In this document: positions 1 to 64,000 of the stretch, one piece after another | How positions within the stretch are numbered: position 1 is the stretch's first letter | How the letters are laid out: the number at the start of each line of letters is the position of its first letter | From: Candidatus Krumholzibacteriota bacterium | Lineage (GTDB): Bacteria; Krumholzibacteriota; Krumholzibacteriia; LZORAL124-64-63 | Assembly: GCA_024275485.1 (NCBI GenBank) | Contig: JAJRZA010000045.1 | Location: 1-64,000, forward strand | Direction of reading: 5' to 3' | DNA: 64,000 nucleotides | Notes under the pieces: generated by a model | Told to the model about the DNA's origin: nothing | Database searches by the model: none | Seen by the model: the letters and a program-made list of their open reading frames with translations, nothing else | Program-made: the position numbers and the translations under genes

Positions 1-69
1 AGGTTCTTTGATAATCTTGGTCTCGTAAATCTGCAAAATGAGTTGCGACGACTTCAATGTGTAACTTGA
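1..69 (+). CDS. Possible 3' end of a CDS cut by the window start
   Basis: Frame 1 is open from the first base to a TGA at 67-69 and gives 22 residues ending in ELRRLQCVT. The peptide looks like an ordinary protein C-terminus, but it is too short to assign to a family. It lies in the same orientation as the acyl-CoA synthetase gene downstream. It could equally be a chance open frame. No function is proposed. Confidence 0.3.
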   Translation, partial: RFFDNLGLVNLQNELRRLQCVT

Positions 70-330
70 ACCGCCGTGATACGTGATCCGTTTGTCCGGT
101 GGTGTGGGAGGGTGAGGTTGCAAAGCCTCACCCTACCCGATGTGGTTCCAAGCTATGCTGCCCTGCATTTCCTCATGAATTGCTCCGGCAGTGTTTTAAA
201 GTCCGGTTTGGGTTTTTTTTGTTGGGAGCAAGCGACCCAGCCTGTATGTTTGCTGCAGAATCAAAACCCTTGGTCGGGTGTGGCCGTTCGTTGCTTCGGG
301 CTGTGTGTAAACAAGGACTGGGTGGTTGAA
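70..330. other. Intergenic leader with inverted repeat
   Basis: No convincing gene lies here, although the frame of the downstream enzyme stays open back to a GTG at 76. The translated extension does not resemble the family N-terminus. A perfect 9-bp inverted repeat (AGGGTGAGG at 109-117, CCTCACCCT at 126-134, 8-nt loop) could end the upstream transcript, but no T-run follows it. No clear promoter was picked out. Confidence 0.4.
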
Positions 331-2625
331 ATGGATAGCAATAGGGTGGAAGATTATCTGGGGAAATTGATGGTCAATCCAAACCTGAAAGCTTTGGGAT
401 CAATTCCAGTTCGATTGAATGAAATCGAGATTTACGATCTCCTGGAAGCGATTGGACTCGACCCTTGTCGTGCCCTTTATCTTGCCGAAGGATCCACAGC
501 CGAAAATGTAAAGGTATGGGCTGAAGATGTTTTGAAATTCGCCCAACCTGAGGGAAGGTTTGTTCTCAAAGTGGTGGGCCGCAAGATTCTCCACAAAACT
601 GATGTCGGTGGAGTCAAACTTGTCCAATCCACCGAGCTTCAGGTCCAAGATGTTATAGACCTGGTGGCTACCTTGAGAAACGATCTCATTGAAAATGGGT
701 TATCCGGAGTCATTGAAGGATTTATGGCAGGCGCCTTTGTTTCACACCGGGCCAACACCCCGGGCCATGAAATTTTGTTGAGCCTTAAGCAGGATCCCGC
801 TTTTGGGCCATGTGTGATCCTGGGAATCGGCGGCACGCTGACCGAATGGTACAGCAGAAGCTCAGGGGGAAACAGCACCCTGATTTTGCCGGCCTCCGGT
901 TTGATTGCAGAAACAGTGGCCGAAGCCATAGAAAAACACCCCTTGCTTTCTCTGCTTTGTTTCCCTTCCCGTTTGTACCCCGCAGCTCCTGTGGCCATTG
1001 AAAACCTTGTCCACTGGGTCATGACCCTGGCACAGGTTGGGTTGATGGTGGGGCCCGGTGGCTCATCGTCATACACCTTGGAAGAAATTGAAATTAACCC
1101 TGCAGTGGCGCATCAGGGAAAATTGGTTGCTCTGGACGGTGTGGGTTTGATCAGCCAACGCAAATGGTCCGACGATTCCCGGCCCGTATCGAAAATTGAA
1201 ATGCTGCTTAAACCACGCAGTGCCATGGTGTTAGGTGTCAGTGCGCGCGGGGCGAATCCAGGACGAATCATCCTTGAGAACCTGAAGCGTAGCCAGGGAA
1301 TCGAACAGGATCGTCTTTATGTTGTGCATCCGAAAGAAGAATGTATTTCCGGCAGACTCTGCTTCCCCTCCATAAACGATATTCCCGAAAAATGTGATTT
1401 GGCGGTTATTGCAGTACCGGCTCTGGGTGCTCTCGATGCTATTTCCGATTTGGTTCGGTTGGATAAGGCCGGGGCCATGATTCTCATTCCCGGAGGATTC
1501 GCCGAGGCCGGTGAAAAGGATTTGGCTCAATCCATTGAAAATGTCCTGGCCAAGGGGCACAGGATTGGAGATGGGGGGCCTGTGATGGTGGGTGGCAATT
1601 GCCTCGGCATTGTCAGCAGGGACAACTATAATACCTTCTTCTTGCCGTCATACAAACTGCCTTTCAATCCAGGGGGTGGAGACAATCTGGCTTTGGTAAG
1701 TCAATCGGGAGCCTACCTGGTCACTTTTGCGAGCAACTACGATGGGATCATCAATCCGAGGGCGAGCATCAGTTTCGGCAACCAGATGGATTTGACGGTT
1801 TCGGATTTTGTGGAGCATTTTACGGCCGTTCCTGAAGTGAATGTCATTGCTTGTTACGTGGAAGGCTTCCGGTCTGGCGATGGTTTACGGTTTTTGAAGA
1901 TGGCGAGCAAAGCCCGGGCCGCCGGAAAAAAAATCATCGTATTCAAAGCCGGTAAAACTGCCCTCGGCGCCCAGGCCGCAGCTTCTCACACCGCATCCCT
2001 GGCCGGTGATTACGCAGTTGCCAAGGCTTGTCTGGAGTCGGTTGGGGCAACGGTGGCCGAGACATTGGATCAATTTGAGGATTTTATCAAAACTTTCACC
2101 TTGCTGGCGGACAAAAAAATCACTGGCAGGCGGGTTGGGATCATCAGCAATGCCGGGTTTGAATGCAGCACCGTCATGGATCGTCTTCAGGGTTTGGAGT
2201 TGGCAAGTTTTGGGGATGATACCCAGGCTGTTCTGGATGAAATCCTGCCGTCGTTTGCCCACCGGACAAACCCAATTGATTGCACCCCAATGACCGGGAC
2301 CAAAACTTTTGTCGACAGCTGTCGCGCCATTCTGGAGTGTGAAGCTGTTGACCTTGCCATTCTTTCTTCCGTGCCAGTGACACCGGGTTTGGACAACCTG
2401 CCTGCCGATCCGGAAGGAAAACACGGAGAAAACCTTGCTGGCAAGAACTCCCAGCCTTCGCTTATGATAGGTGTCATTCACGGTTCTGCTAAACCTGCTG
2501 CCGTTGTGGTCGATTCCGGAGTAATCTATGATCCGATGTGTCGCATGATCGAAGTGTCGGGTATTCCGGTTTTCAGAAAAATAGACCGGGCTGCCCAGGC
2601 CATGGCGGCGTTCTGTCTCACTTAG
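331..2625 (+). CDS. ADP-forming acetyl/acyl-CoA synthetase-like protein (permuted beta-alpha)
   Basis: The 764-residue protein is an NDP-forming acyl-CoA synthetase of the succinyl-CoA synthetase superfamily. Such enzymes interconvert acyl-CoA + ADP + Pi and acid + CoA + ATP. An ATP-grasp domain comes first (about residues 10-265, ending in the motif EIEINPAV near 252). It is followed by a CoA-binding Rossmann domain (about 285-410) and a ligase domain with SQSGAYL near 455. His553 in the SHTASLAG motif is the expected phospho-histidine. The more common fused order is CoA-binding first and ATP-grasp last, so this is the permuted arrangement. The start is taken at the ATG at 331; a GTG at 322 with AAGGA just upstream is an alternative, and the open frame back to 76 has no family resemblance. 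It lies 12 bp upstream of sppA and is probably co-transcribed. The substrate cannot be told from sequence; acetyl-CoA is the usual guess. Confidence 0.85.
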   Translation: MDSNRVEDYLGKLMVNPNLKALGSIPVRLNEIEIYDLLEAIGLDPCRALYLAEGSTAENVKVWAEDVLKFAQPEGRFVLKVVGRKILHKTDVGGVKLVQSTELQVQDVIDLVATLRNDLIENGLSGVIEGFMAGAFVSHRANTPGHEILLSLKQDPAFGPCVILGIGGTLTEWYSRSSGGNSTLILPASGLIAETVAEAIEKHPLLSLLCFPSRLYPAAPVAIENLVHWVMTLAQVGLMVGPGGSSSYTLEEIEINPAVAHQGKLVALDGVGLISQRKWSDDSRPVSKIEMLLKPRSAMVLGVSARGANPGRIILENLKRSQGIEQDRLYVVHPKEECISGRLCFPSINDIPEKCDLAVIAVPALGALDAISDLVRLDKAGAMILIPGGFAEAGEKDLAQSIENVLAKGHRIGDGGPVMVGGNCLGIVSRDNYNTFFLPSYKLPFNPGGGDNLALVSQSGAYLVTFASNYDGIINPRASISFGNQMDLTVSDFVEHFTAVPEVNVIACYVEGFRSGDGLRFLKMASKARAAGKKIIVFKAGKTALGAQAAASHTASLAGDYAVAKACLESVGATVAETLDQFEDFIKTFTLLADKKITGRRVGIISNAGFECSTVMDRLQGLELASFGDDTQAVLDEILPSFAHRTNPIDCTPMTGTKTFVDSCRAILECEAVDLAILSSVPVTPGLDNLPADPEGKHGENLAGKNSQPSLMIGVIHGSAKPAAVVVDSGVIYDPMCRMIEVSGIPVFRKIDRAAQAMAAFCLT

Positions 2626-2637
2626 GGAGAACTACTG

Positions 2638-4404
2638 ATGAAGAAATTCTGGATTGTGTTTCTGGTTGTCGCCTTGGTCGTTGGTGGGGGCTTTGGTTTG
2701 ATGTGGTATTCATTGTCCAATTTGAATGATGTGGTGTCAGTCGACGGCGGTGTCCTGATCTGGAGGGTAAGCGGCAGTTTTCCCGAAGAACGGGATGATT
2801 CCTTTTTGGGTGCCATCCGCGGTGCTGAAGAGTTGACCCTCTCCGAGGTGGTCTTTGCCTTGCACCGGGCAACCGATGACGACCGCATCACCGGCCTGGT
2901 CCTGGATTTTCGTTCCCTTGGCACGGACTGGGCGAAAATCGAAGAAATCCGTCAAGCGGTAGCGGAGTTCAAAACCGCCGACAAACCGGTCTATGCCTAT
3001 TTCGACGGTGCCGGTACCAGGGAATATGTCTTGGCCGCAGTGGCTGATGAAGTATATATGTCTCCCGAAGCCAACTTGATGGTGCTGGGTGTTACGGCAG
3101 AACTTGATTTCATGAAGGATGTTTTGGACAAGCTGGGAATGGAGGCGGATTTCATTCACGTGGGGAAATTCAAAAGCGCGCCTGAGCGCATGACCCGCAC
3201 CGAAGCCAGCGAAGCCAATCGGGAAATGATCACTGCCATCGTTGAGGATCGCTACGCCAAACTCCTGGACATGTTGGCCAGCAGCCGCCAAGTCCCTGTC
3301 GAAAAGGCTGAAGCATGGGTTGACCGCGGCATGTTTGATTCCGAATCCGCTTTGGCCGAAGGCCTGATCGACGGCACGCTCTATTTTGACAATATTTTCG
3401 ACCAGCATTTTCCCGATGAAGACACCACTTTCCTGGCTGATTATATCCTGGATCGTCCCAATCCAGGCCACTCCCAGCACACCATCAGTGTGGTCTTTGC
3501 CACGGGTATCATCATGCCTGGGGAAAGTCGTTTTGATAACTTCCAGGGCAAGATTGCCGGCAGCACAACTGTCGTAGATGAGTTGGAATCCGTTCGCGAC
3601 GATGAAGATATCGACCTGGTTATTCTTCGGGTGGACAGTCCCGGCGGCAGCGCCCTGGCCAGCGACCTGATCTGGCAGGCCATTTCCGAAGTCAAAAAGG
3701 AAAAGCCGGTCATCGTCTCCATGAGCGGTATGGCCGCCAGCGGTGGGTATTACATCAGTTGCCTGGCCGATTCTATATTTGCGGATCCCGGTACACTGAC
3801 CGGCTCCATCGGTGTCTACGCCGGGAAAATGAGTCGCTCCGCCATGTACGAGAAAATCGGGGTCAACAGGGAGTTCATCACCCGGGGTGAAAACGCTCTC
3901 CTGTTCAGCGACGAGGGTGGTTTCTCCACCAGCCAACGCAATCTATTCCAAAACCAGCTTGATGGTTTTTACGAGCGTTTCCTGACCAAGGTCGCCGATG
4001 GGCGCAACCTGACTCGGGATGAAGCCCACACCGTGGCCCAGGGCCGGGTCTGGACGGGGCACCAGGCCCTTCAGGTTGGTTTGGTAGATGATCTCGGCGG
4101 TCTGCGTCGAGCCATCAATTCGGCCAAGTGGACTTTGGGATTGCAAACTTCCGATACCGTATCAGTGGTTACTTTTGGTGAAGACCTGTCCCTTCTGGAA
4201 AGGATGCTACTGCGCTCGTTACATCGGGGGGGCATGTTCGGGCAGCTGGGCACCGGCCTGGCCAACTTCGACCCTTATGCCAACAGTTACCATCCGATAC
4301 CACATTTGCTAGATACCCTGCGCCGCAATGGAATGTTGGCTGCCGTGGCCCTGATGGACGGTCGACCTGTGGCCATGATGCCGTTTTTCCTCAAGGTGCA
4401 TTGA
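2638..4404 (+). CDS. sppA: Signal peptide peptidase SppA, 67K type
   Basis: This 588-residue membrane-anchored serine protease is a tandem-repeat (67K) SppA, which degrades cleaved signal peptides at the inner membrane. An N-terminal membrane segment spans residues 2-26. The general base Lys179 lies in the GKFKSAPE motif of the first repeat, and nucleophile Ser368 lies in GMAASGGYY of the second. These are the dyad positions known from the E. coli enzyme. DSPGGSALAS precedes the nucleophile, as in the family. A strong AGGGAGAA ribosome site lies 5 bases before the ATG. It follows the acyl-CoA synthetase gene by 12 bp. Its 3' end overlaps the convergent lipoprotein gene by 14 bp. Confidence 0.95.
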   Translation: MKKFWIVFLVVALVVGGGFGLMWYSLSNLNDVVSVDGGVLIWRVSGSFPEERDDSFLGAIRGAEELTLSEVVFALHRATDDDRITGLVLDFRSLGTDWAKIEEIRQAVAEFKTADKPVYAYFDGAGTREYVLAAVADEVYMSPEANLMVLGVTAELDFMKDVLDKLGMEADFIHVGKFKSAPERMTRTEASEANREMITAIVEDRYAKLLDMLASSRQVPVEKAEAWVDRGMFDSESALAEGLIDGTLYFDNIFDQHFPDEDTTFLADYILDRPNPGHSQHTISVVFATGIIMPGESRFDNFQGKIAGSTTVVDELESVRDDEDIDLVILRVDSPGGSALASDLIWQAISEVKKEKPVIVSMSGMAASGGYYISCLADSIFADPGTLTGSIGVYAGKMSRSAMYEKIGVNREFITRGENALLFSDEGGFSTSQRNLFQNQLDGFYERFLTKVADGRNLTRDEAHTVAQGRVWTGHQALQVGLVDDLGGLRRAINSAKWTLGLQTSDTVSVVTFGEDLSLLERMLLRSLHRGGMFGQLGTGLANFDPYANSYHPIPHLLDTLRRNGMLAAVALMDGRPVAMMPFFLKVH

Positions 4405-5410
4405 CACATCTGGTAATTTGACACACTTGGTAATTTGACAGATCCAAACCTTCGGGAAGGCCATGCCACCAACGCGCGGCCTTTCTTTCGTCCTGTGATG
4501 GAACCGAAACAAGAGGTGGTCCCCGACGCCATAGGCAATGAAACATGTCCTGACTGTGTCCCCAAAGGAATAGGGCGTGACCCAGTTCATGAACAAAACC
4601 CCGCACCGCGTAAGGTCGATCACCAGGGTCGTGGAAATTGTTTCCGGTTAATATCTGCACCCGCATGGGTCGACCGATGGAATCCAGACGGGTAATTTTG
4701 GCAGCCATGGACGGGTTGAGGTTTCGTTCGGGAAAATGAATCAGCTGCACGCCCCAGCTTGCGTCCTGTTCGGCTTTGAACCAGGGGATGGCTTCGTCAT
4801 CATTCCAGATGGTCAGGGCTTCAGTCAAGCATTCGGCCAGATCGACTGGTCCGTTGGACGCCGCGCCTATTCGCACCGGTACGGGGAAAGAAGGCCAATG
4901 GGTGACGATCTGGTCAAAATAGGGAGTGGTGAGATCCTGAAGCAATTCCAGGAGACATCCATAGTCCGGCGACTGCACCGGTAAGCACCGCATGGGGACT
5001 GGGACAGGCAAAGCCATGGGGATGGGGCCCTGCGGCTTTGCGAACGGGCAAGTCCAATGGAATGCGTGCCATACCGACAAGTCCCTGGGTTCAAGATAAA
5101 TGGGATAGTTCAGATTCGGTGCAGTTCCTTTGTCCTGGAAATCCCAGACCACTTTCCACCCTTGATTGGGAGGGGAAATGGCGGAGATCTCCAGGAATAC
5201 CTGGCCAGAGAGACTGTCAGGGCTGTTCCAGGTCCACTCCCAGCGTCCTTCGTGCACTCCCTGGGCTGGTCCAAGGTCCGTGATCCAATCTGCCGCCAAG
5301 CTGGGGATTGAATGGACCTCGGGATTTACCGGGTCTTCTTCAGGGGAACAGCCAGCCAATAGCGTGAGTCCTGCGGCCAAAAAGGGCACAGCCAGATTTT
5401 TCCAATTCAT
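4391..5410 (-). CDS. Lipoprotein with matrixin-like zinc-protease motif
   Basis: The 339-residue protein begins with a lipoprotein signal (LLAGC lipobox near residue 20), so it should be lipid-anchored in the envelope. The C-terminal third has HELGHALFLWGHS: an HExxH zinc site with a further His seven residues on. This is one residue longer than the metzincin HExxHxxGxxH spacing, but a WGH variant is plausible in bacterial matrixin-like proteins. A DMF segment soon after may stand in for the Met-turn. The start has AAGGACCT directly upstream. The last residues are encoded by a 17-bp tandem repeat, so the present C-terminus may be recent. Peptidase activity is inferred from the motif only. Confidence 0.75.
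   Translation of the reverse strand: MNWKNLAVPFLAAGLTLLAGCSPEEDPVNPEVHSIPSLAADWITDLGPAQGVHEGRWEWTWNSPDSLSGQVFLEISAISPPNQGWKVVWDFQDKGTAPNLNYPIYLEPRDLSVWHAFHWTCPFAKPQGPIPMALPVPVPMRCLPVQSPDYGCLLELLQDLTTPYFDQIVTHWPSFPVPVRIGAASNGPVDLAECLTEALTIWNDDEAIPWFKAEQDASWGVQLIHFPERNLNPSMAAKITRLDSIGRPMRVQILTGNNFHDPGDRPYAVRGFVHELGHALFLWGHSQDMFHCLWRRGPPLVSVPSQDERKAARWWHGLPEGLDLSNYQVCQITRCVNAP
4401..4438 (+). repeat. Short 17-bp tandem repeat at a convergent gene junction
   Basis: Two units of a 17-base repeat (TTGACACATCTGGTAAT, then TTGACACACTTGGTAAT) and the start of a third run across the overlapping 3' ends of sppA and the lipoprotein gene. On the minus strand the repeat encodes the last residues of the lipoprotein, including the paired ITRCV / YQVCQ segments. 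Confidence 0.8.
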
Positions 5411-5750
5411 AGGTCCTTCAACCAGTCCGGGAGGATGCCAGTCACTTCAATTGGGCATCAAGAACCTGGCCAAAAGAAATGTCTCGATCCCTTAGGCGTA
5501 TCCACCAGCAAATGGGGAGATAACCCCGGACAATATATCAATTGCTTTATTCCTACGGTTTTTGGCCGACAACCTAAGGTGTCGAAAACATGTTTTGCGC
5601 GCCCGGGAGGGGACAAGGCACCCGCAAAAAGCAGTTAGTGCTTGCGGTTACGGCGGCCTTGACTTAGCCTGATTTCGTTTTCCCAACCCTTTGATCACCT
5701 AGGATTGGGTCGGTCGATTTTGCCAGCACGATCCCAGAGAAAGGTATGCG
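5411..5750. other. Intergenic region between divergent genes
   Basis: This 340-bp stretch separates the minus-strand lipoprotein gene from the Wzz-like gene and must carry both promoters. I see no protein-like frame, RNA gene or terminator in it. An AT-rich patch (around 5530-5560) might include a -10 element, but no convincing -35/-10 pair was found. Confidence 0.4.
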
Positions 5751-7346
5751 ATGGATCCGTTTTTGGATGAACCCCAGTCATCTGGTCCAGGTTTTGACCC
5801 CATGGCAATGATTCGGGCTTTTTTGCGACGCAAATGGTTATTCATCATACCTTTCATTCTTTGCTTCAGCATGGCAGCGGTGGCCATCAAGATCATGACT
5901 CCGATTTTTTATTCTGCCGGTCAGGTCCGCATTATCGTGCAAAATACCGAAACAAACCTGATCGACAATCCCGCCAATCGTTATGGCAGGTCTCGTGATG
6001 TTGACCGATTGGCCCTCGAAGAGATGGATCTTTTGCTCACCAGTCCTGATTTCCTGGAAAAGATGGTGAGGGATCTGAGCCTCCATCTTTTGGTTCAACA
6101 GAGCCAGGCCGAAGCTGGCAAACCCGTTTTTTCCGAAGAAGAATCAGTAAAAGTGGCAATGGTGCGCTTGAAATCGATGTTGCGAATTGAACAAGATGGT
6201 GCCCATTTGTTTCTCATTGGAATCCGGGACACCGACCCGGACCAAGCGTTTCGAATGATTTCGCACATTCTGGATGCCTTCCTTGTAGATTATCGGGCCA
6301 ACCAAGTGGCTTTTCGCACCAGCACCCGCGATTTTCTGGAGAAACAGCTGTTGGACTATCGTGTGACCTTGTCGGACGCGGAAAAAGAATTGACGGATTT
6401 CCAGGCGGGACAGGCCTCCTCAACTTTGCGGGACAATCCTATCAACGCGCGAAATCTTGGCTACGCCGAAAACAACCTTTCTCAGATGCTCGATCGTAGG
6501 CGTGGCAGTGATCGCACCGAAATGGTCCGGCTGAAAGAGGAGGTCATGGGTGTTCTGAATTCTCTGCCGGGTCTCAATCGGTATTACACCGACCCTTCCC
6601 TCTCTGCGGTTGTCAACCAAATGGTGGACTTGGCATTGGGTGAGAGAGTGCTAGCGCCAACCAGTGGAGAAGTCAGTGGATTTGATGATGATCTGGCCCG
6701 GTTGCGCATCCGCTTGAATACTCTTATTGAGGTCAAGGTTGCTGCCGAGTACCCCCAACTGTCTTTCATGGATCGCAATCGGATCAGCCAGTATCTTTAT
6801 TTCAATCTGTTCCAGAATGCATTGCGAAGGGTTTCGGATACTCTGGCCGAGTGGATTGACGATTTTCGATCCTTCACTTCCAAACAGCCTGAGCTGTCGG
6901 TTCGGTTGGGTGAACTGCAGGATGCGGTGACTCAAGCCGGCGATTTGGTCAGGACCCTGGAACAGGAAATTATTCAACAAAACCTGAACCTGAAAGCCAG
7001 CCAATCGGAAATTGGATTCCAAATCAAAATTCGGCAGAAACCATCGCGCCCGAACCTGCCCATTGAGCCAAACAAACAGAAACTTCTGCTAATGGGTTTC
7101 ATTCTTTCCCTGGCCATTGGCACCGGCCTTGTGGTTTTGGCCATAATGCTGAATCGGTCCTTCCACGCGGTAGATGATATTGAACGCAAACTGGGCCTGA
7201 CGGTGATTGGAGTTCTGCCCGTTATCCAGGACGACATTTTTGAACGGAAACGAAAATTGAGAATCCTGCGCTGGGTGACAATTATTCTGGGGATTTTGGC
7301 CGTTGGGGCGGTGGGATTCCTGGTGATTTACCCGCGTCTGAGTTAG
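5751..7346 (+). CDS. Wzz/GumC-type polysaccharide chain-length determinant
   Basis: The 531-residue inner-membrane protein has the Wzz layout. A short cytoplasmic N-terminus and first membrane helix (about 28-50) precede a long periplasmic region predicted to be largely helical. A proline-rich segment (KPSRPNLPIEPNKQK, about 429-443) then leads into a second helix (about 444-466). It is a PCP-2a-type co-polymerase that would control length and export of a surface or exopolysaccharide. A third hydrophobic segment (about 505-528) at the very C-terminus is an unusual addition. No ATP-binding motif is fused; the partner ATPase is the next gene, 59 bp downstream. AGAAAGG precedes the start. No glycosyltransferase or polymerase genes are nearby. 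Confidence 0.88.
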   Translation: MDPFLDEPQSSGPGFDPMAMIRAFLRRKWLFIIPFILCFSMAAVAIKIMTPIFYSAGQVRIIVQNTETNLIDNPANRYGRSRDVDRLALEEMDLLLTSPDFLEKMVRDLSLHLLVQQSQAEAGKPVFSEEESVKVAMVRLKSMLRIEQDGAHLFLIGIRDTDPDQAFRMISHILDAFLVDYRANQVAFRTSTRDFLEKQLLDYRVTLSDAEKELTDFQAGQASSTLRDNPINARNLGYAENNLSQMLDRRRGSDRTEMVRLKEEVMGVLNSLPGLNRYYTDPSLSAVVNQMVDLALGERVLAPTSGEVSGFDDDLARLRIRLNTLIEVKVAAEYPQLSFMDRNRISQYLYFNLFQNALRRVSDTLAEWIDDFRSFTSKQPELSVRLGELQDAVTQAGDLVRTLEQEIIQQNLNLKASQSEIGFQIKIRQKPSRPNLPIEPNKQKLLLMGFILSLAIGTGLVVLAIMLNRSFHAVDDIERKLGLTVIGVLPVIQDDIFERKRKLRILRWVTIILGILAVGAVGFLVIYPRLS

Positions 7347-7405
7347 TCATTTGACTGTGCTGCGTCGGCAGGACGGTGTGAGAATTGTACAAGGGAAGAT
7401 CGAGC

Positions 7406-8104
7406 ATGAGTAAAGAAATTCAAAGCAGCCAGCGCGGCGGACTTTTTGATATCGAATCGCCTATGGCCATCGAATTGCGACGCATCATGATCCGCATTGG
7501 CAGGCATCTGGATTTGGACCGCAAGCGGGCTATCATGGTGACCAGTGCCGAACGGGGTGAAGGCAAGAGTTTGTTCTCCCTGCACTTTGCCCTGGTTTTG
7601 GCTTACCACCTTCCCTACAAGATTCTACTGTTGGATGCCGATATCCGACGCCCCGTTCAGCACACGGTTTTTCAGAGCAGGATTGCTCCGGGATTTTCGG
7701 AGATGTTGCGTGGCAAAGCGAACCTCAAAGAGGCCATTCGTGAGACCCAGGTCAAGAATCTGGATTTCATGCCGGCGGGCAAGGCTGGAGGTCATCCCAG
7801 TCGGTTGTTCGGTGGCCACAACGTGCGTGAATTGGTGGAGAAAGCCCATAAAGGCTACGATGTTGTCGTGATGGATTCACCTCCGGTGGTTCCAGTCAGT
7901 GACCCATTGCACTATCTGGACGGCGTGGACGGCGTACTTTACATTGTAATGGCCGGCCAGACACACCAGGATGTGGCTTTGCGTGGAGTGGAAATCTTAA
8001 AAAGTGCTGGAGCGAATATTCTTGGTGTTGTGGCCAACAACCTGGGCGAAGTCCTGCCCTATTATTACGATCAGAAATATTATGGATACCAGAAGGAGAA
8101 ATAG
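7406..8104 (+). CDS. CpsD/CapB-type BY-kinase-like ATPase
   Basis: The 232-residue protein is a MinD-like P-loop ATPase of the bacterial tyrosine kinase type that partners Wzz-like proteins. Walker A is SAERGEGKS (Lys54), Walker A' is LLLDADIRRP (Asp77, Asp79) and Walker B is VVMDSPP (Asp157). The C-terminus has six tyrosines in sixteen residues, a typical autophosphorylation cluster. The ATG at 7406 has AAGGGAAG seven bases before it; an upstream in-frame TTG at 7385 is less likely. The pair with the preceding gene forms a split Wzc system controlling polysaccharide assembly. Confidence 0.92.
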   Translation: MSKEIQSSQRGGLFDIESPMAIELRRIMIRIGRHLDLDRKRAIMVTSAERGEGKSLFSLHFALVLAYHLPYKILLLDADIRRPVQHTVFQSRIAPGFSEMLRGKANLKEAIRETQVKNLDFMPAGKAGGHPSRLFGGHNVRELVEKAHKGYDVVVMDSPPVVPVSDPLHYLDGVDGVLYIVMAGQTHQDVALRGVEILKSAGANILGVVANNLGEVLPYYYDQKYYGYQKEK

Positions 8105-8183
8105 GAATTTGCAACCTGATGAGGCTTTCGGGCAGGGATCAAGGTAATTCTACTCACGGATTTTTCCGGGCACCCTTTATTTT

Positions 8184-8212
8184 TTGACCTTCACTGGACC
8201 AACCAATAGCTT
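8184..8212 (+). promoter_or_regulatory. Candidate sigma-70 promoter for the MFS gene
   Basis: TTGACC at 8184-8189 and TAGCTT at 8207-8212 are separated by 17 bases, about 80 bases before the transporter start. The -10 match is weak. Confidence 0.25.
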
Positions 8213-8291
8213 TGGGCACTATGCATCGGACGCCCACCTTTTGGGCTCGGATGTCGTCTGGAGCCCTCGTCACTCCCAGAAAGGTCATTTC

Positions 8292-9896
8292 ATGTCCGAC
8301 AATACCAATGAGAAAAAATCTCTAGGCCAGATCGTCATAGATTCCTTTGTTGAATTGGGACGAACTCTGGTGGCTTTTGCCAAAGCACCGAAGGCTCTTT
8401 GGGGCATCAATATTCCTTATGTCATTGAGGGTTTGGTCTATTTTGGCATTCTCACCATTCTGGGAAAGTTTTGCTCCGAAAACATCCAACTTAGTGATCA
8501 ACAGGCTTCCTGGGTCTATTCCGGGGTAACGGCGGGCATTACTCTGGCCATGCTGTTTTTGGGTGGTGTCAGTGACAGGATTGGAATTCGCAGTGCTCTC
8601 AAGGTTGCCTTTTCCATGTTCCTGGTGGGGCGGGTGGTCATTGCTTTGGCGGGCACTTTGCCCTTGGGCAGCGGCATGGGCTCACCCATGTTCTTTGTGA
8701 CATTATTGGGGCTGTTGATCATGGTGGTTGCCTATGGCCTCTACCAGCCGGCCGCCTATGCGGGTGTCAAACGGTTCACTACACCAAAAACGGCGGCAAT
8801 GGGCTATGCGGTTGTTTATGCGCTGATGAATCTGGGCGCTTTCTTCTCCGGAATGATTTCTCCTTTTGTGCGTCGGTTCACCGAAGAGTCATTGCCGCCC
8901 AATGGCCTGGCGGGTGTTTTTTGGGTCTATGCTGGTATGATGGTTGTTGCCCTCCTTGCAACGACGTTCATTTTAACCAAAAAGACTGACGAAGAAGCCG
9001 TGGCCCGAGTGGCCCGTGAAACGGCTGCCGAAGCCAAGGAGGGAGATCCTGAAAAAGAGGAGGAAAAGAAGCCTGAAGCCAAACCGGATGTTTCCTCCGT
9101 CAAAATCAACAATATCCCTTTTATTGCCTTGTTGATCCTGACTGTGGCGGTAGCGACCACAGGCTTCAATATGTTGGGTGCCGATGATAAAAATACTGCC
9201 ATCTTCACCTTGGTTGGAGCCGGCCTGTTGGCCATTGCTTCCGGATGGGAGTTCATGCGTCACCGGCCTGATCACCCCTTCCGTGACCGACGTTTTACCT
9301 TTTTTATCTTTGTTCTTATCCCCGTGCAGACCTTGTTCGCCCACAACTGGCTGACTCTGCCGTATTACCTGGACCGGGCCTTCTCCGGGGGTGTTGTCAG
9401 TGAAAATTTCGAGTTCTTCTCCAATTTGAACCCGATCATGATTTTTTTCCTGGCACCCATGGTTGCCGGGTTGACCGCCCAGGCCAACGTTTACAAGATG
9501 ATGATCATCGGGACCATGGTTATGGCCCTGCCGACGTTCCTGCTGACCCTTGGTCCCAACCTATACCTTTTCCTCACTTATGTTCTGCTGATGTCCGTGG
9601 GTGAGGCCATGTGGCAGCCCCGCTTCCTACAGTGGATTGCTGAAATTGCTCCAAAAGGCAAAGAGGGTATGTACATGGGAATTGGCCAGTTCCCTTGGTT
9701 CTTGACCAAAATGATCACCGGTCTGTACAGCGGATTCTTTGTAGCCAAATACCTGCCGAAGCCCGAGACCGGGTTGGATACCAACAGTGGTGTGATGTGG
9801 TTGATCTATGCCCTGATTGCCATGGTTTCACCCATTGCCTTGATTCTGGCCCGCAAATGGATGCTGGCCGGGATGATGGAAAAACACGGGGATTAG
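8292..9896 (+). CDS. MFS transporter, POT/PTR2-like
   Basis: The 534-residue integral membrane protein belongs to the major facilitator superfamily. It has about twelve or more hydrophobic helices and a motif-A-like loop (GGVSDRIGIRS). The stretch MGYAVVYALMNLGAFFSG resembles the conserved helix of proton-coupled oligopeptide transporters, so peptide uptake is possible. The substrate is not otherwise indicated. A charged cytoplasmic loop rich in Glu, Lys and Ala lies mid-protein (about 235-270), as expected between the two six-helix bundles. The ATG at 8292 is preceded by AAAGGT. A strong bidirectional terminator follows the stop codon. Confidence 0.85.
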   Translation: MSDNTNEKKSLGQIVIDSFVELGRTLVAFAKAPKALWGINIPYVIEGLVYFGILTILGKFCSENIQLSDQQASWVYSGVTAGITLAMLFLGGVSDRIGIRSALKVAFSMFLVGRVVIALAGTLPLGSGMGSPMFFVTLLGLLIMVVAYGLYQPAAYAGVKRFTTPKTAAMGYAVVYALMNLGAFFSGMISPFVRRFTEESLPPNGLAGVFWVYAGMMVVALLATTFILTKKTDEEAVARVARETAAEAKEGDPEKEEEKKPEAKPDVSSVKINNIPFIALLILTVAVATTGFNMLGADDKNTAIFTLVGAGLLAIASGWEFMRHRPDHPFRDRRFTFFIFVLIPVQTLFAHNWLTLPYYLDRAFSGGVVSENFEFFSNLNPIMIFFLAPMVAGLTAQANVYKMMIIGTMVMALPTFLLTLGPNLYLFLTYVLLMSVGEAMWQPRFLQWIAEIAPKGKEGMYMGIGQFPWFLTKMITGLYSGFFVAKYLPKPETGLDTNSGVMWLIYALIAMVSPIALILARKWMLAGMMEKHGD

Positions 9897-9911
9897 TTTT
9901 TCCCCAATGGA

Positions 9912-9946
9912 AAAAAAGGAGGCGGCCAATGGCCGTCTCCTTTTTT
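9912..9946. terminator. Bidirectional rho-independent terminator
   Basis: An A-run, a GC-rich stem (GGAGGCGGCC with GGCCGTCTCC, 2-base AT loop at the tip) and a run of six T form a symmetric terminator between the convergent MFS and ftcD-like genes. It can serve both strands. Confidence 0.92.
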
Positions 9947-9960
9947 CATCCCTAAAACCT

Positions 9961-11685
9961 CTAGCCCTCAAGAGCATCTTCCAGTTTCTTCCGCACAGTT
10001 GCCCGGCTCGTTGCCGCCAGCGTTTCGCATTCGGCCATGGCGTGGCGGGCCCGCCGGAGGGCATCATCATAAAATCCCGGCTCCCCGCTCTGGTCCAGTT
10101 TTTTGAGTCCTTCCAGGTTGATCAGGACATTGTAGTAGGCGCCTTCGGCCCCTGCCAGTGCAGTCAGCACTGCCACGCCCGCATCGCTCAAACTGGGTGC
10201 GTTGCCGATCTTGCTGATTTCCTCCGCCAATTTCAACAGAGCGGGCACTTTCTCCAAGACCGATAAGGGTACCCTGGTTGCACCACGGGTGGCGTCGGCA
10301 ATGGCCAGATCACGGGCACATTTCTGGCCGGCCGTTTTCTTTGGCAAACCAAAGCAGTCCATGACCACGTTGAAGCTGTTGGTATCGTCGTCGATGGCGT
10401 TGAGGAAGAAATCTTTCATGTCCTGGGCCAGTTCGGCGATTTCCTTGACACGATTCTGCACCGGCAGGTATTGCTTTTTCTTGCCTACGGTGAGGTTGCC
10501 CACCATGGCGGTCAGGGCAGCGGACTGGGCGGCGCAGAGGGCGGCCACCGAGCCTCCACCGGGGGCGGGGCTGTCGGTGCTGAGCACATCCACGAATTCA
10601 CGGTTGGTCATGCCGACCAGTTGCCCATCAACAAGACCCGCCTGATATTCGATGACCTTGTCTGCGGGATCAAATTCTCCCAATTCTCGCAGACCCATGC
10701 TTTGGATAGCGGTTTCCAGAATCATTTTTCGGGGAATTCCCGCTGACTGGTTGGTCTTCTTCAGGTAGTGCTTGCCGGCGGCCAGCAGATCGCCTTCGGG
10801 GATCAGGCCCACCAGTTCACTTCCGGTGACCCGAGCGCCGTGGTCCTGGGCGCTGGAACTGCAGGCATCGAAGGCCTGATGGGGTTTGGTCACGGCGGTG
10901 TTGACGAGATTGATGGAGACCTGGGCCCGGTCATACTCCTCGATGATCCAACCCACGGCCTTGCAGGCGTCCAGTTTGTAGGGGCCGGGAACCAGGATGG
11001 GTTTGTTGTTGTCGTCTCTCAACAGAACGCCCTTCTTGTCGCGTTTTGCCCTTCCCGCTTCTTTGATATCCAGGGCAACCTGGGAAGCGATGCTTTTGTT
11101 GCGGGTGTTGAGATTCACGTTGTAGGCCACCAGAAAACCCCGGGCGGAAACGTTGGTGGCGCCGGTTCGAGCGGTGTGTTCGTTCCACTCGTTGGGGCCA
11201 AAATCAGGTTTCCACTGGTCGGTGCCCAGCTTTTCGGACAGGGCTTCGTATTCACCCTTGCGAACGAAAGCGAGGTTGCAACGTTCCTTGCTGGTCGCTG
11301 CATCTTCATAAAGGTATACCGGGATATCAAGCTCATGGCCGATTCGTTCACCTACTTTCCGGGCGATGGCCACGCACTCTTCCATGGTTACCCCACGCAC
11401 TGGTACGAAAGGACAGACGTCAGTGGCACCATGACGGGGGTGGGCGCCTTTTTGTTTGCCCATGTCGATGAGCTCGGAGGCCCGCTTGACCACCCGGAAA
11501 GCGGCTTCGGCCACGCCTTCAGGATCTCCGATGAAGGTGATCACGGTGCGGTTGGTATCGGCACCCGGGTCCACATCCAGCAGGTGGACGCCATTGACCT
11601 CACCAACGACGGAAGTGACTGAATCGATGATGGCCTGATCACGGCCTTCACTGATATTTGGAACGCATTCGACGAGCTTTTTCAT
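9961..11685 (-). CDS. ftcD: Bifunctional glutamate formiminotransferase / formimidoyl-THF cyclodeaminase
   Basis: The 574-residue protein fuses the two folate-linked steps of histidine degradation. The first transfers the formimino group of N-formimino-glutamate to tetrahydrofolate; the second deaminates it to 5,10-methenyl-THF. The formiminotransferase half is about residues 1-300 (MKKLVECVPNISEGRD start, HPRHGATDVCPFVPV core). The cyclodeaminase half is about 360-574, with SPAPGGGSVAALCAAQSAAL typical of that fold. The ATG at 11685 has AAGGGG upstream and matches the conserved N-terminus; the longer frame to 11802 does not. No other hut genes are in the window, so it may serve histidine catabolism encoded elsewhere or folate one-carbon supply. 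Confidence 0.95.
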   Translation of the reverse strand: MKKLVECVPNISEGRDQAIIDSVTSVVGEVNGVHLLDVDPGADTNRTVITFIGDPEGVAEAAFRVVKRASELIDMGKQKGAHPRHGATDVCPFVPVRGVTMEECVAIARKVGERIGHELDIPVYLYEDAATSKERCNLAFVRKGEYEALSEKLGTDQWKPDFGPNEWNEHTARTGATNVSARGFLVAYNVNLNTRNKSIASQVALDIKEAGRAKRDKKGVLLRDDNNKPILVPGPYKLDACKAVGWIIEEYDRAQVSINLVNTAVTKPHQAFDACSSSAQDHGARVTGSELVGLIPEGDLLAAGKHYLKKTNQSAGIPRKMILETAIQSMGLRELGEFDPADKVIEYQAGLVDGQLVGMTNREFVDVLSTDSPAPGGGSVAALCAAQSAALTAMVGNLTVGKKKQYLPVQNRVKEIAELAQDMKDFFLNAIDDDTNSFNVVMDCFGLPKKTAGQKCARDLAIADATRGATRVPLSVLEKVPALLKLAEEISKIGNAPSLSDAGVAVLTALAGAEGAYYNVLINLEGLKKLDQSGEPGFYDDALRRARHAMAECETLAATSRATVRKKLEDALEG

Positions 11686-11920
11686 TCTCAGACCCCTTTT
11701 TGGTGGCGTCGGTTTTGCTGGGCTGTCAGCTTTTTCCGCACGGCCATTGTTTAAGGGAGAATAGCCTGCCGCAGTGGGGATTACCAGTGGCGATGGGGTC
11801 ACGACAGGAAAATAATCAACTCAAGGATGCAACCTATCGGCTTTTGATGCGTCTAGCATTCCATCAATGGTATTAATCGCATTCACTTGTCTTTTCAATT
11901 CAAGCCTGGGAGCCCGGACG

Positions 11921-13123
11921 ATGTCAATTTTCAGGAAACCCCTGTTTCTGGTAATACTTTTCCTTCTTATCGTTGGCGGTGTTGGCGCCGGCCTTCACTT
12001 TACCGGAAATTTTCCTGCAGGTCTTTTGGGGGAGGCTGGCGAGGTTGTTGCCGGAGACGACCAGAAGAGTGAGGGATTGGACTCGGCTAACGCCAAACCC
12101 GAAGTGATGCCCGTCCCCGTGGAGTTGGCCCAAGCCCAGGAACACGGTATCAGTGCCTATTATCGGGCTGCTTCGGTGATCGAAGCTGATCGGCTGGTGG
12201 ATCTGACCTGCCGTACCGCCGGCCGGGTCCAGACCATCAGTGTTGAAGAAGGCGATTGGGTGGAAAATGGCTCCGTTTTGGCCGAGTTGGAAAACGGCCG
12301 GGAAAAAATCCAGCTACGCAAAGCCGAGCTGACCATGGCGGATAAAAAGCGACTGCTTGATCGCAATCAGGAAATGCTTTCCGGGGAATTGATCAGCCAA
12401 CAGGAATACGATGACGTGGAATCATCCTGGAAGCTGGCGGAAGCCGAACGCGACCTGGCCCGCATCGCCCTGGAGGAAACTCGTATTCGCGCGCCATTTG
12501 CCGGCCGAGTTACCGACCGGAAAATTGTCATTGGGCAACAAGTGGCCATCACCGCCCCTGCATTCACACTGGGGGATTTCGAACCCCTACGGGTGCGCAT
12601 CAATCTTCCCGAAGCAGTGGCTCGCAAAATCAGTTCCGGCCAGAGGGTTCTGGTTTCACCTGAAGCCGTGGACATGGATCTTGGTGCCGTGGTGGAGCGT
12701 ATTTCACCAGTAGTCGATCCCGCCACCAGCACCGTTCGTTTGACCTTGTTGCTGGAAGACTCCGACCAATTGGCTCGGGTCGGTGGCTTCGCCAAAGTGC
12801 GCATCACAACCGACTCCCATCACGATGCCCTTTCCATTCCCAAATTGGCCTTGGTGGAAGAAGGTGCCTTGCGCAGTGTGTTTGTGGCAGCGGCCGACAC
12901 CGTCCGCAAGGTGGAAATCCGAACCGGTTTGTACGATGAAACCCATGTGGAAATTCTTGAAGGTCTCACCGATGGAGATTTCATCGTGACCATGGGTCAG
13001 GGTGGCCTGCGCACCGGCACCCTGATCAAGGCTCTCAACGGGGAAGACCTGGGGTACAAATCTCCCCACGATGATCTTCCCGACGAACCGGACACAGTGA
13101 CGGCTCTGGTGGAGACCATCTGA
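11921..13123 (+). CDS. RND efflux periplasmic adaptor (membrane fusion protein)
   Basis: The 400-residue HlyD/AcrA-family adaptor starts with a membrane anchor (about 5-27). A lipoyl half-motif follows (VEEGDWVENGSVLAELEN), then a short helical hairpin, the returning lipoyl half (RIRAPFAGRVTDR) and beta-barrel and membrane-proximal domains. It would bridge the inner-membrane pump and an outer-membrane channel. The ATG at 11921 is chosen because it begins the signal anchor and has TGGGAG upstream; ATG 11867 is in frame but adds an unrelated leader. Its stop overlaps the first base of the next gene, marking an operon with the two pump genes. No TolC-like channel gene is present here. Confidence 0.92.
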   Translation: MSIFRKPLFLVILFLLIVGGVGAGLHFTGNFPAGLLGEAGEVVAGDDQKSEGLDSANAKPEVMPVPVELAQAQEHGISAYYRAASVIEADRLVDLTCRTAGRVQTISVEEGDWVENGSVLAELENGREKIQLRKAELTMADKKRLLDRNQEMLSGELISQQEYDDVESSWKLAEAERDLARIALEETRIRAPFAGRVTDRKIVIGQQVAITAPAFTLGDFEPLRVRINLPEAVARKISSGQRVLVSPEAVDMDLGAVVERISPVVDPATSTVRLTLLLEDSDQLARVGGFAKVRITTDSHHDALSIPKLALVEEGALRSVFVAAADTVRKVEIRTGLYDETHVEILEGLTDGDFIVTMGQGGLRTGTLIKALNGEDLGYKSPHDDLPDEPDTVTALVETI

Positions 13124-15006
13124 TGAAAATCATTAGTTTTGCCGTAACCCATCCGGTCACCGTCTGGATGGTCACTCTGGCAGCAGTGGTATTTGGACTG
13201 ACTGCCCTTGGCCGGTTGGACATGCGTCTGCTGCCCGAAATCCGCTACCCCAGCCTGACCGTGCAAACCGAATTTCCCGGCACAGCTCCGGTGGATGTTG
13301 AAAACCTCCTGACACGACCCCTGGAAGAAGCAGTGGGCGTGGTGCCAGGCCTGCGCAAAGTGCATTCCATCAGCCAATCCGGTCTCTCGCAGATAACCCT
13401 GGAGTTCAACTGGGGTACGGCCATGGACTATGCCGCCCTGGATGTTCGTGAAAAAATTGACCTTGTCCGGCTGCCGGATGAGGCCCGCGTGCCCCTGCTT
13501 CTAAAATACGATCCCGCCCAGGATCCGGTGGTGCGCATCGGCCTGAGTGGCAATGCGTCCTTGATCCAATTGCGCAACATTGCCGACGATGTTTTAAAAA
13601 AAGAACTCGAAGCATTGCAGGGTGTGGCCGCGGCACGGGTCTCCGGTGGCTTGGAGGAAGAGATCCGGGTGGAAATCGACGAAACCCGTTTGTCTGCCTT
13701 GGGCCTTCAAATTGGAGCGGTGAGCCAGGCCCTCGCATCGGAAAACATCAACGCCTCCGGTGGCCGTCTACGCGACCGCAACGCCGAGTATATCGTGCGC
13801 ACCCTCAGCAGGTTCGAGAGCCTGCAGGATATTGAAAAAGTCACCGTTGGCTTGGTAGAGGGCAAGCCCATTCGTTTATCCGAAGTCGCCCGGGTTTACC
13901 GCACCCACAAGGACCGTACCACCGTCACCCATATCGATGGGCAGGAGAGTGTGGAGATCGCCATCTTCAAGGAAGGTGACGCCAACATTGTTGAAATGGC
14001 GCGCAGGGTGACCGGTCACTTGGAAAATCTACGGGAACGATTGCCCGTGGGCGTCAAACTGGAGATTCTTTTTGACCAATCCCTGTTCATTGCTTCGGCA
14101 GTACAGGAAGTGCGCAACAACGCCATTATAGGTGGCCTGTTGGCCATTGTTGTTTTGTTCGTATTTTTAAGGGATTTCCGCAGTACGTTGATAATAGGTA
14201 TCGCCATCCCCATTTCCATTGTGACTACTTTTATCCTGATGCTGACCAGGGGCGTTTCTCTGAACATCATGTCCCTTGGGGGGTTGGCGCTGGGTGTTGG
14301 AATGCTGGTGGACAACTCCATTGTTGTTTTGGAGAGTATTCACCGGCGGCGGGAATTGGCAGATGAAAAACTCGATCCTGGTGAAATTGCTGCTACCGGA
14401 GCCAATGAAGTGGCCGGCGCAGTGACGGCCTCGACCCTTACCACCCTGGCCGTTTTTGTTCCCATCGTTTTTGTGGTTGTCGGTGTTGCCGGGCAAATAT
14501 TCAGGGACCAGGCCCTGACCGTTACGTTCAGCCTCGCCATTTCATTGATTCTTTCGTTGACCTTCACACCCATGGCAGTGGCCTTTGGGCAACGTGTGCG
14601 AGGTTCCCGACTGGGGGAGGGACGCCTGGGCCCACCGCAGGCTGAGGGCACCGGTATCGGCTGGTATGGTGCCTGGTCCCGGCCGGCGACTTCACGTTTC
14701 AAGCTTGTTCGAGCCATGCAATTGGTGGCCCTCTTTTTAGTATTGGGTTTACCCCTGCTGCTGGGACGTGGAACTCAATTTTTGACTGCACTGCTGCGTC
14801 GGGTGGTCCTGATTCTGATGTGGCCCCTGACCTGGGCCTTTGAACGCACTTTTCCCATGTTGCAGAACTTCTATCGCATCATTTTGGATTGGGCCCTTGG
14901 GCATCGCTTGGTTGTCCTTTTCCTGGTGCTGATTCTTGCCGGTGGCGCAGTCTCACTGTGGCCCCGGCTGGGAACCGAGTTGGTTCCCCCCCCTTTCTCG
15001 GGGTGA
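13123..15006 (+). CDS. RND efflux pump, N-terminal part (frameshifted)
   Basis: These 627 residues are the N-terminal part of an AcrB/HAE1-like proton-driven exporter: helix 1, the first porter region, helices 2-6 with LGVGMLVDNSIVVLESIHRR in the helix 4 region, and the central membrane segments. The frame ends at a TGA just after LGTELVPP. The sequence continues in the +1 frame as PLSRGEFTLALEMPEG. The break is at a run of eight C at 14986-14993. With seven C, one 1085-residue pump would result, the normal size. It is either a real frameshift, a slippage site, or an assembly error. Confidence 0.85.
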   Translation: MKIISFAVTHPVTVWMVTLAAVVFGLTALGRLDMRLLPEIRYPSLTVQTEFPGTAPVDVENLLTRPLEEAVGVVPGLRKVHSISQSGLSQITLEFNWGTAMDYAALDVREKIDLVRLPDEARVPLLLKYDPAQDPVVRIGLSGNASLIQLRNIADDVLKKELEALQGVAAARVSGGLEEEIRVEIDETRLSALGLQIGAVSQALASENINASGGRLRDRNAEYIVRTLSRFESLQDIEKVTVGLVEGKPIRLSEVARVYRTHKDRTTVTHIDGQESVEIAIFKEGDANIVEMARRVTGHLENLRERLPVGVKLEILFDQSLFIASAVQEVRNNAIIGGLLAIVVLFVFLRDFRSTLIIGIAIPISIVTTFILMLTRGVSLNIMSLGGLALGVGMLVDNSIVVLESIHRRRELADEKLDPGEIAATGANEVAGAVTASTLTTLAVFVPIVFVVVGVAGQIFRDQALTVTFSLAISLILSLTFTPMAVAFGQRVRGSRLGEGRLGPPQAEGTGIGWYGAWSRPATSRFKLVRAMQLVALFLVLGLPLLLGRGTQFLTALLRRVVLILMWPLTWAFERTFPMLQNFYRIILDWALGHRLVVLFLVLILAGGAVSLWPRLGTELVPPPFSG

Positions 15007-16381
15007 GTTCACCTTGGCTCTGGAAATGCCTGAAGGTACTCCCTTGAGTTTGACGGATCACGAAGTTTCGAACCTGGAAAAGGAGTTGGCCAAGCTGCCG
15101 GGCATTGCCCTGGTGGCTGGTGACGTGGGCATCTCCCGCGATGGCGAAACCAGCGCCCAGCGTCGAAAGGGAAACCGGGCCGAAGTTCATGTGCGTCTGG
15201 ATGAGTCCACGGCCTTGGCCGAGGATGTCGCACTTGAAAAAATCAGGGAAGTTCTCAAAGAGTATCCCAATTTGCAGATGAAGGTTCGCCGCCAGGCTCT
15301 TCTGGCTTTTGGCGCCCCCGTGGAGGTTGATGTTTACGGCTACAGTTTGCCCGACCTGCAACGCACCGCCGATCTGGTTGCTGAACGGTTGCTGAAGGTG
15401 GACGGTTTGCGGGATATTCGCTTAAGCATGGTTCCTGGATCTCCTGAAGTGCAGGTGAGTTTCGATCGTGACAAACTGAATCGTTTTGGCCTGACCCTCG
15501 GTGGGGTCTCGGCCACGGTGCGCAACAAGGTGCGTGGTACCGTAGCCAGCCGATACCGCGATCGCGAACGGCACGTGGACATCCGAGTCATGAACAGCAG
15601 CGAACAGAGAAATACCCTGACTGCGGTGCAGGGTCTGATCGTCACCGAACGCGATGGCGTTCCCATCACCATGTCTTCCCTGTCCGACATGGAAGTGGTG
15701 ATTGGTCCATCGGAGATCCACCGTTTGGGCAGCAAGCGAGTGGCCATCGTTTCGGCCAACCTCACCGGCCGGGATCTGGGTTCGGCTGCGGCTGAAATCC
15801 GGGAGCTCCTGTATGAAATCAGTCTTCCTGCCGGCATCACTGTGGAACTGGGTGGGCAAAATGACGAAATGACCAAAAGTTTCCGGTCGTTGCGGATGGC
15901 GATCCTGCTGGCTGTCTTCCTGGTTTACCTGGTGATGGCCTCGCAGTTTGAATCTTTCCTCTATCCGTTGATCATCATGTTCACCGTCCCGTTGGCCATG
16001 ACGGGTGTTGTCTATGGGCTGTTCCTGGGTGGCATGAGCGTCAGCGTTATTGCCGTGATCGGAGCCATCATGCTTGCTGGAATCGTGGTGAATAACGGCA
16101 TCGTTCTGGTGGATCGCATCAACCAGTTGCGTAAGGCCGGGCAAAAATTGAGTGTGGCCGTTCGCGCTGCCGGGGCCGAGAGATTCAGGCCCATTTTGAT
16201 GACCACTTCCACCACCGTTCTGGGCTTGTTACCCATGGCTATGGGTTTGGGTGAGGGCGCGGAATTGCGTGCGCCGTTGGCGGTGACCGTGATCAGTGGA
16301 TTGCTGCTGGCAACCCTTTTGACCCTGGTAGTTGTGCCGGTGATTTACACCTTGTTCTCCCGCAGCGGGGAGGAAGTTTAA
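14990..16381 (+). CDS. RND efflux pump, C-terminal part (frameshifted)
   Basis: This frame continues the pump described just upstream. It holds the second porter domain, the docking region and helices 7-12 (including LAGIVVNNGIVLVDRINQLR and the conserved RFRPILMTT segment). It has no ribosome site of its own at the break. The first in-frame start codon is a TTG at 14936, upstream of the family homology, so independent translation is doubtful. Without correction of the C-run the two halves cannot form a single chain. The stop TAA directly abuts the ATG of the second RND gene. Confidence 0.8.
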   Translation, partial: PLSRGEFTLALEMPEGTPLSLTDHEVSNLEKELAKLPGIALVAGDVGISRDGETSAQRRKGNRAEVHVRLDESTALAEDVALEKIREVLKEYPNLQMKVRRQALLAFGAPVEVDVYGYSLPDLQRTADLVAERLLKVDGLRDIRLSMVPGSPEVQVSFDRDKLNRFGLTLGGVSATVRNKVRGTVASRYRDRERHVDIRVMNSSEQRNTLTAVQGLIVTERDGVPITMSSLSDMEVVIGPSEIHRLGSKRVAIVSANLTGRDLGSAAAEIRELLYEISLPAGITVELGGQNDEMTKSFRSLRMAILLAVFLVYLVMASQFESFLYPLIIMFTVPLAMTGVVYGLFLGGMSVSVIAVIGAIMLAGIVVNNGIVLVDRINQLRKAGQKLSVAVRAAGAERFRPILMTTSTTVLGLLPMAMGLGEGAELRAPLAVTVISGLLLATLLTLVVVPVIYTLFSRSGEEV

Positions 16382-19300
16382 ATGTGGTTGACCTATTTCG
16401 CCCTGCGCAGACCTGTTACCTTGGCCATGGTCCTGGTTTCGGTGGTTTTGCTCGGAGCGGTCTCCATCCTGAAGCTGCCCCTGGACTTTCTGCCCCGGGT
16501 GGAATTCCCCTTGATTGCCATCTTCATCCCCTATCAGAATGGCTTGCCCACCGAGAACGAAAAAGAAATCGTGCGGCCCATCGAAGAGGTTCTGGCCACT
16601 CTGGGCGGTGTGGAAAGTATTCGCAGTTTCAGTGATGCCGATGCAATTCAGGTGGTGGTGATGTTTGACTGGGGGCGCGATGTCAATTTGTTGCGCATGG
16701 AAGTCAAGGAACGCATTGACCAGATCAGGGGTGAGTTGCCGGAAGACATCCAGCAGATCATGCTCCTGACTTTCAATACCAATGACATCCCCATTATTGA
16801 GGGACGCATTTCGGCCAAAGGGCGGGATCTGAGTGAAAGCTGGGATTTGCTCGACCAAAAGATCATTGCCCCCCTGCAGCGTATTTCCGGCGTGGGTCGC
16901 GTCATGATCGACGGGGTCAATCCAACCCAGGTTTCGGTTTACCTGCTGTTCGACAAGATCATGGAATACAATGTTGATGTGGGCAACCTGTTCAGGGAAT
17001 TGCAGGCGGCCAATGTTGAATTGACCGTGGGAAGAATTACCGACCAGGGGTTGCGTTATGATGTCCGCACCGTCAGTGGTCTCAATGGTGTAGAAGACCT
17101 CAAGGAATTGCCCATTTCAGCCAACGGGTTGAAATTAAAGGATGTCGCGGACGTGGTGTATGGTGCACCGGCTCTCAGTTACGGTCGCATCCTGAATCAG
17201 GAACCGGCTATTGCATTTATGGTGCAGAAAGCCTCCGGTTTCAACACCGTGGAAGTTTGTCGTGCAGTGGAAGCGGAGTTGGAACGCATCAACCAGGATC
17301 CTGCTCTCGAAGGAATCAACAGTTTTACTTTTTTCAACCAGGCTGATCAAATTACAGATTCGTTGAAAAGCCTTTTGCAGGGTGGATTTTTAGGATCGGT
17401 TCTGGCCATTGCCATTCTGTACCTCTTTCTGCGTCGACTGAGCATGACTCTGGTTGTCTCGGTGGCCATACCCATCTCTATTCTGGGCACCACGATTTTT
17501 CTTTTTCTGACCGGTGGCAGCCTGAACGTCCTGTCGATGATGGGGCTGATGCTGGGAGTGGGCATGCTGGTGGACAACGCCGTTGTGGTGTTGGAATCCA
17601 TTCATCGGCGGCAGCATCTGGGGGCCAGTCCGGTGGCTGCCGCCGCCCGTGGCACCAAAGAAGTCGGTCGGGCCATTGTTGCTTCCACCCTGACGACGAT
17701 CATTGTTTTTGCGCCCATCGTTCTGAGCAAGGCGGATGAGATGACCGTCTGGCTGGGCGAAGTGGGAATCACCATCAGTGTCACCCTGATATTCTCCTTG
17801 CTGGTGAGCCTGACGTTGATCCCCGCCCTGTCCATTCGCTTGACCCGCAGCAAAGGTTCTGAGGAGATGGCGGATGCTCGTTGGTTGAAAGGCCTGAAAA
17901 TGCGGTATTTGGGGGTGTTGAGTTGGACGGCACTCAAACATCCATTGATCACCGTTCTGGTGATCATGCCCCTGATCTTGCTGGGTACCGGATTTGCCAT
18001 GAAGATAACCAATTTCAAACCCGATGTGGAAAGCGACCAGGGAATTCAGCGAGAGAGCCTTTATATTGGTTTTGAATTCAGCGATCCCGTGGATAAGAAA
18101 ACAGCCAAGGTGTGCGTGCAGAAAGTGGTGGATTTTCTGGAAAACCGACGTGATGAGCTGGGGGTCAAGGATATATATGCCTTTTATGGTGCCGGCGGGG
18201 CAGGGACAACCATTTTTTTCTCGCAGGGTGTTGTAAATACGAAGTTTTATCAGGAAGTACGGGAGGATCTTCGGGAAAGTTTGCCCCAACAGGCAGGTGT
18301 GGTGTATCGCTTCGGTGGGGACGAAGGACAGGAGTCGGGAGCCAAAACCTTCAGCGTGACCATCAGCGGCGAAGAAACGGAATTCCTGGAAGGATTCGTG
18401 GAAGAGGCCAAAAGACGATTGGCCAGCATCGAAGGCGTGGGTGATTTGAAAAGCGACAATGACAACGGCAAGGCTGAAATCCGGATCCAGGTGGATCCTG
18501 ACCAGGCAGGCCGTTTTGGCATCTCGCCCCAGGCCATATCCGAAATCATGGCCCTGACCTATCGTGGTGTGATGTTGCCGCGGTTGCAGACGGGGGAGAA
18601 GGAGATCGACATGATCGTCTCCCTTGCTCCCGACGATACCGAATCCCTGGAGAACATGGCCCTCTTGACTGTTGGTTCCATCAATGGCCAGTCGGTACAA
18701 CTCGGGCAGGTTGCGGATTTTCATTTTGGAGTCAGCCCGGAGCGCATTTTCCGACGGGATCAAAAGAGCGGCATCACCATCAACGGAACTTGGGAAGGCG
18801 AAAACCTGGACGAGGTTCTGGATACTATTGGCCCCTTGCTGGACGGCATGGATCTGCCCCTGGGTTACGACTGGAATTTTGGATCGGAGATTGTGAGGGC
18901 CCAGCAGCAGCAAAATGAAATGGGGATCAACATGCTGTTGGCCCTCGCTTGTGTTTTCTTTGTGATGGCCAGTCTCTTTGAATCCCTGTTGTATCCACTG
19001 GTTGTCATGGGAACGGTTCCTTTTGCTTCCCTGGGGGTGTTTTGGCTGATGATGGCCACCGGCACTCCATTCAACATGATGGCCATGATCGGTGTGGTTA
19101 TTCTGATCGGTGTGGTGGTTAACAACGGCATCGTTTTGATTGATCATATCAACAACCGACGTGGGGCCGGTTTGAGCCTGGACAACGCCATCATGGATGC
19201 CTGCCGGGATCGCCTACGGCCGATTTTGATGACCGCCGGCACCACCATTCTGGGGTTGTCGCCCTTGGCTGTCTTCCACAGCGCCCACGTGGCAGGGGCC

Positions 19301-19474
19301 GAATATTACCCCATGGCCAGGGCCATTAGTGGTGGACTGGCGTCCAGCACATTACTGACCCTGTTGGTCCTTCCAACCTACTACAGGTTGGCAACCTTGG
19401 GAGTTGATTGGTTGCAGTCCGGACGTCGAGATTGGGCAATATTTCGCTCTCAGAAGCGTCTGACTGCAAATTAG
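16382..19474 (+). CDS. RND efflux pump, second copy (intact)
   Basis: The 1030-residue protein is a full-length AcrB/HAE1-type pump with both porter domains and twelve helices (LGVGMLVDNAVVVLESIHRR in the first half, GVVVNNGIVLIDHINNRR in the second). It begins on the base after the previous stop codon, and GGGGAGGA overlaps the end of that gene, so the two are translationally coupled. It is not a recent duplicate: the porter regions differ clearly from the first pump. Adjacent unlike RND genes sharing one adaptor resemble MdtBC-style heteromeric pumps, which is an inference. The substrate is unknown. Confidence 0.93.
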   Translation: MWLTYFALRRPVTLAMVLVSVVLLGAVSILKLPLDFLPRVEFPLIAIFIPYQNGLPTENEKEIVRPIEEVLATLGGVESIRSFSDADAIQVVVMFDWGRDVNLLRMEVKERIDQIRGELPEDIQQIMLLTFNTNDIPIIEGRISAKGRDLSESWDLLDQKIIAPLQRISGVGRVMIDGVNPTQVSVYLLFDKIMEYNVDVGNLFRELQAANVELTVGRITDQGLRYDVRTVSGLNGVEDLKELPISANGLKLKDVADVVYGAPALSYGRILNQEPAIAFMVQKASGFNTVEVCRAVEAELERINQDPALEGINSFTFFNQADQITDSLKSLLQGGFLGSVLAIAILYLFLRRLSMTLVVSVAIPISILGTTIFLFLTGGSLNVLSMMGLMLGVGMLVDNAVVVLESIHRRQHLGASPVAAAARGTKEVGRAIVASTLTTIIVFAPIVLSKADEMTVWLGEVGITISVTLIFSLLVSLTLIPALSIRLTRSKGSEEMADARWLKGLKMRYLGVLSWTALKHPLITVLVIMPLILLGTGFAMKITNFKPDVESDQGIQRESLYIGFEFSDPVDKKTAKVCVQKVVDFLENRRDELGVKDIYAFYGAGGAGTTIFFSQGVVNTKFYQEVREDLRESLPQQAGVVYRFGGDEGQESGAKTFSVTISGEETEFLEGFVEEAKRRLASIEGVGDLKSDNDNGKAEIRIQVDPDQAGRFGISPQAISEIMALTYRGVMLPRLQTGEKEIDMIVSLAPDDTESLENMALLTVGSINGQSVQLGQVADFHFGVSPERIFRRDQKSGITINGTWEGENLDEVLDTIGPLLDGMDLPLGYDWNFGSEIVRAQQQQNEMGINMLLALACVFFVMASLFESLLYPLVVMGTVPFASLGVFWLMMATGTPFNMMAMIGVVILIGVVVNNGIVLIDHINNRRGAGLSLDNAIMDACRDRLRPILMTAGTTILGLSPLAVFHSAHVAGAEYYPMARAISGGLASSTLLTLLVLPTYYRLATLGVDWLQSGRRDWAIFRSQKRLTAN

Positions 19475-19499
19475 GAAATTGCAAATGAGTATTAATTCA

Positions 19500-19528
19500 T
19501 TGCGTGGTTAGGTGTGTCGATCTATCAT
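19500..19528 (+). promoter_or_regulatory. Candidate sigma-70 promoter
   Basis: TTGCGT (19500-19505) and TATCAT (19523-19528) with a 17-base spacer lie about 110 bases before the NYN gene. A GC-rich hairpin (GGCCGG/CCGGCC, 19594-19609) lies in the resulting leader. Confidence 0.35.
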
Positions 19529-19639
19529 TCCGTTAGCAAAAGGAGTGCCGGGCGTATTCCCACGCCCCGCAATGCCTGTTCACTCGCCTAGCCGGCCGGC
19601 TCACCGGCCCGATGTCATGTTAATAAAGGTGATGCGAAA

Positions 19640-20254
19640 ATGTACACCCCTAGCCCCAGTGATCGTGTAGCCATTTTCATTGATGGTGAAAACATTCATT
19701 ACAGCGCCAAGCATTTGAATATGCGCTTGGACTACCTAAAACTTTGCAGAAAGCTGGCCGGTCCCCGGCGTTTGGTGCGATCCTACTTTTACACTGCAGT
19801 GAGCAGTCAGTCCGAAGGCAAGATCGATTTCATTAACTTCCTGCGGCTGAACGGCTTCAAGGTCGTCATCAAGGAAATCAAGAGTTTCAATGAGACGGAA
19901 CAGGGCGGGCGCAGCGTGCGCAGCAGCCTGGACATGGAAATGGCCATTGACGCGTTGGAACTGTCTCCCAAGCTTGACTCGGTGATTTTGTGCACCGGTG
20001 ACGGCGACTTCCGGGCCCTGGTCGACGCCCTCGGCCGCCGCGGTCTGCACGTGGAAATCTGCGCTCTGCGCGAGATGACCAGTACCGACCTGATAGCAAC
20101 TGCGGATCGCTACACCGATCTTGCGTCCCTGAAGGATGAAGTTGCCTTGGCTGGTAGCCCCCCCCCACCGCGGGGTATTAAAAACGAACTGCCACCGGCC
20201 GACAACGACGACTTCAATACGTTCAAGGTTCAGGACACCAGTTTCGATTTTTAA
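19640..20254 (+). CDS. NYN domain (LabA/DUF88) nuclease-like protein
   Basis: The 204-residue protein is a NYN/PIN-fold protein. It shows the acidic positions expected for metal-dependent RNA cleavage: FIDGEN near residue 15, SLDMEMAID in the middle and TGDGDF near residue 120. Proteins of this family are thought to act as ribonucleases or RNA-processing factors. The C-terminal tail (about 170-204) is proline- and acid-rich and probably disordered. It stands alone between a candidate promoter and a strong terminator, so it is probably transcribed by itself. The physiological RNA target is unknown. Confidence 0.88.
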   Translation: MYTPSPSDRVAIFIDGENIHYSAKHLNMRLDYLKLCRKLAGPRRLVRSYFYTAVSSQSEGKIDFINFLRLNGFKVVIKEIKSFNETEQGGRSVRSSLDMEMAIDALELSPKLDSVILCTGDGDFRALVDALGRRGLHVEICALREMTSTDLIATADRYTDLASLKDEVALAGSPPPPRGIKNELPPADNDDFNTFKVQDTSFDF

Positions 20255-20312
20255 CCCGGGCTTCGGTCCTTCGGGATTGAACGACGGATTTGAAGTCGGT
20301 TAGTAAATATAG

Positions 20313-20344
20313 GCGCCGACCCTGTCAGGGGGTCGGCGTCTTTT
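20313..20344. terminator. Rho-independent terminator
   Basis: A ten-pair stem (GCGCCGACCC with GGGTCGGCGT, last pair G-U) and a TTTT tail follow the NYN gene and face the convergent aminotransferase gene. Confidence 0.88.
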
Positions 20345-20357
20345 ATGCCCCGGGAGA

Positions 20358-21221
20358 CTACGGCGAGGTCATGGCCTGGCGATACCACTGACGAATCTGC
20401 ATGGTGATTGGTCCTGGCGATTTTTGGCCCACTGGTTGATCATCGATGCAGATCACTGGGATAATCTCCCTGATGCTGTTGCATAAAAACACTTCTTGGG
20501 CGGTTTTCAGGTCCTTCAGGGAAAGGTCGACTTCACGGCAGGTCAGGCCGTTTATCCTGGCCAGATCCATTATCATCTGCCGGGTGCAGCCCGCCAAAAT
20601 GCGTCCATTGTTTTTCGGCGTAACTATTTCCGATGATCGGCAAGCGAAGACGCTGCTCATGGCTGCTTCGGAGATGATCCCATCATCATCAAACATTATG
20701 GCTTCACCACAAAATTGGCGCCGGGCTCGGCGCAACGCCATCAACGAAGGCAGAAAATTGAGGGATTTGAGATCCGGTCGGCAGCGTCGTCCATACTCGG
20801 GTCCGAGAGTGATGACCTTGATACCGTTGGCAATCTCGTCATCAAAACCCCGGGGTAGGGGACTGATGGTCAACAGCAGGGTGGATGGCTGCCCGGTGGC
20901 AGGGGAAATGGGCATGGGGTGATCCGGATCACCACCGCGAGTTAGGGTGATGCGCAACCGGGCAGCGCATCTTTCAACCCGATTCTTCTCCACCAGGCGG
21001 CCGACTATGGTTTGTACTTCCTGCAGGGTGGTCGAAAATGAAATATCCAGCTCTGCAGACTGGACAACCAACCTCTTCCAGTGGCTTTCAAGATCTGCGG
21101 CAACCCCGTTGTTCAGGCGCAGAGTTGTAAAAACACCTTCCCCAAAGAGAAAACCAGCATCCCAAATGGAAATGCACGCCTGGTTGTCGTCAACAAAATT
21201 GCCGTTCAGATAAACAATCAT
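20358..21221 (-). CDS. Class IV PLP-dependent aminotransferase
   Basis: The 287-residue enzyme is a fold-type IV PLP protein, the group that includes branched-chain aminotransferase, D-amino-acid aminotransferase and aminodeoxychorismate lyase (PabC). The N-terminus (YLNGNFV, DAGFLFGEGVFTTLR), the PLP-binding lysine in DLKSLNFL, and the EAAMSSVF and LAGCTR motifs are in the right order. Its length suits all three subgroups. The DLKSLNFL context and lack of folate genes nearby leave the exact reaction open. A terminator lies between its stop codon and the convergent NYN gene. Its start is 53 bp from the TPR gene upstream, with which it may be co-transcribed. Confidence 0.88.
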   Translation of the reverse strand: MIVYLNGNFVDDNQACISIWDAGFLFGEGVFTTLRLNNGVAADLESHWKRLVVQSAELDISFSTTLQEVQTIVGRLVEKNRVERCAARLRITLTRGGDPDHPMPISPATGQPSTLLLTISPLPRGFDDEIANGIKVITLGPEYGRRCRPDLKSLNFLPSLMALRRARRQFCGEAIMFDDDGIISEAAMSSVFACRSSEIVTPKNNGRILAGCTRQMIMDLARINGLTCREVDLSLKDLKTAQEVFLCNSIREIIPVICIDDQPVGQKSPGPITMQIRQWYRQAMTSP

Positions 21222-21274
21222 GGATCAGAGAATCACACATGGGGCGATCCCCTTCAAGCCAGAAATCGGGTGGG

Positions 21275-22009
21275 CTATGCCAGAGCCGAACGGGCCTGAA
21301 CCAATCGACCCAATTCCGTGCGGGTCTGGGTGTTGTCCCCGTCGGTGCCGATGAGGGTTTCGGCCACGCGGCTGGCCTTGTCGATGGCCTCGCGGCAGCC
21401 ACTGCTGAGCAATTCCAGCAACTTGCGCCGAACTTCAATGGAGCTGTTGTGCAGGAGGAATTCCTCACACAGGGACACGGCCATGGGACCGTCGCCACCA
21501 CTTTGTTCCACATCCACCAAATTCAAGAGGGCATTGGTGTAGGTGGGGTCGGCTTGGATCGCTTTTTGGAAGTATTGGCGGGCAGTGGCCAAATGACCCT
21601 GCATGAAATCCATGACTCCCAAATTGTTGAGAGTGCCTGCATCCGTTGGAGAGGCAGCCAGAACCACAAGAAAATCTTCGCGGGCGGCGTCGAATTTCTC
21701 CTGCCGACTACGCACGACGCCCCGGTTGTAGTGAACATCCACGTTGTCGGGCAGGATGGTGATGACCTGGTTGAAACACTCTTCGGCCTTTTCATTTTCG
21801 CCGAGGGCCGAATACATGGCTCCCAGATTGTTGTGACCTTCGGGTCGGTCCGGATAAGCCGACACAACCTGTTCGAACTTTTGCAGGGCGGCCATCAGGT
21901 CGCCTTCTTCCAGGGCGGTTCGTCCCTGTTCAACAAGTGACGTCATTTCCTGGGATGAAGCAGGAGTTGTTTTCCGGGATTGTCGGGCTGAATGGGTGAC
22001 GGTGGTCAT
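21275..22009 (-). CDS. Tetratricopeptide repeat protein
   Basis: This 244-residue protein is made mostly of TPR units from about residue 22 to 180 (for example AALQKFEQVVSAYPDRPEG, AEECFNQVITILPDNVD and ARQYFQKAIQADPTY), with a less regular helical tail. There is no signal peptide or membrane segment, so it is probably cytoplasmic. TPR proteins mediate protein-protein contacts; no partner is evident here. The start ATG at 22009 is preceded on its strand by GGGAGTGG. Confidence 0.85.
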   Translation of the reverse strand: MTTVTHSARQSRKTTPASSQEMTSLVEQGRTALEEGDLMAALQKFEQVVSAYPDRPEGHNNLGAMYSALGENEKAEECFNQVITILPDNVDVHYNRGVVRSRQEKFDAAREDFLVVLAASPTDAGTLNNLGVMDFMQGHLATARQYFQKAIQADPTYTNALLNLVDVEQSGGDGPMAVSLCEEFLLHNSSIEVRRKLLELLSSGCREAIDKASRVAETLIGTDGDNTQTRTELGRLVQARSALA

Positions 22010-22407
22010 GGTCCACTCCCTGAGTTGGTAACAGCAGCGGGCCAGGTCATTGAAAATCCCAACTGCTTGGCTTTTCGGTTTCGATCAACACAAGCAACCA
22101 TTGTGCCGGGAATTATTGAAGGGATAAAAAACGTTTTTGTTGCGAAATTACGACCTGGCGGTGGTGATGACGGTATTAACCCTTTTGATGATGTCGGCAA
22201 TACACTTTGTCAACGCAGGTATTCCTGGTACCTCGTGGCCAGAAAACAGCCAATAGTGCCGGGTTTTCGACTCTATCAAATATGATTGTTGACAGGTTGG
22301 CAGTGACTGTTATTTTTGCAACAAATTCAATCCGGTGATCCTGGAATGCATATTCATTTTCCAGATGGCCGGACCGAGGATGGTTCGAATCCCCTTAGGG
22401 AGTCTTC
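22010..22407. other. Intergenic region between divergent TPR gene and nuo operon
   Basis: This 398-bp region has no convincing gene. It should hold the minus-strand TPR promoter and the nuo promoter. The only element I can support is the -35/-10 pair listed separately at 22289-22316, which leaves a leader of roughly 85 nt before nuoA. Confidence 0.5.
22289..22316 (+). promoter_or_regulatory. Candidate sigma-70 promoter of the nuo operon
   Basis: A perfect TTGACA at 22289-22294 and TATTTT at 22311-22316 are separated by 16 bases, about 90 bases before nuoA. Confidence 0.5.
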
Positions 22408-22779
22408 ATGTTCGAGCAATTCATACCGGTGATTCTTGTAGTGGCGGTGGCCATGGCATTTTCTGGTCTTTTCCTGGGTCTGAGTTTTTGGCTGGGGCCA
22501 AAAAATCCTTCCGCCGTCAAAAATTCCACCTACGAGTGTGGTATCCCCGTGCGAGGCTCCACCCAGATCCGTTTCTTTGTGCGGTTCTTCCTGGTGGCGC
22601 TCTTTTTCCTCCTCTTTGACCTGGAAGCCGTATTTCTCTATCCCTGGGTGTTGATGTACAATCAGTTGGTGGCCGATGGACAAGCGGTCTTCGCCCTCGG
22701 TGAAATGGGGGCCTTTCTGGCCGTGCTTCTGGTTGGTTTTATCTACATCTGGAAGAAAGGTGGGCTCGAATGGCAGTAG
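22408..22779 (+). CDS. nuoA: NADH-quinone oxidoreductase subunit A
   Basis: This 123-residue membrane subunit of complex I has three hydrophobic helices. Between the first and second is the family loop with the conserved Cys (STYECGIPVRGS) and the FDLEAVFLYPW segment. It sits at the junction of the membrane and peripheral arms. AGGGAG lies five bases before the ATG. It is the first gene of the complete nuo operon and overlaps nuoB by 10 bp. Confidence 0.97.
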   Translation: MFEQFIPVILVVAVAMAFSGLFLGLSFWLGPKNPSAVKNSTYECGIPVRGSTQIRFFVRFFLVALFFLLFDLEAVFLYPWVLMYNQLVADGQAVFALGEMGAFLAVLLVGFIYIWKKGGLEWQ

Positions 22780-23279
22780 ACCTCGAAAGCCCAAGCAATT
22801 TCATCACCACGCGGCTACGCCAGGCAGTCAATTGGGGGCGGAAATACAGTTTATGGCCCCTTCCGTTTGGCGTGGCATGTTGCGCCATCGAGTTCATGAG
22901 CACCGTTTCATCTTACAACGATATCAGTCGTTTTGGGGCTGAATTGGTGCGCTTCTCGCCTCGGCAGAGTGATCTGATGATCATCGCAGGTACCATCAGC
23001 TACAAACAGGCCCCCATTCTGAAGACGATCTACGAGCAAATGGCCGACCCCAAGTGGGTTATTGCCATGGGTGCGTGTGCCAGCAGTGGTGGGTTTTACA
23101 ACAACTACAGCACCCTGCAGGGTGCCGACCACGTCATCCCGGTGGATGTCTATGTGGCCGGGTGCCCGCCAACTCCTGAAAACCTTATGTTCGCCCTGAC
23201 CCAGATTCAGGAAAAGGTTGAGAAGGAAGGGTTCCAGCCCGCAGCCGCACGGCACACCGGGCTTGTCCAAGAGGGATAG
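22770..23279 (+). CDS. nuoB: NADH-quinone oxidoreductase subunit B
   Basis: The 169-residue peripheral subunit carries the terminal N2 [4Fe-4S] cluster that passes electrons to quinone. All four ligands are present: the tandem Cys37-Cys38 (GVACCAIEFM), Cys103 (GACASSGG) and Cys132 (VAGCPPTPE). Length and motif order are normal. It overlaps nuoA by 10 bp, and nuoCD follows after 54 bp. Confidence 0.98.
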   Translation: MAVDLESPSNFITTRLRQAVNWGRKYSLWPLPFGVACCAIEFMSTVSSYNDISRFGAELVRFSPRQSDLMIIAGTISYKQAPILKTIYEQMADPKWVIAMGACASSGGFYNNYSTLQGADHVIPVDVYVAGCPPTPENLMFALTQIQEKVEKEGFQPAAARHTGLVQEG

Positions 23280-23333
23280 GATTTTCTTCAGACCAACGAA
23301 GCCGCCTTCGGTTTCGTTTGAGGACGGGAAAAG

Positions 23334-25055
23334 ATGAGCCAGAAGCTGGTCGAAAGACTGCAGCAGGAATTTGGTGCAGACATACTCGCTGCCGGTGGCA
23401 TGCATGGTGATGAAACCATCACCGTGTCACCGGACAAGGTTGTCGGTGTGTTGACGCACTTGCGGGACAAGGAGGGTTGCGAGCAACTCTCCGATTTGGT
23501 GGGTGTGGACTATCCGGATCGTGACAGGCGTTTCGAAGTCAATTACCTCATGCGTTCCTGGAAAAACAACCAACGTCTGGTCGTTAAGGTTGAGGTTGAG
23601 GATGGCGATGCAATTCCAACTGTTGCCGGTATTTACCGATCAGCCAACTGGCATGAACGTGAAGTTTACGATCTGTACGGCATCCAATTCAGCGGGCATC
23701 CCGATCTGCGCCGGATCCTGACCCATCATCAGTTTGAGGGCCATGCTTTGCGCAAGGACTACCCCATTGAGCGCGGCCAGGAATGCAAAGTCCCGGAGAA
23801 GCTTTTCACCGATGAAAGCCTGGAACTGGCCGCCCGGCGTGCCAACGACCTGAGCACCGAGCTCGGTGGTGTGGTGGATGAAGTCTACCCCAGTGATTTG
23901 CTGACGGTGAACCTTGGGCCGAGTCACCCGGCCATGCATGGGGCCCTGCGTGTTGAGGTTTTGCTCGACGGCGAAACCATCCTCGAAAGCAAGACCGAGA
24001 TCGGGTACATCCATCGTTGCTTCGAAAAAGAGGCCGAGGATCATACCTGGGCCCAGGTCATGCCCTACACCGACCGTTTGAACTATTGCTCGGCCATGAC
24101 CAACAACAGCATCTATGCCTCGGCCGTTGAAAAAATGTTGGGGGTGGAGATAACTCCGCGGGCCCAGGCCATCCGGGTCATCGTCAGCGAGTTGGGCAGG
24201 ATCATCGACCACCTGGTTTGCGTTTGCGCCAATCTGGTGGATATCGGGGCGTTGACCAACTACTGGTACTTGTACAACGTGCGCGAAAGCATCTACCAAA
24301 GCCTGGAAAAGCTATGTGGCAGTCGGTTGACCACCAATTATGCACGCATCGGCGGCATGAGCCACGACTTGTACGATGGCTTCGAAGCTGAAATCCGCCA
24401 AAAGATGGAAGAGTTGGTCCAGGGCACCGACGACGTGATGAAACTCATTGCGCGCAATCGAATTTTTCTGGACCGCACCGTCGATGTGGGAATCATCAGT
24501 CAGGAAGATGCCCTCAGCTTTGGTTTTACCGGGCCCTGTTTACGAGCCACCGGGTTGGCCTACGATCTGCGCAAGCACGCTCCCTACTGGGGATACGAGA
24601 ACTACGATTTCGATATTCCCACCGGAACAAACGGCGATACCCATGACCGCATCCTGGTTCGCATGGCGGAGATGGTGCAGAGCCGGCGGATTGTCGAACA
24701 GGCTCTGGAAAATTTGCCGGACGGCCCTCTCAATATTGAGGACCATGCAATTATTCTTCCGCCCAAGGAAAAGGTGTATGGCAGCATCGAGGGCGTGATG
24801 AACCAGTTCAAGTTGATCTCCGAAGGCATTCTGGTTCCTGCAGGTGCTGGTTACGGGTTTGGTGAGGGAGCCAACGGCGAGCTGGGTTTCTATTGCATCA
24901 GCGATGGCTCAGGCAATCCCTACCGCCTGAAGGTGCGGCCGCCCTGCTTCCCGATCTTTTCGGCCTTCAGTCATCTCGTCGACGGCGGGATGGTGCCCGA
25001 TGCCATTGCTACCCTGGGAAGTTTGAACATCATCGCCGGCGAGTTGGACCGCTGA
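23334..25055 (+). CDS. nuoCD: NADH-quinone oxidoreductase fused subunits C and D
   Basis: The 573-residue protein joins the 30-kDa NuoC module (about 1-175, with WHEREVYDLYGI and HPDLRRIL) to the 49-kDa NuoD module (about 183-573, with NLGPSHPAMHG, IGYIHRCFEK and DPCFS-like C-terminal features). NuoD forms the quinone pocket beside the N2 cluster. Fusion of C and D is also known in E. coli and several other phyla, so it is not abnormal. AGGACGGGAAAAG precedes the start. It lies between nuoB and nuoE in the operon. Confidence 0.97.
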   Translation: MSQKLVERLQQEFGADILAAGGMHGDETITVSPDKVVGVLTHLRDKEGCEQLSDLVGVDYPDRDRRFEVNYLMRSWKNNQRLVVKVEVEDGDAIPTVAGIYRSANWHEREVYDLYGIQFSGHPDLRRILTHHQFEGHALRKDYPIERGQECKVPEKLFTDESLELAARRANDLSTELGGVVDEVYPSDLLTVNLGPSHPAMHGALRVEVLLDGETILESKTEIGYIHRCFEKEAEDHTWAQVMPYTDRLNYCSAMTNNSIYASAVEKMLGVEITPRAQAIRVIVSELGRIIDHLVCVCANLVDIGALTNYWYLYNVRESIYQSLEKLCGSRLTTNYARIGGMSHDLYDGFEAEIRQKMEELVQGTDDVMKLIARNRIFLDRTVDVGIISQEDALSFGFTGPCLRATGLAYDLRKHAPYWGYENYDFDIPTGTNGDTHDRILVRMAEMVQSRRIVEQALENLPDGPLNIEDHAIILPPKEKVYGSIEGVMNQFKLISEGILVPAGAGYGFGEGANGELGFYCISDGSGNPYRLKVRPPCFPIFSAFSHLVDGGMVPDAIATLGSLNIIAGELDR

Positions 25056-25106
25056 ACGGCCAGAACCGAAAACTGGGCTTTTTACAGCTTCTGGAAGGTT
25101 TGATTG

Positions 25107-25646
25107 ATGAGCAAGTCGCTGGAACAAACGGAATTCAAACTGTCGGTGGAAACTCTGGCAAAAATCGACGGGTATATTGAACAATACCCCACGAAGGCCA
25201 GCGCCTTGATGCCCTGCATTTGGGCCATCATCGATGAGTTGAACCATGTGCCCCTTGCCGGAGTGGATTTACTGGCTGAAAAGCTTGATATCAGCAAGGC
25301 CCGGGTGCATGAGGTGCTGACTTTCTACACCATGTACCGCACCGAACCCCAGGCCGATCATGTACTGCAGGTGTGTCACAACATCAGTTGCCACATCATG
25401 GGTGCTCGTGGGGTGATTGCGCACCTGGAGAAAAAACTGGGCGTGCGCATGGGGGTAAATACTCCGGATGGAAAATTCCGTCTTGAGGGTGCCGAATGCC
25501 TGGGAGCTTGTGGGCACGGACCGGTTCTGCAACTGGGAAAACACCTGCACGAATACCTGACCATCGAAAAAATCGACGCCATGTTGGATGATTTCAAGCG
25601 GGGCGATATTCCCCGGGCCGACACTGACCGGAAACTGGAGGACTAA
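25107..25646 (+). CDS. nuoE: NADH-quinone oxidoreductase subunit E
   Basis: This 179-residue thioredoxin-like [2Fe-2S] subunit of the NADH-dehydrogenase arm binds cluster N1a through Cys90, Cys95, Cys131 and Cys135 (CHNISC and CLGAC motifs). An N-terminal helical part precedes the ferredoxin fold, as usual. The ATG at 25107 is used; a TTG one codon earlier is possible. It lies 51 bp after nuoCD and two bases before the GTG of nuoF. Confidence 0.97.
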   Translation: MSKSLEQTEFKLSVETLAKIDGYIEQYPTKASALMPCIWAIIDELNHVPLAGVDLLAEKLDISKARVHEVLTFYTMYRTEPQADHVLQVCHNISCHIMGARGVIAHLEKKLGVRMGVNTPDGKFRLEGAECLGACGHGPVLQLGKHLHEYLTIEKIDAMLDDFKRGDIPRADTDRKLED

Positions 25647-25648
25647 GG

Positions 25649-26953
25649 GTGGCCAAAAGCGAACATCAAATCCTCTCGGCCCGGTTCGGGCGCAACGACG
25701 GACACAAGCTGTCCGTTTATGAAAGCGAGGGTGGCTACCGTGCCCTGCGCATGGTACTCGGCGGCATGAAACCCTCCGAGGTGCGTGAAGTCGTCAAGGA
25801 ATCGGGCCTGCGTGGTCGTGGCGGCGCTGGTTTCCCCACCGGTGTGAAGTGGGGTTTTGTACCCCAGGATGCCGACCAGGTTTATTTCTTTGTCAACGCC
25901 GACGAGAGCGAACCCGGTACGTTCAAGGATCGCTATCTGCTGGACTATGATCCGCATCAGACCCTCGAAGGCACCATCATCAGCTGCTTCGCTGTGAACG
26001 CGAGTCTGGCCTACATCTACATCCGTGGCGAATTCGGTTGGTTGATAGACCGGGTCCAGACCGCAGTGGATGAAGCCTATGCCGCGGGTTTCCTGGGCAA
26101 GAACATCCTGGGTAGCGGTTTCGATCTGGAGATGATCGTGCACAAGGGTGCCGGTGCCTATATTTGTGGTGAAGAGACCGGTTTGATCAACTCGGTCGAA
26201 GGCCTCAAGGGCCAGCCCAGCATCAAGCCTCCGTTCCCGGCGGTGTCCGGGTTCCTGGAAAAACCTACTATCGTCAACAATGTCGAATCGGTGGCTTCAG
26301 TGCCCTGGATCATGAACAACGGTGCGGCCGCCTATCACGCCATCGGTACAGAAAAAAGCTGCGGCACCAAGTTGTGGTCCGTCAGTGGCCCGGTGAAAAA
26401 TCCTGGTGTGTATGAAATTCCCCTGGGTATGCCTTTCCGTGAGTTTTTCAACGACTGCCTCGGCGGCATGGCCGATGGCGAAGTTTTGAAGGCTGTCATC
26501 GCAGGTGGATCTTCGGTGCCGGTGTTGCCGGCGGCTGAAATCATGGATGTCCCCCTGGACTACGAATCCCTTGGACAGGCCGGCACCATGCTCGGTAGCG
26601 GGGGCATGATCATCATCCCCGAGAGCAGCTACATGGTGGAGCTCATCCAGGTGTTGATGCACTTTTACTTCGACGAAAGCTGTGGCCAATGCACACCTTG
26701 TCGCGAGGGCACAGGCTGGTTGCACCGGATCGTCAAAAAACTGCGCAGTGGTGAAGGTACCGCCGCGGACCTCGACCTGATCGAACATGTTTGCGATGGC
26801 ATGGCCGGTTTGACCATCTGCCCCCTCGCTGATGCCGCGGTGATGCCCATTCGCAGTTTCCTTGAAAAGTTCCGCCCCGAATTTGAAGCCCTTATTCAGG
26901 AGACCGCGCCGGCTGAGCCCACCAGTCGCTGGCCGCGGGGCGAGCAGGAGTAA
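25649..26953 (+). CDS. nuoF: NADH-quinone oxidoreductase subunit F
   Basis: The 434-residue subunit binds NADH and FMN and holds the N3 [4Fe-4S] cluster. The glycine-rich nucleotide site is GLRGRGGAGFPTGVKW, and FMN contacts are expected around VNADESEPGTFKDR. The cluster ligands are Cys345, Cys348, Cys351 and Cys391 (CGQCTPC, TICPL). Translation starts at GTG 25649 after GGAGG. The six-base gap to nuoG suggests coupled translation. Confidence 0.97.
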   Translation: MAKSEHQILSARFGRNDGHKLSVYESEGGYRALRMVLGGMKPSEVREVVKESGLRGRGGAGFPTGVKWGFVPQDADQVYFFVNADESEPGTFKDRYLLDYDPHQTLEGTIISCFAVNASLAYIYIRGEFGWLIDRVQTAVDEAYAAGFLGKNILGSGFDLEMIVHKGAGAYICGEETGLINSVEGLKGQPSIKPPFPAVSGFLEKPTIVNNVESVASVPWIMNNGAAAYHAIGTEKSCGTKLWSVSGPVKNPGVYEIPLGMPFREFFNDCLGGMADGEVLKAVIAGGSSVPVLPAAEIMDVPLDYESLGQAGTMLGSGGMIIIPESSYMVELIQVLMHFYFDESCGQCTPCREGTGWLHRIVKKLRSGEGTAADLDLIEHVCDGMAGLTICPLADAAVMPIRSFLEKFRPEFEALIQETAPAEPTSRWPRGEQE

Positions 26954-26959
26954 CAGGAC

Positions 26960-28507
26960 ATGGCCAAACTGACCATCGACGGCAAGGAAATAGAAGTCCC
27001 CGACGGGACCGGACTGTTCGACGCCTGTCGCCAAGCCAGGGGAGAAGCCCTGCCTCATTTCTGCTACCACCCGGATCTGAGCATCGCCGGTGTTTGCCGT
27101 CTGTGCCAGGTTGAGGTGGAGGGCATGCCCAAGTTGACCATCGCCTGCAACACCGGTGTGCGCGACGGCATGGTGGTTCACACGCGCAATGAGCGTGTGA
27201 CCAAGGCCAGCCAGCAGATCCTGGAAATGCACCTGATCAACCACCCGGTTGATTGCCCCATCTGCGACCAGGCCGGCGAATGTGGCTTGCAGGACCAGTA
27301 CATGAAATACGGTTTGTACGACTCCAGTATTGAAGTTCTGGACAAAGTCAACAAAGGCAAGGCCAAGGTCATTGGACCGCAGGTTATTCTGGACCAGGAG
27401 CGCTGTGTTCTCTGCTCGCGTTGCGTGCGGTTTTGCAACGAATATACCAAGACCGGTGAACTGGGGATTTTCAACCGCGGCGACCGTGCCGAAATCGACG
27501 TGCCCGAAGGCGTGGAACTGGCCAACAACTACAGCCTGAACACCGTTGACTTATGCCCGGTGGGGGCATTGACCAGTCGTGATTTCCGTTTCCAAAAAAG
27601 AGTCTGGATGTTGAAGGCGGCCGAGAGCATTTGCCCCGGCTGCAGTACTGGCTGCAATGTGCGACTGGACCATGAGGCCGACCGCATCTACCGCCTGAAG
27701 CCCCGCTTCAACCCAGACGTCAACGGCCGGTTCATGTGCGATCGCGGCCGCATGACCTACAAGGCAGTGCACGACAGCAAGCGTCTGGTTGATCCTTCCT
27801 TTGGTTCTGAAACCCTGAACTGGGTGGAGGTGATGACCCGGCTGAAGGGGCTGGTGGCCAGAGACAAGATTGGTCTGATTGTCGGCAGTCCTCATCAATC
27901 CCTGGAAGAGCTTCATCTGCTGGGTGTTTTGGCGAGGGCGACAGCCTGCCCCGTTGTTTGTGGAGGATTGGCCGGTTCGGATATGGACGAGGGTGATGAC
28001 TTGTTGCTCAGTTCCGATCGTTCTGCCAATCGCAGGGCCCTGGACCTTTTGGATATGCGTGAATTGTCCGCCGCTGACCTGACCTCCAAAATTGAAAATG
28101 CAGGCGGTACCATCCTGATTCTGGGTGGCGATCCCGCTGCGGACGAAACGGTGGCCGCCGCCCTGAAATCTGCCGGGAATGTGCTCTACATCGGCACCCA
28201 CCAAAACAGCACTACCGAGTTGGCGTCACACGTTCTGGCAGGATGCACCTGGGCGGAAAAGGGTGGCATATTCGTCAACAAGGATTCGCGGGTGCAGGAA
28301 TTCAAGTCGGCACTTAAGGGCAAAGGCAATGCCCGCGAAGACTGGCGAATCCTGGTCGAGCTTTTGGCTGGAGCGGGTGTGCCCCAAGTACCCAACAGTC
28401 TGTCGGATGTGCGTGAGTCCTTGAACACCCTGCTATTTTCCGGCCTTGAAATCAACCTGAACAATCTGCCGGGCCGCGGAGTGCCTGCCGGAGGTGAGTC
28501 CGCATGA
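26960..28507 (+). CDS. nuoG: NADH-quinone oxidoreductase subunit G
   Basis: The 515-residue subunit carries an N-terminal [2Fe-2S] domain (GVCRLCQVEVEG), the His/Cys cluster region (CPICDQAGECGLQ) and the ferredoxin-like pair (CVLCSRCVRFC, DLCPVGAL). The molybdopterin-oxidoreductase-like part begins with a further CPGCSTGC site, the ligand pattern of the optional N7 cluster. That part is short: the E. coli protein is about 900 residues, so most of the catalytically dead C-terminal domain is missing. It overlaps nuoH by four bases (ATGA). Confidence 0.95.
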   Translation: MAKLTIDGKEIEVPDGTGLFDACRQARGEALPHFCYHPDLSIAGVCRLCQVEVEGMPKLTIACNTGVRDGMVVHTRNERVTKASQQILEMHLINHPVDCPICDQAGECGLQDQYMKYGLYDSSIEVLDKVNKGKAKVIGPQVILDQERCVLCSRCVRFCNEYTKTGELGIFNRGDRAEIDVPEGVELANNYSLNTVDLCPVGALTSRDFRFQKRVWMLKAAESICPGCSTGCNVRLDHEADRIYRLKPRFNPDVNGRFMCDRGRMTYKAVHDSKRLVDPSFGSETLNWVEVMTRLKGLVARDKIGLIVGSPHQSLEELHLLGVLARATACPVVCGGLAGSDMDEGDDLLLSSDRSANRRALDLLDMRELSAADLTSKIENAGGTILILGGDPAADETVAAALKSAGNVLYIGTHQNSTTELASHVLAGCTWAEKGGIFVNKDSRVQEFKSALKGKGNAREDWRILVELLAGAGVPQVPNSLSDVRESLNTLLFSGLEINLNNLPGRGVPAGGESA

Positions 28508-29775
28508 CCATCGTCTTGGACACTCTTTCAAAGATCGGCTTCTTCTTCGCCCTGATATTGGGCATGGTGGTGGTGCTGATCTGGATGGAACGCAAGGGAG
28601 CCGCCTTTATCCAGGACCGGACCGGTCCCAACCGGGCGGTCATCGGTGGTGTGAGGCTGGCTGGTTTGGTTCATCCGGTGGCCGATGTCTTCAAGCTCCT
28701 GTTCAAAGAAGATGTCACACCCGACAACCGCCACAAGATTCTTTACGATTTGGCGCCCATGATGGCCATGGTGGTTGCCCTGAGCACCTACACGGTGATT
28801 CCTTTTGGCGATTTCATTATTCTCGCCGGCCGGAAAATTCCCCTGGTGGTGGCTGACCTGGATGTTGGTCTGCTCTACATTTTGGCGATCAGCAGTTTGG
28901 GTACCTACGCCGTGGTCATGGCCGGTTGGGCAGCCAACAACAAGTTTACCTTTCTGGGTGGTATCCGCGCCATGGCTCAGATGATCAGTTATGAACTGAC
29001 CATGGGAATAGCCCTGATGGGCTTGGTTCTGGTCTTCGGCAGCCTGCGGGTCACCGACATCGCTGCCGGGCAGGGTGACTTGATTTTTGGATTTTTGCCC
29101 AAATGGGGTGTGATCGTTCAACCTCTTGGGTTCTTGTTGTTCCTGACTTCCGTGTTCGCCGAAACCAATCGCAACCCCTTCGATTTGCCCGAAGGCGAGT
29201 CGGAGATTGTGGCCGGTTTCCACCTGGAATACAGTTCCATGAAATTCGCCCTGTTTTTCATGGCTGAATATGCCCACATGGTGGTTGGGGCATCCTTGAT
29301 CGCCACTTTCTACTTCGGCGGTTACCAAATTCCTTTCATGCCGCGGGAGTTTCTTGAAGCCCATGCCGGTAATCTGCTGACCGGAAAGTTGATTGGGGTT
29401 GCCCTGGTCTCCATGCTTTTCGCCGTTCTTTTCGCCCGTCGTGTGCAAAATGAAAAAAACAAATTTGGCGATGCCAGGGATCGCGAACCAGGAATCGGCA
29501 TGGGTTTGTGGATCCTGGTTGCCCTGGGCTGTCTTGCCGGACTGGCTCTCCAACCCTGGGCCATGGGCCCGGAAGCAGCCTCGGTCACGGCAAGCTTGTT
29601 CCAGGTTGCCATGTTTGTGGCCAAAGTCGTCTTCTTTGCCTGGTTGTTCATTTGGGTGCGCTGGACCCTGCCGCGCTTCCGTTACGATCAGTTGATGCAT
29701 CTGGGCTGGAAGGTCCTTTTGCCCTTTAGTCTCGCCAACCTCGTCGTCACCGCTTTGGTGTCGGCAGTCGTCTGA
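28504..29775 (+). CDS. nuoH: NADH-quinone oxidoreductase subunit H
   Basis: The 423-residue membrane subunit forms much of the quinone entry channel and links the peripheral arm to the proton-pumping arm. Conserved signatures are WMERKGAAFIQDRTGPNR near the N-terminus and the FAETNRNPFDLPEGESE loop near residue 220. It has about eight helices plus a longer C-terminal hydrophobic region. The start overlaps the nuoG stop. nuoI follows 13 bp later. Confidence 0.97.
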   Translation: MTIVLDTLSKIGFFFALILGMVVVLIWMERKGAAFIQDRTGPNRAVIGGVRLAGLVHPVADVFKLLFKEDVTPDNRHKILYDLAPMMAMVVALSTYTVIPFGDFIILAGRKIPLVVADLDVGLLYILAISSLGTYAVVMAGWAANNKFTFLGGIRAMAQMISYELTMGIALMGLVLVFGSLRVTDIAAGQGDLIFGFLPKWGVIVQPLGFLLFLTSVFAETNRNPFDLPEGESEIVAGFHLEYSSMKFALFFMAEYAHMVVGASLIATFYFGGYQIPFMPREFLEAHAGNLLTGKLIGVALVSMLFAVLFARRVQNEKNKFGDARDREPGIGMGLWILVALGCLAGLALQPWAMGPEAASVTASLFQVAMFVAKVVFFAWLFIWVRWTLPRFRYDQLMHLGWKVLLPFSLANLVVTALVSAVV

Positions 29776-29788
29776 TACGGGGAGTGTC

Positions 29789-30295
29789 ATGAGTTTCTAT
29801 GGATTGCCCAAAGGGGTGGGAAATAAAGAACTGTCTTGGCGTGACAGCATCTACTTCTGGGAGATTGCGAGGGGTCTCGGTGTGACGATGGGGCACCTGG
29901 TGCGGAACATTTTCCACACCAGCGAGATGCCGACCATGCAATATCCCGAAGAGAAGCGTGTTTACAGCGACCGCTTTCGCGGGCGCCACCGATTGATGCA
30001 ACGTGAAGACGGAAGTCCCAAATGTGTGGCCTGCCAGATGTGCAGCACCGTGTGTCCGGCCGATTGCATCAGCATCGATGGGGCCGAGCACCCGGATCCG
30101 AAAATTGAAAAGTACCCTGAGACCTTCGTCATCGACCTGCTGCGGTGCGTGTACTGCGGTCTTTGCGAAGAGGCTTGTCCCTGCGATGCCATTCGCATGG
30201 ATACGGGTATTTATGAAATTGCGGCCGACAGCCGCGAAAAATTCATCGTCGACAAGGAATTCCTGTTGAACAACAAGTTCGACGGGACCAGATAG
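29789..30295 (+). CDS. nuoI: NADH-quinone oxidoreductase subunit I
   Basis: The 168-residue ferredoxin-like subunit carries clusters N6a and N6b. The two motifs are complete: Cys79, 82, 85, 89 (CVACQMCSTVC) and Cys120, 123, 126, 130 (CVYCGLCEEAC). An amphipathic N-terminal part docks it on the membrane arm. GGGGAG lies just before the start. A small hairpin with a T-run follows its stop codon (30297-30320) but is unlikely to end transcription inside the operon. Confidence 0.97.
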   Translation: MSFYGLPKGVGNKELSWRDSIYFWEIARGLGVTMGHLVRNIFHTSEMPTMQYPEEKRVYSDRFRGRHRLMQREDGSPKCVACQMCSTVCPADCISIDGAEHPDPKIEKYPETFVIDLLRCVYCGLCEEACPCDAIRMDTGIYEIAADSREKFIVDKEFLLNNKFDGTR

Positions 30296-30343
30296 GCTGC
30301 CTCCGGCAGAGATTGTTTTTGTAATGGAAGAGGGAAAGGTGCA

Positions 30344-30859
30344 ATGGAAAGTATTCTATTTTGGTTCTGCGGCATCCTGATGTTCCTCGGGGCCCTGATG
30401 ACGGTGACCCAGCGCAACGCCGTGGTCTCCGCGGTGTGGCTGATTTTTGCCTTCGTCTGTGCCGCCGGGATCTTTGCTTTGCTGTCGGCGCCCTTCCTGG
30501 CCATCATGCAGATCCTTGTATATGCGGGGGCCATCATGGTGCTCTTCCTTTTTGTCATCATGATGCTTCAGGGACCGATCCTCGATGGTGAGGATAAGCC
30601 CATCGGCAAGGGATTGATTCCGCTGATCGCCGTACCGCCCCTGGCCATCGTCGTGACGATCATTGGTTGGGTCAGCAAACACGGGACACGTCCCCTCGGC
30701 GACACTCCTGCTGAAGGATTTGGCACCGTCGAGATGGTCAGCCGTCTATTGCTTGGTCGTTATCTGTTGGCTTTTGAAATGATTTCCATCGTGCTGCTGG
30801 TGGCCATCATCGGCGCCCTGGCCATTGCCCAGGGAGAGAGGAAGCTGCCATGGAAATAA
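30344..30859 (+). CDS. nuoJ: NADH-quinone oxidoreductase subunit J
   Basis: The 171-residue membrane subunit has five hydrophobic helices. The third carries the family motif around QILVYAGAIMVLFLFVIMML, whose pi-bulge helix is involved in coupling electron transfer to pumping. AGAGGGAAAGG precedes the ATG. It overlaps nuoK by 10 bp. Confidence 0.96.
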   Translation: MESILFWFCGILMFLGALMTVTQRNAVVSAVWLIFAFVCAAGIFALLSAPFLAIMQILVYAGAIMVLFLFVIMMLQGPILDGEDKPIGKGLIPLIAVPPLAIVVTIIGWVSKHGTRPLGDTPAEGFGTVEMVSRLLLGRYLLAFEMISIVLLVAIIGALAIAQGERKLPWK

Positions 30860-31155
30860 CGCTCACTCATTATCTCTTGTTGGCCGGAGCAATTTTTCTG
30901 ACCGGCATGGTCGGTTTTATCGTGCGCCGCAACGCCCTGGTGATGCTCATGTGCGTGGAGTTGATGCTCTGCTCGGTGAACATCGTTTTTGCCGCCTTCA
31001 GCCGGGTGCACGGCGATGGCGGAGGCCATGTTTTTGTTTTGATGAATTTTGCCGTCGCAGCCGCTGAAGCGGCCATCGGTCTGGCATTGCTGGTGGAAAT
31101 CTACCGCCGTCGCCGCACCGTGAATGTCGATGACCTCAAAGCCCTGATGGAGTAA
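30850..31155 (+). CDS. nuoK: NADH-quinone oxidoreductase subunit K
   Basis: The 101-residue, three-helix membrane subunit has the two conserved glutamates of the family: one in MLMCVELMLCSVN and one in VAAAEAAIGLALLV, both part of the proton path. Its normal length, overlap with nuoJ and 4-bp gap to nuoL fit the operon order. Confidence 0.97.
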   Translation: MEITLTHYLLLAGAIFLTGMVGFIVRRNALVMLMCVELMLCSVNIVFAAFSRVHGDGGGHVFVLMNFAVAAAEAAIGLALLVEIYRRRRTVNVDDLKALME

Positions 31156-31159
31156 TTCA

Positions 31160-33163
31160 GTGGATAGCCACGCAACTGAAACTTTGCTGAGGTGGATCGT
31201 GCTGGTGCCCCTGTTTGGGGCAACGCTGAACGGTCTGCTGAACAGGCGTTTGCCCAAACAGGCCGCCGGGCTACTGGCCTGCGCCGCGGTGGGAGCCTCG
31301 TTCATCATGTCGGTGGTCGTCTTTCTGCGACTGACGGGGATGGCACCCGAACACCGTTTTGTCTCCGACTCCCTGGCCACCTGGATGGGGTTTGGAAATT
31401 TCCAGGTGGACATCGGATTCGCCATGGATCCGCTCGGCGCGGTCATGGCCCTGATCGTCACCGGGGTAGGTTTCCTGATCCACATCTATTCCCTCGGCTA
31501 CATGGCCCACGACGAGGGCTTTCAGCGCTTTTTCACCTACTTGAACCTGTTCATCTTTGCCATGATGACGCTTGTTTTGGGGGAGAATCTGCTGATGCTG
31601 TTTGTTGGTTGGGAGGGTGTGGGCCTCTGTTCGTACCTGCTGATCAGCTTCTGGTTCAGCGATGAAGCCAACGCCGCCGCCGGCAAGAAAGCGTTCGTGG
31701 TCAACCGGATTGGTGATTTCGGTTTCCTGATCGGGGTTTTCCTCATAGGTGCTACGCTGTTGCCTCACCTAGACGGCGGAGAAGGCGTATTCAGCTTCCG
31801 CACCATGCAACAGCATGCCGGCATTCTGGCTCCTTTGGCCACGGCCATCTGCCTGTTGCTGTTTGTGGGTGCCACCGGAAAATCGGCCCAAATTCCCTTG
31901 TTCATCTGGTTGCCCGACGCCATGGCGGGTCCGACGCCGGTCAGCGCCCTGATCCACGCCGCGACCATGGTTACCGCAGGCGTCTACATGATCGCACGCA
32001 TGAATTTCCTGTTTGTTCTGTCGCCCACGGCCATGTCGGTGGTGGCGGTAGTCGGTGTGGTAACGGCCATCTTTGCCAGCAGCATCGCCATGGTGCAAAA
32101 CGACATCAAAAAGGTTTTGGCCTACTCCACTGTCAGCCAGCTGGGTTACATGATGCTGGCCTGCGGTGTGGGAGCCTTTGGCGTCGGCATCTTCCATGTG
32201 ATGACCCACGCTTTCTTCAAGGCCCTGCTCTTTCTGGGTTCCGGTTCGGTGATCCACGCCATGAGTGATGAGCAGGACATGCGCGTCATGGGCGGCCTGG
32301 GCAAAAGACTGCCCATCACCTCGAAGACCTTTTACGTGGGCACCATAGCCATTGCGGGTGTCTTTCCCCTGGCCGGTTTTTTCAGCAAGGACGAAATCCT
32401 CTGGAAAGCCTGGAGCAGTGGAAACCAGGTGCTGTGGGCCATCGGATTTATCGCTGCCGGCATGACCGCCTTTTACATGGCCCGCCTTGTGGTGATGACC
32501 TTCTTTGGCGAGAACCGGGCACCCGCCGATGTCGAGAGTCATATCCACGAATCGCCCCTGACCATGACCATGCCCCTGGTGGTGCTGGCCGTGCTGTCCA
32601 TTGTTGGTGGTTGGATTGGTATTCCGCAATTCATGGGTGGCCTCAATCACTTTGAAGTCTGGCTGGAGCCGGTTTTTGCAGGGGTTGCTTCTTCAGGTGG
32701 GGCTCATGGTGCCGCTGCCGGTCATGTTGCGGCCGCCGGTCATGCTGCGGCAGCCCATGCCAACACCACTTTGGAGTGGATCCTGGCCGGCTGCTCCGTG
32801 GCCCTGGGTGTTCTTGGCCTGGTGTTGGGTTACATCGTTTACACGAGGAAACTCTCGGTGGCCGAAGCTTTCAGAAACCTCGGCGGCGGCTTTTTGCACA
32901 AGGTTCTGCTAAACAAATATTATGTCGACGAAGGCTACGAGGCGGTATTTCTGCGTCCAGGCTTCAAACTGAGCAAGGACATCCTCTGGAAGGGTGTTGA
33001 TGCAGGTTTTATCGACGGCATTCTGGTCACTGGCTCGGCGCTGGTGGTGTATCTGACAGGTTCGATCATGCGCATCTTCCAGAATGGAATGGTTCGCTTC
33101 TATGCCTGGTCGTTCACCATCGGGGCTGCTGCTTTTTTCCTTTACCTCAGTTTCTCGGGCTAG
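31160..33163 (+). CDS. nuoL: NADH-quinone oxidoreductase subunit L
   Basis: The 667-residue antiporter-like subunit is the distal proton channel and carries the long lateral helix. The core motif region (GWEGVGLCSYLLI, GKSAQIPLFIWLPDAMAGPTPVSALIHAATMV) is intact. Translation starts at GTG 31160 after TGGAG. Between the antiporter core and the C-terminal lateral helix is a low-complexity patch (about 510-535) of Gly, Ala and four regularly spaced His residues, likely exposed outside the membrane. nuoM follows 12 bp later. Confidence 0.97.
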   Translation: MDSHATETLLRWIVLVPLFGATLNGLLNRRLPKQAAGLLACAAVGASFIMSVVVFLRLTGMAPEHRFVSDSLATWMGFGNFQVDIGFAMDPLGAVMALIVTGVGFLIHIYSLGYMAHDEGFQRFFTYLNLFIFAMMTLVLGENLLMLFVGWEGVGLCSYLLISFWFSDEANAAAGKKAFVVNRIGDFGFLIGVFLIGATLLPHLDGGEGVFSFRTMQQHAGILAPLATAICLLLFVGATGKSAQIPLFIWLPDAMAGPTPVSALIHAATMVTAGVYMIARMNFLFVLSPTAMSVVAVVGVVTAIFASSIAMVQNDIKKVLAYSTVSQLGYMMLACGVGAFGVGIFHVMTHAFFKALLFLGSGSVIHAMSDEQDMRVMGGLGKRLPITSKTFYVGTIAIAGVFPLAGFFSKDEILWKAWSSGNQVLWAIGFIAAGMTAFYMARLVVMTFFGENRAPADVESHIHESPLTMTMPLVVLAVLSIVGGWIGIPQFMGGLNHFEVWLEPVFAGVASSGGAHGAAAGHVAAAGHAAAAHANTTLEWILAGCSVALGVLGLVLGYIVYTRKLSVAEAFRNLGGGFLHKVLLNKYYVDEGYEAVFLRPGFKLSKDILWKGVDAGFIDGILVTGSALVVYLTGSIMRIFQNGMVRFYAWSFTIGAAAFFLYLSFSG

Positions 33164-33175
33164 GAGGGCGCTGGT

Positions 33176-34762
33176 TTGTCGCTCATAACCGATCACATTC
33201 TGTCCTGGGTCACTTTTGTGCCGTTGCTCGGTGCGTTGGCCCTTTGGACCGTGGTGCGCAAGGACAGTTACGCTCGCGTTTTCGCGCTCGTGGTTGCCCT
33301 GGTGGATTTTGTGCTCTCGCTGCATCTGTGGTTCAACTACGATGCATCGGCAGGTTCGGACATGTTCGTTGAAAAAGTCGCCTGGCTTTGGAACGGACAG
33401 GTCAACTACCACCTGGGCATGGACGGCATCAGTCTGGTGCTTGTCATGCTGACCACGTTCCTGGGACCCCTGGTTGTCTTGTCCTCCTGGAAAGCCATCA
33501 CCGACAGGGTGAGCATGTTCATGGGCATGATCTTGTTTCTGCAGGCTGCCATGCTGGGCACTTTCTTTGCTCGCGACATGCTGCTGTTCTACGTCTTCTG
33601 GGAAGCCATGCTGATTCCCATGTACTTCATCATCGGAATCTGGGGCGGACAGCGCCGGATCTATGCCGCTCTGAAGTTCTTTATTTTCACCATGGTCGGC
33701 TCGGTGTTCATGCTGGTTGGAATCATGTTCCTTTTCTTCAAGGCCGGCAGCATGGGTTTGACCGAGTTCATGAATCTGAATCTGGACGCCGGCACCCAAC
33801 GCTGGCTCTTTGCGGCCTTCTTTACGGCTTTTGCCATCAAGGTGCCCCTCTTTCCGCTGCACACCTGGCTACCTGATGCCCACGTGGAGGCTCCCACAGC
33901 AGGCTCGGTTGTCCTGGCTGGGGTGCTGCTGAAGATGGGCATCTACGGCATGCTGCGTTTTGCCATGCCGCTGTTTCCCGAAGGTGTCTCCTTCTTTGCT
34001 CCGGCCATCAGCATTCTGGCGGTAATCGGAATTATCTATGGCGCATTGGTGGCCATGGTGCAGCCGGATGTCAAAAAACTGGTGGCTTACAGTTCGGTCA
34101 GTCATCTCGGCTTTGTGGTGCTCGGATTGTTCAGCCTGACACCTCTGGGGATAGCCGGTGGCATCTTTCAGATGTTGGCTCATGGGTTGAGCACCGGCGC
34201 CCTTTTCCTCCTGGTGGGGATCATTTACGAGCGGCGCCATACCCGTGAGATTGCTGATTTTGGGGGGCTTGCCCATCAGATGCCGGTATTTGCCACTTTC
34301 TTCATGATCGCCACCTTGGCCAGTATCGGTTTGCCCGGCATGGCTGGCTTCATCGGCGAATTCTTGATCCTGTTCGGCACCTTTTCCAGCTCAACCCTGG
34401 CCCACGCCCAACTGATGGCCATCTTGGCCGCCTCCGGTGTAGTGCTCGGTGCCATCTATATGCTGTGGATGTACCAACGGGTTTTCCTGGGCAAGCTGAG
34501 TAACGAGAAAAACCAAATTCTGCCGGACATGAGCCTGCGCGAGATTATGGTGATGGTCCCCATCGTGGTTTTCATTTTCTGGTTGGGCGTGCAGCCTGGC
34601 CTGATCCTTGACCGCATCGAAGCCAGTATCGACAAAGTGTTGGCACCTTTGGTCCAGTTGGACACCAATGATCAATTCCACAAAGCGAACAATCACCACG
34701 CCCGCCTCGAAGGCGACGCGGCGAGCCCGGTCCTTGTGATCCGCGATACGGAGAATCAGTGA
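33176..34762 (+). CDS. nuoM: NADH-quinone oxidoreductase subunit M
   Basis: The 528-residue antiporter-like proton-pumping subunit has fourteen or so helices. The family motifs YFIIGIWGG and FPLHTWLPDAHVEAPTAGSV are present, with the expected Glu and Lys residues within helices. The start codon is a TTG with a strong AGGAGGG seven bases before it. The C-terminal tail (about 490-528) is hydrophilic. Its TGA overlaps the ATG of nuoN. Confidence 0.97.
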   Translation: MSLITDHILSWVTFVPLLGALALWTVVRKDSYARVFALVVALVDFVLSLHLWFNYDASAGSDMFVEKVAWLWNGQVNYHLGMDGISLVLVMLTTFLGPLVVLSSWKAITDRVSMFMGMILFLQAAMLGTFFARDMLLFYVFWEAMLIPMYFIIGIWGGQRRIYAALKFFIFTMVGSVFMLVGIMFLFFKAGSMGLTEFMNLNLDAGTQRWLFAAFFTAFAIKVPLFPLHTWLPDAHVEAPTAGSVVLAGVLLKMGIYGMLRFAMPLFPEGVSFFAPAISILAVIGIIYGALVAMVQPDVKKLVAYSSVSHLGFVVLGLFSLTPLGIAGGIFQMLAHGLSTGALFLLVGIIYERRHTREIADFGGLAHQMPVFATFFMIATLASIGLPGMAGFIGEFLILFGTFSSSTLAHAQLMAILAASGVVLGAIYMLWMYQRVFLGKLSNEKNQILPDMSLREIMVMVPIVVFIFWLGVQPGLILDRIEASIDKVLAPLVQLDTNDQFHKANNHHARLEGDAASPVLVIRDTENQ

Positions 34763-36252
34763 TGAATGAAATAGTCATTCCCGACCTAGGTGCCGAGATC
34801 TCTTCGTTGTTGCCATACCTGATGGTGGCCGTGGGGGCCCTGCTGGTCATGCTGGTGGACGCCTTTGTGAGAACCATGAAAAAGGATCACCTCTCGTACC
34901 TGACGCTTTTTGTGCTCATCGGCACCGTGGTGGTTCAGATCACCAGTGACAACAACCAGCAAACCCTGCTTGGCGGCATGATGATCGTCAACGGTTTCAC
35001 CCACTTTTTCAACTTCCTGTTCTGTGGCATTGCTGTCATGACGACGATTTTTGCCACGGGCCTGTTCGATCGTGAAGGGCAATATCGACCGGAGTTCTAC
35101 CCGCTCATCTTGCTGACCACTTTGGGAATGATGGTATTGGTGGCCTCCAATGACCTGATCACCTTGTTCCTGGGACTGGAAACCATGAGTTTGGCAACCT
35201 ATGTCCTGGTCGGCGGAGTGAGGGGCAATGTGCGCAGCAGTGAAGCCGGTTTCAAATACCTGATCCTCGGTGGTTTTTCTTCTGCTTTCCTGTTGATGGG
35301 GATGGCCTTGGTGTATGGCTTTGCCGGCGGCACCGGGTTTTTCGATATCAGTGCCGCCTTGAATTCGGGCCATCCGGATATGGCCCTGGTTTCCATCGGC
35401 TCGGCCCTGATGCTGATTGGTTTTGGCTTCAAAATCGCTCTGGTACCTTTCCACATGTGGACGCCGGATGTTTATGAAGGCGCTCCGTCCTATATCACAG
35501 GTTTCATGGCCACCGCCATCAAGGCTGCCGGTTTTGGCATCCTGTTGCGCTTTGCCGTTTTGATGCAGCCCCAGTTGGGTTTCATGTGGTTCCCCTTGCT
35601 GGCGGTGCTGGCGGTGGTGACCATGAGCATCGGCAACCTGGTGGCTCTGGTTCAAAGCAACATGAAGCGGATGCTCGCCTGGTCCAGCATTGCCCACGCC
35701 GGGTATTTGATGTTGGGTGTTTTGACGTTTGTCCGGCCTGGCCTTGGTGGGGCGGACATGATGGCCGCAGGGTCTTCAGTTCTGTTCTATTTGATCGCCT
35801 ACAGCTTGATGAACCTGGCCGCATTCGGAATCATCAACGTGCTGGGCAGCAAGACCGGGGAGGATGGCGATCAGATCAGTCGGTATGCCGGGTTGGGACG
35901 GAAACGGCCCTTGGCTGCGGTTACCCTTGCTGTTGCCATGCTCTCATTGGCTGGGATCCCCCCTATGGTGGGGTTTATGGCAAAGTTTTATTTGTTGCAG
36001 GCAGTGGTGCAGGCGGGGTTGGTGCCCTTGGCCATTGTTGCGGTGATCAATTCCTTGGTTTCGGTTTATTATTATCTGCGGGTGATTGTGATGATGTACT
36101 TCCATGATTCTGAAGAAAACAGCTACCAGGGCACCGAGTGGGTGTCGGTGGTGACTTCTTCGGTGCTGGCGCTGTTGATTATTTACCTGGGAGTAATGCC
36201 CGGAGCGTTTCATCGGGCGGCGGAGATTGTGTTTCGGAAATTGATTTTTTAG
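34762..36252 (+). CDS. nuoN: NADH-quinone oxidoreductase subunit N
   Basis: The 496-residue antiporter-like subunit is the third proton channel of the membrane arm and the last gene of the operon. Motifs include FLGLETMSLATYVLVGG and VPFHMWTPDVYEGAP. The ATG at 34762 overlaps the nuoM stop; a GTG one codon earlier is possible. No terminator hairpin is visible after its stop, which leads into a degenerate stretch. Confidence 0.97.
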   Translation: MNEIVIPDLGAEISSLLPYLMVAVGALLVMLVDAFVRTMKKDHLSYLTLFVLIGTVVVQITSDNNQQTLLGGMMIVNGFTHFFNFLFCGIAVMTTIFATGLFDREGQYRPEFYPLILLTTLGMMVLVASNDLITLFLGLETMSLATYVLVGGVRGNVRSSEAGFKYLILGGFSSAFLLMGMALVYGFAGGTGFFDISAALNSGHPDMALVSIGSALMLIGFGFKIALVPFHMWTPDVYEGAPSYITGFMATAIKAAGFGILLRFAVLMQPQLGFMWFPLLAVLAVVTMSIGNLVALVQSNMKRMLAWSSIAHAGYLMLGVLTFVRPGLGGADMMAAGSSVLFYLIAYSLMNLAAFGIINVLGSKTGEDGDQISRYAGLGRKRPLAAVTLAVAMLSLAGIPPMVGFMAKFYLLQAVVQAGLVPLAIVAVINSLVSVYYYLRVIVMMYFHDSEENSYQGTEWVSVVTSSVLALLIIYLGVMPGAFHRAAEIVFRKLIF

Positions 36253-36638
36253 GTGAGGATACAATGTTTTGCAAAAAGGCGGCTCCAAAAGGGGGCGCCA
36301 TATTGTTGACAACAGTCCAGGGTTCTTGGGCATAACCAAATTTTCTGGAACGATATTCGAGGTCATTGAGGGTGGTTATCTGGATGAGAGCCGGGCCCGA
36401 AACTCCGAGGTGGACTATGGAGACGACCATTCTACCTGTTTCCAATTCGACTACGATTGGCGAAGGGACAATGGGGGAACCGCCCATCTTCGGCATGAGA
36501 TCAGTCGTGGCGTTCAGAACCCATTGCCGATATTGTTTTCACGAGAACCTGGGAGAAAGAGGAGAGTCACTTTGCAATCCCCGCCATGGGGCCGCAGGTT
36601 GACTGGAGATTCCGGAATCACAAATACAGGAGATAGAC
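36253..36638 (-). other. Intergenic stretch with a coding-like, broken minus-strand frame
   Basis: No intact gene is apparent. On the minus strand an open frame reads from about 36539 to 36179 after a TGA. It includes protein-like text such as QYRQWVLNATTDLMPKMG and GYAQEPWTVVNNMAPPFG before running into the 3' end of nuoN. The composition is more protein-like than the plus-strand frame at 36269-36649. I read it as a possible remnant of a gene or repeated element, family not recognised. A good ribosome site for the next gene (AGGAGA) lies at its right end. Confidence 0.3.
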
Positions 36639-36938
36639 ATGGCTATTGAAAGACTCGTAGGTTTGTTCGTCACAGATGACGACTTGTATCAAAAATACCG
36701 AGAAGGAATGATCCCAATTTTACATTCGTACGGTGGGGGCTTTGGCTACGATTTCAAAGTTTCCGATGTCCTGAAAAGTGAGGTTGAATCACCAATCAAC
36801 CGTATCTTCACAATTTATTTTGAAAACGAAGAGGCCCTGAATTCATTTTTTTCAAATGAAGAATATTTAGAGATTCGAAACAAATATTTTGAATCATCTG
36901 TTTCGGCCATCACTACCATCGCAAAATATGTGCGGTAA
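36639..36938 (+). CDS. DUF1330-like small protein
   Basis: The 99-residue soluble protein looks like a dimeric alpha-beta barrel of the DUF1330 type. It has an N-terminal strand, a helix containing YREGMIPIL, a central GGGFGYDF turn, and the IYFENEEALNSFFSNEEY segment typical of these folds. No catalytic role is established for the family. ACAGGAGATAGAC gives a strong ribosome site. The second half is markedly AT-rich compared with nuo genes, hinting at separate ancestry. It is flanked by the degenerate stretch and the selenoprotein gene. Confidence 0.75.
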   Translation: MAIERLVGLFVTDDDLYQKYREGMIPILHSYGGGFGYDFKVSDVLKSEVESPINRIFTIYFENEEALNSFFSNEEYLEIRNKYFESSVSAITTIAKYVR

Positions 36939-37060
36939 GGGTTATTGAGGAGCCGACCTCTGTATTTTGAACTCAAATTGTCACAAAAAAACATAATTTC
37001 CGATTGCATATCTATGGTATGCTGAAAGATGAGTTTGTCCTTGGGAAGGATTTTTCCCTG

Positions 37061-37076
37061 CTCCTCAGTTTAGGAG
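37061..37076 (+). promoter_or_regulatory. Hairpin covering the ribosome site of the selenoprotein gene
   Basis: CTCCT (37061-37065) can pair with the Shine-Dalgarno AGGAG (37072-37076) across a six-base loop. A second inverted repeat (GGGAA/TTCCC, 37043-37058) lies just upstream. This could dampen or regulate translation. Confidence 0.3.
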
Positions 37077-37084
37077 AATTTGAA

Positions 37085-39085
37085 ATGAAACCTCTGCACC
37101 GGATTCTCATCCTGATCCTTGTCCTGCTGACGGCCATTCCCGCCGTGGCGCAGGTGCCTCGTTCTGTTTTTGTCGAGATGGGCTCGGCCACCTGGTGATC
37201 ATACTGTCCGCGCGCTCGCGCAGGTCTTGCGGTCATGCACGATCATTACGACACCATCGAATTCGATTCCGTGGAATATATGGCCACCTCCGGTGGATTG
37301 AGTTGTCCCGACAGCGATGCCCGCATGGCGTATTACGGCAACAACGGCTTGCCGCACTTGCTTTTCAACGGTGGCGGCATGCTGGTGGGTGCCGGCACTG
37401 ATGTTATCGACGGCAGTGTGTACCACCCCATCGTTCAGAGCCTGTTGGCTGATGCCACACCGCTGAAAATGTCCATCAGCAGCTTTAGTTTTGACGGGCA
37501 AAATGCCCATGTAACTGTGGATCTGGAGCTCGAAGGTGATCTGGCCGATATCAGCCAGACCCGCCTGCGGGTGGCGGTGCTGGAAGATGACCTGATATAC
37601 AGCAGCGTTAACTACAACAATATCCTGCGCGATATGCTGCCGGATCAGGCCCTGACCATCAATACGGCCGGTCAAGCCCAACAGATCACCATCAATTTCT
37701 CCTCTGACCCCGGTTGGGATCCTACCAACATGCGTCTGATTGCCTTTGTGCAGGACGACAGCAACAAGGAAATTCTGCAGAGTTGCAATTCCCTGCCGGC
37801 TCCCGATTATTCCTTGCGTTATTACGTTCTGGGTGAAACCGTCCTGATCGGCAGCGGCCAGATTGCTTTCGATCAAAGCGCCCTTTTCAACACCGGCTCC
37901 ATGACCGACACCTACGACATCTCTCTGGATAACAGCAGCCTGCCTGCGGGGTGGAGTGCCTCGTTCTCCCATGGGGGCTCCGATTACACCAACCTGACTG
38001 TGACCCTGGACCCTGATGCGCGGGCGCTGTTCAACGTGACCGTCGATGCCGTTTCCGTCGGCGGTGGTGAAGTCGCCCTGACTCTGCACTCCCAGAGCGG
38101 ACAGACTCCCGACCGCACCATCACTTTCAAGGTCATCACCCCCGATGTCCAGGTCCTGTTGGTGGATGACGATGGGGGTGCCGGCTATGGCGCCCTGTAT
38201 TTTGAACCCGCTATTGCTTCGACCGGCAAATCGGCCGCCACCTGGAACCGCAGCTCCGCGGGTCTTTCAGCCGAGGTGCTCGCCAACTTCGACGCGGTTG
38301 TCTGGCAATGCGGCTGGGCTTTCCCCACCGTAGACGCCGATGACCGGGCAGCCCTGGCTGCCTATCTTGATGGCGGCGGTAACCTCTTCATCACCGGCCA
38401 GGATATAGGCTGGGAAATGTACGATAACGGCGGAGCCTCCGTGGTCTGGTACAACACCTACCTGCACGCCACCTACATTAGCGATGATACCAACCTGCTG
38501 AACCTGCAGGGTGTGCACGGTGACCCCATCACCGATGGGCTGATTCTCGGCATCTCCGGTGGCGATGGCGCCAACAACCAGCAGTATCCCAGCGACATCG
38601 ACCCTCGCGGGGACGGCGCCTCGACCATTCTGACCTACGATTCCTTTCGCAATGGTGCCATCAAGGCTGACTCCGGTGGGCACAAAGTCGTCTACCTGGC
38701 TTTTGGATTTGAGGCCATCAACAACGCGGCGGATCGAGAAGTTCTCATGCAGGGTATCATCGGCTGGTTGTTGCCTGGTGAGTCTGCGGTCCCCGGTGAT
38801 TTGCCCGGCGCCATTGCTCTGCTCGGCAACGTGCCCAATCCCTTCAACCCCCAAACTGATATTCATTTCAGTGTTAGCCGGGAAACCAACGTCAAGTTGG
38901 GTTTGTACGACGTGAAGGGACACCTGGTGCGCATGCTGGATGCCGGAGTTCTCACACCAGGCGATCACAGTGTGCTTTGGGACGGCAACGACCAGGTCGG
39001 CCGCGCCATGCCTTCAGGCACCTACTTCGCCCGTATCCTGGGCGAGGGGCAGTTGAAGGCGGTGAAGATGATGTTGGTGCGCTGA
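37085..39085 (+). CDS. Secreted thioredoxin-fold (Omp28-like) selenoprotein with type IX-style sorting domain
   Basis: Read through the TGA at 37196-37198, the gene encodes 666 residues in one unbroken frame. Residues 1-22 are a clear signal peptide ending AVA. A redox motif W37-U38-S39-Y40-C41-P42 follows, where the TGA sits exactly at the first Cys of the CxxC of Omp28/thioredoxin-like proteins. A Gly-Leu-Pro (about 78-80) suits the cis-Pro loop. Middle regions are beta-rich with LLVDDDGG near 355, found in many exported FCB proteins. The last 80 or so residues form a FlgD-like/type IX sorting domain (FNPQTDIHFSV, WDGNDQVGRAMPSGTYFAR). A SECIS-like hairpin follows the TGA. AGGAGA precedes the ATG. 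Conventional gene calling starts at 37235 and loses the signal and motif. A plain nonsense mutation is the alternative. Confidence 0.8.
37196..37245 (+). promoter_or_regulatory. Bacterial SECIS-like element after the in-frame TGA
   Basis: Starting at the TGA, the RNA can form a lower stem (TGATC 37196-37200 with GATCA 37241-37245) and an apical stem CGCA (37219-37222) / TGCG (37228-37231). The apical loop is GGTCT (37223-37227). The loop G lies 24 nt after the TGA. E. coli fdhF uses the same GCAGGTCT apex. The middle of the stem is imperfect. It would recruit SelB for selenocysteine insertion. Confidence 0.7.
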
Positions 39086-39111
39086 GTCCCAACCTCGCTG
39101 GATGAAAAAAA

Positions 39112-39141
39112 GCCCCGGAGTTGTTGAACTCCGGGGCTTTT
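39112..39141. terminator. Bidirectional rho-independent terminator
   Basis: A perfect 11-bp stem (GCCCCGGAGTT with AACTCCGGGGC) with a GTTG loop, preceded by an A-run and followed by TTTT, lies between the selenoprotein gene and the convergent NifU-like gene. Confidence 0.93.
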
Positions 39142-39168
39142 GATTTGACAATCGGCTGTTGCACGAAA

Positions 39169-39393
39169 TCAGATCTGTTCCACAGCCCTGACTTCGGGAA
39201 TGGCTGCCTTCATGCGGGCTTCGATACCCTGCTTGAGGGTCATCAAGCTCATGGGGCAGTTGCCGCAGGCGCCATTCATGCGCACCAGTACGGTTCCGCT
39301 GCCCTCGTTGAAATCGATGAATTCAACATCACCACCGTCGGCCTGCAGGGTGGGGCGGATTTCATCCAGAACAGCTTCGATCTTCTCACGCAT
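39169..39393 (-). CDS. NifU-like (Nfu) iron-sulfur scaffold protein
   Basis: The 74-residue protein consists of a single NifU C-terminal domain, a scaffold or carrier for [4Fe-4S] clusters. The signature LQADGGDVEF and the cluster-binding pair Cys43-Cys46 (GACGNCPMS) are present. The ATG at 39393 is preferred because AAAGG precedes it at good distance; an in-frame ATG at 39408 gives 79 residues. It probably helps supply the many Fe-S clusters of complex I, which is an inference from function only. It shares a terminator region with the convergent selenoprotein gene. Confidence 0.93.
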   Translation of the reverse strand: MREKIEAVLDEIRPTLQADGGDVEFIDFNEGSGTVLVRMNGACGNCPMSLMTLKQGIEARMKAAIPEVRAVEQI

Positions 39394-39608
39394 GGCGTAG
39401 CCTTTCATTGAGAAAACAAGGATTGTCGATTCCTTCCATTAGTTAAAAGCTAAGTGACCCAAGCAGGATGTCAACCCTTGGTTGGAAGCGAAGCATTATT
39501 GTTGGACCTGGTGAAATGCACCGACTTAAGGTTGTGCCCAAAGGTGGCTTGCCCTATGATTCGCTCCACCTTCATCCTACACGAGCAAAGAAAGCGCACG
39601 AGGCTTCC

Positions 39609-40433
39609 ATGACCCACGAATTCGCCGAACAACTGTCCCTGATTCGGGAGTTGGCCCTCGCCGGAGGCAAAACCCTTCTTGAGAGCATGGACCAGGTGGG
39701 CACTGTCAGTCGCAAACAGGCCACCGAACTGGTCACTGACCTGGACGGACGGGTGGAGGAGCAGCTTTTACTGGGTTTGGGCCGGCATTTTCCCGATGAC
39801 AACATCCTTGCCGAAGAAACTGGTGCCCGAACGGGAAAGAGTGGTCGCACCTGGTACATCGATCCCCTTGACGGCACCACCAATTACGCCCACGGCCTGC
39901 CGACTTTTGCCATTTCCATCGCCTGCGCAACGGCCGAGCAGCTGGAACTGGCTTGCGTCTACGCACCCTATTTGGATGAAATGTATCTCGGGCTTGGAGG
40001 TGGTGGGGCCGTGCTGGAACGACCTGCGCATCAAGAATCGCGGCCCCTTCATTGCGGTAGCGCGGGCAGCATTGAAGATGCTTTGCTGGGAACCGGTTTC
40101 CCGTATGTGCGCGATGAAAATGTGGATCTGATGACCCAGCTGGTGGCTGATTTTCTCAAAGCCAACTGTCACGGTGTTCGCCGTGCCGGTAGTGCTGCGG
40201 TGGATTTGGTGCACGTGGCAGCGGGTAAGCTCGATGGTTTCTGGGAGCTGAATCTGCGACCTTGGGACACCGCCGCCGGTACCCTCATTGCCCGGGAGGC
40301 AGGGGCCCTGGTCACAGGATTTGCGGGTGAAAGCCGACCCATGCATCACGAGTCGGTGGTGGCGGCTTCACCCCAATTGCATGCGGCCATGTTACCGATC
40401 GTCCAATCCCGACTCACGAGGGAGATATCATGA
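39609..40433 (+). CDS. Inositol monophosphatase family protein
   Basis: The 274-residue enzyme is a Mg-dependent phosphomonoesterase of the IMPase/SuhB/CysQ group. Metal-binding motifs are present in order: LAEETG (about 72), WYIDPLDGTTNYAHG (about 90-105) and LRPWDTAAGTLIAREAG near 220. The substrate may be inositol-1-phosphate, histidinol phosphate or a nucleotide; sequence alone does not separate them. The ATG at 39609 is used because the frame upstream to 39468 is not family-like. It overlaps cutA by four bases and begins a three-gene operon. Confidence 0.92.
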   Translation: MTHEFAEQLSLIRELALAGGKTLLESMDQVGTVSRKQATELVTDLDGRVEEQLLLGLGRHFPDDNILAEETGARTGKSGRTWYIDPLDGTTNYAHGLPTFAISIACATAEQLELACVYAPYLDEMYLGLGGGGAVLERPAHQESRPLHCGSAGSIEDALLGTGFPYVRDENVDLMTQLVADFLKANCHGVRRAGSAAVDLVHVAAGKLDGFWELNLRPWDTAAGTLIAREAGALVTGFAGESRPMHHESVVAASPQLHAAMLPIVQSRLTREIS

Positions 40434-40801
40434 GCCAGGCCGATCTGATGATCCTGACGACGACTTTTGCCGACCGGGACAAAGCCCGGGAAGTAGCTTG
40501 CCTGATGGTGGATGCGGGGCTGGCGGTGTGCGCCCAGGTTGACGATAAAATTGAATCTTTCTACCAATGGAAAGGGGAAGTCTGTCAGGACGATGAAGTG
40601 CGGGTAACTTTCAAAATTCTCGGCGACCGTTTTGATTTGTTCTGTGGGGAATTGAAATTGAACCATCCCTATGATGTGCCTCAACTCATCGCTTGGCCCG
40701 CGTCCTTCACCGAACGAGCCTATCTGGATTGGGCTCGGGGAAAAAGTAGAATCAATGAAACTTCTGAGGACGCGGCCAAAGAAAAGGATATCAACTCATG
40801 A
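40430..40801 (+). CDS. cutA: Divalent-cation tolerance protein CutA
   Basis: The 123-residue protein is a trimeric ferredoxin-fold CutA1. Typical segments are the N-terminal strand with TTTFADRDKA, CAQVDDKIESFYQWKG with the conserved aromatic, and NHPYDVPQLIAWP. It was linked to copper tolerance in E. coli, but the molecular role remains uncertain. It overlaps both neighbours by four bases (ATGA), so it is translationally coupled with the phosphatase and the antiporter. The last dozen residues form a charged extension. Confidence 0.95.
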   Translation: MSQADLMILTTTFADRDKAREVACLMVDAGLAVCAQVDDKIESFYQWKGEVCQDDEVRVTFKILGDRFDLFCGELKLNHPYDVPQLIAWPASFTERAYLDWARGKSRINETSEDAAKEKDINS

Positions 40802-42405
40802 GCGGTGGTTGGGAATCAATCATTCCACCAGTGTTGGCCATAGGCTTGGCCCTGCTGACCCGTCAAGTCATCGTGGCCCTGTTGCTGGGCATCTGGACTG
40901 GTGCCATCATCATCGAAGGCAATGCTTTTTACGCCTTCCTGCGGGTGGGCGACGATTACCTTCTCAACGCCCTGGCCAACAAGGACCATGCATCGATTCT
41001 CCTTTTTTCAACCATGCTCGGGGGTATGGTGGGTGTACTTTCGCGCAGCGGCGCCACCGAAGGCATCGTGCATTGGCTCAGTCGCCGCGTGCGTGGCAGG
41101 CGCGGCGGCATGATCAGCACCGCATTCATGGGCACGCTCATTTTTTTTGACGACTACGCCAACACCCTTTTGGTAGGTTCGACCATGCGCCCGCTGACTG
41201 ATCGTCTCAAGATCTCCCGGGAAAAATTGGCCTGGCTGGTGGATAGCACCGCAGCTCCGGTGGCCACCGTGGCGGTGATTTCCACCTGGGTGGGATTTGA
41301 GGTTGGTTTGATTCAGGATGCCATGGCCCGTTTGAACGATGGCGGTCAGGCTTATACTTTTTTTCTGCGCTCGTTGCCCTTCAGCTACTATCCCCTGCTC
41401 ACGCTCTTTTTTGTTTATCTGCTCAGCCTGACCGGAAGGGATTTCGGTCCCATGCTGGCGGCCGAAAAGCGGGCCGTGGAGCAGGGTCTGGTCTTGCGCC
41501 CGGGCTCTCAGCCGGCCAGCGATGCCCCGGTCATATCCGAAGCGGATCGGCAATCACCCGATGCTAAACCTGCCCACCCGGCCCTGGCAGGTGTACCGAT
41601 TTTGGCGGTCATTTTTACCACTGCTGCCGGGTTGTATTTTGGGGGTCGGCAAACTGCTGTGGCCAATGGAATTGCTTCGCCGCAGTTGCGGGAAATCCTG
41701 AACAACGCCGACAGTTTTTCCGTGCTAACCTGGGCGGCTTTGGCTGGTGCAGTGCTCTCGGTTTTATTGGCCTACTTCAGTGGACGGCTGAAACTCGGTG
41801 AGGCCCTGGAAGGCTATTTGGCTGGCGCCAAATCCATGGTTATTGCCGTGACGATCCTTATTCTGGCCTGGAGCCTGAGCGCGGTGTGCGAGAAACTGGA
41901 TACGGCCGGCTTTCTGGTGGGGATCAGCCATCAGATCTTGTCGGCCCGGCTGCTGCCGATGGTGGTTTTTATCCTGGCCGCTGCGGTCAGCTTTGCCACG
42001 GGAACCAGCTGGGGCACGATGGCCATTCTTATGCCGCTGGTTTATCCACTGGGGCAGGAATTGCCCGCTGCCGCAGGATTATCATCGGCCGTGGCCACAA
42101 ACATTCATTTGGCGTCCATCAGCGCGGTGCTGGCCGGTGCAGTGTTCGGCGACCACTGTTCACCGATTTCCGATACCACCATCATGTCCTCCCTGGCTTG
42201 CGGTTCCGATCATGTGGACCATGTTCGCACCCAATTGCCATATTCCCTGACCGTGGGAATGGTTGCTGTGCTTTTCGGCTATCTGCCGGCGGGGTTCGGC
42301 TTTTCTCCCTGGCTCTCTTTGGCTGTGGGCATGTTGGTTCTGGTTCTGCTGGTTTGGCGGTTGGGGAAAAAACCGATCCTGGCCTCGGAGCGAATTGAAA
42401 CGTAA
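40798..42405 (+). CDS. NhaC-type Na+/H+ antiporter
   Basis: The 535-residue inner-membrane protein belongs to the NhaC-type antiporter family. It has about twelve helices in two repeated halves. Signature stretches are FFDDYANTLLVGSTMRP in the first half and FATGTSWGTMAILMPLVYPLG plus FGDHCSPISDTTIMSSLA in the second, characteristic of this group. A hydrophilic central loop (about 220-260) separates the halves. It would exchange sodium, or a small organic ion, for protons. It is the last gene of the cutA operon. Confidence 0.9.
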   Translation: MSGGWESIIPPVLAIGLALLTRQVIVALLLGIWTGAIIIEGNAFYAFLRVGDDYLLNALANKDHASILLFSTMLGGMVGVLSRSGATEGIVHWLSRRVRGRRGGMISTAFMGTLIFFDDYANTLLVGSTMRPLTDRLKISREKLAWLVDSTAAPVATVAVISTWVGFEVGLIQDAMARLNDGGQAYTFFLRSLPFSYYPLLTLFFVYLLSLTGRDFGPMLAAEKRAVEQGLVLRPGSQPASDAPVISEADRQSPDAKPAHPALAGVPILAVIFTTAAGLYFGGRQTAVANGIASPQLREILNNADSFSVLTWAALAGAVLSVLLAYFSGRLKLGEALEGYLAGAKSMVIAVTILILAWSLSAVCEKLDTAGFLVGISHQILSARLLPMVVFILAAAVSFATGTSWGTMAILMPLVYPLGQELPAAAGLSSAVATNIHLASISAVLAGAVFGDHCSPISDTTIMSSLACGSDHVDHVRTQLPYSLTVGMVAVLFGYLPAGFGFSPWLSLAVGMLVLVLLVWRLGKKPILASERIET

Positions 42406-42481
42406 TATTAGACTGTGTCAATTATGCAGAATTGGCCAGTATTCTTGTGGGCTGATTTTAGGAACCCCGGCAGGAGTGACC

Positions 42482-43243
42482 ATGCTTCGAAATCATATCC
42501 CTGGCGCTACCAGAATCCGAATCATCGCGCTGATTCCTATCCTGCTCGTGCTGGCTTCCTGCAGCAGCGACAAAATCATCTTCCTGTATCCGGAAGAGCA
42601 GATGGACATGGCCCTGCGCAATCTGAAAACTCCCGCGATCTACATTGACGAAGTCACGGACATGCGGCCGCTGGAGCAACGCACGGGTCAAGGGCATTTT
42701 TTCAGCATCAATTACCCCAAGGACGATGCCTGGTATCGTCCTGTGACAGAAATCTATGCCGAGGCCCTGGTCCAGGACGTGGAGCAAACCCACCTGGTTG
42801 AAATTGTCTCCCTGCGCAGCGAGGCCGACTATATCTTGACGGCTGACCTGATGTCCGTCGGCTGCGAGTTCGATCGGTCCATTGCTTCCTTTCTGATCCC
42901 CACGGCCATGGGTATGGGTGCGGGCATGGTCATTGGTGACGATACTTCCGAGAGGGTGAGCACCGGCATTGCCTTGAGTGTCCTGGCTATTCTGGCCATT
43001 CCAATGCCGTCGCACAACCGGGCCGAGGCCGAGGTGCGCCTGACCTTGAAGAGCACTCAGGGTGATATTCTTTGGCAGAAAACCTGTCTCGGTGAGTTCG
43101 AGGATCGGGTTTACGTAACGGCAACCGCTCGGCAGGATCAGCAATATGTTGATGACTATTTGACTGTTGCGGTGAAGCGATGCAACGCCTGTTTGGTGGG
43201 GCAGCTGCGTCAGGCCCTGTTGGAACTCGGTGGCGGCAAATAG
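42482..43243 (+). CDS. Lipoprotein of unknown function
   Basis: The 253-residue protein has a lipoprotein signal ending in LVLASC, so it should be acylated and envelope-anchored. The body is alpha/beta with a hydrophobic glycine-rich hairpin (about 137-175: LIPTAMGMGAGMVIG, ALSVLAILAIPMP) that may insert in or lie on a membrane. Two late cysteines sit in KRCNACLVG. Such architecture is common in uncharacterised envelope lipoproteins; no family is assigned. GGCAGGAG precedes the ATG. Its stop lies three bases from that of the convergent SUI1 gene. Confidence 0.75.
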   Translation: MLRNHIPGATRIRIIALIPILLVLASCSSDKIIFLYPEEQMDMALRNLKTPAIYIDEVTDMRPLEQRTGQGHFFSINYPKDDAWYRPVTEIYAEALVQDVEQTHLVEIVSLRSEADYILTADLMSVGCEFDRSIASFLIPTAMGMGAGMVIGDDTSERVSTGIALSVLAILAIPMPSHNRAEAEVRLTLKSTQGDILWQKTCLGEFEDRVYVTATARQDQQYVDDYLTVAVKRCNACLVGQLRQALLELGGGK

Positions 43244-43246
43244 GCT

Positions 43247-43582
43247 TCAACCACCGGTTCTTTTGACCACCCAATCGTTTTTGAGCAACAGGGCGACCAC
43301 TGTTTCCCGGTGGTCGCCCTGGATTTCAATTACACCGTTTTTTACGGTGCCTCCCGAGCCACACTTTTGTTTCAGTTGTTTGGCCAGATCCTTGAGCCCA
43401 TCCCCGGCCAAAGGGACACCGGTGATCAACGTCACTCCTTTGCCCTTACGTCCCTTGGTTTCCCTGCAGACCCTGACAACACCGTCACTTTTTGGCGTCG
43501 ATGGTCCATATTGGGGAGCCGATACCTTTCGGCCTCCGTCACTGGACCAGACCAGATTTTCTTTACGATTTTTTTGCGACAT
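43247..43582 (-). CDS. yciH: SUI1/YciH translation-initiation-factor-like protein
   Basis: The 111-residue protein is a bacterial homologue of eIF1 (SUI1 domain about 30-108, with RETKGRKGKGVTLITGV, KCGSGGTVKNGVIEIQGD). E. coli YciH influences start-codon and initiator-tRNA discrimination. GGAGAAAA precedes the ATG at 43582; the longer frame to 43747 lies over the PhoH gene and is not needed. It is downstream of the PIN-PhoH gene in the same orientation (64-bp gap). An 11-bp perfect inverted repeat lies within its 3' coding region. Confidence 0.94.
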   Translation of the reverse strand: MSQKNRKENLVWSSDGGRKVSAPQYGPSTPKSDGVVRVCRETKGRKGKGVTLITGVPLAGDGLKDLAKQLKQKCGSGGTVKNGVIEIQGDHRETVVALLLKNDWVVKRTGG

Positions 43583-43646
43583 ATTTTTTCTCCGCGGGCG
43601 CCGAGCCCCGGGATCATCTCCTGGTATGGTCTCCAGGGGGGACAAA

Positions 43647-44999
43647 TTAAAGCAGACTGGCCGCCAGGCTGGCCAATTCGCTGCGCTCACTCTTGGCCAA
43701 CGTGACATGCCCGTGGATGGGATTGTCCTTGAAACGTTCCACCACATAGGTCAGCCCGTTGGACGATGCGTCGAGATAAGGATTGTCAATCTGGTAGGCA
43801 TCGCCTGTCAGAACAACCTTGGCGTCTTCACCCGCACGGCTGACCACGGTTTTTACTTCGTGGGGAGTCAGGTTCTGGGCTTCGTCGATGATGATGAACA
43901 ACTTCGGCAAACTGCGTCCGCGAATGTAGGTCACCGCCTCGACTTCCACCACACCGGTGTCGTACAGGTACTGCACCTTGTCGGTGGTATTTTCGAGTTT
44001 GGGATCCACCAGGTAGTGCAAATTGTCCGAGACGGGTCCCATCCAACTACTGAGCTTTTCTTCCTTGGAGCCCGGCAGGTAACCGATGTCCTTGCCCAGG
44101 GGCATGATCGGCCGTGAAACCATGATCCTGCGGTATCTTTTTTCTTCGGCAACCAGTTGCAACCCCGCTGCCAGAGCCAGCAGGGTCTTGCCTGTGCCGG
44201 CCTGGCCGAGCATGGTCACCAGCTTGATGTCCGGTCGCAACAGCATCTCCAGGGCAAACTGTTGGTGCAGATTGCGCGCTGTCAAACCCCAGGGATGGCT
44301 GTCGCCGTATAGCAGGGGTTCGACCATTCCGCTTTCGGCCCGGAAAATTCCTCGGGCAGTGTGCTTGGGGTTGGTTAAACCCTTGAGCAGGATACCCTCG
44401 TTGGGACTCAGCTCGGCATCCAGATATACGGGCTTACCTTGATAAAAACCATCGATGACATCTTCAGCCACTTCGTGTTCGCTGACTCCGGTGAAGAGTT
44501 CGTCGAAATTGATTTTGCTGGTAAGATAATCATTGGTCGTGATGCCCAGTGCATCGGCCTTGACCCTGGCATTGATATCCTTGGTGATGAACTCCACATC
44601 GGCGCCGCCGGCTTCCAACGCGCAGGCCACCGAGAGGATGCGGTTGTCCATGAGGGATCTGTCCATGCCCTTGGGCAGATAGTCCACATAACTTTTGACG
44701 GTGACATATAGTTTGCCACCGCCTGGTAATTTCACACCCTTGCTCAAGGGATTGCCATCGCGCAAACCATCGATGGTGCGGATGACCCGACGGGCATTGC
44801 GACCTCTCTCGTCGTTGCCGCGTTTGAAGTTATCCAGCTCTTCCAGAACTTCCACGGTGAGGATTACATTGTTGTCTTCAAAGGAGGTGAGGCAGGCGGC
44901 GTCGTGAAGCAGAACGTTGGTGTCGAGCAGGAAACAGCGGCCTTCGGGTACGGGGATGCTATTCTTTTCGTCGATCCAGTGACCGATTGGGTTTTCCAT
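43647..44999 (-). CDS. PIN-PhoH fusion ATPase (PhoH2 type)
   Basis: The 450-residue protein joins an N-terminal PIN RNase domain (LLDTNVLLHD, the acidic site continuing with VEVLEELDNFK and ITKDINARVKA) to a C-terminal PhoH P-loop ATPase. The ATPase has Walker A GQAGTGKT and Walker B FIIIDEAQNL. PhoH2 proteins studied elsewhere act as RNA helicase-ribonucleases. The start is ATG 44999 preceded by GGAGGG. It is divergent from the M23 peptidase gene and probably co-transcribed with SUI1, a pairing that suggests an RNA/translation role. Confidence 0.93.
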   Translation of the reverse strand: MENPIGHWIDEKNSIPVPEGRCFLLDTNVLLHDAACLTSFEDNNVILTVEVLEELDNFKRGNDERGRNARRVIRTIDGLRDGNPLSKGVKLPGGGKLYVTVKSYVDYLPKGMDRSLMDNRILSVACALEAGGADVEFITKDINARVKADALGITTNDYLTSKINFDELFTGVSEHEVAEDVIDGFYQGKPVYLDAELSPNEGILLKGLTNPKHTARGIFRAESGMVEPLLYGDSHPWGLTARNLHQQFALEMLLRPDIKLVTMLGQAGTGKTLLALAAGLQLVAEEKRYRRIMVSRPIMPLGKDIGYLPGSKEEKLSSWMGPVSDNLHYLVDPKLENTTDKVQYLYDTGVVEVEAVTYIRGRSLPKLFIIIDEAQNLTPHEVKTVVSRAGEDAKVVLTGDAYQIDNPYLDASSNGLTYVVERFKDNPIHGHVTLAKSERSELASLAASLL

Positions 45000-45133
45000 A
45001 TTTTCCCTCCGGTTGAGTGCGGGATGGGTGTGGATCCTTCCACATGCAATTAGTGTACACAATCAAGCTTGGGTTGTCGTGCAAAAGGTTGTGGGGTACT
45101 TTGTTGGGGTCTTCAATCCAGGAGTTGCTTTTG

Positions 45134-47023
45134 ATGGGTACCATCTTTTCAAATCTTGTTTTCGTGCTGCTTTTGACAGGGCTTTTTCCTGCTCTTGACG
45201 GAGATTCCCCGCCCGATCCCCAATGGCCCCTGGATCTGGACACCCGCTATTTGACCAGCAATTTCATGGAATTTCGCAGTGGTCGGTTTCATGCGGGTCT
45301 GGATTTGAAGACCGAAACCAGGCAAGGGTATACCGTGCGGGCGGTGGAGGATGGCTACATCAGTCGTTTGCGCTGCACGCCCACTGCTTATGGAAGGGTG
45401 GTTTATCTGCGAGGAGAGTCCGGTCGCACTTATGTCTTCGCTCATTTGTCCCGCTTCAACGACGAACTGCGCGCCCGTGTGCAACAGGTTCAAAAACATA
45501 ATGATACCTACCGCGCCAGACTGGAGTTCAAACCAAATCAAATCCTCGTCAAGAAAGGTGATGTTCTTGGGCTCAGTGGCCAGAGCGGCACCGGTGGTCC
45601 TCATTTGCATTTCGAGGTGCGAGACCGCAATCAGCGTCCCATCAATCCCCTGCAGCATGGTTTTGATTTGCCGGATACCATTGCTCCGGTGATTCATTCG
45701 CTGAGGGCTTGGCCGACCAGCGCTACTGCCCGCATCAATGACCAGACAGGCGAATGGGCAATCAAGGGCACATCGTCATCCGGGTTGGTGGGGGATTTGG
45801 GGATTCTCAAGGTGATCGGTCCGGTGGCCTTCAGTGCGAGAATGATCGATGCCTCGGATATTCGAGGTCACCATTTGGAACCATGGCTCATTGAGTTGGA
45901 GCTGGACGGCGAGGTGGTGTATAGCTGCCGGAACGACCGTTATGATTTTTCCGAAAATGCCATGCAACGGTTGGAGTGGACTGATTGGGCGGATTGGACA
46001 GAAGAAGGTGTTCCCAGGGAACATTGGTTGCATCGGCGGCCGGCCAATACTCTTGCGGGGCGTGAAGGTAAGCTATGGTATCTTGGGGCTGAGGGTTCGG
46101 GTTTGGAGCCCGGAGATCATCACCTGGTTCTGCGGGTGACCGATTATTCGCTCGGAGAAACTCTGGTGCATTGGGTGGTGCAGGTTGTCGAAAGTTCAGC
46201 CCAGGGGACGAAGTCGGGGTTTTGGCATTCTGAACCACTGGGTATCAACAAAACGAATTTTCCCCAAATGAAGAAAAGCGCCGCCGATTCTCTCAGGCTG
46301 ACTCCTTTTTTCAGTTCTGGCGATCCGGTGGGCAATGGTCTGGAAGTTGTTCTTTTGCACCCTGATGCCGGCGACCCGGTTTTGGAACCCCTTGAGATAT
46401 GGTTGAAGAAATTGTACCTCACTCCTTTCCAAAAGGAGATCGCACAGGATCAGGGACTCAAGTTCGGTGGCTGGGCCGAGGTCATTTTTGCAGCCGACTG
46501 GCCCATTGAAAGTTCTGTTGTCTTGCCCGTGGAGCTGGGGGGTCTACCATTACCATATTCGGCCATTGATGCTTCCGAGGGAACGGGAGTATACCGTCTC
46601 AATAACAATGGTGCTTGGGAATTTGTGGCACCCTGTTCATTGTCCAGGTCGAAATTCTTCCATTTTGAAGATCCGGGACTGCATGCGGTTTTTGTTGATG
46701 AGACACCTCCCGTGTTTCAATCCACCACAAAAATCCTGGATGTCCTGCCCGGGCCGAATTCGGCCCTTTCCGAGATTACAATGCCAAAATGGGTCCTAAC
46801 TGCCATCAGCCTGGATGATCCGGGTTCCGGGTTGGATACCGGCACCCTCAAGGCTCTTTTGGATGGCAAACCATTGATTGTGGAACCGGATCCCCCACGC
46901 GACAGGGTCCTGATCGAGTGGCCCGATGATTTGGCTCCCGGCGAGCATGAATTGCAATTGCAGGCTAGCGATGTTGCCGGCAATCATTCCGAGGCAAAGT
47001 ATAGCATTTTGGTTGGGGAATAA
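45134..47023 (+). CDS. Exported M23 (LytM) peptidase with Ig-like C-terminal region
   Basis: The 629-residue protein has an N-terminal hydrophobic export signal (about 3-20) followed soon by an M23 metallopeptidase domain. Zinc-site residues are complete: His53 and Asp57 (FHAGLDLKT) and His157/His159 (GPHLHFEV). Such enzymes cut peptidoglycan cross-bridges or act in envelope assembly. Residues beyond about 180 lack recognisable enzymes; the last 80 or so look like an Ig-like fold (GLDTGTLKALLDGKPL). ATG 45134 is chosen by its signal peptide and CAGGAG upstream, although the frame is open from 45017. Confidence 0.85.
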   Translation: MGTIFSNLVFVLLLTGLFPALDGDSPPDPQWPLDLDTRYLTSNFMEFRSGRFHAGLDLKTETRQGYTVRAVEDGYISRLRCTPTAYGRVVYLRGESGRTYVFAHLSRFNDELRARVQQVQKHNDTYRARLEFKPNQILVKKGDVLGLSGQSGTGGPHLHFEVRDRNQRPINPLQHGFDLPDTIAPVIHSLRAWPTSATARINDQTGEWAIKGTSSSGLVGDLGILKVIGPVAFSARMIDASDIRGHHLEPWLIELELDGEVVYSCRNDRYDFSENAMQRLEWTDWADWTEEGVPREHWLHRRPANTLAGREGKLWYLGAEGSGLEPGDHHLVLRVTDYSLGETLVHWVVQVVESSAQGTKSGFWHSEPLGINKTNFPQMKKSAADSLRLTPFFSSGDPVGNGLEVVLLHPDAGDPVLEPLEIWLKKLYLTPFQKEIAQDQGLKFGGWAEVIFAADWPIESSVVLPVELGGLPLPYSAIDASEGTGVYRLNNNGAWEFVAPCSLSRSKFFHFEDPGLHAVFVDETPPVFQSTTKILDVLPGPNSALSEITMPKWVLTAISLDDPGSGLDTGTLKALLDGKPLIVEPDPPRDRVLIEWPDDLAPGEHELQLQASDVAGNHSEAKYSILVGE

Positions 47024-47090
47024 CACCGGTATAATGACAGGGAAATATTGGAGATCAGGGTACCTTTTGGGAAAAAGGTGTTCATAATAA

Positions 47091-47157
47091 TTCCCGCCGG
47101 TGGGAACTTCCCAAATTGTCTTGCCAACTTGTTGTGATCTGAACTCAAAAATGTTAT
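47091..47157 (+). promoter_or_regulatory. Candidate dnaE promoter with overlapping palindromes
   Basis: TTCCC-GCCGGT-GGGAA (47091-47106) and the perfect palindrome TGGGAA-C-TTCCCA (47101-47113) overlap. About 15 bases further are TTGTTG (47129-47134) and TGTTAT (47152-47157) with a 17-base spacer. The palindrome may be an operator; both calls are tentative. Confidence 0.3.
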
Positions 47158-47230
47158 CCTACCAACTTCAAACAGAACACACGGAAATCTCGGCATTCCG
47201 CGTCCTTCAAAAGCATCAGGATAAACTGAC

Positions 47231-50200
47231 TTGAGCACTCTCCACGACTTTGTGCATCTGCATAACCACTCCGACTACAGCCTCCTGGATGGAGCCATGA
47301 AAGCCGGGGCCATGGCCAAACGGGCTGCCGATCTGGGGCAGAAAGCCCTGGCACTCACCGACCACGGCAACATGTTCGGAGCAGTGGAGTTCTATCAGGC
47401 TTGTCGGGAAAACAAAATCAAACCCATCATCGGCATGGAAGCCTATATCGCTGCCGATCGTTTCAATCGGAAAGCCGACAAGATTCTCAACAAGGCCTAC
47501 CATTTGGTTCTTTTGGCCAAAAATGAAGTGGGCTACCGAAACCTCTGCATGCTTTCGTCCCAGGGGTACCTCGAGGGGTTTTATTACCGGCCGCGCATCG
47601 ACCATGAACTTTTGAACGAGTACAGCGAAGGAATCATCGGCCTTTCCGCCTGTATGAGTGGTGAACCCAACTGGCATTTGCGTAGCGGCAACGTGAAAAA
47701 AGCCACCGAAGCGGCAAGCGTATACAAGGAGATTCTTGGTCGTGACAACTATTTCCTCGAAATTCAGAACCACGGCATTGAAGAAGAAATCCGCATCCGG
47801 GAGCTGATGCCCGAAGTGGCCAGAGCCGCGGGGCTGGACATCATCGCCACCAACGATTGCCATTTCCTGGACCGTTCACACCACGAGGCCCACGACATAC
47901 TCATGGCCATCCAGACCGGCAGTCTTCTCAACGACCCCAACCGTTGGCGCAGCAATACTCCCGAGATCTATTTCAAAAGCACCGAGGAGATGTTGGCCCT
48001 TTTTCAGGACTGGCCGGACGCGGTGGAAAATACTCTGCGCGTAGCCGACATGGTGGATTTTGAAATGAAGTTGGGCCGGTTATTGCTGCCGGAATTTGAT
48101 TTGCCCGAGGGTTTTGATTCTGCAGACGCCTACGTCGAACATCTGGCCCGCGAGGGCATGGAAACCCGCTACCCAAGTGCTACGCCCGAGTTGGAAGATA
48201 GGCTCCAGTACGAGTTGGGCATCATCAAAACCACCAAATATGCCGGTTACTTTCTCATCGTCTGGGATTTTATCGATGCTGCCCGCAAGATGTGCATTCC
48301 GGTGGGCCCTGGCCGGGGCAGCGCCGCCGGCTCTTTGGTATGCTATTGCATGGGTATTACCGACATCGATCCCATTGGTCACCAATTGCTATTCGAACGT
48401 TTCCTGAATCCCGATCGCATCAGCATGCCTGATATAGATGTTGATTTCTGCTACGAACGGCGCGGCGACGTCATCGAATACGTGGCCCAGAAATACGGTC
48501 GCGAAAATGTCAGCCAGATCATCACTTTTGGAACCATGGCCGCCCGGGCCGTGCTCAAGGATGTGGCCAGGGTGCTCGACTTCAGCTTTGCTGAAAGTGA
48601 TCGTATCAGCAAGATGGTTCCGGAAGAAGTGGGCATCACCCTGCAGAAAGCCATCGACGAGGCGCCCGGCCTGAAGGACTTGCCCAAGGAGTCTCCCGAG
48701 CACGCTCTGCTGTTGCGCAACGCCCTGGTCCTGGAAGGCATGAACCGCAATACGGGCATCCACGCAGCCGGGGTGCTGATCACGCCGAGCCCACTCATCG
48801 AACACGTGCCCATGTACAAAAACAACAAGGGCGACATCACGGTTCAGTTCGACATGAATCGCAGCGAGGAGTTGGGCCTTTTGAAGATGGATTTTCTGGG
48901 TCTGCGCACCCTGACGGTCATCGACAAGGCCCTCAAGCTCATCGCCGATACAACCGGCCAGTTGATGAAGGCCAAAGAAATTCCCACCGACGACGAGGCC
49001 ACCTACCAACTGCTCCAGGAGGGCCGCACCGTCGGTATCTTCCAGCTTGAAAGCAGTGGAATGCAGGAACTGGTGCGCAAAATGGCGCCCACCTGTTATG
49101 ACGATATTACCGCCATCTGCGCACTGTATCGTCCGGGACCCTTGGGAGCGGACATGGACAAGGTCTATGTGGAGCGCAAGCACGGCCGGCAGCAAGTCAC
49201 CTACAAGGACGATTGCCTCGAAGCCATCCTCAAGGATACCTACGGGGTGATTCTATACCAGGAACAGGTGATGCAGATTGCGTCCAAAATGGGCGGTTTC
49301 ACCATGGGCCAGGCCGACACCTTGCGCAAGGCCATGGGCAAGAAGAAACTGGACATGATGGCCAGGATGAAAGTCATGTTCATGTCCGGGGCCGAGAAGG
49401 GTGGCTATAATCTGAGGAATGCCGAAGCCATCTACAAGGATATGGAGTTCTTCGCCCAGTACGGTTTCAACAAGAGTCACAGTGCAGCTTATGCCTTGCT
49501 GTCAATTCAGACGGCCTGGCTGAAGGCCCATCATCCTGCCGAATTCATGGCCGCGACCATGAGTACGGAAATGCGCAAATCCGACCGCATCACCCAGCTG
49601 ATCGATGCGGTCAAGGCTCTGGACATCACCATTCGTCCACCGGACATCAACAAGCCCAGCAGTGAGTTCGGTGTTCAGAACGGGGAAATCCTCTTCGGCA
49701 TGGGGGCGGTCAAGGGTGTTGGTTCGGCGGCCATCGACGTGATCCGCGATTGTTGGCAGGAACTCGGCCGTTCCTTCACTGATCTTTTTGATGTTTGCGA
49801 AAATGTGGATCTGAAAAAAGTGAACCGCAAGGTTATCGAAGGGTTGATCAATGCCGGGGCCATGGACAGCCTGCCCGGTCATCGTCGTCAATTGTTGGAA
49901 AACGTCAACAAGGCATTGGCCTTTGGACAAAAGAGTGCCCGGGACAAAGCCGGAGGACAGGCCAGTCTGTTCGGCGGTAGTGCCGCGTCCGAAGTGCTCA
50001 AGCCAACCCTGAATGAATGTGAACCTTTTGACCCGTTGACGCGGCTGAGCAAAGAGCGTGCTGCGTTGGGTTTTTTCCTTTCCGGTCACCCTTTTGAAGA
50101 ATACCGGGAACTGATCGAATCGTTGCCTACCGGGACCACCGCCGAGGCCCATCGCAGGGGTGAAAACACCTGGGTCAATCTGGTTGGAGTGCTCACTTCA

Positions 50201-50974
50201 CACACCAAGCACCGGGATCGCCACAAACGGGTTTATGCCCGGGGTAATTTTGAGGACCAAACCGGGGTTGTGGGACTAGTCATTTACAACAAGGCTTATT
50301 CGCAGTACCAGCCTTTGGTGGAATGTGACAGTATTCTCGTCGTCGGTGGTCGCGTGCAGGTGCGAAGTGATGAACAGCGCGAAGTTGTGGTCGATCGCAT
50401 CACTCGTATCGACGAGGTGCTAGGTACCTGGGTGCAGGATGTCTTGGTGGAAATGGATCTCGATAAAGCCGGCAGCGCCGGTGTGAAGGAGTTGGGGCGA
50501 TTGTTCGGCAACTATGGCGAGCCCTGCCCATTGCGTCCTCTCGCAGGAGAGTTGGCCGAAGACGGATCCGAAGATGTCGAAGCAGCCGCCACCGCTGCGT
50601 TGAATCATAATGGTGGTTCCGTTCAGGGCGCCCTCGGGGGTGAACTCGGGACCGGACAACCTGCCCCGCAGCCCATGCAGACAGCCTCCGAAATGACCGA
50701 TCCGGACCTGGAGGACTCCTCGGGGGGCAGGGATGCAGTGGGGCAGGACCCCGAACTACTCCCTGAACCGGTGTTGGCCCGACCCATCCCTTTGGTGGTT
50801 GAAGTGAAACGCGACCATCGCATTTGGTTGTTGAAATCCGGCGGTCGCAACCTGGCTTTGACCCTCGACAGCCTGCGTGAACTGCGTCGGGTTCCGGGCG
50901 TGGGTGGCCTGAAATTGCGAACCAATCTGCCTGCTCCCATCGAACGCAAAAAACGGTTTATGGGACGAGGATGA
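47231..50974 (+). CDS. dnaE: DNA polymerase III subunit alpha
   Basis: The 1247-residue replicative polymerase has a PHP domain (about 1-280, with HLHNHSDYSLLDG and LTDHGNMFG). The palm follows with catalytic Asp401 and Asp403 in PDIDVDF, the same numbering as E. coli. The thumb/fingers, a tandem helix-hairpin-helix region and an OB-fold (about 985-1070) come next. An acidic, proline-containing low-complexity insert (about 1106-1183) precedes the last 60 residues, making it longer than the E. coli protein. Translation begins at TTG 47231: an in-frame TAA lies three codons upstream and the residues at once match the family N-terminus. Confidence 0.97.
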   Translation: MSTLHDFVHLHNHSDYSLLDGAMKAGAMAKRAADLGQKALALTDHGNMFGAVEFYQACRENKIKPIIGMEAYIAADRFNRKADKILNKAYHLVLLAKNEVGYRNLCMLSSQGYLEGFYYRPRIDHELLNEYSEGIIGLSACMSGEPNWHLRSGNVKKATEAASVYKEILGRDNYFLEIQNHGIEEEIRIRELMPEVARAAGLDIIATNDCHFLDRSHHEAHDILMAIQTGSLLNDPNRWRSNTPEIYFKSTEEMLALFQDWPDAVENTLRVADMVDFEMKLGRLLLPEFDLPEGFDSADAYVEHLAREGMETRYPSATPELEDRLQYELGIIKTTKYAGYFLIVWDFIDAARKMCIPVGPGRGSAAGSLVCYCMGITDIDPIGHQLLFERFLNPDRISMPDIDVDFCYERRGDVIEYVAQKYGRENVSQIITFGTMAARAVLKDVARVLDFSFAESDRISKMVPEEVGITLQKAIDEAPGLKDLPKESPEHALLLRNALVLEGMNRNTGIHAAGVLITPSPLIEHVPMYKNNKGDITVQFDMNRSEELGLLKMDFLGLRTLTVIDKALKLIADTTGQLMKAKEIPTDDEATYQLLQEGRTVGIFQLESSGMQELVRKMAPTCYDDITAICALYRPGPLGADMDKVYVERKHGRQQVTYKDDCLEAILKDTYGVILYQEQVMQIASKMGGFTMGQADTLRKAMGKKKLDMMARMKVMFMSGAEKGGYNLRNAEAIYKDMEFFAQYGFNKSHSAAYALLSIQTAWLKAHHPAEFMAATMSTEMRKSDRITQLIDAVKALDITIRPPDINKPSSEFGVQNGEILFGMGAVKGVGSAAIDVIRDCWQELGRSFTDLFDVCENVDLKKVNRKVIEGLINAGAMDSLPGHRRQLLENVNKALAFGQKSARDKAGGQASLFGGSAASEVLKPTLNECEPFDPLTRLSKERAALGFFLSGHPFEEYRELIESLPTGTTAEAHRRGENTWVNLVGVLTSHTKHRDRHKRVYARGNFEDQTGVVGLVIYNKAYSQYQPLVECDSILVVGGRVQVRSDEQREVVVDRITRIDEVLGTWVQDVLVEMDLDKAGSAGVKELGRLFGNYGEPCPLRPLAGELAEDGSEDVEAAATAALNHNGGSVQGALGGELGTGQPAPQPMQTASEMTDPDLEDSSGGRDAVGQDPELLPEPVLARPIPLVVEVKRDHRIWLLKSGGRNLALTLDSLRELRRVPGVGGLKLRTNLPAPIERKKRFMGRG

Positions 50975-51026
50975 CGGATTGCTTGACATGGGACCTTTCA
51001 AGTGCCTAAATCAGCTGATGAAAAAT

Positions 51027-51047
51027 GGCCTCCCATGCCGGGAGGCC
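51027..51047 (+). terminator. Possible terminator hairpin after dnaE
   Basis: A perfect stem (GGCCTCCC/GGGAGGCC) with a 5-base loop lies between dnaE and accA. The T-run that should follow is poor (CTCATTTCC), so it may only attenuate. Confidence 0.45.
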
Positions 51048-51108
51048 TCATTTCCGTATTCCCTGGTACCCGCAGTTCTTTTGCTGGGTAATCAGCGGGG
51101 GCTTGCCA

Positions 51109-52089
51109 ATGGACTGGAAGAAAAAAGCACTCTGGCTCGATTTTGAGATGCCCCTGGTGGAAATCCACGAGCAGATCCAAGCTCTCCAGGATTCCGCATC
51201 GGTGCGGGGCATGGACGTGACCGATGAAGTGATTGCCCTGCAGGCCAAGGCCGAAAGGCTGGGGCACGATATCTTCAACAAGCTGGAACCCTGGCAACGG
51301 GTCCAGTTGGCCCGGCATCCCAGAAGACCCACCACCAACGATTTCATCCATCACATCTTCAATGATTTTGTTGAATTGCACGGCGATCGCATGTTTCGCG
51401 ATGATGAAGCCATTGTTGCAGGCATGGCCACTTTGGATGATCGTAAGATCATGCTTCTCGGGCACCAAAAGGGGCGCGATACCAAGAGTAACATCCGGCG
51501 CAACTTCGGCATGGCTCACCCCGAAGGTTACCGTAAAGCCCTGCGGCTGATGGAGATGGCTGTGCGCTTTGAACGTCCCATTGTCACTTTCATTGATACA
51601 CCGGGCGCTTATCCCGGACTGGGAGCCGAAGAACGCGGGCAAGCCGAAGCCATCGCTCGCAATTTGAGGGAAATGTCGGATATGCCGGTGCCCATCATTT
51701 GCATTGTCACCGGTGAAGGTGGCAGTGGCGGAGCACTTGCCCTGGGAGTGGGCGATCGGGTCTATATGCTGCAAAACAGCATCTATTCGGTGATCAGTCC
51801 CGAAGGCTGTGCCGCGATTCTCTGGCGCGACGGGGCCAAGAGCAAAGATGCGGCCAAGGCAATGAAACTCACCAGCGACGATGCATTGAGACTCGGCGTT
51901 ATCGATGCGGTTCTTCCTGAGCCAACCGGCGGTGCCCATCGCGACCACAAAGCGGTTGCCCTCACGGTAAAAGCTAAAATCCAGGACACACTGGCCGAAC
52001 TGGAAAAAATTCCCCACGACAAACTTTTGGATCAACGCTTGCAAAAGTTCCTGGATATGGGGATTTACGAAGAAGCTGGGAAATCATAG
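51109..52089 (+). CDS. accA: Acetyl-CoA carboxylase carboxyltransferase subunit alpha
   Basis: The 326-residue subunit forms, with AccD, the carboxyltransferase that makes malonyl-CoA for fatty-acid synthesis. Conserved segments are HPRRPTTNDFI, HGDRMFRDDEAIV, IDTPGAYPGLGAEERGQAEA and the oxyanion-hole-type GEGGSGGALALGVG. Length is normal. ATG 51109 has AGCGGGGG upstream; the frame extends back to 51025 without similarity. accD is not in this window. It follows dnaE, an arrangement also seen in E. coli. Confidence 0.97.
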   Translation: MDWKKKALWLDFEMPLVEIHEQIQALQDSASVRGMDVTDEVIALQAKAERLGHDIFNKLEPWQRVQLARHPRRPTTNDFIHHIFNDFVELHGDRMFRDDEAIVAGMATLDDRKIMLLGHQKGRDTKSNIRRNFGMAHPEGYRKALRLMEMAVRFERPIVTFIDTPGAYPGLGAEERGQAEAIARNLREMSDMPVPIICIVTGEGGSGGALALGVGDRVYMLQNSIYSVISPEGCAAILWRDGAKSKDAAKAMKLTSDDALRLGVIDAVLPEPTGGAHRDHKAVALTVKAKIQDTLAELEKIPHDKLLDQRLQKFLDMGIYEEAGKS

Positions 52090-52471
52090 CGGTGGCTGGA
52101 GTCACTGCCAGGAGCCCGTTCAAGCCTCATCCAATTGTCAAAATGATTGGTCTTTCCCATGGAGGGGGTTGACGGCATGGGCGGGTTGTTGTATTATTCT
52201 ATTGCCAATCTCTTCAAGCATCTGATCTTTTTTTCGGTCATCCTAGACTGTTTTTTGTCTGAGGGGTGCCGGTTTTTTTGTGGTCAGTGGAAGATTTTCC
52301 TCTGGAATCGGAGGACAATCAACCGAACAATCATTGAACCAACTGTCCCGGCAATCGTCCAGCGAATCGCTGATCCTTCTCAATTTGGAAATTGTAGTGT
52401 TGCCTACTTTCACGAACGTATTAGAATGCGTTTGATTTGGATTTGCATTTATTCCTGAAAGGAAACGGCTC
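52090..52471. other. Intergenic region with long leader
   Basis: This 382-bp gap holds a good promoter (52169-52197) and then about 265 nt of AT-rich leader. The leader contains short inverted repeats (TCCTC/GAGGA near 52300-52317, AGCG/CGCT near 52361). A ten-codon frame (52426-52458) ends in the ribosome site of the next gene, but it has no Shine-Dalgarno sequence. No known riboswitch class was recognised. Confidence 0.4.
52169..52197 (+). promoter_or_regulatory. Sigma-70-type promoter
   Basis: TTGACG at 52169-52174 and TATTAT at 52192-52197 with an ideal 17-base spacer. It would drive the Trm112-like gene and possibly the PorU-PorV cluster. Confidence 0.55.
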
Positions 52472-52666
52472 ATGCTAGATGTCAAGCTCCTGGAAATTCT
52501 GGCCTGTCCTCAATGCCGCAATGCGGTGGTTCCCGATGAAGTGCACCAATGGTTGTATTGCAATCATTGTGCGGTCAGATATCGGGTGGATGGAAATATT
52601 CCCATCATGTTGCCGGATGAAGCGGAAAAAGTGCCCGGCCCGAGCGACCGGAAAGCTGGGAGTTGA
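52472..52666 (+). CDS. Trm112-like zinc-binding protein
   Basis: The 64-residue protein is of the Trm112/YcaR type: MLDVKLLEILACPQC start and four cysteines in two pairs (CPQC, CNHC) for a zinc ion, followed by YRVDGNIPIMLPDEA. In eukaryotes and archaea Trm112 activates methyltransferases; the bacterial role is less clear. AAAGGA lies before the ATG. The next gene begins three bases after its stop. Confidence 0.9.
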   Translation: MLDVKLLEILACPQCRNAVVPDEVHQWLYCNHCAVRYRVDGNIPIMLPDEAEKVPGPSDRKAGS

Positions 52667-52669
52667 ATT

Positions 52670-55600
52670 ATGTGTCTGTTCACTCATTTTGCCGCCGGTG
52701 CGCTGGCGGGTGGTTTGACGGGAAACATCTGGCTGGGAGCAGTCGCCGGAATAGCCAGCCATGCATTGCTGGATGCCATCCCCCATTACGACCATCCCGA
52801 CTGGCGGCTGGAACTTTTCGGAGGAATGATCAGTCTCTTTCTTTTGTTGTTGATGCCCTTTTCTACGGCCCCTGCCGTGGTCGGAGGGATTTTCGGCATG
52901 GTGCCGGATCTGGAGAATCTTTTTCAAAAGCTGGGTAAAATGCGTAGAGATCAATTCATTTTCCCGTCTCACACGGGCTTGGTTCCCCATGGCCGAACCC
53001 TGGGGCCTCGTACTTTGGTTTGGCAATTGGCCATTTTTCTTTTCTGTTTCGGAATTTTGGGAATGATGACTCCGGCGACGGTTTCCGCCGCCACGGGCAC
53101 GCGCGCACAGCCGGTCATGGGTGATCCGGTGGTGCGTGTGTTGTCCAGCAATGCCTACCAAACGCGCCTTCAGGTCCAGTGTCCGGTTGTGACCGCTCCC
53201 GAAGACTGGGAAGCGGTTCGCCTGGAAGATGTGCAATGGGCGTTGCCTATGTTCCATGACCAAGACGGCGATGGCAATCTGGTTCTGTTGCCGCCCAGGC
53301 TGGATTTGGCCCTGGCGGTGCCAACCACGGGCGCCCCGACGTTCAGGGTCACTGGTCTCAAATGGTGGAAAGAGCCATCCTTTCCGGTGCCTGCCCATAA
53401 TTTATTGTCATTCAGCAAACCTGCAGTTTTTCGAACCGTTCCCATCGCCGGCAGTGATCTGCCTCTAGGAATCGGTGGCGGTATCTTGCGCAGCCTGGTC
53501 ATTGAAATCCAACACCAGCCTGGGACCCGTTTTTCGCAGCAAATGCAGGCCGGTTCCCATGAGGATCCGGCTGACAAGAACGCCGTCACTTTGGATCAGG
53601 CACCTGCTTCCCTGCTCAACAAAGAGCTTTTTGTGACCCTGTCTCGTGGTGGACGCATTCTCATGGCTGCCGGCAGCAAGACTTCCGCCGACCGTGGGCA
53701 ATTCAATCATTTTGACCTGACCAACAACTGGGTGCGCCTGACCATCAATGAAATGGGTTTGCATAGGCTGACCGGTCAGGAATTGTCGTCCATGGGTGTC
53801 AGCACCGGTGCGGTGGATCCGGGTAAATTGCGTCTGTACCGAGGTGGCTCTTTTAGCTTGGACGCTGATCCCGCAGTGGCCGAGGCCGATCAGGCCGATC
53901 GGGTGGGGCTTACCGAAATCCCCATTCAGGTTCTCGGTGCGGGAGACGGGGAGTGGAATCTGGACGACGAAATTCGCTTCCATGCTTTTGGAACTGATTT
54001 CTGGTCCGACCGGGTTGATGTTGCTGCCGGTCATCTGGAATTCTACAACCATCCCTATGAGAACGATGGTGTTTATTGGTTGACCTGGGAAGATGTATCG
54101 ACTGCCTCGCCTATTCCCGGCGCGCCTTTGCGGGCCTCCGAGATCAGCACCCCCGCCAATGGTGGCGACGCCATCACCATCGCCAAGCTGCGCTTGCATA
54201 TGGAGCAACAGAACAGGGAGTCCCAGGGAGTTGTTTTTGACAATTGGTCCTGGGACAACCGGATCATCGCCATCAAAACCATGAGCTTCACCATGCACGA
54301 GCCGGCGCCCGACAGTTCTGCCACCTTCGTGGTAGATTTCCGAGGATATCCCGATGACAACGGCGGCATTTCCCACCTTTTCATGGCCAACGGTTGGGTC
54401 AACAACGACACCAGCCACAATGCCTTCACCTCCTTTGTGGGGAACTCACAATCTGACAGCCTGCGAACCAGACTGGTTGGCGCTTCAGCGGAGATGGTGG
54501 CCGGAAATAATATTCTGTCCTTCCAGAATGCTGCCCCGGAATATGACTTGGTCCTGGACAGCTTTGACATTTTCTACTGGTCTGCCCTGGATTTGGCCAG
54601 TTTCGGCGGACAAATGGATTTTGATCTGTGGCGCGAGCACACCGTTGCCGACGGCCAGCAGGTAGATCTACACCTGACGGTTCCCACAGGGGATGAAGTT
54701 ATCCTTTGGGAAATCGGGGCCTTGCAAACAGCGTCCATTCTTTCCGGCGATTTGGTTCAGTCCCAGCTGACTATCGGCTTGACTTTGGACACGACCCACG
54801 ACCGCCATTTCCTGGCCACTACTGCGGGGCAGCTCCATCAAGTGGCTTCCGGGCAGTTGGCCAATCCACTTGACTTGCGGGTCCTGCCCACCGATGCCCA
54901 CTACATCGTCGTTTACGCTGCTGCCTTTGCCGGTTCGGCAGAAATTCTGGCTGACTTCCACTCCTCGAACCTGCCCGGAATTGTAAACCCCACGGCCTAT
55001 GCAATTTCTGCCGAAGACATCTACGATAATTATTCCGGTGGGCAAAAGGACCTTTACGCCATCCGGAATTATTTGAAATCAGTCTTTGAAGATGGCGGCG
55101 GAAATTTGCGGTATGTGTGTTTGATGGGCAACGCCAGCAGGGATCACCGGAATTACAGAAACCAGGATGCCCTGGATGGGGACCTTTTGGATTTGTTGCC
55201 GGCTGACCACCGCAACTTCTTCCCTCGCAACGTAGCCACCAACTTCCATGCCAATGAAACCTATGGTTCGGATGATACATTCGTCTCTTTCGACACTCCA
55301 CCTTCGGATTTTGATTGGGACTATCCCGATGTGGCTGTTGGCCGTTTGCCTGCCGTTTCCAGCTCCGACGCCGCTGATCTGGTGGATCGGGTGATCGAAT
55401 TTTCGTCCAATACCGAACCGGGACTTTGGAGCAACGGCATTGTGATGGTTGCCGATGATGGTGTTGTTCCTTCCAATCCCAGATGGCCGGAAGCCAGCGC
55501 CGGTGAGCAAGCCCACATTCTTCAGGCAGAGCGGCTTGCCCTGGAAAGTATTCCTTCGAGTATTGACATGAAAAAAATCTATGGGGCTGCTTATGATTTT

Positions 55601-57148
55601 CCTCCCGGAAGCTCCATCAAGCCGCAGGTGCGCATGGACATCAATGCAGCCCTGAGTGTCGGTACAAGCATCTACCACTACATCGGACATGGGGCCGAGA
55701 ACAATCTGGCAGATGAACAAATTTTCCAGTCGCAGGATATTGGCAACCTGAACAATGGCATGAAGCGTTTTGCCTTCATTGCCTTGAGTTGCGACGTGGG
55801 AGTGTACGACAGTCCATCGCGCCGTTCCATGGCCGAACTGTTTGTGGGTTCCGATGGAGGCGGAGCCATTGCGGCCATCTGCGCCAGCCAGGTCAGTTGG
55901 ATCACTTCCAACAATATCCTCTCCACGGCTTTCTACAACAACCTCTATCCCGGCCGGCATGTGGAAAAAGACCAAACCCTGGCCGAGGCTCTGATTCAGG
56001 CCAAGGCGGCCATGACCACCGCGCGCCGACGATACAACTCGCAACGCTACAACCTGATGGGTGATCCGGCCTTGAGTCTGCCAAATCCTGTGGATAATTT
56101 GACCTTTGCAGCCACCAACCTGGATACCATCAGGGCGGGTGCGCGCCAGGTGGTTGTCCTCGATGACACTGGAGGTCTGATGTTGGGTGCCGGCGATTCC
56201 TATGAGTTGCTGGTGGAAGAGTCAGGATTCGAGCACGGTTACATTAAGTCCTGGTATAACGAGACAGATTCAATTCCTGGAGAAATATTCCGCCTTCCCC
56301 GGTGGGACACTTTTGACGACCGTGGCTCGGCCTTGTTCATCGGCTCAGGTGTCATGACCTCCAGTGAACTTCGCGTGCCGTTCAAGGTTCCCGTCCAGTT
56401 GCGTTATGGAGATCAGGCTCGTCTGCGACTGCTGCTTACAGGCCTGGACGATTCCCGCGTGGCCTTCGATTATGTGTCTGCCATTCGCTCGGCCATTGGT
56501 CCGAGCGACGATGTGCTGGGACCCCAAATCAACCTTGCTTTCGAAGACAACCGCTACCGGGTCCGTGCTGGAGACGAATTGACTGCCGTGCTTCAGGATA
56601 CCAGCAGTATCGCCATTCTGGCCACCACGCCGGGCAACAGCATGCTGCTGGAATTCGACGATTCCGGATTCATGACCGATGTCACCCACAGCTTCGCCTT
56701 CGATGCCGACAGCTACACCAGCGGCCGCTTCAGCTTCCCGCTTCCCGGCGATCTACCTTTGGGGAACCACCTGGCCGCACTGCACGCCAGCGATGTTTTG
56801 GGAAATGTGGGCAACGATACCATCTCCTTCCTCATCATTCCCGAAAGCATTGTGGAGATGTATTCGATCACTCTTTTCCCTAACCCCACACCCGGTCCCT
56901 GCCGACTTATATTCGAGCTCAGTGACCCGATGCTGGTGAAATGGGACATTTACACTTTGAGCGGCCATCGCATCAAATCGGTGGCAGCTGAACTTTCCGC
57001 CGGACCGCAAATTCTTCCCTGGGATGGCCGTGACGACCAGGGAGACGAAATCGCCAACGGGACTTATATTTACGTCCTTCGTGGGAACGTGGCCGGTGGT
57101 GGAGAACGGGATATTACTGAGACGGGGAAACTCGTCATCATGCGTTAG
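52670..57148 (+). CDS. porU: PorU-like C25 (gingipain-family) protease fused to an N-terminal membrane domain
   Basis: The 1492-residue protein has two parts. Residues 1 to about 110 resemble a small multi-helix membrane protein of the YdjM/DUF4184 kind (FTHFAAGALAGG, SHALLDAIPHYDHPDW). A hydrophobic segment (116-133) ending in VSA at 140 then looks like a signal peptide. Beyond it is a PorU/gingipain-like protein: a beta-rich N-terminal region, a C25 caspase-fold domain with likely catalytic His1007 (YIGHGAE) and Cys1041 (ALSCDVG), and a FlgD-like sorting domain from about 1403. PorU is the type IX secretion sortase; the porV-like gene next door supports that, but another C25 protease is possible. 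A TTG at 53015 could start the protease part alone. Confidence 0.78.
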   Translation: MCLFTHFAAGALAGGLTGNIWLGAVAGIASHALLDAIPHYDHPDWRLELFGGMISLFLLLLMPFSTAPAVVGGIFGMVPDLENLFQKLGKMRRDQFIFPSHTGLVPHGRTLGPRTLVWQLAIFLFCFGILGMMTPATVSAATGTRAQPVMGDPVVRVLSSNAYQTRLQVQCPVVTAPEDWEAVRLEDVQWALPMFHDQDGDGNLVLLPPRLDLALAVPTTGAPTFRVTGLKWWKEPSFPVPAHNLLSFSKPAVFRTVPIAGSDLPLGIGGGILRSLVIEIQHQPGTRFSQQMQAGSHEDPADKNAVTLDQAPASLLNKELFVTLSRGGRILMAAGSKTSADRGQFNHFDLTNNWVRLTINEMGLHRLTGQELSSMGVSTGAVDPGKLRLYRGGSFSLDADPAVAEADQADRVGLTEIPIQVLGAGDGEWNLDDEIRFHAFGTDFWSDRVDVAAGHLEFYNHPYENDGVYWLTWEDVSTASPIPGAPLRASEISTPANGGDAITIAKLRLHMEQQNRESQGVVFDNWSWDNRIIAIKTMSFTMHEPAPDSSATFVVDFRGYPDDNGGISHLFMANGWVNNDTSHNAFTSFVGNSQSDSLRTRLVGASAEMVAGNNILSFQNAAPEYDLVLDSFDIFYWSALDLASFGGQMDFDLWREHTVADGQQVDLHLTVPTGDEVILWEIGALQTASILSGDLVQSQLTIGLTLDTTHDRHFLATTAGQLHQVASGQLANPLDLRVLPTDAHYIVVYAAAFAGSAEILADFHSSNLPGIVNPTAYAISAEDIYDNYSGGQKDLYAIRNYLKSVFEDGGGNLRYVCLMGNASRDHRNYRNQDALDGDLLDLLPADHRNFFPRNVATNFHANETYGSDDTFVSFDTPPSDFDWDYPDVAVGRLPAVSSSDAADLVDRVIEFSSNTEPGLWSNGIVMVADDGVVPSNPRWPEASAGEQAHILQAERLALESIPSSIDMKKIYGAAYDFPPGSSIKPQVRMDINAALSVGTSIYHYIGHGAENNLADEQIFQSQDIGNLNNGMKRFAFIALSCDVGVYDSPSRRSMAELFVGSDGGGAIAAICASQVSWITSNNILSTAFYNNLYPGRHVEKDQTLAEALIQAKAAMTTARRRYNSQRYNLMGDPALSLPNPVDNLTFAATNLDTIRAGARQVVVLDDTGGLMLGAGDSYELLVEESGFEHGYIKSWYNETDSIPGEIFRLPRWDTFDDRGSALFIGSGVMTSSELRVPFKVPVQLRYGDQARLRLLLTGLDDSRVAFDYVSAIRSAIGPSDDVLGPQINLAFEDNRYRVRAGDELTAVLQDTSSIAILATTPGNSMLLEFDDSGFMTDVTHSFAFDADSYTSGRFSFPLPGDLPLGNHLAALHASDVLGNVGNDTISFLIIPESIVEMYSITLFPNPTPGPCRLIFELSDPMLVKWDIYTLSGHRIKSVAAELSAGPQILPWDGRDDQGDEIANGTYIYVLRGNVAGGGERDITETGKLVIMR

Positions 57149-57217
57149 TTCGATGATGATCATGGCCGGCGGCTGACCTCCACCGGCGACAACACTTCAA
57201 CCGAAGGATAATTGGAC

Positions 57218-58243
57218 ATGAAACGGATAACGATAGCGGCAGTTCTGGGAGCCATCCTGTTGACCGGATTTGCCGGTAGCTCTCTGGCCGGCAGTGGAGC
57301 CGGTGCCATCAACCTGACTTTTCCCATTGGTGGGCGTTACAACGCTCTCGGCGAAGCGGGCACGGCTCTTTCCCAGGACGTAACCGCCATCTGGTGGAAT
57401 CCCGGCGGACTGGCTTTTCTTCCCCAGCGACCCAAGCAACACGATGTGCACATGATGCAGTCCAGCCTGGCCGCCGGTCTGGCCGACGACATCGCCCTGT
57501 ACTGGGGTGGTTACGCCATGCCCCTGGGTAGTCATGGCGCCTTGGGTTTTGCCATCAACTACCTGGATATGGGTGAGCAGATGGGCACCAACGAGGCCGG
57601 TGAGGATACCGGGCTCTTCCGTTCCTACATGTTCGCTTTCAGCACCACCTACGGGGTGCGCCTCAGCCGCACATTGGGTGTGGGCATCGGTGTGAAATAT
57701 TTTCGCGATAAGCTTGCCGATGATAACTTCCTGCAGGAAGGCGGCGGCGGCAGTGGTGACAGCTTCGGTGTTGATTTGGGTGTTCTGTGGAAGGTTCCGT
57801 CCATTCGCTCGAACATCGGTCTGGCCGTGGCCAACCTGGGCCCGGATATCAAGCACGTGGATGCCGATCAGAGTGATCCCATGCCTCGCAAGGTGACTCT
57901 TGGCCTGGCTTTCAGCGCCTATCACAGCGAGTTCATGGGTCTGCTGCTGGTGGCTGATTACCTGGTGCCGCTGTACAAGTGGAAGGACGATGACTACGGG
58001 TTCGGCCTGGAAACCTCCCAGGAAGAATACGGCGCCGGCGTGGAGTGGAACTACATGCGGAGCCTTTTCGTTCGTTTCGGCTACAAAAGCGCCGCTTACG
58101 GCGACATCGGCGATACCACCTTCGGATTTGGTGTGGACATGAATGAATGGGTTGGTCAGGCCATCACCTTCGACTTCGCGTCCGTACCCCAGGCGGAGGG
58201 CCTGGACCGGGTCAATCGTTTGTCCATAGGTTACCGTTTCTAG
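57218..58243 (+). CDS. porV: PorV-like outer-membrane beta-barrel protein
   Basis: The 341-residue protein has a signal peptide (about 1-23, ending SLAG) and a FadL/UPF0164-like barrel typical of PorV (LptO). It starts with the family opening GGRYNALGEAGTALSQDVTAIWWNPGGLAF and ends in GYRF with a C-terminal aromatic residue. PorV shuttles cargo to the PorU sortase in type IX secretion, and the gene order supports this. Related barrels with other roles exist. The ATG at 57218 has GAAGGA upstream; TTG 57212 is possible. Confidence 0.8.
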   Translation: MKRITIAAVLGAILLTGFAGSSLAGSGAGAINLTFPIGGRYNALGEAGTALSQDVTAIWWNPGGLAFLPQRPKQHDVHMMQSSLAAGLADDIALYWGGYAMPLGSHGALGFAINYLDMGEQMGTNEAGEDTGLFRSYMFAFSTTYGVRLSRTLGVGIGVKYFRDKLADDNFLQEGGGGSGDSFGVDLGVLWKVPSIRSNIGLAVANLGPDIKHVDADQSDPMPRKVTLGLAFSAYHSEFMGLLLVADYLVPLYKWKDDDYGFGLETSQEEYGAGVEWNYMRSLFVRFGYKSAAYGDIGDTTFGFGVDMNEWVGQAITFDFASVPQAEGLDRVNRLSIGYRF

Positions 58244-58288
58244 ATTGCAGTTGTTGCGACAGAACCCCCCTGAGTAAGGAGAGCGGCT

Positions 58289-61200
58289 TTGCGGCCTCTT
58301 GACCAACTGACTTGCCGGATAATCCGGCACTACCTCGGGTTTATGATTCTTACTGGCGGATTGGCCCTCATGGCCGGTCCACTGGTTGAATCTGCCTGGG
58401 CCGAGGCAACTCCTTTTCGTGCTCACAGTCATGTACCGGTCATGTTCAAGGACTGGACCGAGATGCGAAATTTGCCCGATGGGAATGATCGCATGGTCCG
58501 GGAACAGGCTCGGCAGGGTGAGTATTTCCGACGCTGGCAGGCCATCCACCAGATCGTGGGTGAGCGTCATACCTCTCGTTTGAGCAGGGAATTCCTGGCT
58601 GGGCGAGGACTCGGAGCCTCTCTTTTCGACCAGAACTCCAGCAGCGACAAAGCTCAGAAGGCCTTTACCGGTGTGGATACTTTAAAGGTTCTCATCGTGC
58701 GAATCGGTTTCGAGGAAAATCGGGACCCCCACCTGACCACCGTGGCACCAGGCGGGGACTTCAACTACGTGCCTCCGGAAAATCCGGATGATTTGTATGT
58801 TGATCCACCGCCCCATAATCGTGATTTTTACCAGAGCCATTTGCTGGGTTTGTCCGAATATTACAAATTCCAGTCCGGTGGCAGATTATTCATCGAGGGC
58901 ACCGTGCTACCCGAAGAACAGGAAGCCAGCTACAAGCTCAGTGATATCGCCGACTACGGCCCTGGCAACGATGGTTTCTGGACTCTGGAGAGTCTAGAAA
59001 GACTGGTCCGCGACATGATCAAGGTTGGAGATGCCGCAACCGCGGGAACCGATTTTGATTTCAGCGATTTTGACGATGATAATCCTTTGACCTACATCAT
59101 TTTCGTCCATTCCGGCAGCGACTGGCAAAGTGACATCAACGGAGATTCTCCCAACGACATTCCTACTTTTTTTGTGGCCCTCGGCGAATCCGAGGGTCTG
59201 GTTTCCGGCGGCTCCCTGAGCGAATGCTCGGTGATCCCAGAGACTACCAATCAGGATGGTTACCCCGGCAGCATCGCCGCAGCTTTCTACCACGAATTTG
59301 GCCATGCCTTGGGTTTACCCGATGTCTACAATACGTCCACCGGATTTCCTTCAGTCGGTATTTGGGACCTGATGGATTCAGGCACCAACCTGCCTGTCCT
59401 GCTGGGATACGTCACGGCGGAAAACGATACCATCGTCAAGTCGGCCACGGGTGTTTTACCTCCCTCACTGTCCGTCTGGAACAAATGGTTTCTGGGCTGG
59501 GTGCAGATGGGCGAAGTCGATGGTCGCACAGATGATTACAAGTTGCCCGCCGTGCAGGTTCCCTACAATCAGTACCCCATGTGGGATGCCGGCCATGGAG
59601 ATTTCAACCCCGACTACCCCCAGGCCATTCGAGTGGGAGCCTCACCAAGGGAATTTTTCCTTTTGGAAAATCGCTACGTGCCTCCGGCTCCCGATGCCAC
59701 CGGCACCTACACGCCCTATTCCAGCCTGTTCTTTGAAAAAGATGATGCTACCGATGTAATCCTCTACCTGGCCGGCGAACGACCCCCCGGTTTTTTCAGC
59801 AACAGCGGCATGTACGATTATTTCATGCCCGAGGGGGGGCTGCTGGTCTGGCACGTGAACATGGATCGTATCTCGGCCAATCTTGCCGACAATACCATCA
59901 ATGCCTTTGGCGACGGCCTGCGTCTGGTGGAAGCCGACGGAATCCAGGATATCGGCGTTTTGGATGCCTACGTTTTGGGCTGGTACGGTTCGGACCGGGA
60001 CCCATTCGGCAACAACAGCCAAGTGTTCAATGACCTGCTCACCGATGGGATTCCTTCCAGCCGCAACTTTGATCACTCCTGGTCCGGCGTCTCCCTGACT
60101 GATATCAGGCCCAACGGTTTCCGCTCTTCCAGCGTGATTCGCTTTGGAGCATCCGTTCAGCCGGTTAACTTCGGCTTTCCCTGGGAAGCCCTCTCGGTGG
60201 ACGCCGACGAAGCCGCCGCCGCTGGTGGCAGTGCCGGTCCCCGTCAGTTGGATTCATCCACTCTGACTCCAGTGAACGTGGGCAGCCAATCCATTTTGGT
60301 TTTTGCCGATGGTCCTGGCGAAAACTGGGACGGTGGAGAGTTCCCTTCATCACTTTACGCCATCCGGGCAAACGGTTTTGCACCCTGGCCTCCTCCTGAA
60401 GACAAGAACGAAGGTGTCATTCTGGCCCTGGACGCTCCTTTGGCGGGACCACCCTTGGTGCTTGATCCCACTGCCACCAATCCCCATCTGGTATATGGGA
60501 CCAAGGCCGGCACCCTGGGTTGTGTGGAGTTGTCCGCCTCGGGCAACCCGGTTCCCCTGTGGAGCGTGAGCGTGGGGGACAGTTTGCTTTTTGCTCCCGT
60601 GGCCGGGATTAGCAGTCTGGGTAACAAGTTGATTGCCTGCGTGGTCGCTCCCGATTCCTTGAATTTCTACCTGTCAACAACAGGGGAATTACAGGAAACT
60701 GTTGAATTTTCCTCTGGTGTGGTGACCCAACCCAGGGTATTCAAAGTTGAAGGTCCGTTTTTCCATGACAACCTGGTTCTGGGCTCAAGTGAAAATTTGT
60801 CCGTGATCTCCTTCCTGGTCCCCGGGGAATTTGAAGATTTCCCCTGGCAGAGGGTGCCTGAAGGTCAAGTCCATTTGGCTGTGGTCGATGATTTTGAAAA
60901 TTCTGCGTTGTTGGCTTTTGATGACCATGGGGTCTTGAAAACAACCTCGGATGCGGGCACTTCCCAAGAGAATTTCGGCGACTTCGATACGGCATTGGTT
61001 TGCGAACCGGCCGTTGCCGACTTGGACGCCGATGGCCGAAGCGACATCATCCTGGCCACCGCTGAACGCATCTTTGCCTTCCACACCGATGGCATTGCCG
61101 TGCGTGGATTCCCCAGTCGTCTTTTTGAATTGTTCCCCTTGCCGGACAGCACTCGCATCGTCGGTCCCCTTATTGTTGCCGACGGTACCGGCGATGGAAT

Positions 61201-61825
61201 CAATGAAATATTCTACAATACGACGGCGGGCCATCTGGTTGGACTCAGCTCCACGGGTACGCTGTTGAACTCCATGCCATTTCGTTGGGGCGATGAAGGC
61301 AATCCTGGTTTGGCCTATGGGAATGATGCGGCGAGCAACCTCCAGCTTTGGATGATCTCGTCGGGTGGTTATGCCACCGAACCCTTTGGCCGAAATCATG
61401 TCAACGGTCGTGTGGTGACCTATGGTTTGGCAGCGGAATCGGCAGATGATCTCCTGACCAGCCGCTGGCTGGGACCCTTGGGCGGTAGCACTCGTTCGGG
61501 CAGCGTGGGGCTTCCTCGGGATTTCGGTGATCGGTCTCCGCTGGCTGCCGAGATGGACCGGGTGATCATGTATCCCAACCCGGTACACGAAAGTGACGTC
61601 ACGGTTCGTTTCTATGCCTATGAACAGGGACAGGCCCGCTTTGTCCTTTACAACCTGCAGGGTGAGGAAGTGAAGCGGGCGGAATTTGCGACGGTTGCCG
61701 ATGCTATCAATGAAAATCGACTGGATATTTCCGGTCTGGCCAGTGGTCTTTACCTGGGGCGCCTTGTTTTCCCGGGTGCCAGCGGCAGTGAAACCAAAAC
61801 CATGACTCTGGCGGTGGAACGATGA
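58289..61825 (+). CDS. Secreted M6-family (immune inhibitor A-like) metalloprotease with sorting domain
   Basis: The 1178-residue protein has an N-terminal signal region ending near AWAEA (about residue 36) and an M6 catalytic domain. The zinc motif is HEFGHALGLPDVY: His335, Glu336, His339 and Asp345. A MDSG segment about twenty residues later fits the Met-turn. The central part is beta-rich, with propeller-like repeats and LDADGRSDIILATAER typical of FG-GAP. From about 1095 a type IX-style sorting domain (MYPNPVHESDVTVRFYA, LASGLYLGRL) ends the chain. Translation starts at TTG 58289 after TAAGGAGAG. It is likely a cargo of the adjacent PorU/PorV pair. Confidence 0.9.
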   Translation: MRPLDQLTCRIIRHYLGFMILTGGLALMAGPLVESAWAEATPFRAHSHVPVMFKDWTEMRNLPDGNDRMVREQARQGEYFRRWQAIHQIVGERHTSRLSREFLAGRGLGASLFDQNSSSDKAQKAFTGVDTLKVLIVRIGFEENRDPHLTTVAPGGDFNYVPPENPDDLYVDPPPHNRDFYQSHLLGLSEYYKFQSGGRLFIEGTVLPEEQEASYKLSDIADYGPGNDGFWTLESLERLVRDMIKVGDAATAGTDFDFSDFDDDNPLTYIIFVHSGSDWQSDINGDSPNDIPTFFVALGESEGLVSGGSLSECSVIPETTNQDGYPGSIAAAFYHEFGHALGLPDVYNTSTGFPSVGIWDLMDSGTNLPVLLGYVTAENDTIVKSATGVLPPSLSVWNKWFLGWVQMGEVDGRTDDYKLPAVQVPYNQYPMWDAGHGDFNPDYPQAIRVGASPREFFLLENRYVPPAPDATGTYTPYSSLFFEKDDATDVILYLAGERPPGFFSNSGMYDYFMPEGGLLVWHVNMDRISANLADNTINAFGDGLRLVEADGIQDIGVLDAYVLGWYGSDRDPFGNNSQVFNDLLTDGIPSSRNFDHSWSGVSLTDIRPNGFRSSSVIRFGASVQPVNFGFPWEALSVDADEAAAAGGSAGPRQLDSSTLTPVNVGSQSILVFADGPGENWDGGEFPSSLYAIRANGFAPWPPPEDKNEGVILALDAPLAGPPLVLDPTATNPHLVYGTKAGTLGCVELSASGNPVPLWSVSVGDSLLFAPVAGISSLGNKLIACVVAPDSLNFYLSTTGELQETVEFSSGVVTQPRVFKVEGPFFHDNLVLGSSENLSVISFLVPGEFEDFPWQRVPEGQVHLAVVDDFENSALLAFDDHGVLKTTSDAGTSQENFGDFDTALVCEPAVADLDADGRSDIILATAERIFAFHTDGIAVRGFPSRLFELFPLPDSTRIVGPLIVADGTGDGINEIFYNTTAGHLVGLSSTGTLLNSMPFRWGDEGNPGLAYGNDAASNLQLWMISSGGYATEPFGRNHVNGRVVTYGLAAESADDLLTSRWLGPLGGSTRSGSVGLPRDFGDRSPLAAEMDRVIMYPNPVHESDVTVRFYAYEQGQARFVLYNLQGEEVKRAEFATVADAINENRLDISGLASGLYLGRLVFPGASGSETKTMTLAVER

Positions 61826-61851
61826 GTTCCATTTTCCAGGGGGAGGAAAAA

Positions 61852-62826
61852 ATGTCTTTGCGAAAAAAATGGCTCACCGGTGGGATGGCTCTGGTCCTGG
61901 TGATGTCCGTCTCTTCTGGTCTGGTCTCTGCCGATACGGGCCTGTCGGGTCTGGGGCAGACACGTGCAGCCTGGCTGCTCAAACACGACAGTCTGGAGAC
62001 CATGGCCCTGGCCGGGTGGAGTTTTGACCAAAGCGATTTCGGCTCTGATGTTGGTGCCGGAGGATACGAAATGGATACCGAGGAGGAATTCAGCGGCAAT
62101 GGTGCAAGCGCCGGACTGACTATGCTTGCTTCCATGGTTCTGCCTGGTTCGGGTGAAGCTATCATGGGCTACAAACGGGGTTACCTGATGATGGCCGTGG
62201 ATATTTTTGCCTGGACCCAGGTCAGCAAGTACCACAACGACGGCGAAGATCTCAGGGATGAGTATTACGCATTTGCCGACGCCCATTACACAGATCAGCA
62301 ACTGGTCCAAGCATACAATCCGGCCAGCACGGATTTGGAGCGATCCGGCGAAGGAGCCCTCTATTTTCCGGCCATTGAACCGGTGGCTGATGTCTCTGAA
62401 TTGGGTAATCTTCCCCTGTATGTGACCAAGGAAGATGACTTCCGCGAGTACTATGAAAACCTGGGAAAGTGGGACCAGTTCATATTTGGCTGGGACGATT
62501 ACACCCGGGCCAGCGTAGAACATCCCGAATACGGTTATGTGCCCACCAATACCATCAGCGACCTGCGTCAGCCTTGGGTCAGCAGGAACCGCGAGATCTA
62601 TCGTGAAATGCGCGTTGAAAGCAATGACGCCTTCAAGACCCGTGACCGCTGGATGTACGTGAACATTGGCATGCGTGTCTTCAGTGTCTTGCAGGTGGCC
62701 TACCTGCAGGGGCTGCTCGGTGGCGGTCCTGCCAACAATCTGGAAATGGCCGGTCATTCGGTGGAATTCATTGCCCAACCCTACGGATTTACCCGCGGGG
62801 TGATGGCGGCGAAAGTATCGTTCTAG
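61852..62826 (+). CDS. Exported DUF5683-like protein
   Basis: The 324-residue protein has a signal peptide (about 1-28, ending VSA). A hydrophobic hairpin with SMVLPGSGEAIMGYKRGYLMMAVDIFAW matches the LPGxGQ...Y/K pattern of DUF5683-type envelope proteins. The middle is polar and Tyr/Asp-rich, and a second hydrophobic stretch lies near residue 270-285. Function is unknown. A perfect GGGGGAGGAAAAA ribosome site sets the start at 61852 rather than the in-frame ATG at 61822. It begins 26 bp after the M6 gene; the next gene is a distant relative. Confidence 0.75.
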   Translation: MSLRKKWLTGGMALVLVMSVSSGLVSADTGLSGLGQTRAAWLLKHDSLETMALAGWSFDQSDFGSDVGAGGYEMDTEEEFSGNGASAGLTMLASMVLPGSGEAIMGYKRGYLMMAVDIFAWTQVSKYHNDGEDLRDEYYAFADAHYTDQQLVQAYNPASTDLERSGEGALYFPAIEPVADVSELGNLPLYVTKEDDFREYYENLGKWDQFIFGWDDYTRASVEHPEYGYVPTNTISDLRQPWVSRNREIYREMRVESNDAFKTRDRWMYVNIGMRVFSVLQVAYLQGLLGGGPANNLEMAGHSVEFIAQPYGFTRGVMAAKVSF

Positions 62827-62855
62827 AATTTAGCCCCCAAGAGGAGCCCGACCTG

Positions 62856-63740
62856 ATGAGTTTCATGAAATTGCGAGTTCTATGCCAAGTTGTCCTGGTG
62901 ATTTGCTTGTGCGGGATTTTCCCGACCACCGGTGCCGATGCGCTGGAACTGCCCAGCAACTCCGCTTTTTTGCAAACCGAATTGATTGTCACAGGCACCA
63001 GCCCGACCAGATTGTGGCCTGGTGGTGGTGCATCCATGGGTCTTGCTTTCGATCAAATTGGTGGTGATGGTATCCAACAGCCCGATGAATTCGGTGGTGG
63101 CACCAAGGCTGATGACCAGGAGGAAGACGAAGCTGCGGGCCCATCCAATACAGGTGAAAAGGTGAGGGTGGGTATTTACTCCGCCCTACTGCCTGGTGCG
63201 GGTCAGTACTACAACGGGGAAAGAAAGAAGGCCTACATCATGGCAGGGGCAGAAGTGGCCATCTGGACCGCCTATTTTGTTTTTGATGCCCAGGGTGACA
63301 ATCGCATGGAATCGGCCCGGGAATATGCCGCAATCTACGCCGGAACCAGCGGTGGCCATGCTGAATCCTACTGGCAGAGCGTTGGGCGCTACATGGACAG
63401 CGATGGTTTCAACGATTCCCGCAGGCGTGAAGCCCGGGCATTGCAGGAGAGTGTCAGTGGGCTGGTCTCGAACTCCGATTCGTGGCAATGGGTGAACAAT
63501 GGCCGCCGCACCGATTATCTGATAATCCGGGCTGACGCCAACAACGCCTACGACCGTCGCGATTTCATGATCCTTTTTGCAGTGGTCAACCGGGTCATTT
63601 CAGTGGTTGACGCTGTCCTTGGCGCCGGCAACCAACCCGGTACCCTGGAAACTGAAGTTTTGGGAATGAAGCTGGGGGTTGAGATGTTGCCTTCATGGCA
63701 TGATCCCGGCGCCCAGTGTGTTTTCTCTCGGAGTTTCTGA
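62856..63740 (+). CDS. Exported DUF5683-like protein
   Basis: The 294-residue protein has a signal peptide (about 1-29), a low-complexity acidic linker (about 80-98), and then the membrane hairpin SALLPGAGQYYNGERKKAYI, the DUF5683 signature. A second hydrophobic segment lies near residue 230-255. It parallels the preceding protein in layout, suggesting paralogs. Function is unknown; an envelope-assembly role is a guess from the neighbourhood. Its stop overlaps the ATG of the lipoprotein gene that follows. Confidence 0.78.
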   Translation: MSFMKLRVLCQVVLVICLCGIFPTTGADALELPSNSAFLQTELIVTGTSPTRLWPGGGASMGLAFDQIGGDGIQQPDEFGGGTKADDQEEDEAAGPSNTGEKVRVGIYSALLPGAGQYYNGERKKAYIMAGAEVAIWTAYFVFDAQGDNRMESAREYAAIYAGTSGGHAESYWQSVGRYMDSDGFNDSRRREARALQESVSGLVSNSDSWQWVNNGRRTDYLIIRADANNAYDRRDFMILFAVVNRVISVVDAVLGAGNQPGTLETEVLGMKLGVEMLPSWHDPGAQCVFSRSF

Positions 63741-64000
63741 TGATTTTTCGCACGGGATTGTTTATGGCGTTGTTTGCCACGATGCTGTTGGTTGGTTGTA
63801 CTTCCGGTGGCGGTTCGTCCAAAATCCAAGTTCATTCTCCAGTCAGAGCGGGATCCACACCAGTGGCCCTGGAATTTGTCCATGTTTTTGAAAATGATGC
63901 CAGTGCGACATATTTCCCCCTCGAAGGTCTTGCCGGTTGCGTTTACACCAGTGATGGTTCGCTGATATTTTGTGATGAAAAACGGGGGAAGGTTTTCGGC
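63740..64000 (+). CDS. Lipoprotein, 3' end beyond the window
   Basis: This gene was found by reading to the window edge. The ATG at 63740 overlaps the previous TGA, and 87 codons stay open to the last base. The product starts with a lipoprotein signal (MLLVGC lipobox, Cys20). It then has a segment with EGLAGCVYTSDGSLIFCDEK that resembles the first blade of NHL- or SMP30-like beta-propellers. Function cannot be stated from this fragment. CGGAG lies just before the start. Confidence 0.75.
   Translation, partial: MIFRTGLFMALFATMLLVGCTSGGGSSKIQVHSPVRAGSTPVALEFVHVFENDASATYFPLEGLAGCVYTSDGSLIFCDEKRGKVFG

What the first reader, a model, noticed from the sequence alone, without database searches (positions are those of the whole stretch)
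37085..39085. Likely unannotated exported selenoprotein: TGA in place of the first Cys of a thioredoxin-type CxxC
The frame from ATG 37085 to stop 39085 is interrupted once, by TGA at 37196. Upstream is a perfect signal peptide, and downstream the thioredoxin-like text continues in the same frame. The TGA falls exactly between Trp37 and Ser-Tyr-Cys-Pro, giving W-U-S-Y-C-P where Omp28/thioredoxin-like proteins have W-C-x-x-C-P. A random nonsense mutation would rarely hit that codon, and selenoproteins typically place Sec at this redox position. A large secreted protein with a type IX-style sorting domain carrying UxxC is, as far as I know, not a commonly described selenoprotein class.
Basis: partly seen in the sequence, partly recalled or inferred. 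Interest (0 to 1): 0.92.

Follow-up and report, generated by a model that had tools for sequence, protein, structure and literature searches.

The report
Exported Omp28-type thioredoxin-like selenoprotein
An apparent stop codon in this gene is almost certainly read as the rare amino acid selenocysteine, giving a secreted thioredoxin-like protein that standard annotation would cut short; the kind of protein was already known, but this surface-protein branch appears unlabelled.

Summary
ATG 37085 to TGA 39085 is one frame broken once, by TGA at 37196, where thioredoxin-like relatives have the first Cys of CxxC. It is not an error or a decaying gene: 64 distinct homologous copies, mostly Krumholzibacteriia, carry TGA at that codon with no other in-frame stop nearby, 10 others carry Cys, and the second Cys is kept in every TGA copy. 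The genome has selA, selB, selD and tRNA-Sec, and its own selD holds an in-frame TGA. All 44 genomes with a TGA copy have selA or tRNA-Sec. A stem-loop after the TGA fits the published bacterial SECIS model and covaries. A model of the domain matches P. gingivalis HBP35, a surface thioredoxin exported by the type IX system; the genome encodes SprA. Best reading: a selenocysteine-containing, surface-directed thiol-disulfide oxidoreductase of the Omp28/HBP35 kind. The kind is not new: NCBIfam NF045500 'Omp28-related selenoprotein' (GOS_C, 2008) is the nearest family. This protein scores far below its cut-off (63.8 against 200), so it is a divergent branch with a T9SS-type multidomain architecture. 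Selenium insertion and enzymatic function are inferred, not measured.

The parts
37085..39085 (+). Selenoprotein gene, 666 residues with Sec at 38, ending at TGA 39083-39085
   Evidence: Translation with TGA read through; orthologues conserved over the full length
37072..37076 (+). Shine-Dalgarno-like AGGAG before ATG 37085
   Evidence: Seen directly in the sequence
37085..37150 (+). Signal-peptide-like segment, residues 1-22 (basic start, hydrophobic core, AVA before Gln)
   Evidence: Seen directly in the translation; no signal-peptide predictor was run
37148..37804 (+). Omp28/thioredoxin-like domain, residues 22-240
   Evidence: Pfam Omp28 35.1 bits (cut-off 34.9); AlphaFold model pLDDT 80.1, pTM 0.82; best PDB match HBP35 5y1a, E 1.9e-11, TM 0.78 by query length
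37196..37198 (+). In-frame TGA read as selenocysteine (residue 38, first position of UxxC)
   Evidence: TGA in 64 distinct copies, Cys codon in the Cys-type relatives
37205..37207 (+). TGT, second Cys of the UxxC motif (residue 41)
   Evidence: Cys in 70 of 70 TGA matches
37223..37244 (+). Candidate bacterial SECIS stem-loop GGTCTTGCGGTCATGCACGATC, apical loop 33 nt after the TGA
   Evidence: Fits the published bSECIS constraints (-8.4 kcal/mol); covariation over 20 relatives; more stable than synonymous recodings over the clade
37210..37221 (+). Short hairpin just upstream of the SECIS candidate, role unknown
   Evidence: Fold; 68.8% of cells paired over 20 relatives
37847..38140 (+). All-beta, probably Ig-like linker domain, residues about 255-352
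   Evidence: Strands in a low-confidence full-length model
38147..38770 (+). Alpha/beta domain (LLVDDDGG ... GGGNLFITGQDIGW), residues 355-562, also found on other exported-type proteins
   Evidence: Alignment to WOR-3 and Wallbacteria proteins; low-confidence model
38834..39073 (+). C-terminal FlgD-Ig / type IX sorting-type domain, residues 584-663
   Evidence: FlgD_ig 38.2 bits (cut-off 27); TIGR04183 23.4 bits (cut-off 23)
39110..39139 (+). Perfect inverted repeat ending in a short T-run, likely terminator
   Evidence: Seen directly in the sequence; not listed by the consensus scan

Best explanation
The gene encodes a selenoprotein. SelB and tRNA-Sec, guided by the stem-loop just 3' of the TGA, insert selenocysteine at residue 38 (shown: machinery, conserved TGA/Cys exchange, covarying stem-loop; inferred: actual insertion). 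The protein carries an Omp28/HBP35-type thioredoxin-like domain with a Sec-x-x-Cys active site, followed by Ig-like and alpha/beta modules and a type IX sorting-type tail. It is most likely exported through the Sec translocon and then the type IX system to the cell surface, where it acts as a thiol-disulfide (selenenylsulfide) oxidoreductase with Sec38 as attacking and Cys41 as resolving residue (inferred from fold and from HBP35; about 0.65 likely). It belongs to a divergent branch related to the catalogued Omp28-related selenoproteins and is spread through Krumholzibacteriia.
For: Own genome: selA 449.5 bits, selB 330.6 bits, tRNA-Sec 69.5 bits, selD 366.5 bits with one TGA inside, near its N-terminus. 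64 distinct TGA copies and 10 Cys copies at one column; no other in-frame stops. All 44 genomes with a TGA copy have selA or tRNA-Sec; the two homologue-bearing genomes lacking both, G082 and G092, have no TGA copy among their homologues. Stem-loop: covariation score 0.299 against 0.184 shuffled, 0 of 500; slides at most 0.160; bSECIS constraints met by 19 of 20 clade members and 30 of 44 other Sec copies, against 70% and 33% of synonymous recodings, and by 2 of 10 Cys copies. Fold match to HBP35 and Omp28. SprA present, 481 bits. Purifying selection on both sides of the TGA.
Against: No protein-level evidence. In the window's own copy the wider fold is not more stable than shuffles (z -0.09), and recodings of this clade often pass the SECIS model too (70%), so the SECIS case rests on covariation and clade-wide statistics. 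Relatedness inflates the covariation controls. Redox activity and substrate are unknown; the T9SS tail match is marginal for TIGR04183, and of the type IX system only SprA was tested.
Confidence: 0.93

Rival explanations
1. Nonsense mutation or sequencing error in a gene whose functional form has Cys.
For: A single TGA in one genome could arise so; Cys homologues exist.
Against: Same TGA in 64 distinct copies from many assemblies, no other decay, purifying selection on both sides.
Confidence: 0.01
2. TGA is a sense codon for another amino acid in this lineage, or a leaky stop read by a near-cognate tRNA.
For: The read-through frame is conserved.
Against: TGA ends 13 of 29 large ORFs in the window; complete Sec machinery; the site exchanges with Cys in all but two aberrant copies.
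Confidence: 0.02
3. Two genes: a short signal-peptide ORF ending at the TGA and a separate 616-residue protein starting at ATG 37235.
For: ATG 37235 opens the downstream frame.
Against: The downstream start would lose the signal peptide and the active site; the residues between the TGA and ATG 37235 are conserved in frame.
Confidence: 0.02
4. A selenoprotein, but not a surface redox enzyme: a metal-, heme- or selenium-binding surface protein that uses the Sec for binding.
For: HBP35 binds hemin as well as having thioredoxin activity (PMC2907840); Cys-type Omp28 genes sit beside selD and selA in two other genomes.
Against: UxxC in a thioredoxin-like fold is typical of redox catalysis; there is no binding evidence for this protein.
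Confidence: 0.2

Closest known systems
Omp28-related selenoprotein NF045500 (hypothetical protein GOS_C; PMC2398784, PMC13188914 Table 1)
   Same: Omp28-like, thioredoxin-like fold, UxxC with Sec first, Cys homologues, SECIS-like element
   Different: This protein scores 63.8 bits against a cut-off of 200; none of 193 related genomes reaches the cut-off. No true member could be fetched for a direct comparison
HBP35 of Porphyromonas gingivalis (PDB 5y1a; PMC2907840, PMC3120885)
   Same: Best fold match of the N-terminal domain; thioredoxin activity with two active-site Cys; type IX export through a C-terminal domain
   Different: HBP35 has Cys, not Sec; 16% identity in the fold alignment; hemin binding not shown here
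Omp28 lipoprotein family PF11551 / NF033782 (PDB 2r2c)
   Same: PF11551 just over its cut-off; fold match to 2r2c
   Different: NF033782 cut-off not reached (35.0 of 150); no lipobox Cys in the signal-peptide-like start
Selenocysteine-containing SelD
   Same: Same genome, in-frame TGA, an independent sign that Sec is used
   Different: Unrelated enzyme, not exported

Membership tests
Bacterial selenoprotein | In-frame UGA conserved and replaced by Cys in homologues | tested here: met
   64 TGA and 10 Cys copies at the column
Bacterial selenoprotein | SelA, SelB, SelD and tRNA-Sec in the genome | tested here: met
   each over its curated cut-off
Bacterial selenoprotein | SECIS stem-loop just downstream of the UGA | tested here: met
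   Published constraints met at -8.4 kcal/mol; covariation; the broader single-sequence fold is not unusual
Bacterial selenoprotein | Selenium in the protein | not testable with these tools
   Needs 75Se labelling or mass spectrometry
NF045500 Omp28-related selenoprotein (GOS_C) | Curated score cut-off of 200 bits | tested here: not met
   63.8 bits
NF045500 Omp28-related selenoprotein (GOS_C) | UxxC in a thioredoxin-like domain | tested here: met
   family motif from PMC13188914
Omp28 PF11551 | Curated Pfam cut-off of 34.9 bits | tested here: met
   35.1 bits, marginal
Type IX secretion cargo | C-terminal sorting-type domain | tested here: met
   TIGR04183 23.4 bits against 23, marginal; Pfam Por_Secre_tail 15.8 against 27 not reached
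Type IX secretion cargo | Type IX system in the genome | tested here: met
   SprA 481.3 bits summed; other components not tested
Type IX secretion cargo | Export to the surface | not testable with these tools
   Needs localisation experiments
HBP35-like surface thioredoxin | Fold of the thioredoxin-like plus beta domain | tested here: met
   TM 0.78 by query length, E 1.9e-11
HBP35-like surface thioredoxin | Thioredoxin activity and hemin binding | not testable with these tools
   Needs assays

The most novel reading that the evidence does not exclude
Krumholzibacteriia and some other phyla display on their surface an expanded set of Sec-containing Omp28 thioredoxins, sometimes in tandem with Cys copies, that serve a dedicated extracellular role such as selenium or metal capture; the placing of Cys-type Omp28 genes beside selD and selA elsewhere would reflect the same link.
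Probability: 0.1. Interest if true: 0.7.

Novelty: new variant of a known kind. Interest (0 to 1): 0.42.

Why it matters
Standard gene calling would lose the signal peptide and the active site of these proteins and annotate a truncated protein. The branch extends Omp28-related selenoproteins far below the present curated model, into multidomain proteins with type IX sorting-type tails, and shows several Sec/Cys exchanges that could be used to study why Sec is kept in an exported thioredoxin-like protein. It gives a concrete target for widening the NF045500 model.

Tried and rejected
Rfam on the window found nothing. A single-sequence fold of 71 nt around the TGA was no better than shuffles, which led to the comparative tests. 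One structure count failed on a wrong string length and was repeated. A search for true NF045500 members in the phylum of G106 found none, so the Sec motif of that family is taken from the literature only. The full-length structure model was poor (pLDDT 56.7); the N-terminal domain alone was good. No paper held couples Omp28 with selenoproteins, and the one paper naming Krumholzibacter with selenoproteins was not read. Rejected readings: error or pseudogene, reassigned code, two separate genes (see rivals).

Full report
Observation. The frame from ATG 37085 to TGA 39085 holds one internal stop, TGA at 37196-37198, codon 38, in the context W-U-S-Y-C-P. Upstream are an AGGAG and a signal-peptide-like segment; downstream of the final stop lies a perfect inverted repeat with a short T-run. 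The window lies on contig C28 of a 3.98 Mb, 96% complete assembly. Its nearest named relatives are Candidatus Krumholzibacteriia MAGs.

Conservation of the TGA. A six-frame search that reads through all stops, in 193 genomes, found relatives in 51. At the aligned codon 64 distinct copies have TGA, 11 a Cys codon (one of these, L067, is an alternative alignment of a TGA copy, leaving 10 in the tree), and two have other codons. None of the 64 has any other in-frame stop from 12 codons before to 200 after the TGA, and the residue three positions on is Cys in all 70 TGA matches. Close orthologues are under purifying selection before and after the TGA. TGA is a normal stop elsewhere in the window. 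These results exclude an error, a pseudogene and a reassigned code.

Machinery. The genome has selA, selB, tRNA-Sec and selD, each above the curated cut-off. The selD frame itself holds a TGA in the context KSAG-U-AAKLSPGD near its N-terminus, where selenoprotein SelDs are known to carry Sec (own knowledge). Of 44 genomes with a TGA copy, 42 have a selA match and the two without one (G006, G010) have tRNA-Sec. G082 and G092, which have neither, have no TGA copy among their homologues. Counting the Sec trait as present in 129 of 193 genomes, Fisher's exact p is 2e-9; shared ancestry makes this figure too optimistic.

SECIS. [quoted passage not shown] The window copy meets it at 37223-37244 with the loop GTCA 33 nt after the TGA. 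In 20 relatives of its clade the stem covaries: score 0.299, shuffles 0.184 with sd 0.020, none of 500 as high; slid controls 0.160 at most (the count includes the short upstream hairpin). Two registers of the inner stem occur among relatives. The stem region is more stable than synonymous recodings, mean z -1.83. Other Sec copies of the family, including the own-genome paralogue, mostly show a loop GGTC closed by a five-pair stem 17 nt after the TGA (25 of 30), much like the E. coli fdhF element (own knowledge). Cys copies mostly lack a fitting stem-loop (2 of 10).

Protein. Pfam gives Omp28 (35.1 bits) and FlgD_ig (38.2); NCBIfam gives TIGR04183 just over its cut-off and NF045500 'Omp28-related selenoprotein' at 63.8 of 200 bits. 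An AlphaFold model of residues 22-240 is good and its best PDB match is HBP35 of P. gingivalis, a protein with demonstrated thioredoxin activity that depends on its two active-site Cys (PMC2907840) and is exported through the type IX system (PMC3120885). The own genome encodes SprA. The middle modules are shared with other exported-type proteins. A second Omp28-type Sec gene lies on contig C17, with FG-GAP, UnbV_ASPIC and FlgD_ig domains. The gene follows the nuo cluster in close relatives as well, which says it is a stable resident but gives no functional hint.

Mechanism. Shown: conserved TGA/Cys exchange, complete machinery, covarying stem-loop, thioredoxin-like fold (as a model). Inferred: Sec insertion, export to the surface, and oxidoreductase chemistry with Sec38 attacking and Cys41 resolving. 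The substrate is unknown.

Novelty. The kind is known: GOS_C was described from ocean metagenomes in 2008 as a Trx-like fold with UxxC (PMC2398784) and is listed with NF045500 in a 2026 review (PMC13188914). No genome among 193 relatives reaches that model's cut-off, so this is a divergent branch that the model does not label. A tree of 76 copies needs at least 6 changes of the Sec label.

Noticed in passing
L060 1-6001 (own genome C17:36500-42500): A second Omp28-type selenoprotein gene with UPYCP, FG-GAP repeats, UnbV_ASPIC and a FlgD_ig tail; its SECIS-like loop GGTC lies 17 nt after the TGA.
   Followed up: partly
L102 (own genome C1:20138-21055): selD of the same genome has an in-frame TGA near its N-terminus (KSAG-U-AAKLSPGD).
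   Followed up: partly
L056 2074-3750; L097 1-1755: Cys-type Omp28 genes lie directly beside selD in a Coatesbacteria contig and beside selA in G180.
   Followed up: partly
L061 (G183:C186:33500-45500), L062, L080, L081: Tandem arrays of Omp28-type genes; in L061 and L062 Sec and Cys forms lie side by side; L061 and L079 also hold copies that have lost the residue.
   Followed up: no
L051 229-5307: A WOR-3 protein with gingipain-like text carries the same alpha/beta module as residues 355-562 of the window protein.
   Followed up: no
G182:C83:7374-8537: selA match interrupted by two TGA and one TAG in a genome that still has tRNA-Sec and a TGA-type Omp28 gene.
   Followed up: no
window 37210-37221: A second short hairpin between the TGA and the SECIS candidate, partly conserved in the clade.
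   Followed up: partly

Follow-up and report, generated by a model that had tools for sequence, protein, structure and literature searches.

A predicted Omp28/HBP35-like selenoprotein of Krumholzibacteriota and a proposed SECIS whose position appears to differ between two selenocysteine clades of its family

Omp28-related proteins carrying selenocysteine (Sec) are represented among curated protein models by NF045500, which corresponds to the hypothetical protein GOS_C with its UxxC motif, according to the available portions of two accounts (PMC13188914, PMC2398784). Besides, HBP35 from Porphyromonas gingivalis binds hemin and has a thioredoxin motif and a conserved C-terminal domain, according to the available portion of its description (PMC2907840). 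For the bacterial SECIS (bSECIS), the available part of one source gives a consensus with a loop of 3-9 nt that has G in its first two positions, a stem of 4-16 bp, a spacing of 16-37 nt and a minimum free energy (MFE) of -7.5 kcal/mol or lower (PMC13188914). The gene considered here lies in a window of 64,000 nucleotides (the whole stretch of DNA that was analysed) from a Candidatus Krumholzibacteriota genome. It shares with NF045500/GOS_C a relationship to Omp28 and a thioredoxin-like fold bearing UxxC with Sec first, as in the NF045500 description, and differs from them in a score far below the cut-off and in its fusion to a FlgD_ig/Por-tail C-terminus. NF045500 is the best NCBIfam match of the protein, at 63.8 bits against a cut-off of 200, and no protein match in this genome passes that cut-off. 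Since NF045500 and GOS_C have been described, this kind of protein is already known; the two groups of sequences compared below, A and B, are outside the curated model, and the open-access literature searched yielded no publication on them.

The features of the gene are collected in Table 1. Pfam Omp28 (PF11551) barely passes over residues 81-232 (35.1 bits, gathering cut-off 34.9), and the match to the type IX sorting tail (TIGR04183) is equally narrow. The predicted N-terminal structure is a thioredoxin-like domain (pLDDT 80.8), for whose 240 residues HBP35 (5y1a) and Omp28 (2r2c) are the closest solved folds, HBP35 being the best PDB match (E 9.2e-12, TM 0.68). HBP35 likewise joins a thioredoxin-like motif to a conserved C-terminal domain, as far as the available part of its description goes (PMC2907840), but it is only 18% identical, it has Cys where Sec stands here, and the likeness is one of fold and sequence. 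The product is probably an exported, secreted or surface-located Omp28/HBP35-like thiol-disulfide oxidoreductase with a UxxC site, a redox function being suggested because a thioredoxin fold and the UxxC motif occur together.

Table 1. Features of the predicted selenoprotein gene, with positions in the window; hairpin numbering counts bases after the TGA.
Feature	Coordinates	Strand	Details and basis
Predicted selenoprotein gene	37085..39085	+	666 codons, ATG 37085 to terminal TGA 39083-39085, one internal TGA; frame analysis
Probable signal peptide, residues 1-23 (MKPLHRILILILVLLTAIPAVAQ)	37085..37153	+	sequence inspection
Thioredoxin-fold/Omp28-like domain, about residues 24-235	37154..37789	+	Pfam, predicted model, PDB match
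In-frame TGA, predicted selenocysteine 38 of UxxC motif U38-S-Y-C41	37196..37198	+	TGA in group A 20/20, Cys in 35 homologues
Small GC hairpin of the MFE structure, immediately 5' of H2	37210..37221	+	partly conserved: pairing in 68.8% of cells, a value reached by 3/500 shuffles
H1, apical hairpin CGCA-GGTCT-TGCG, mutually exclusive with H2	37219..37231	+	present here, poorly conserved
H2, proposed SECIS	37223..37244	+	arms 37223-37230/37237-37244, loop 37231-37236 (GGUCAU); MFE, pair conservation, compensatory changes
GU of H2 loop (+34/+35), opening Val codon +12	37232..37233	+	group A 20/20, group B 0/22, Cys 0/35
C-terminal FlgD_ig/Por_Secre_tail-like sorting domain, residues 600-647	38882..39025	+	PF13860 38.2 bits; TIGR04183 23.4 bits, cut-off 23

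The internal TGA stands in the motif ATW-U-SYCP and is in phase with the whole frame, as an earlier reading made from the sequence alone had proposed. Homologues were sought with stops read through. Two of them, which align along almost the entire length at 69% and 68% identity, retain the TGA, and differences from the nearest relative are enriched at third codon positions on both sides of it (3/0/14 before, 37/16/66 after). Within the family-rank group, 30 of 38 genomes gave matches at E<=1e-20, each of these 42 matches containing a single internal TGA, and in the phylum the same holds for 22 of the 23 matches at E<=1e-25 (18/80 genomes), the remaining match having none and Cys instead. An alignment of 79 loci comprised the clade of this gene (group A), with TGA in all 20 rows, 22 rows of paralogues with TGA (group B, which includes G000:C17 from this genome), 35 rows with Cys and two rows in no group (L079, with Ser, and the second L070, with TGA). 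Group B as aligned covers 22 of its 25 family-rank matches, G001:C111, G022:C344 and G004:C25 being absent. An in-frame UGA is hence conserved among homologues and aligned to Cys in others, which is the pattern sought in a bacterial selenoprotein.

The genome also encodes selA (449.5 bits), selB (330.6 bits), tRNA-Sec (69.5 bits) and selD, and so holds the complete SelA, SelB, SelD and tRNA-Sec set looked for in a bacterium with selenoproteins. Given the alignment of TGA with Cys in homologues and this Sec gene set, which bear out the sequence-only reading of the codon, the TGA at 37196-37198 almost certainly encodes selenocysteine. The genetic code is not globally changed, since TGA terminates 12 of the 24 long ORFs examined, and global recoding of TGA was rejected.

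Some further observations concern the surroundings of the gene and the wider family. The neighbours at 36639-36938 and 39169-39408 (- strand) encode a small DUF1330-like protein and a protein with a NifU-like domain, with no evident selenoprotein link. The selD gene (L123, G000:C1:20138-21055) contains one in-frame TGA, so that selenophosphate synthetase is probably a selenoprotein itself. The closest Cys homologue (L116) belongs to a genome, G037, that retains selA, and its Cys therefore does not reflect selA loss. Moreover, a Phycisphaerae contig (L070) holds a Cys homologue and an adjacent copy with TGA near position 303, at the same active-site position (AMW-U-GACGSAG), a possible sign of Sec use in that lineage.

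We propose that the gene product is an exported Omp28/HBP35-like thioredoxin-fold selenoprotein, and that SelB with Sec-tRNA(Sec) would decode the UGA at 37196 as selenocysteine. SelB would be recruited by a hairpin within the coding sequence, H2 (GGUC-U-UGC-[GGUCAU]-GCA-C-GAUC), whose loop presents G-U at +34/+35, and the finished protein would bear its UxxC redox site within a thioredoxin fold and also carry the C-terminal sorting domain. H2 resembles the bSECIS consensus, in the portion of PMC13188914 available, in its small apical loop with an early G and in a stem and spacing within range (7 pairs and one mismatch, 32 nt), and differs from it in its borderline stability here and in a loop of 5 or 6 nt among homologues. 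Its energy in this gene is -6.4 kcal/mol alone and -7.9 kcal/mol with flanks, against the model limit of -7.5; -7.8 kcal/mol or lower is reached in 19 of the 20 group A sequences, L089 being the exception, where H2 is missing in the registers tested. A hairpin by itself proves nothing here and comparison must decide, because the published bSECIS model, applied to 300 random in-frame positions, gives -7.5 kcal/mol or lower at 163 and even attains the -9.8 kcal/mol of this gene at 85. The Rfam search reported no SECIS, the region is not more stable than shuffles (z 0.08 for 37196-37245, and -0.09 and 0.39), and RNAalifold on the gapless group A alignment did not recover H2.

The comparison within group A, gapless over +1 to +54 in the alignment, used three registers of the stem. 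In the 6-nt-loop register +25..+32 pairs with +39..+46; in the 5-nt-loop register the upper four pairs are shifted by one (+32 now opposite +38, the others likewise) and +42 is bulged; in the third the whole 3' arm is shifted by one. With the best register for each of the 20 homologues, 147 of 160 standard pairs form, against 127.2 +/- 3.0 when the 3' arms are permuted (0/2000 reach 147), a covariation result that depends on three registers picked after seeing the sequences and is set against a permutation control given equal register freedom. If only the 5-nt register is allowed, 75.0% of the cells are paired (52.5% at the next best slide) and 20 cells show double changes, compared with 9.0 +/- 2.0 in shuffles (0/500), while with the 6-nt register fixed the 68.1% of paired cells is barely above shuffles and the -1 slide has more covariation. 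A synonymous-codon null gave p<0.05 for H2 in 7 of 20 group A genes (median 0.085), and a weak result for H2 alone in this gene (14/200). The GC hairpin just upstream shows some compensatory changes of its own and may assist the SECIS or merely reflect Arg/Ala codons. On these comparisons, H2 rather than the other hairpin of the region is very probably the SECIS, and the explanation as a whole, an exported Sec protein decoded via H2, seems to us highly likely.

That other hairpin, H1, was the one put forward in the sequence-only reading. Its letters were found at 37219-37231, and the first G of its loop GGUCU does lie 24 nt after the TGA, inside the model range of 16-37 nt. We consider it unlikely that the SECIS is H1, with its loop at +25, and that H2 only arises as a side effect of those letters. 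Folding of 37196-37245, a check of the kind suggested there, went against H1: the RNA favours H2 both by itself and in context, the MFE structure contains H2 (GGUC.UUGCG-GUCA-UGCA.GAUC) and H1 alone reaches -2.7 kcal/mol, although the two are equal in stability in L093, L118 and L095. The suggested comparison of homologues gave a divided answer: the fixed columns of H1 exceed column shuffles (67.5% of cells paired, 0/500), but all four pairs of its stem, the minimum in the bSECIS model, form in just 3 of the 20 TGA homologues, the closing pair is impossible in 7/20, a +3 slide pairs better (72.5%), and the register-free total of 54/80 pairs is matched by 389 of 2000 permutations. Besides, the synonymous-codon null is passed at p<0.05 in 1/20 genes (median 0.383), and GGUCU covers Gly-Leu codons; among the five nearest Cys homologues, all have Gly +9 and four have Leu +10. 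H1 is thus disfavoured as the SECIS.

The same reading had held such a hairpin unlikely by chance, which is true of the exact pattern, as in the window ORFs examined a perfect 4-bp stem with a GGNNN loop at a spacing of 16-37 comes after 136 of the 13,206 in-frame codons and after 1 of the 109 Cys codons, but not of the published bSECIS model, which is unspecific. The lower stem TGATC/GATCA that it added is present in letters (37196-37200/37241-37245) and was rejected, being unconserved, with TC at +1/+2 only in this gene among the 20 group A rows. A bacterial SECIS directly downstream of the TGA, within 37196-37245, is therefore retained from that reading, with H2 probably in the place of H1.

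A switching element that alternates between H1 and H2, using both folds, is very improbable. The two do share +25 to +32, cannot coexist and have close energies in several relatives, but H1 is unable to close in 7 of the 20 homologues that keep the TGA. There is hardly any chance that the TGA is a true stop, by nonsense mutation or error, and that the protein begins at ATG 37235, where standard ORF calling places a 616-aa ORF, given that every group A homologue has the identical TGA, that Cys aligns with it elsewhere, that the coding pattern is present on both sides and that a restart would cost the signal peptide and the active site.

With H2 as the proposed SECIS of group A, the paralogues of group B offer a second comparison within the family. 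The loop GU at +34/+35 of all group A sequences has its counterpart at +19/+20 in group B (22/22; group A 0/20, Cys 0/35), and both motifs start a Val codon, +12 in group A and +7 in group B. Conservation of the protein might by itself retain a Val, but none of the 35 Cys homologues examined has Val at the codon concerned. As the group B GU lies exactly five codons earlier in 22/22 sequences, two Sec clades within a single family differ in where the predicted SECIS is placed. The hairpin of group B, UUCCGC-[GGUC]-GCGGGA, or UCCGC-[CGUGC]-GCGGA where Arg replaces Ala, has 84.9% of cells paired, and it is less well supported than its loop motif, because the synonymous test gave p<0.05 in 5 of 22 genes, there is little variation at most pairs, and RNAalifold gave a different fold for the gapless group B alignment. 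One locus of the same genome (L054, G000:C17:38100-41400) combines an Omp28-like Sec domain (ADN-U-PYCP) with FG-GAP repeats, ASPIC/UnbV and FlgD_ig, has the loop GU at +19/+20, and is a candidate second selenoprotein of this genome.

A protein tree, made with the Sec column masked and with the short L083 left out, separated group A (support 95) from group B (100), with Cys rows between, and requires two Sec/Cys changes; in a second tree, from which L072, L081 and L082 were dropped for their long branches, group A had a support of 92. Forcing A and B together, as for a single Sec origin, was not rejected (AU p 0.111). Two gains of Sec, or a single gain together with losses and a shift of the SECIS, would both fit these results, and we give somewhat less than an even chance to the view that Sec arose twice at one active-site position, with each new SECIS formed around its own valine codon. 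If that view is true, a SECIS can arise at, or move to, a site exactly five codons away while the Sec residue stays.

Standard gene calling cuts such genes short at the Sec codon, and, since selA was found in 78 of the 80 species genomes of the phylum, the secreted redox proteins of these bacteria are probably often mis-annotated. The protein is otherwise ordinary in kind, and the interesting part is the relocation of the SECIS, with two clades that share the Sec position but have their SECIS loops separated by five codons, and with Cys homologues that have neither motif. Overall, groups A and B allow tests of how SECIS elements arise or move within coding sequence under protein constraint.
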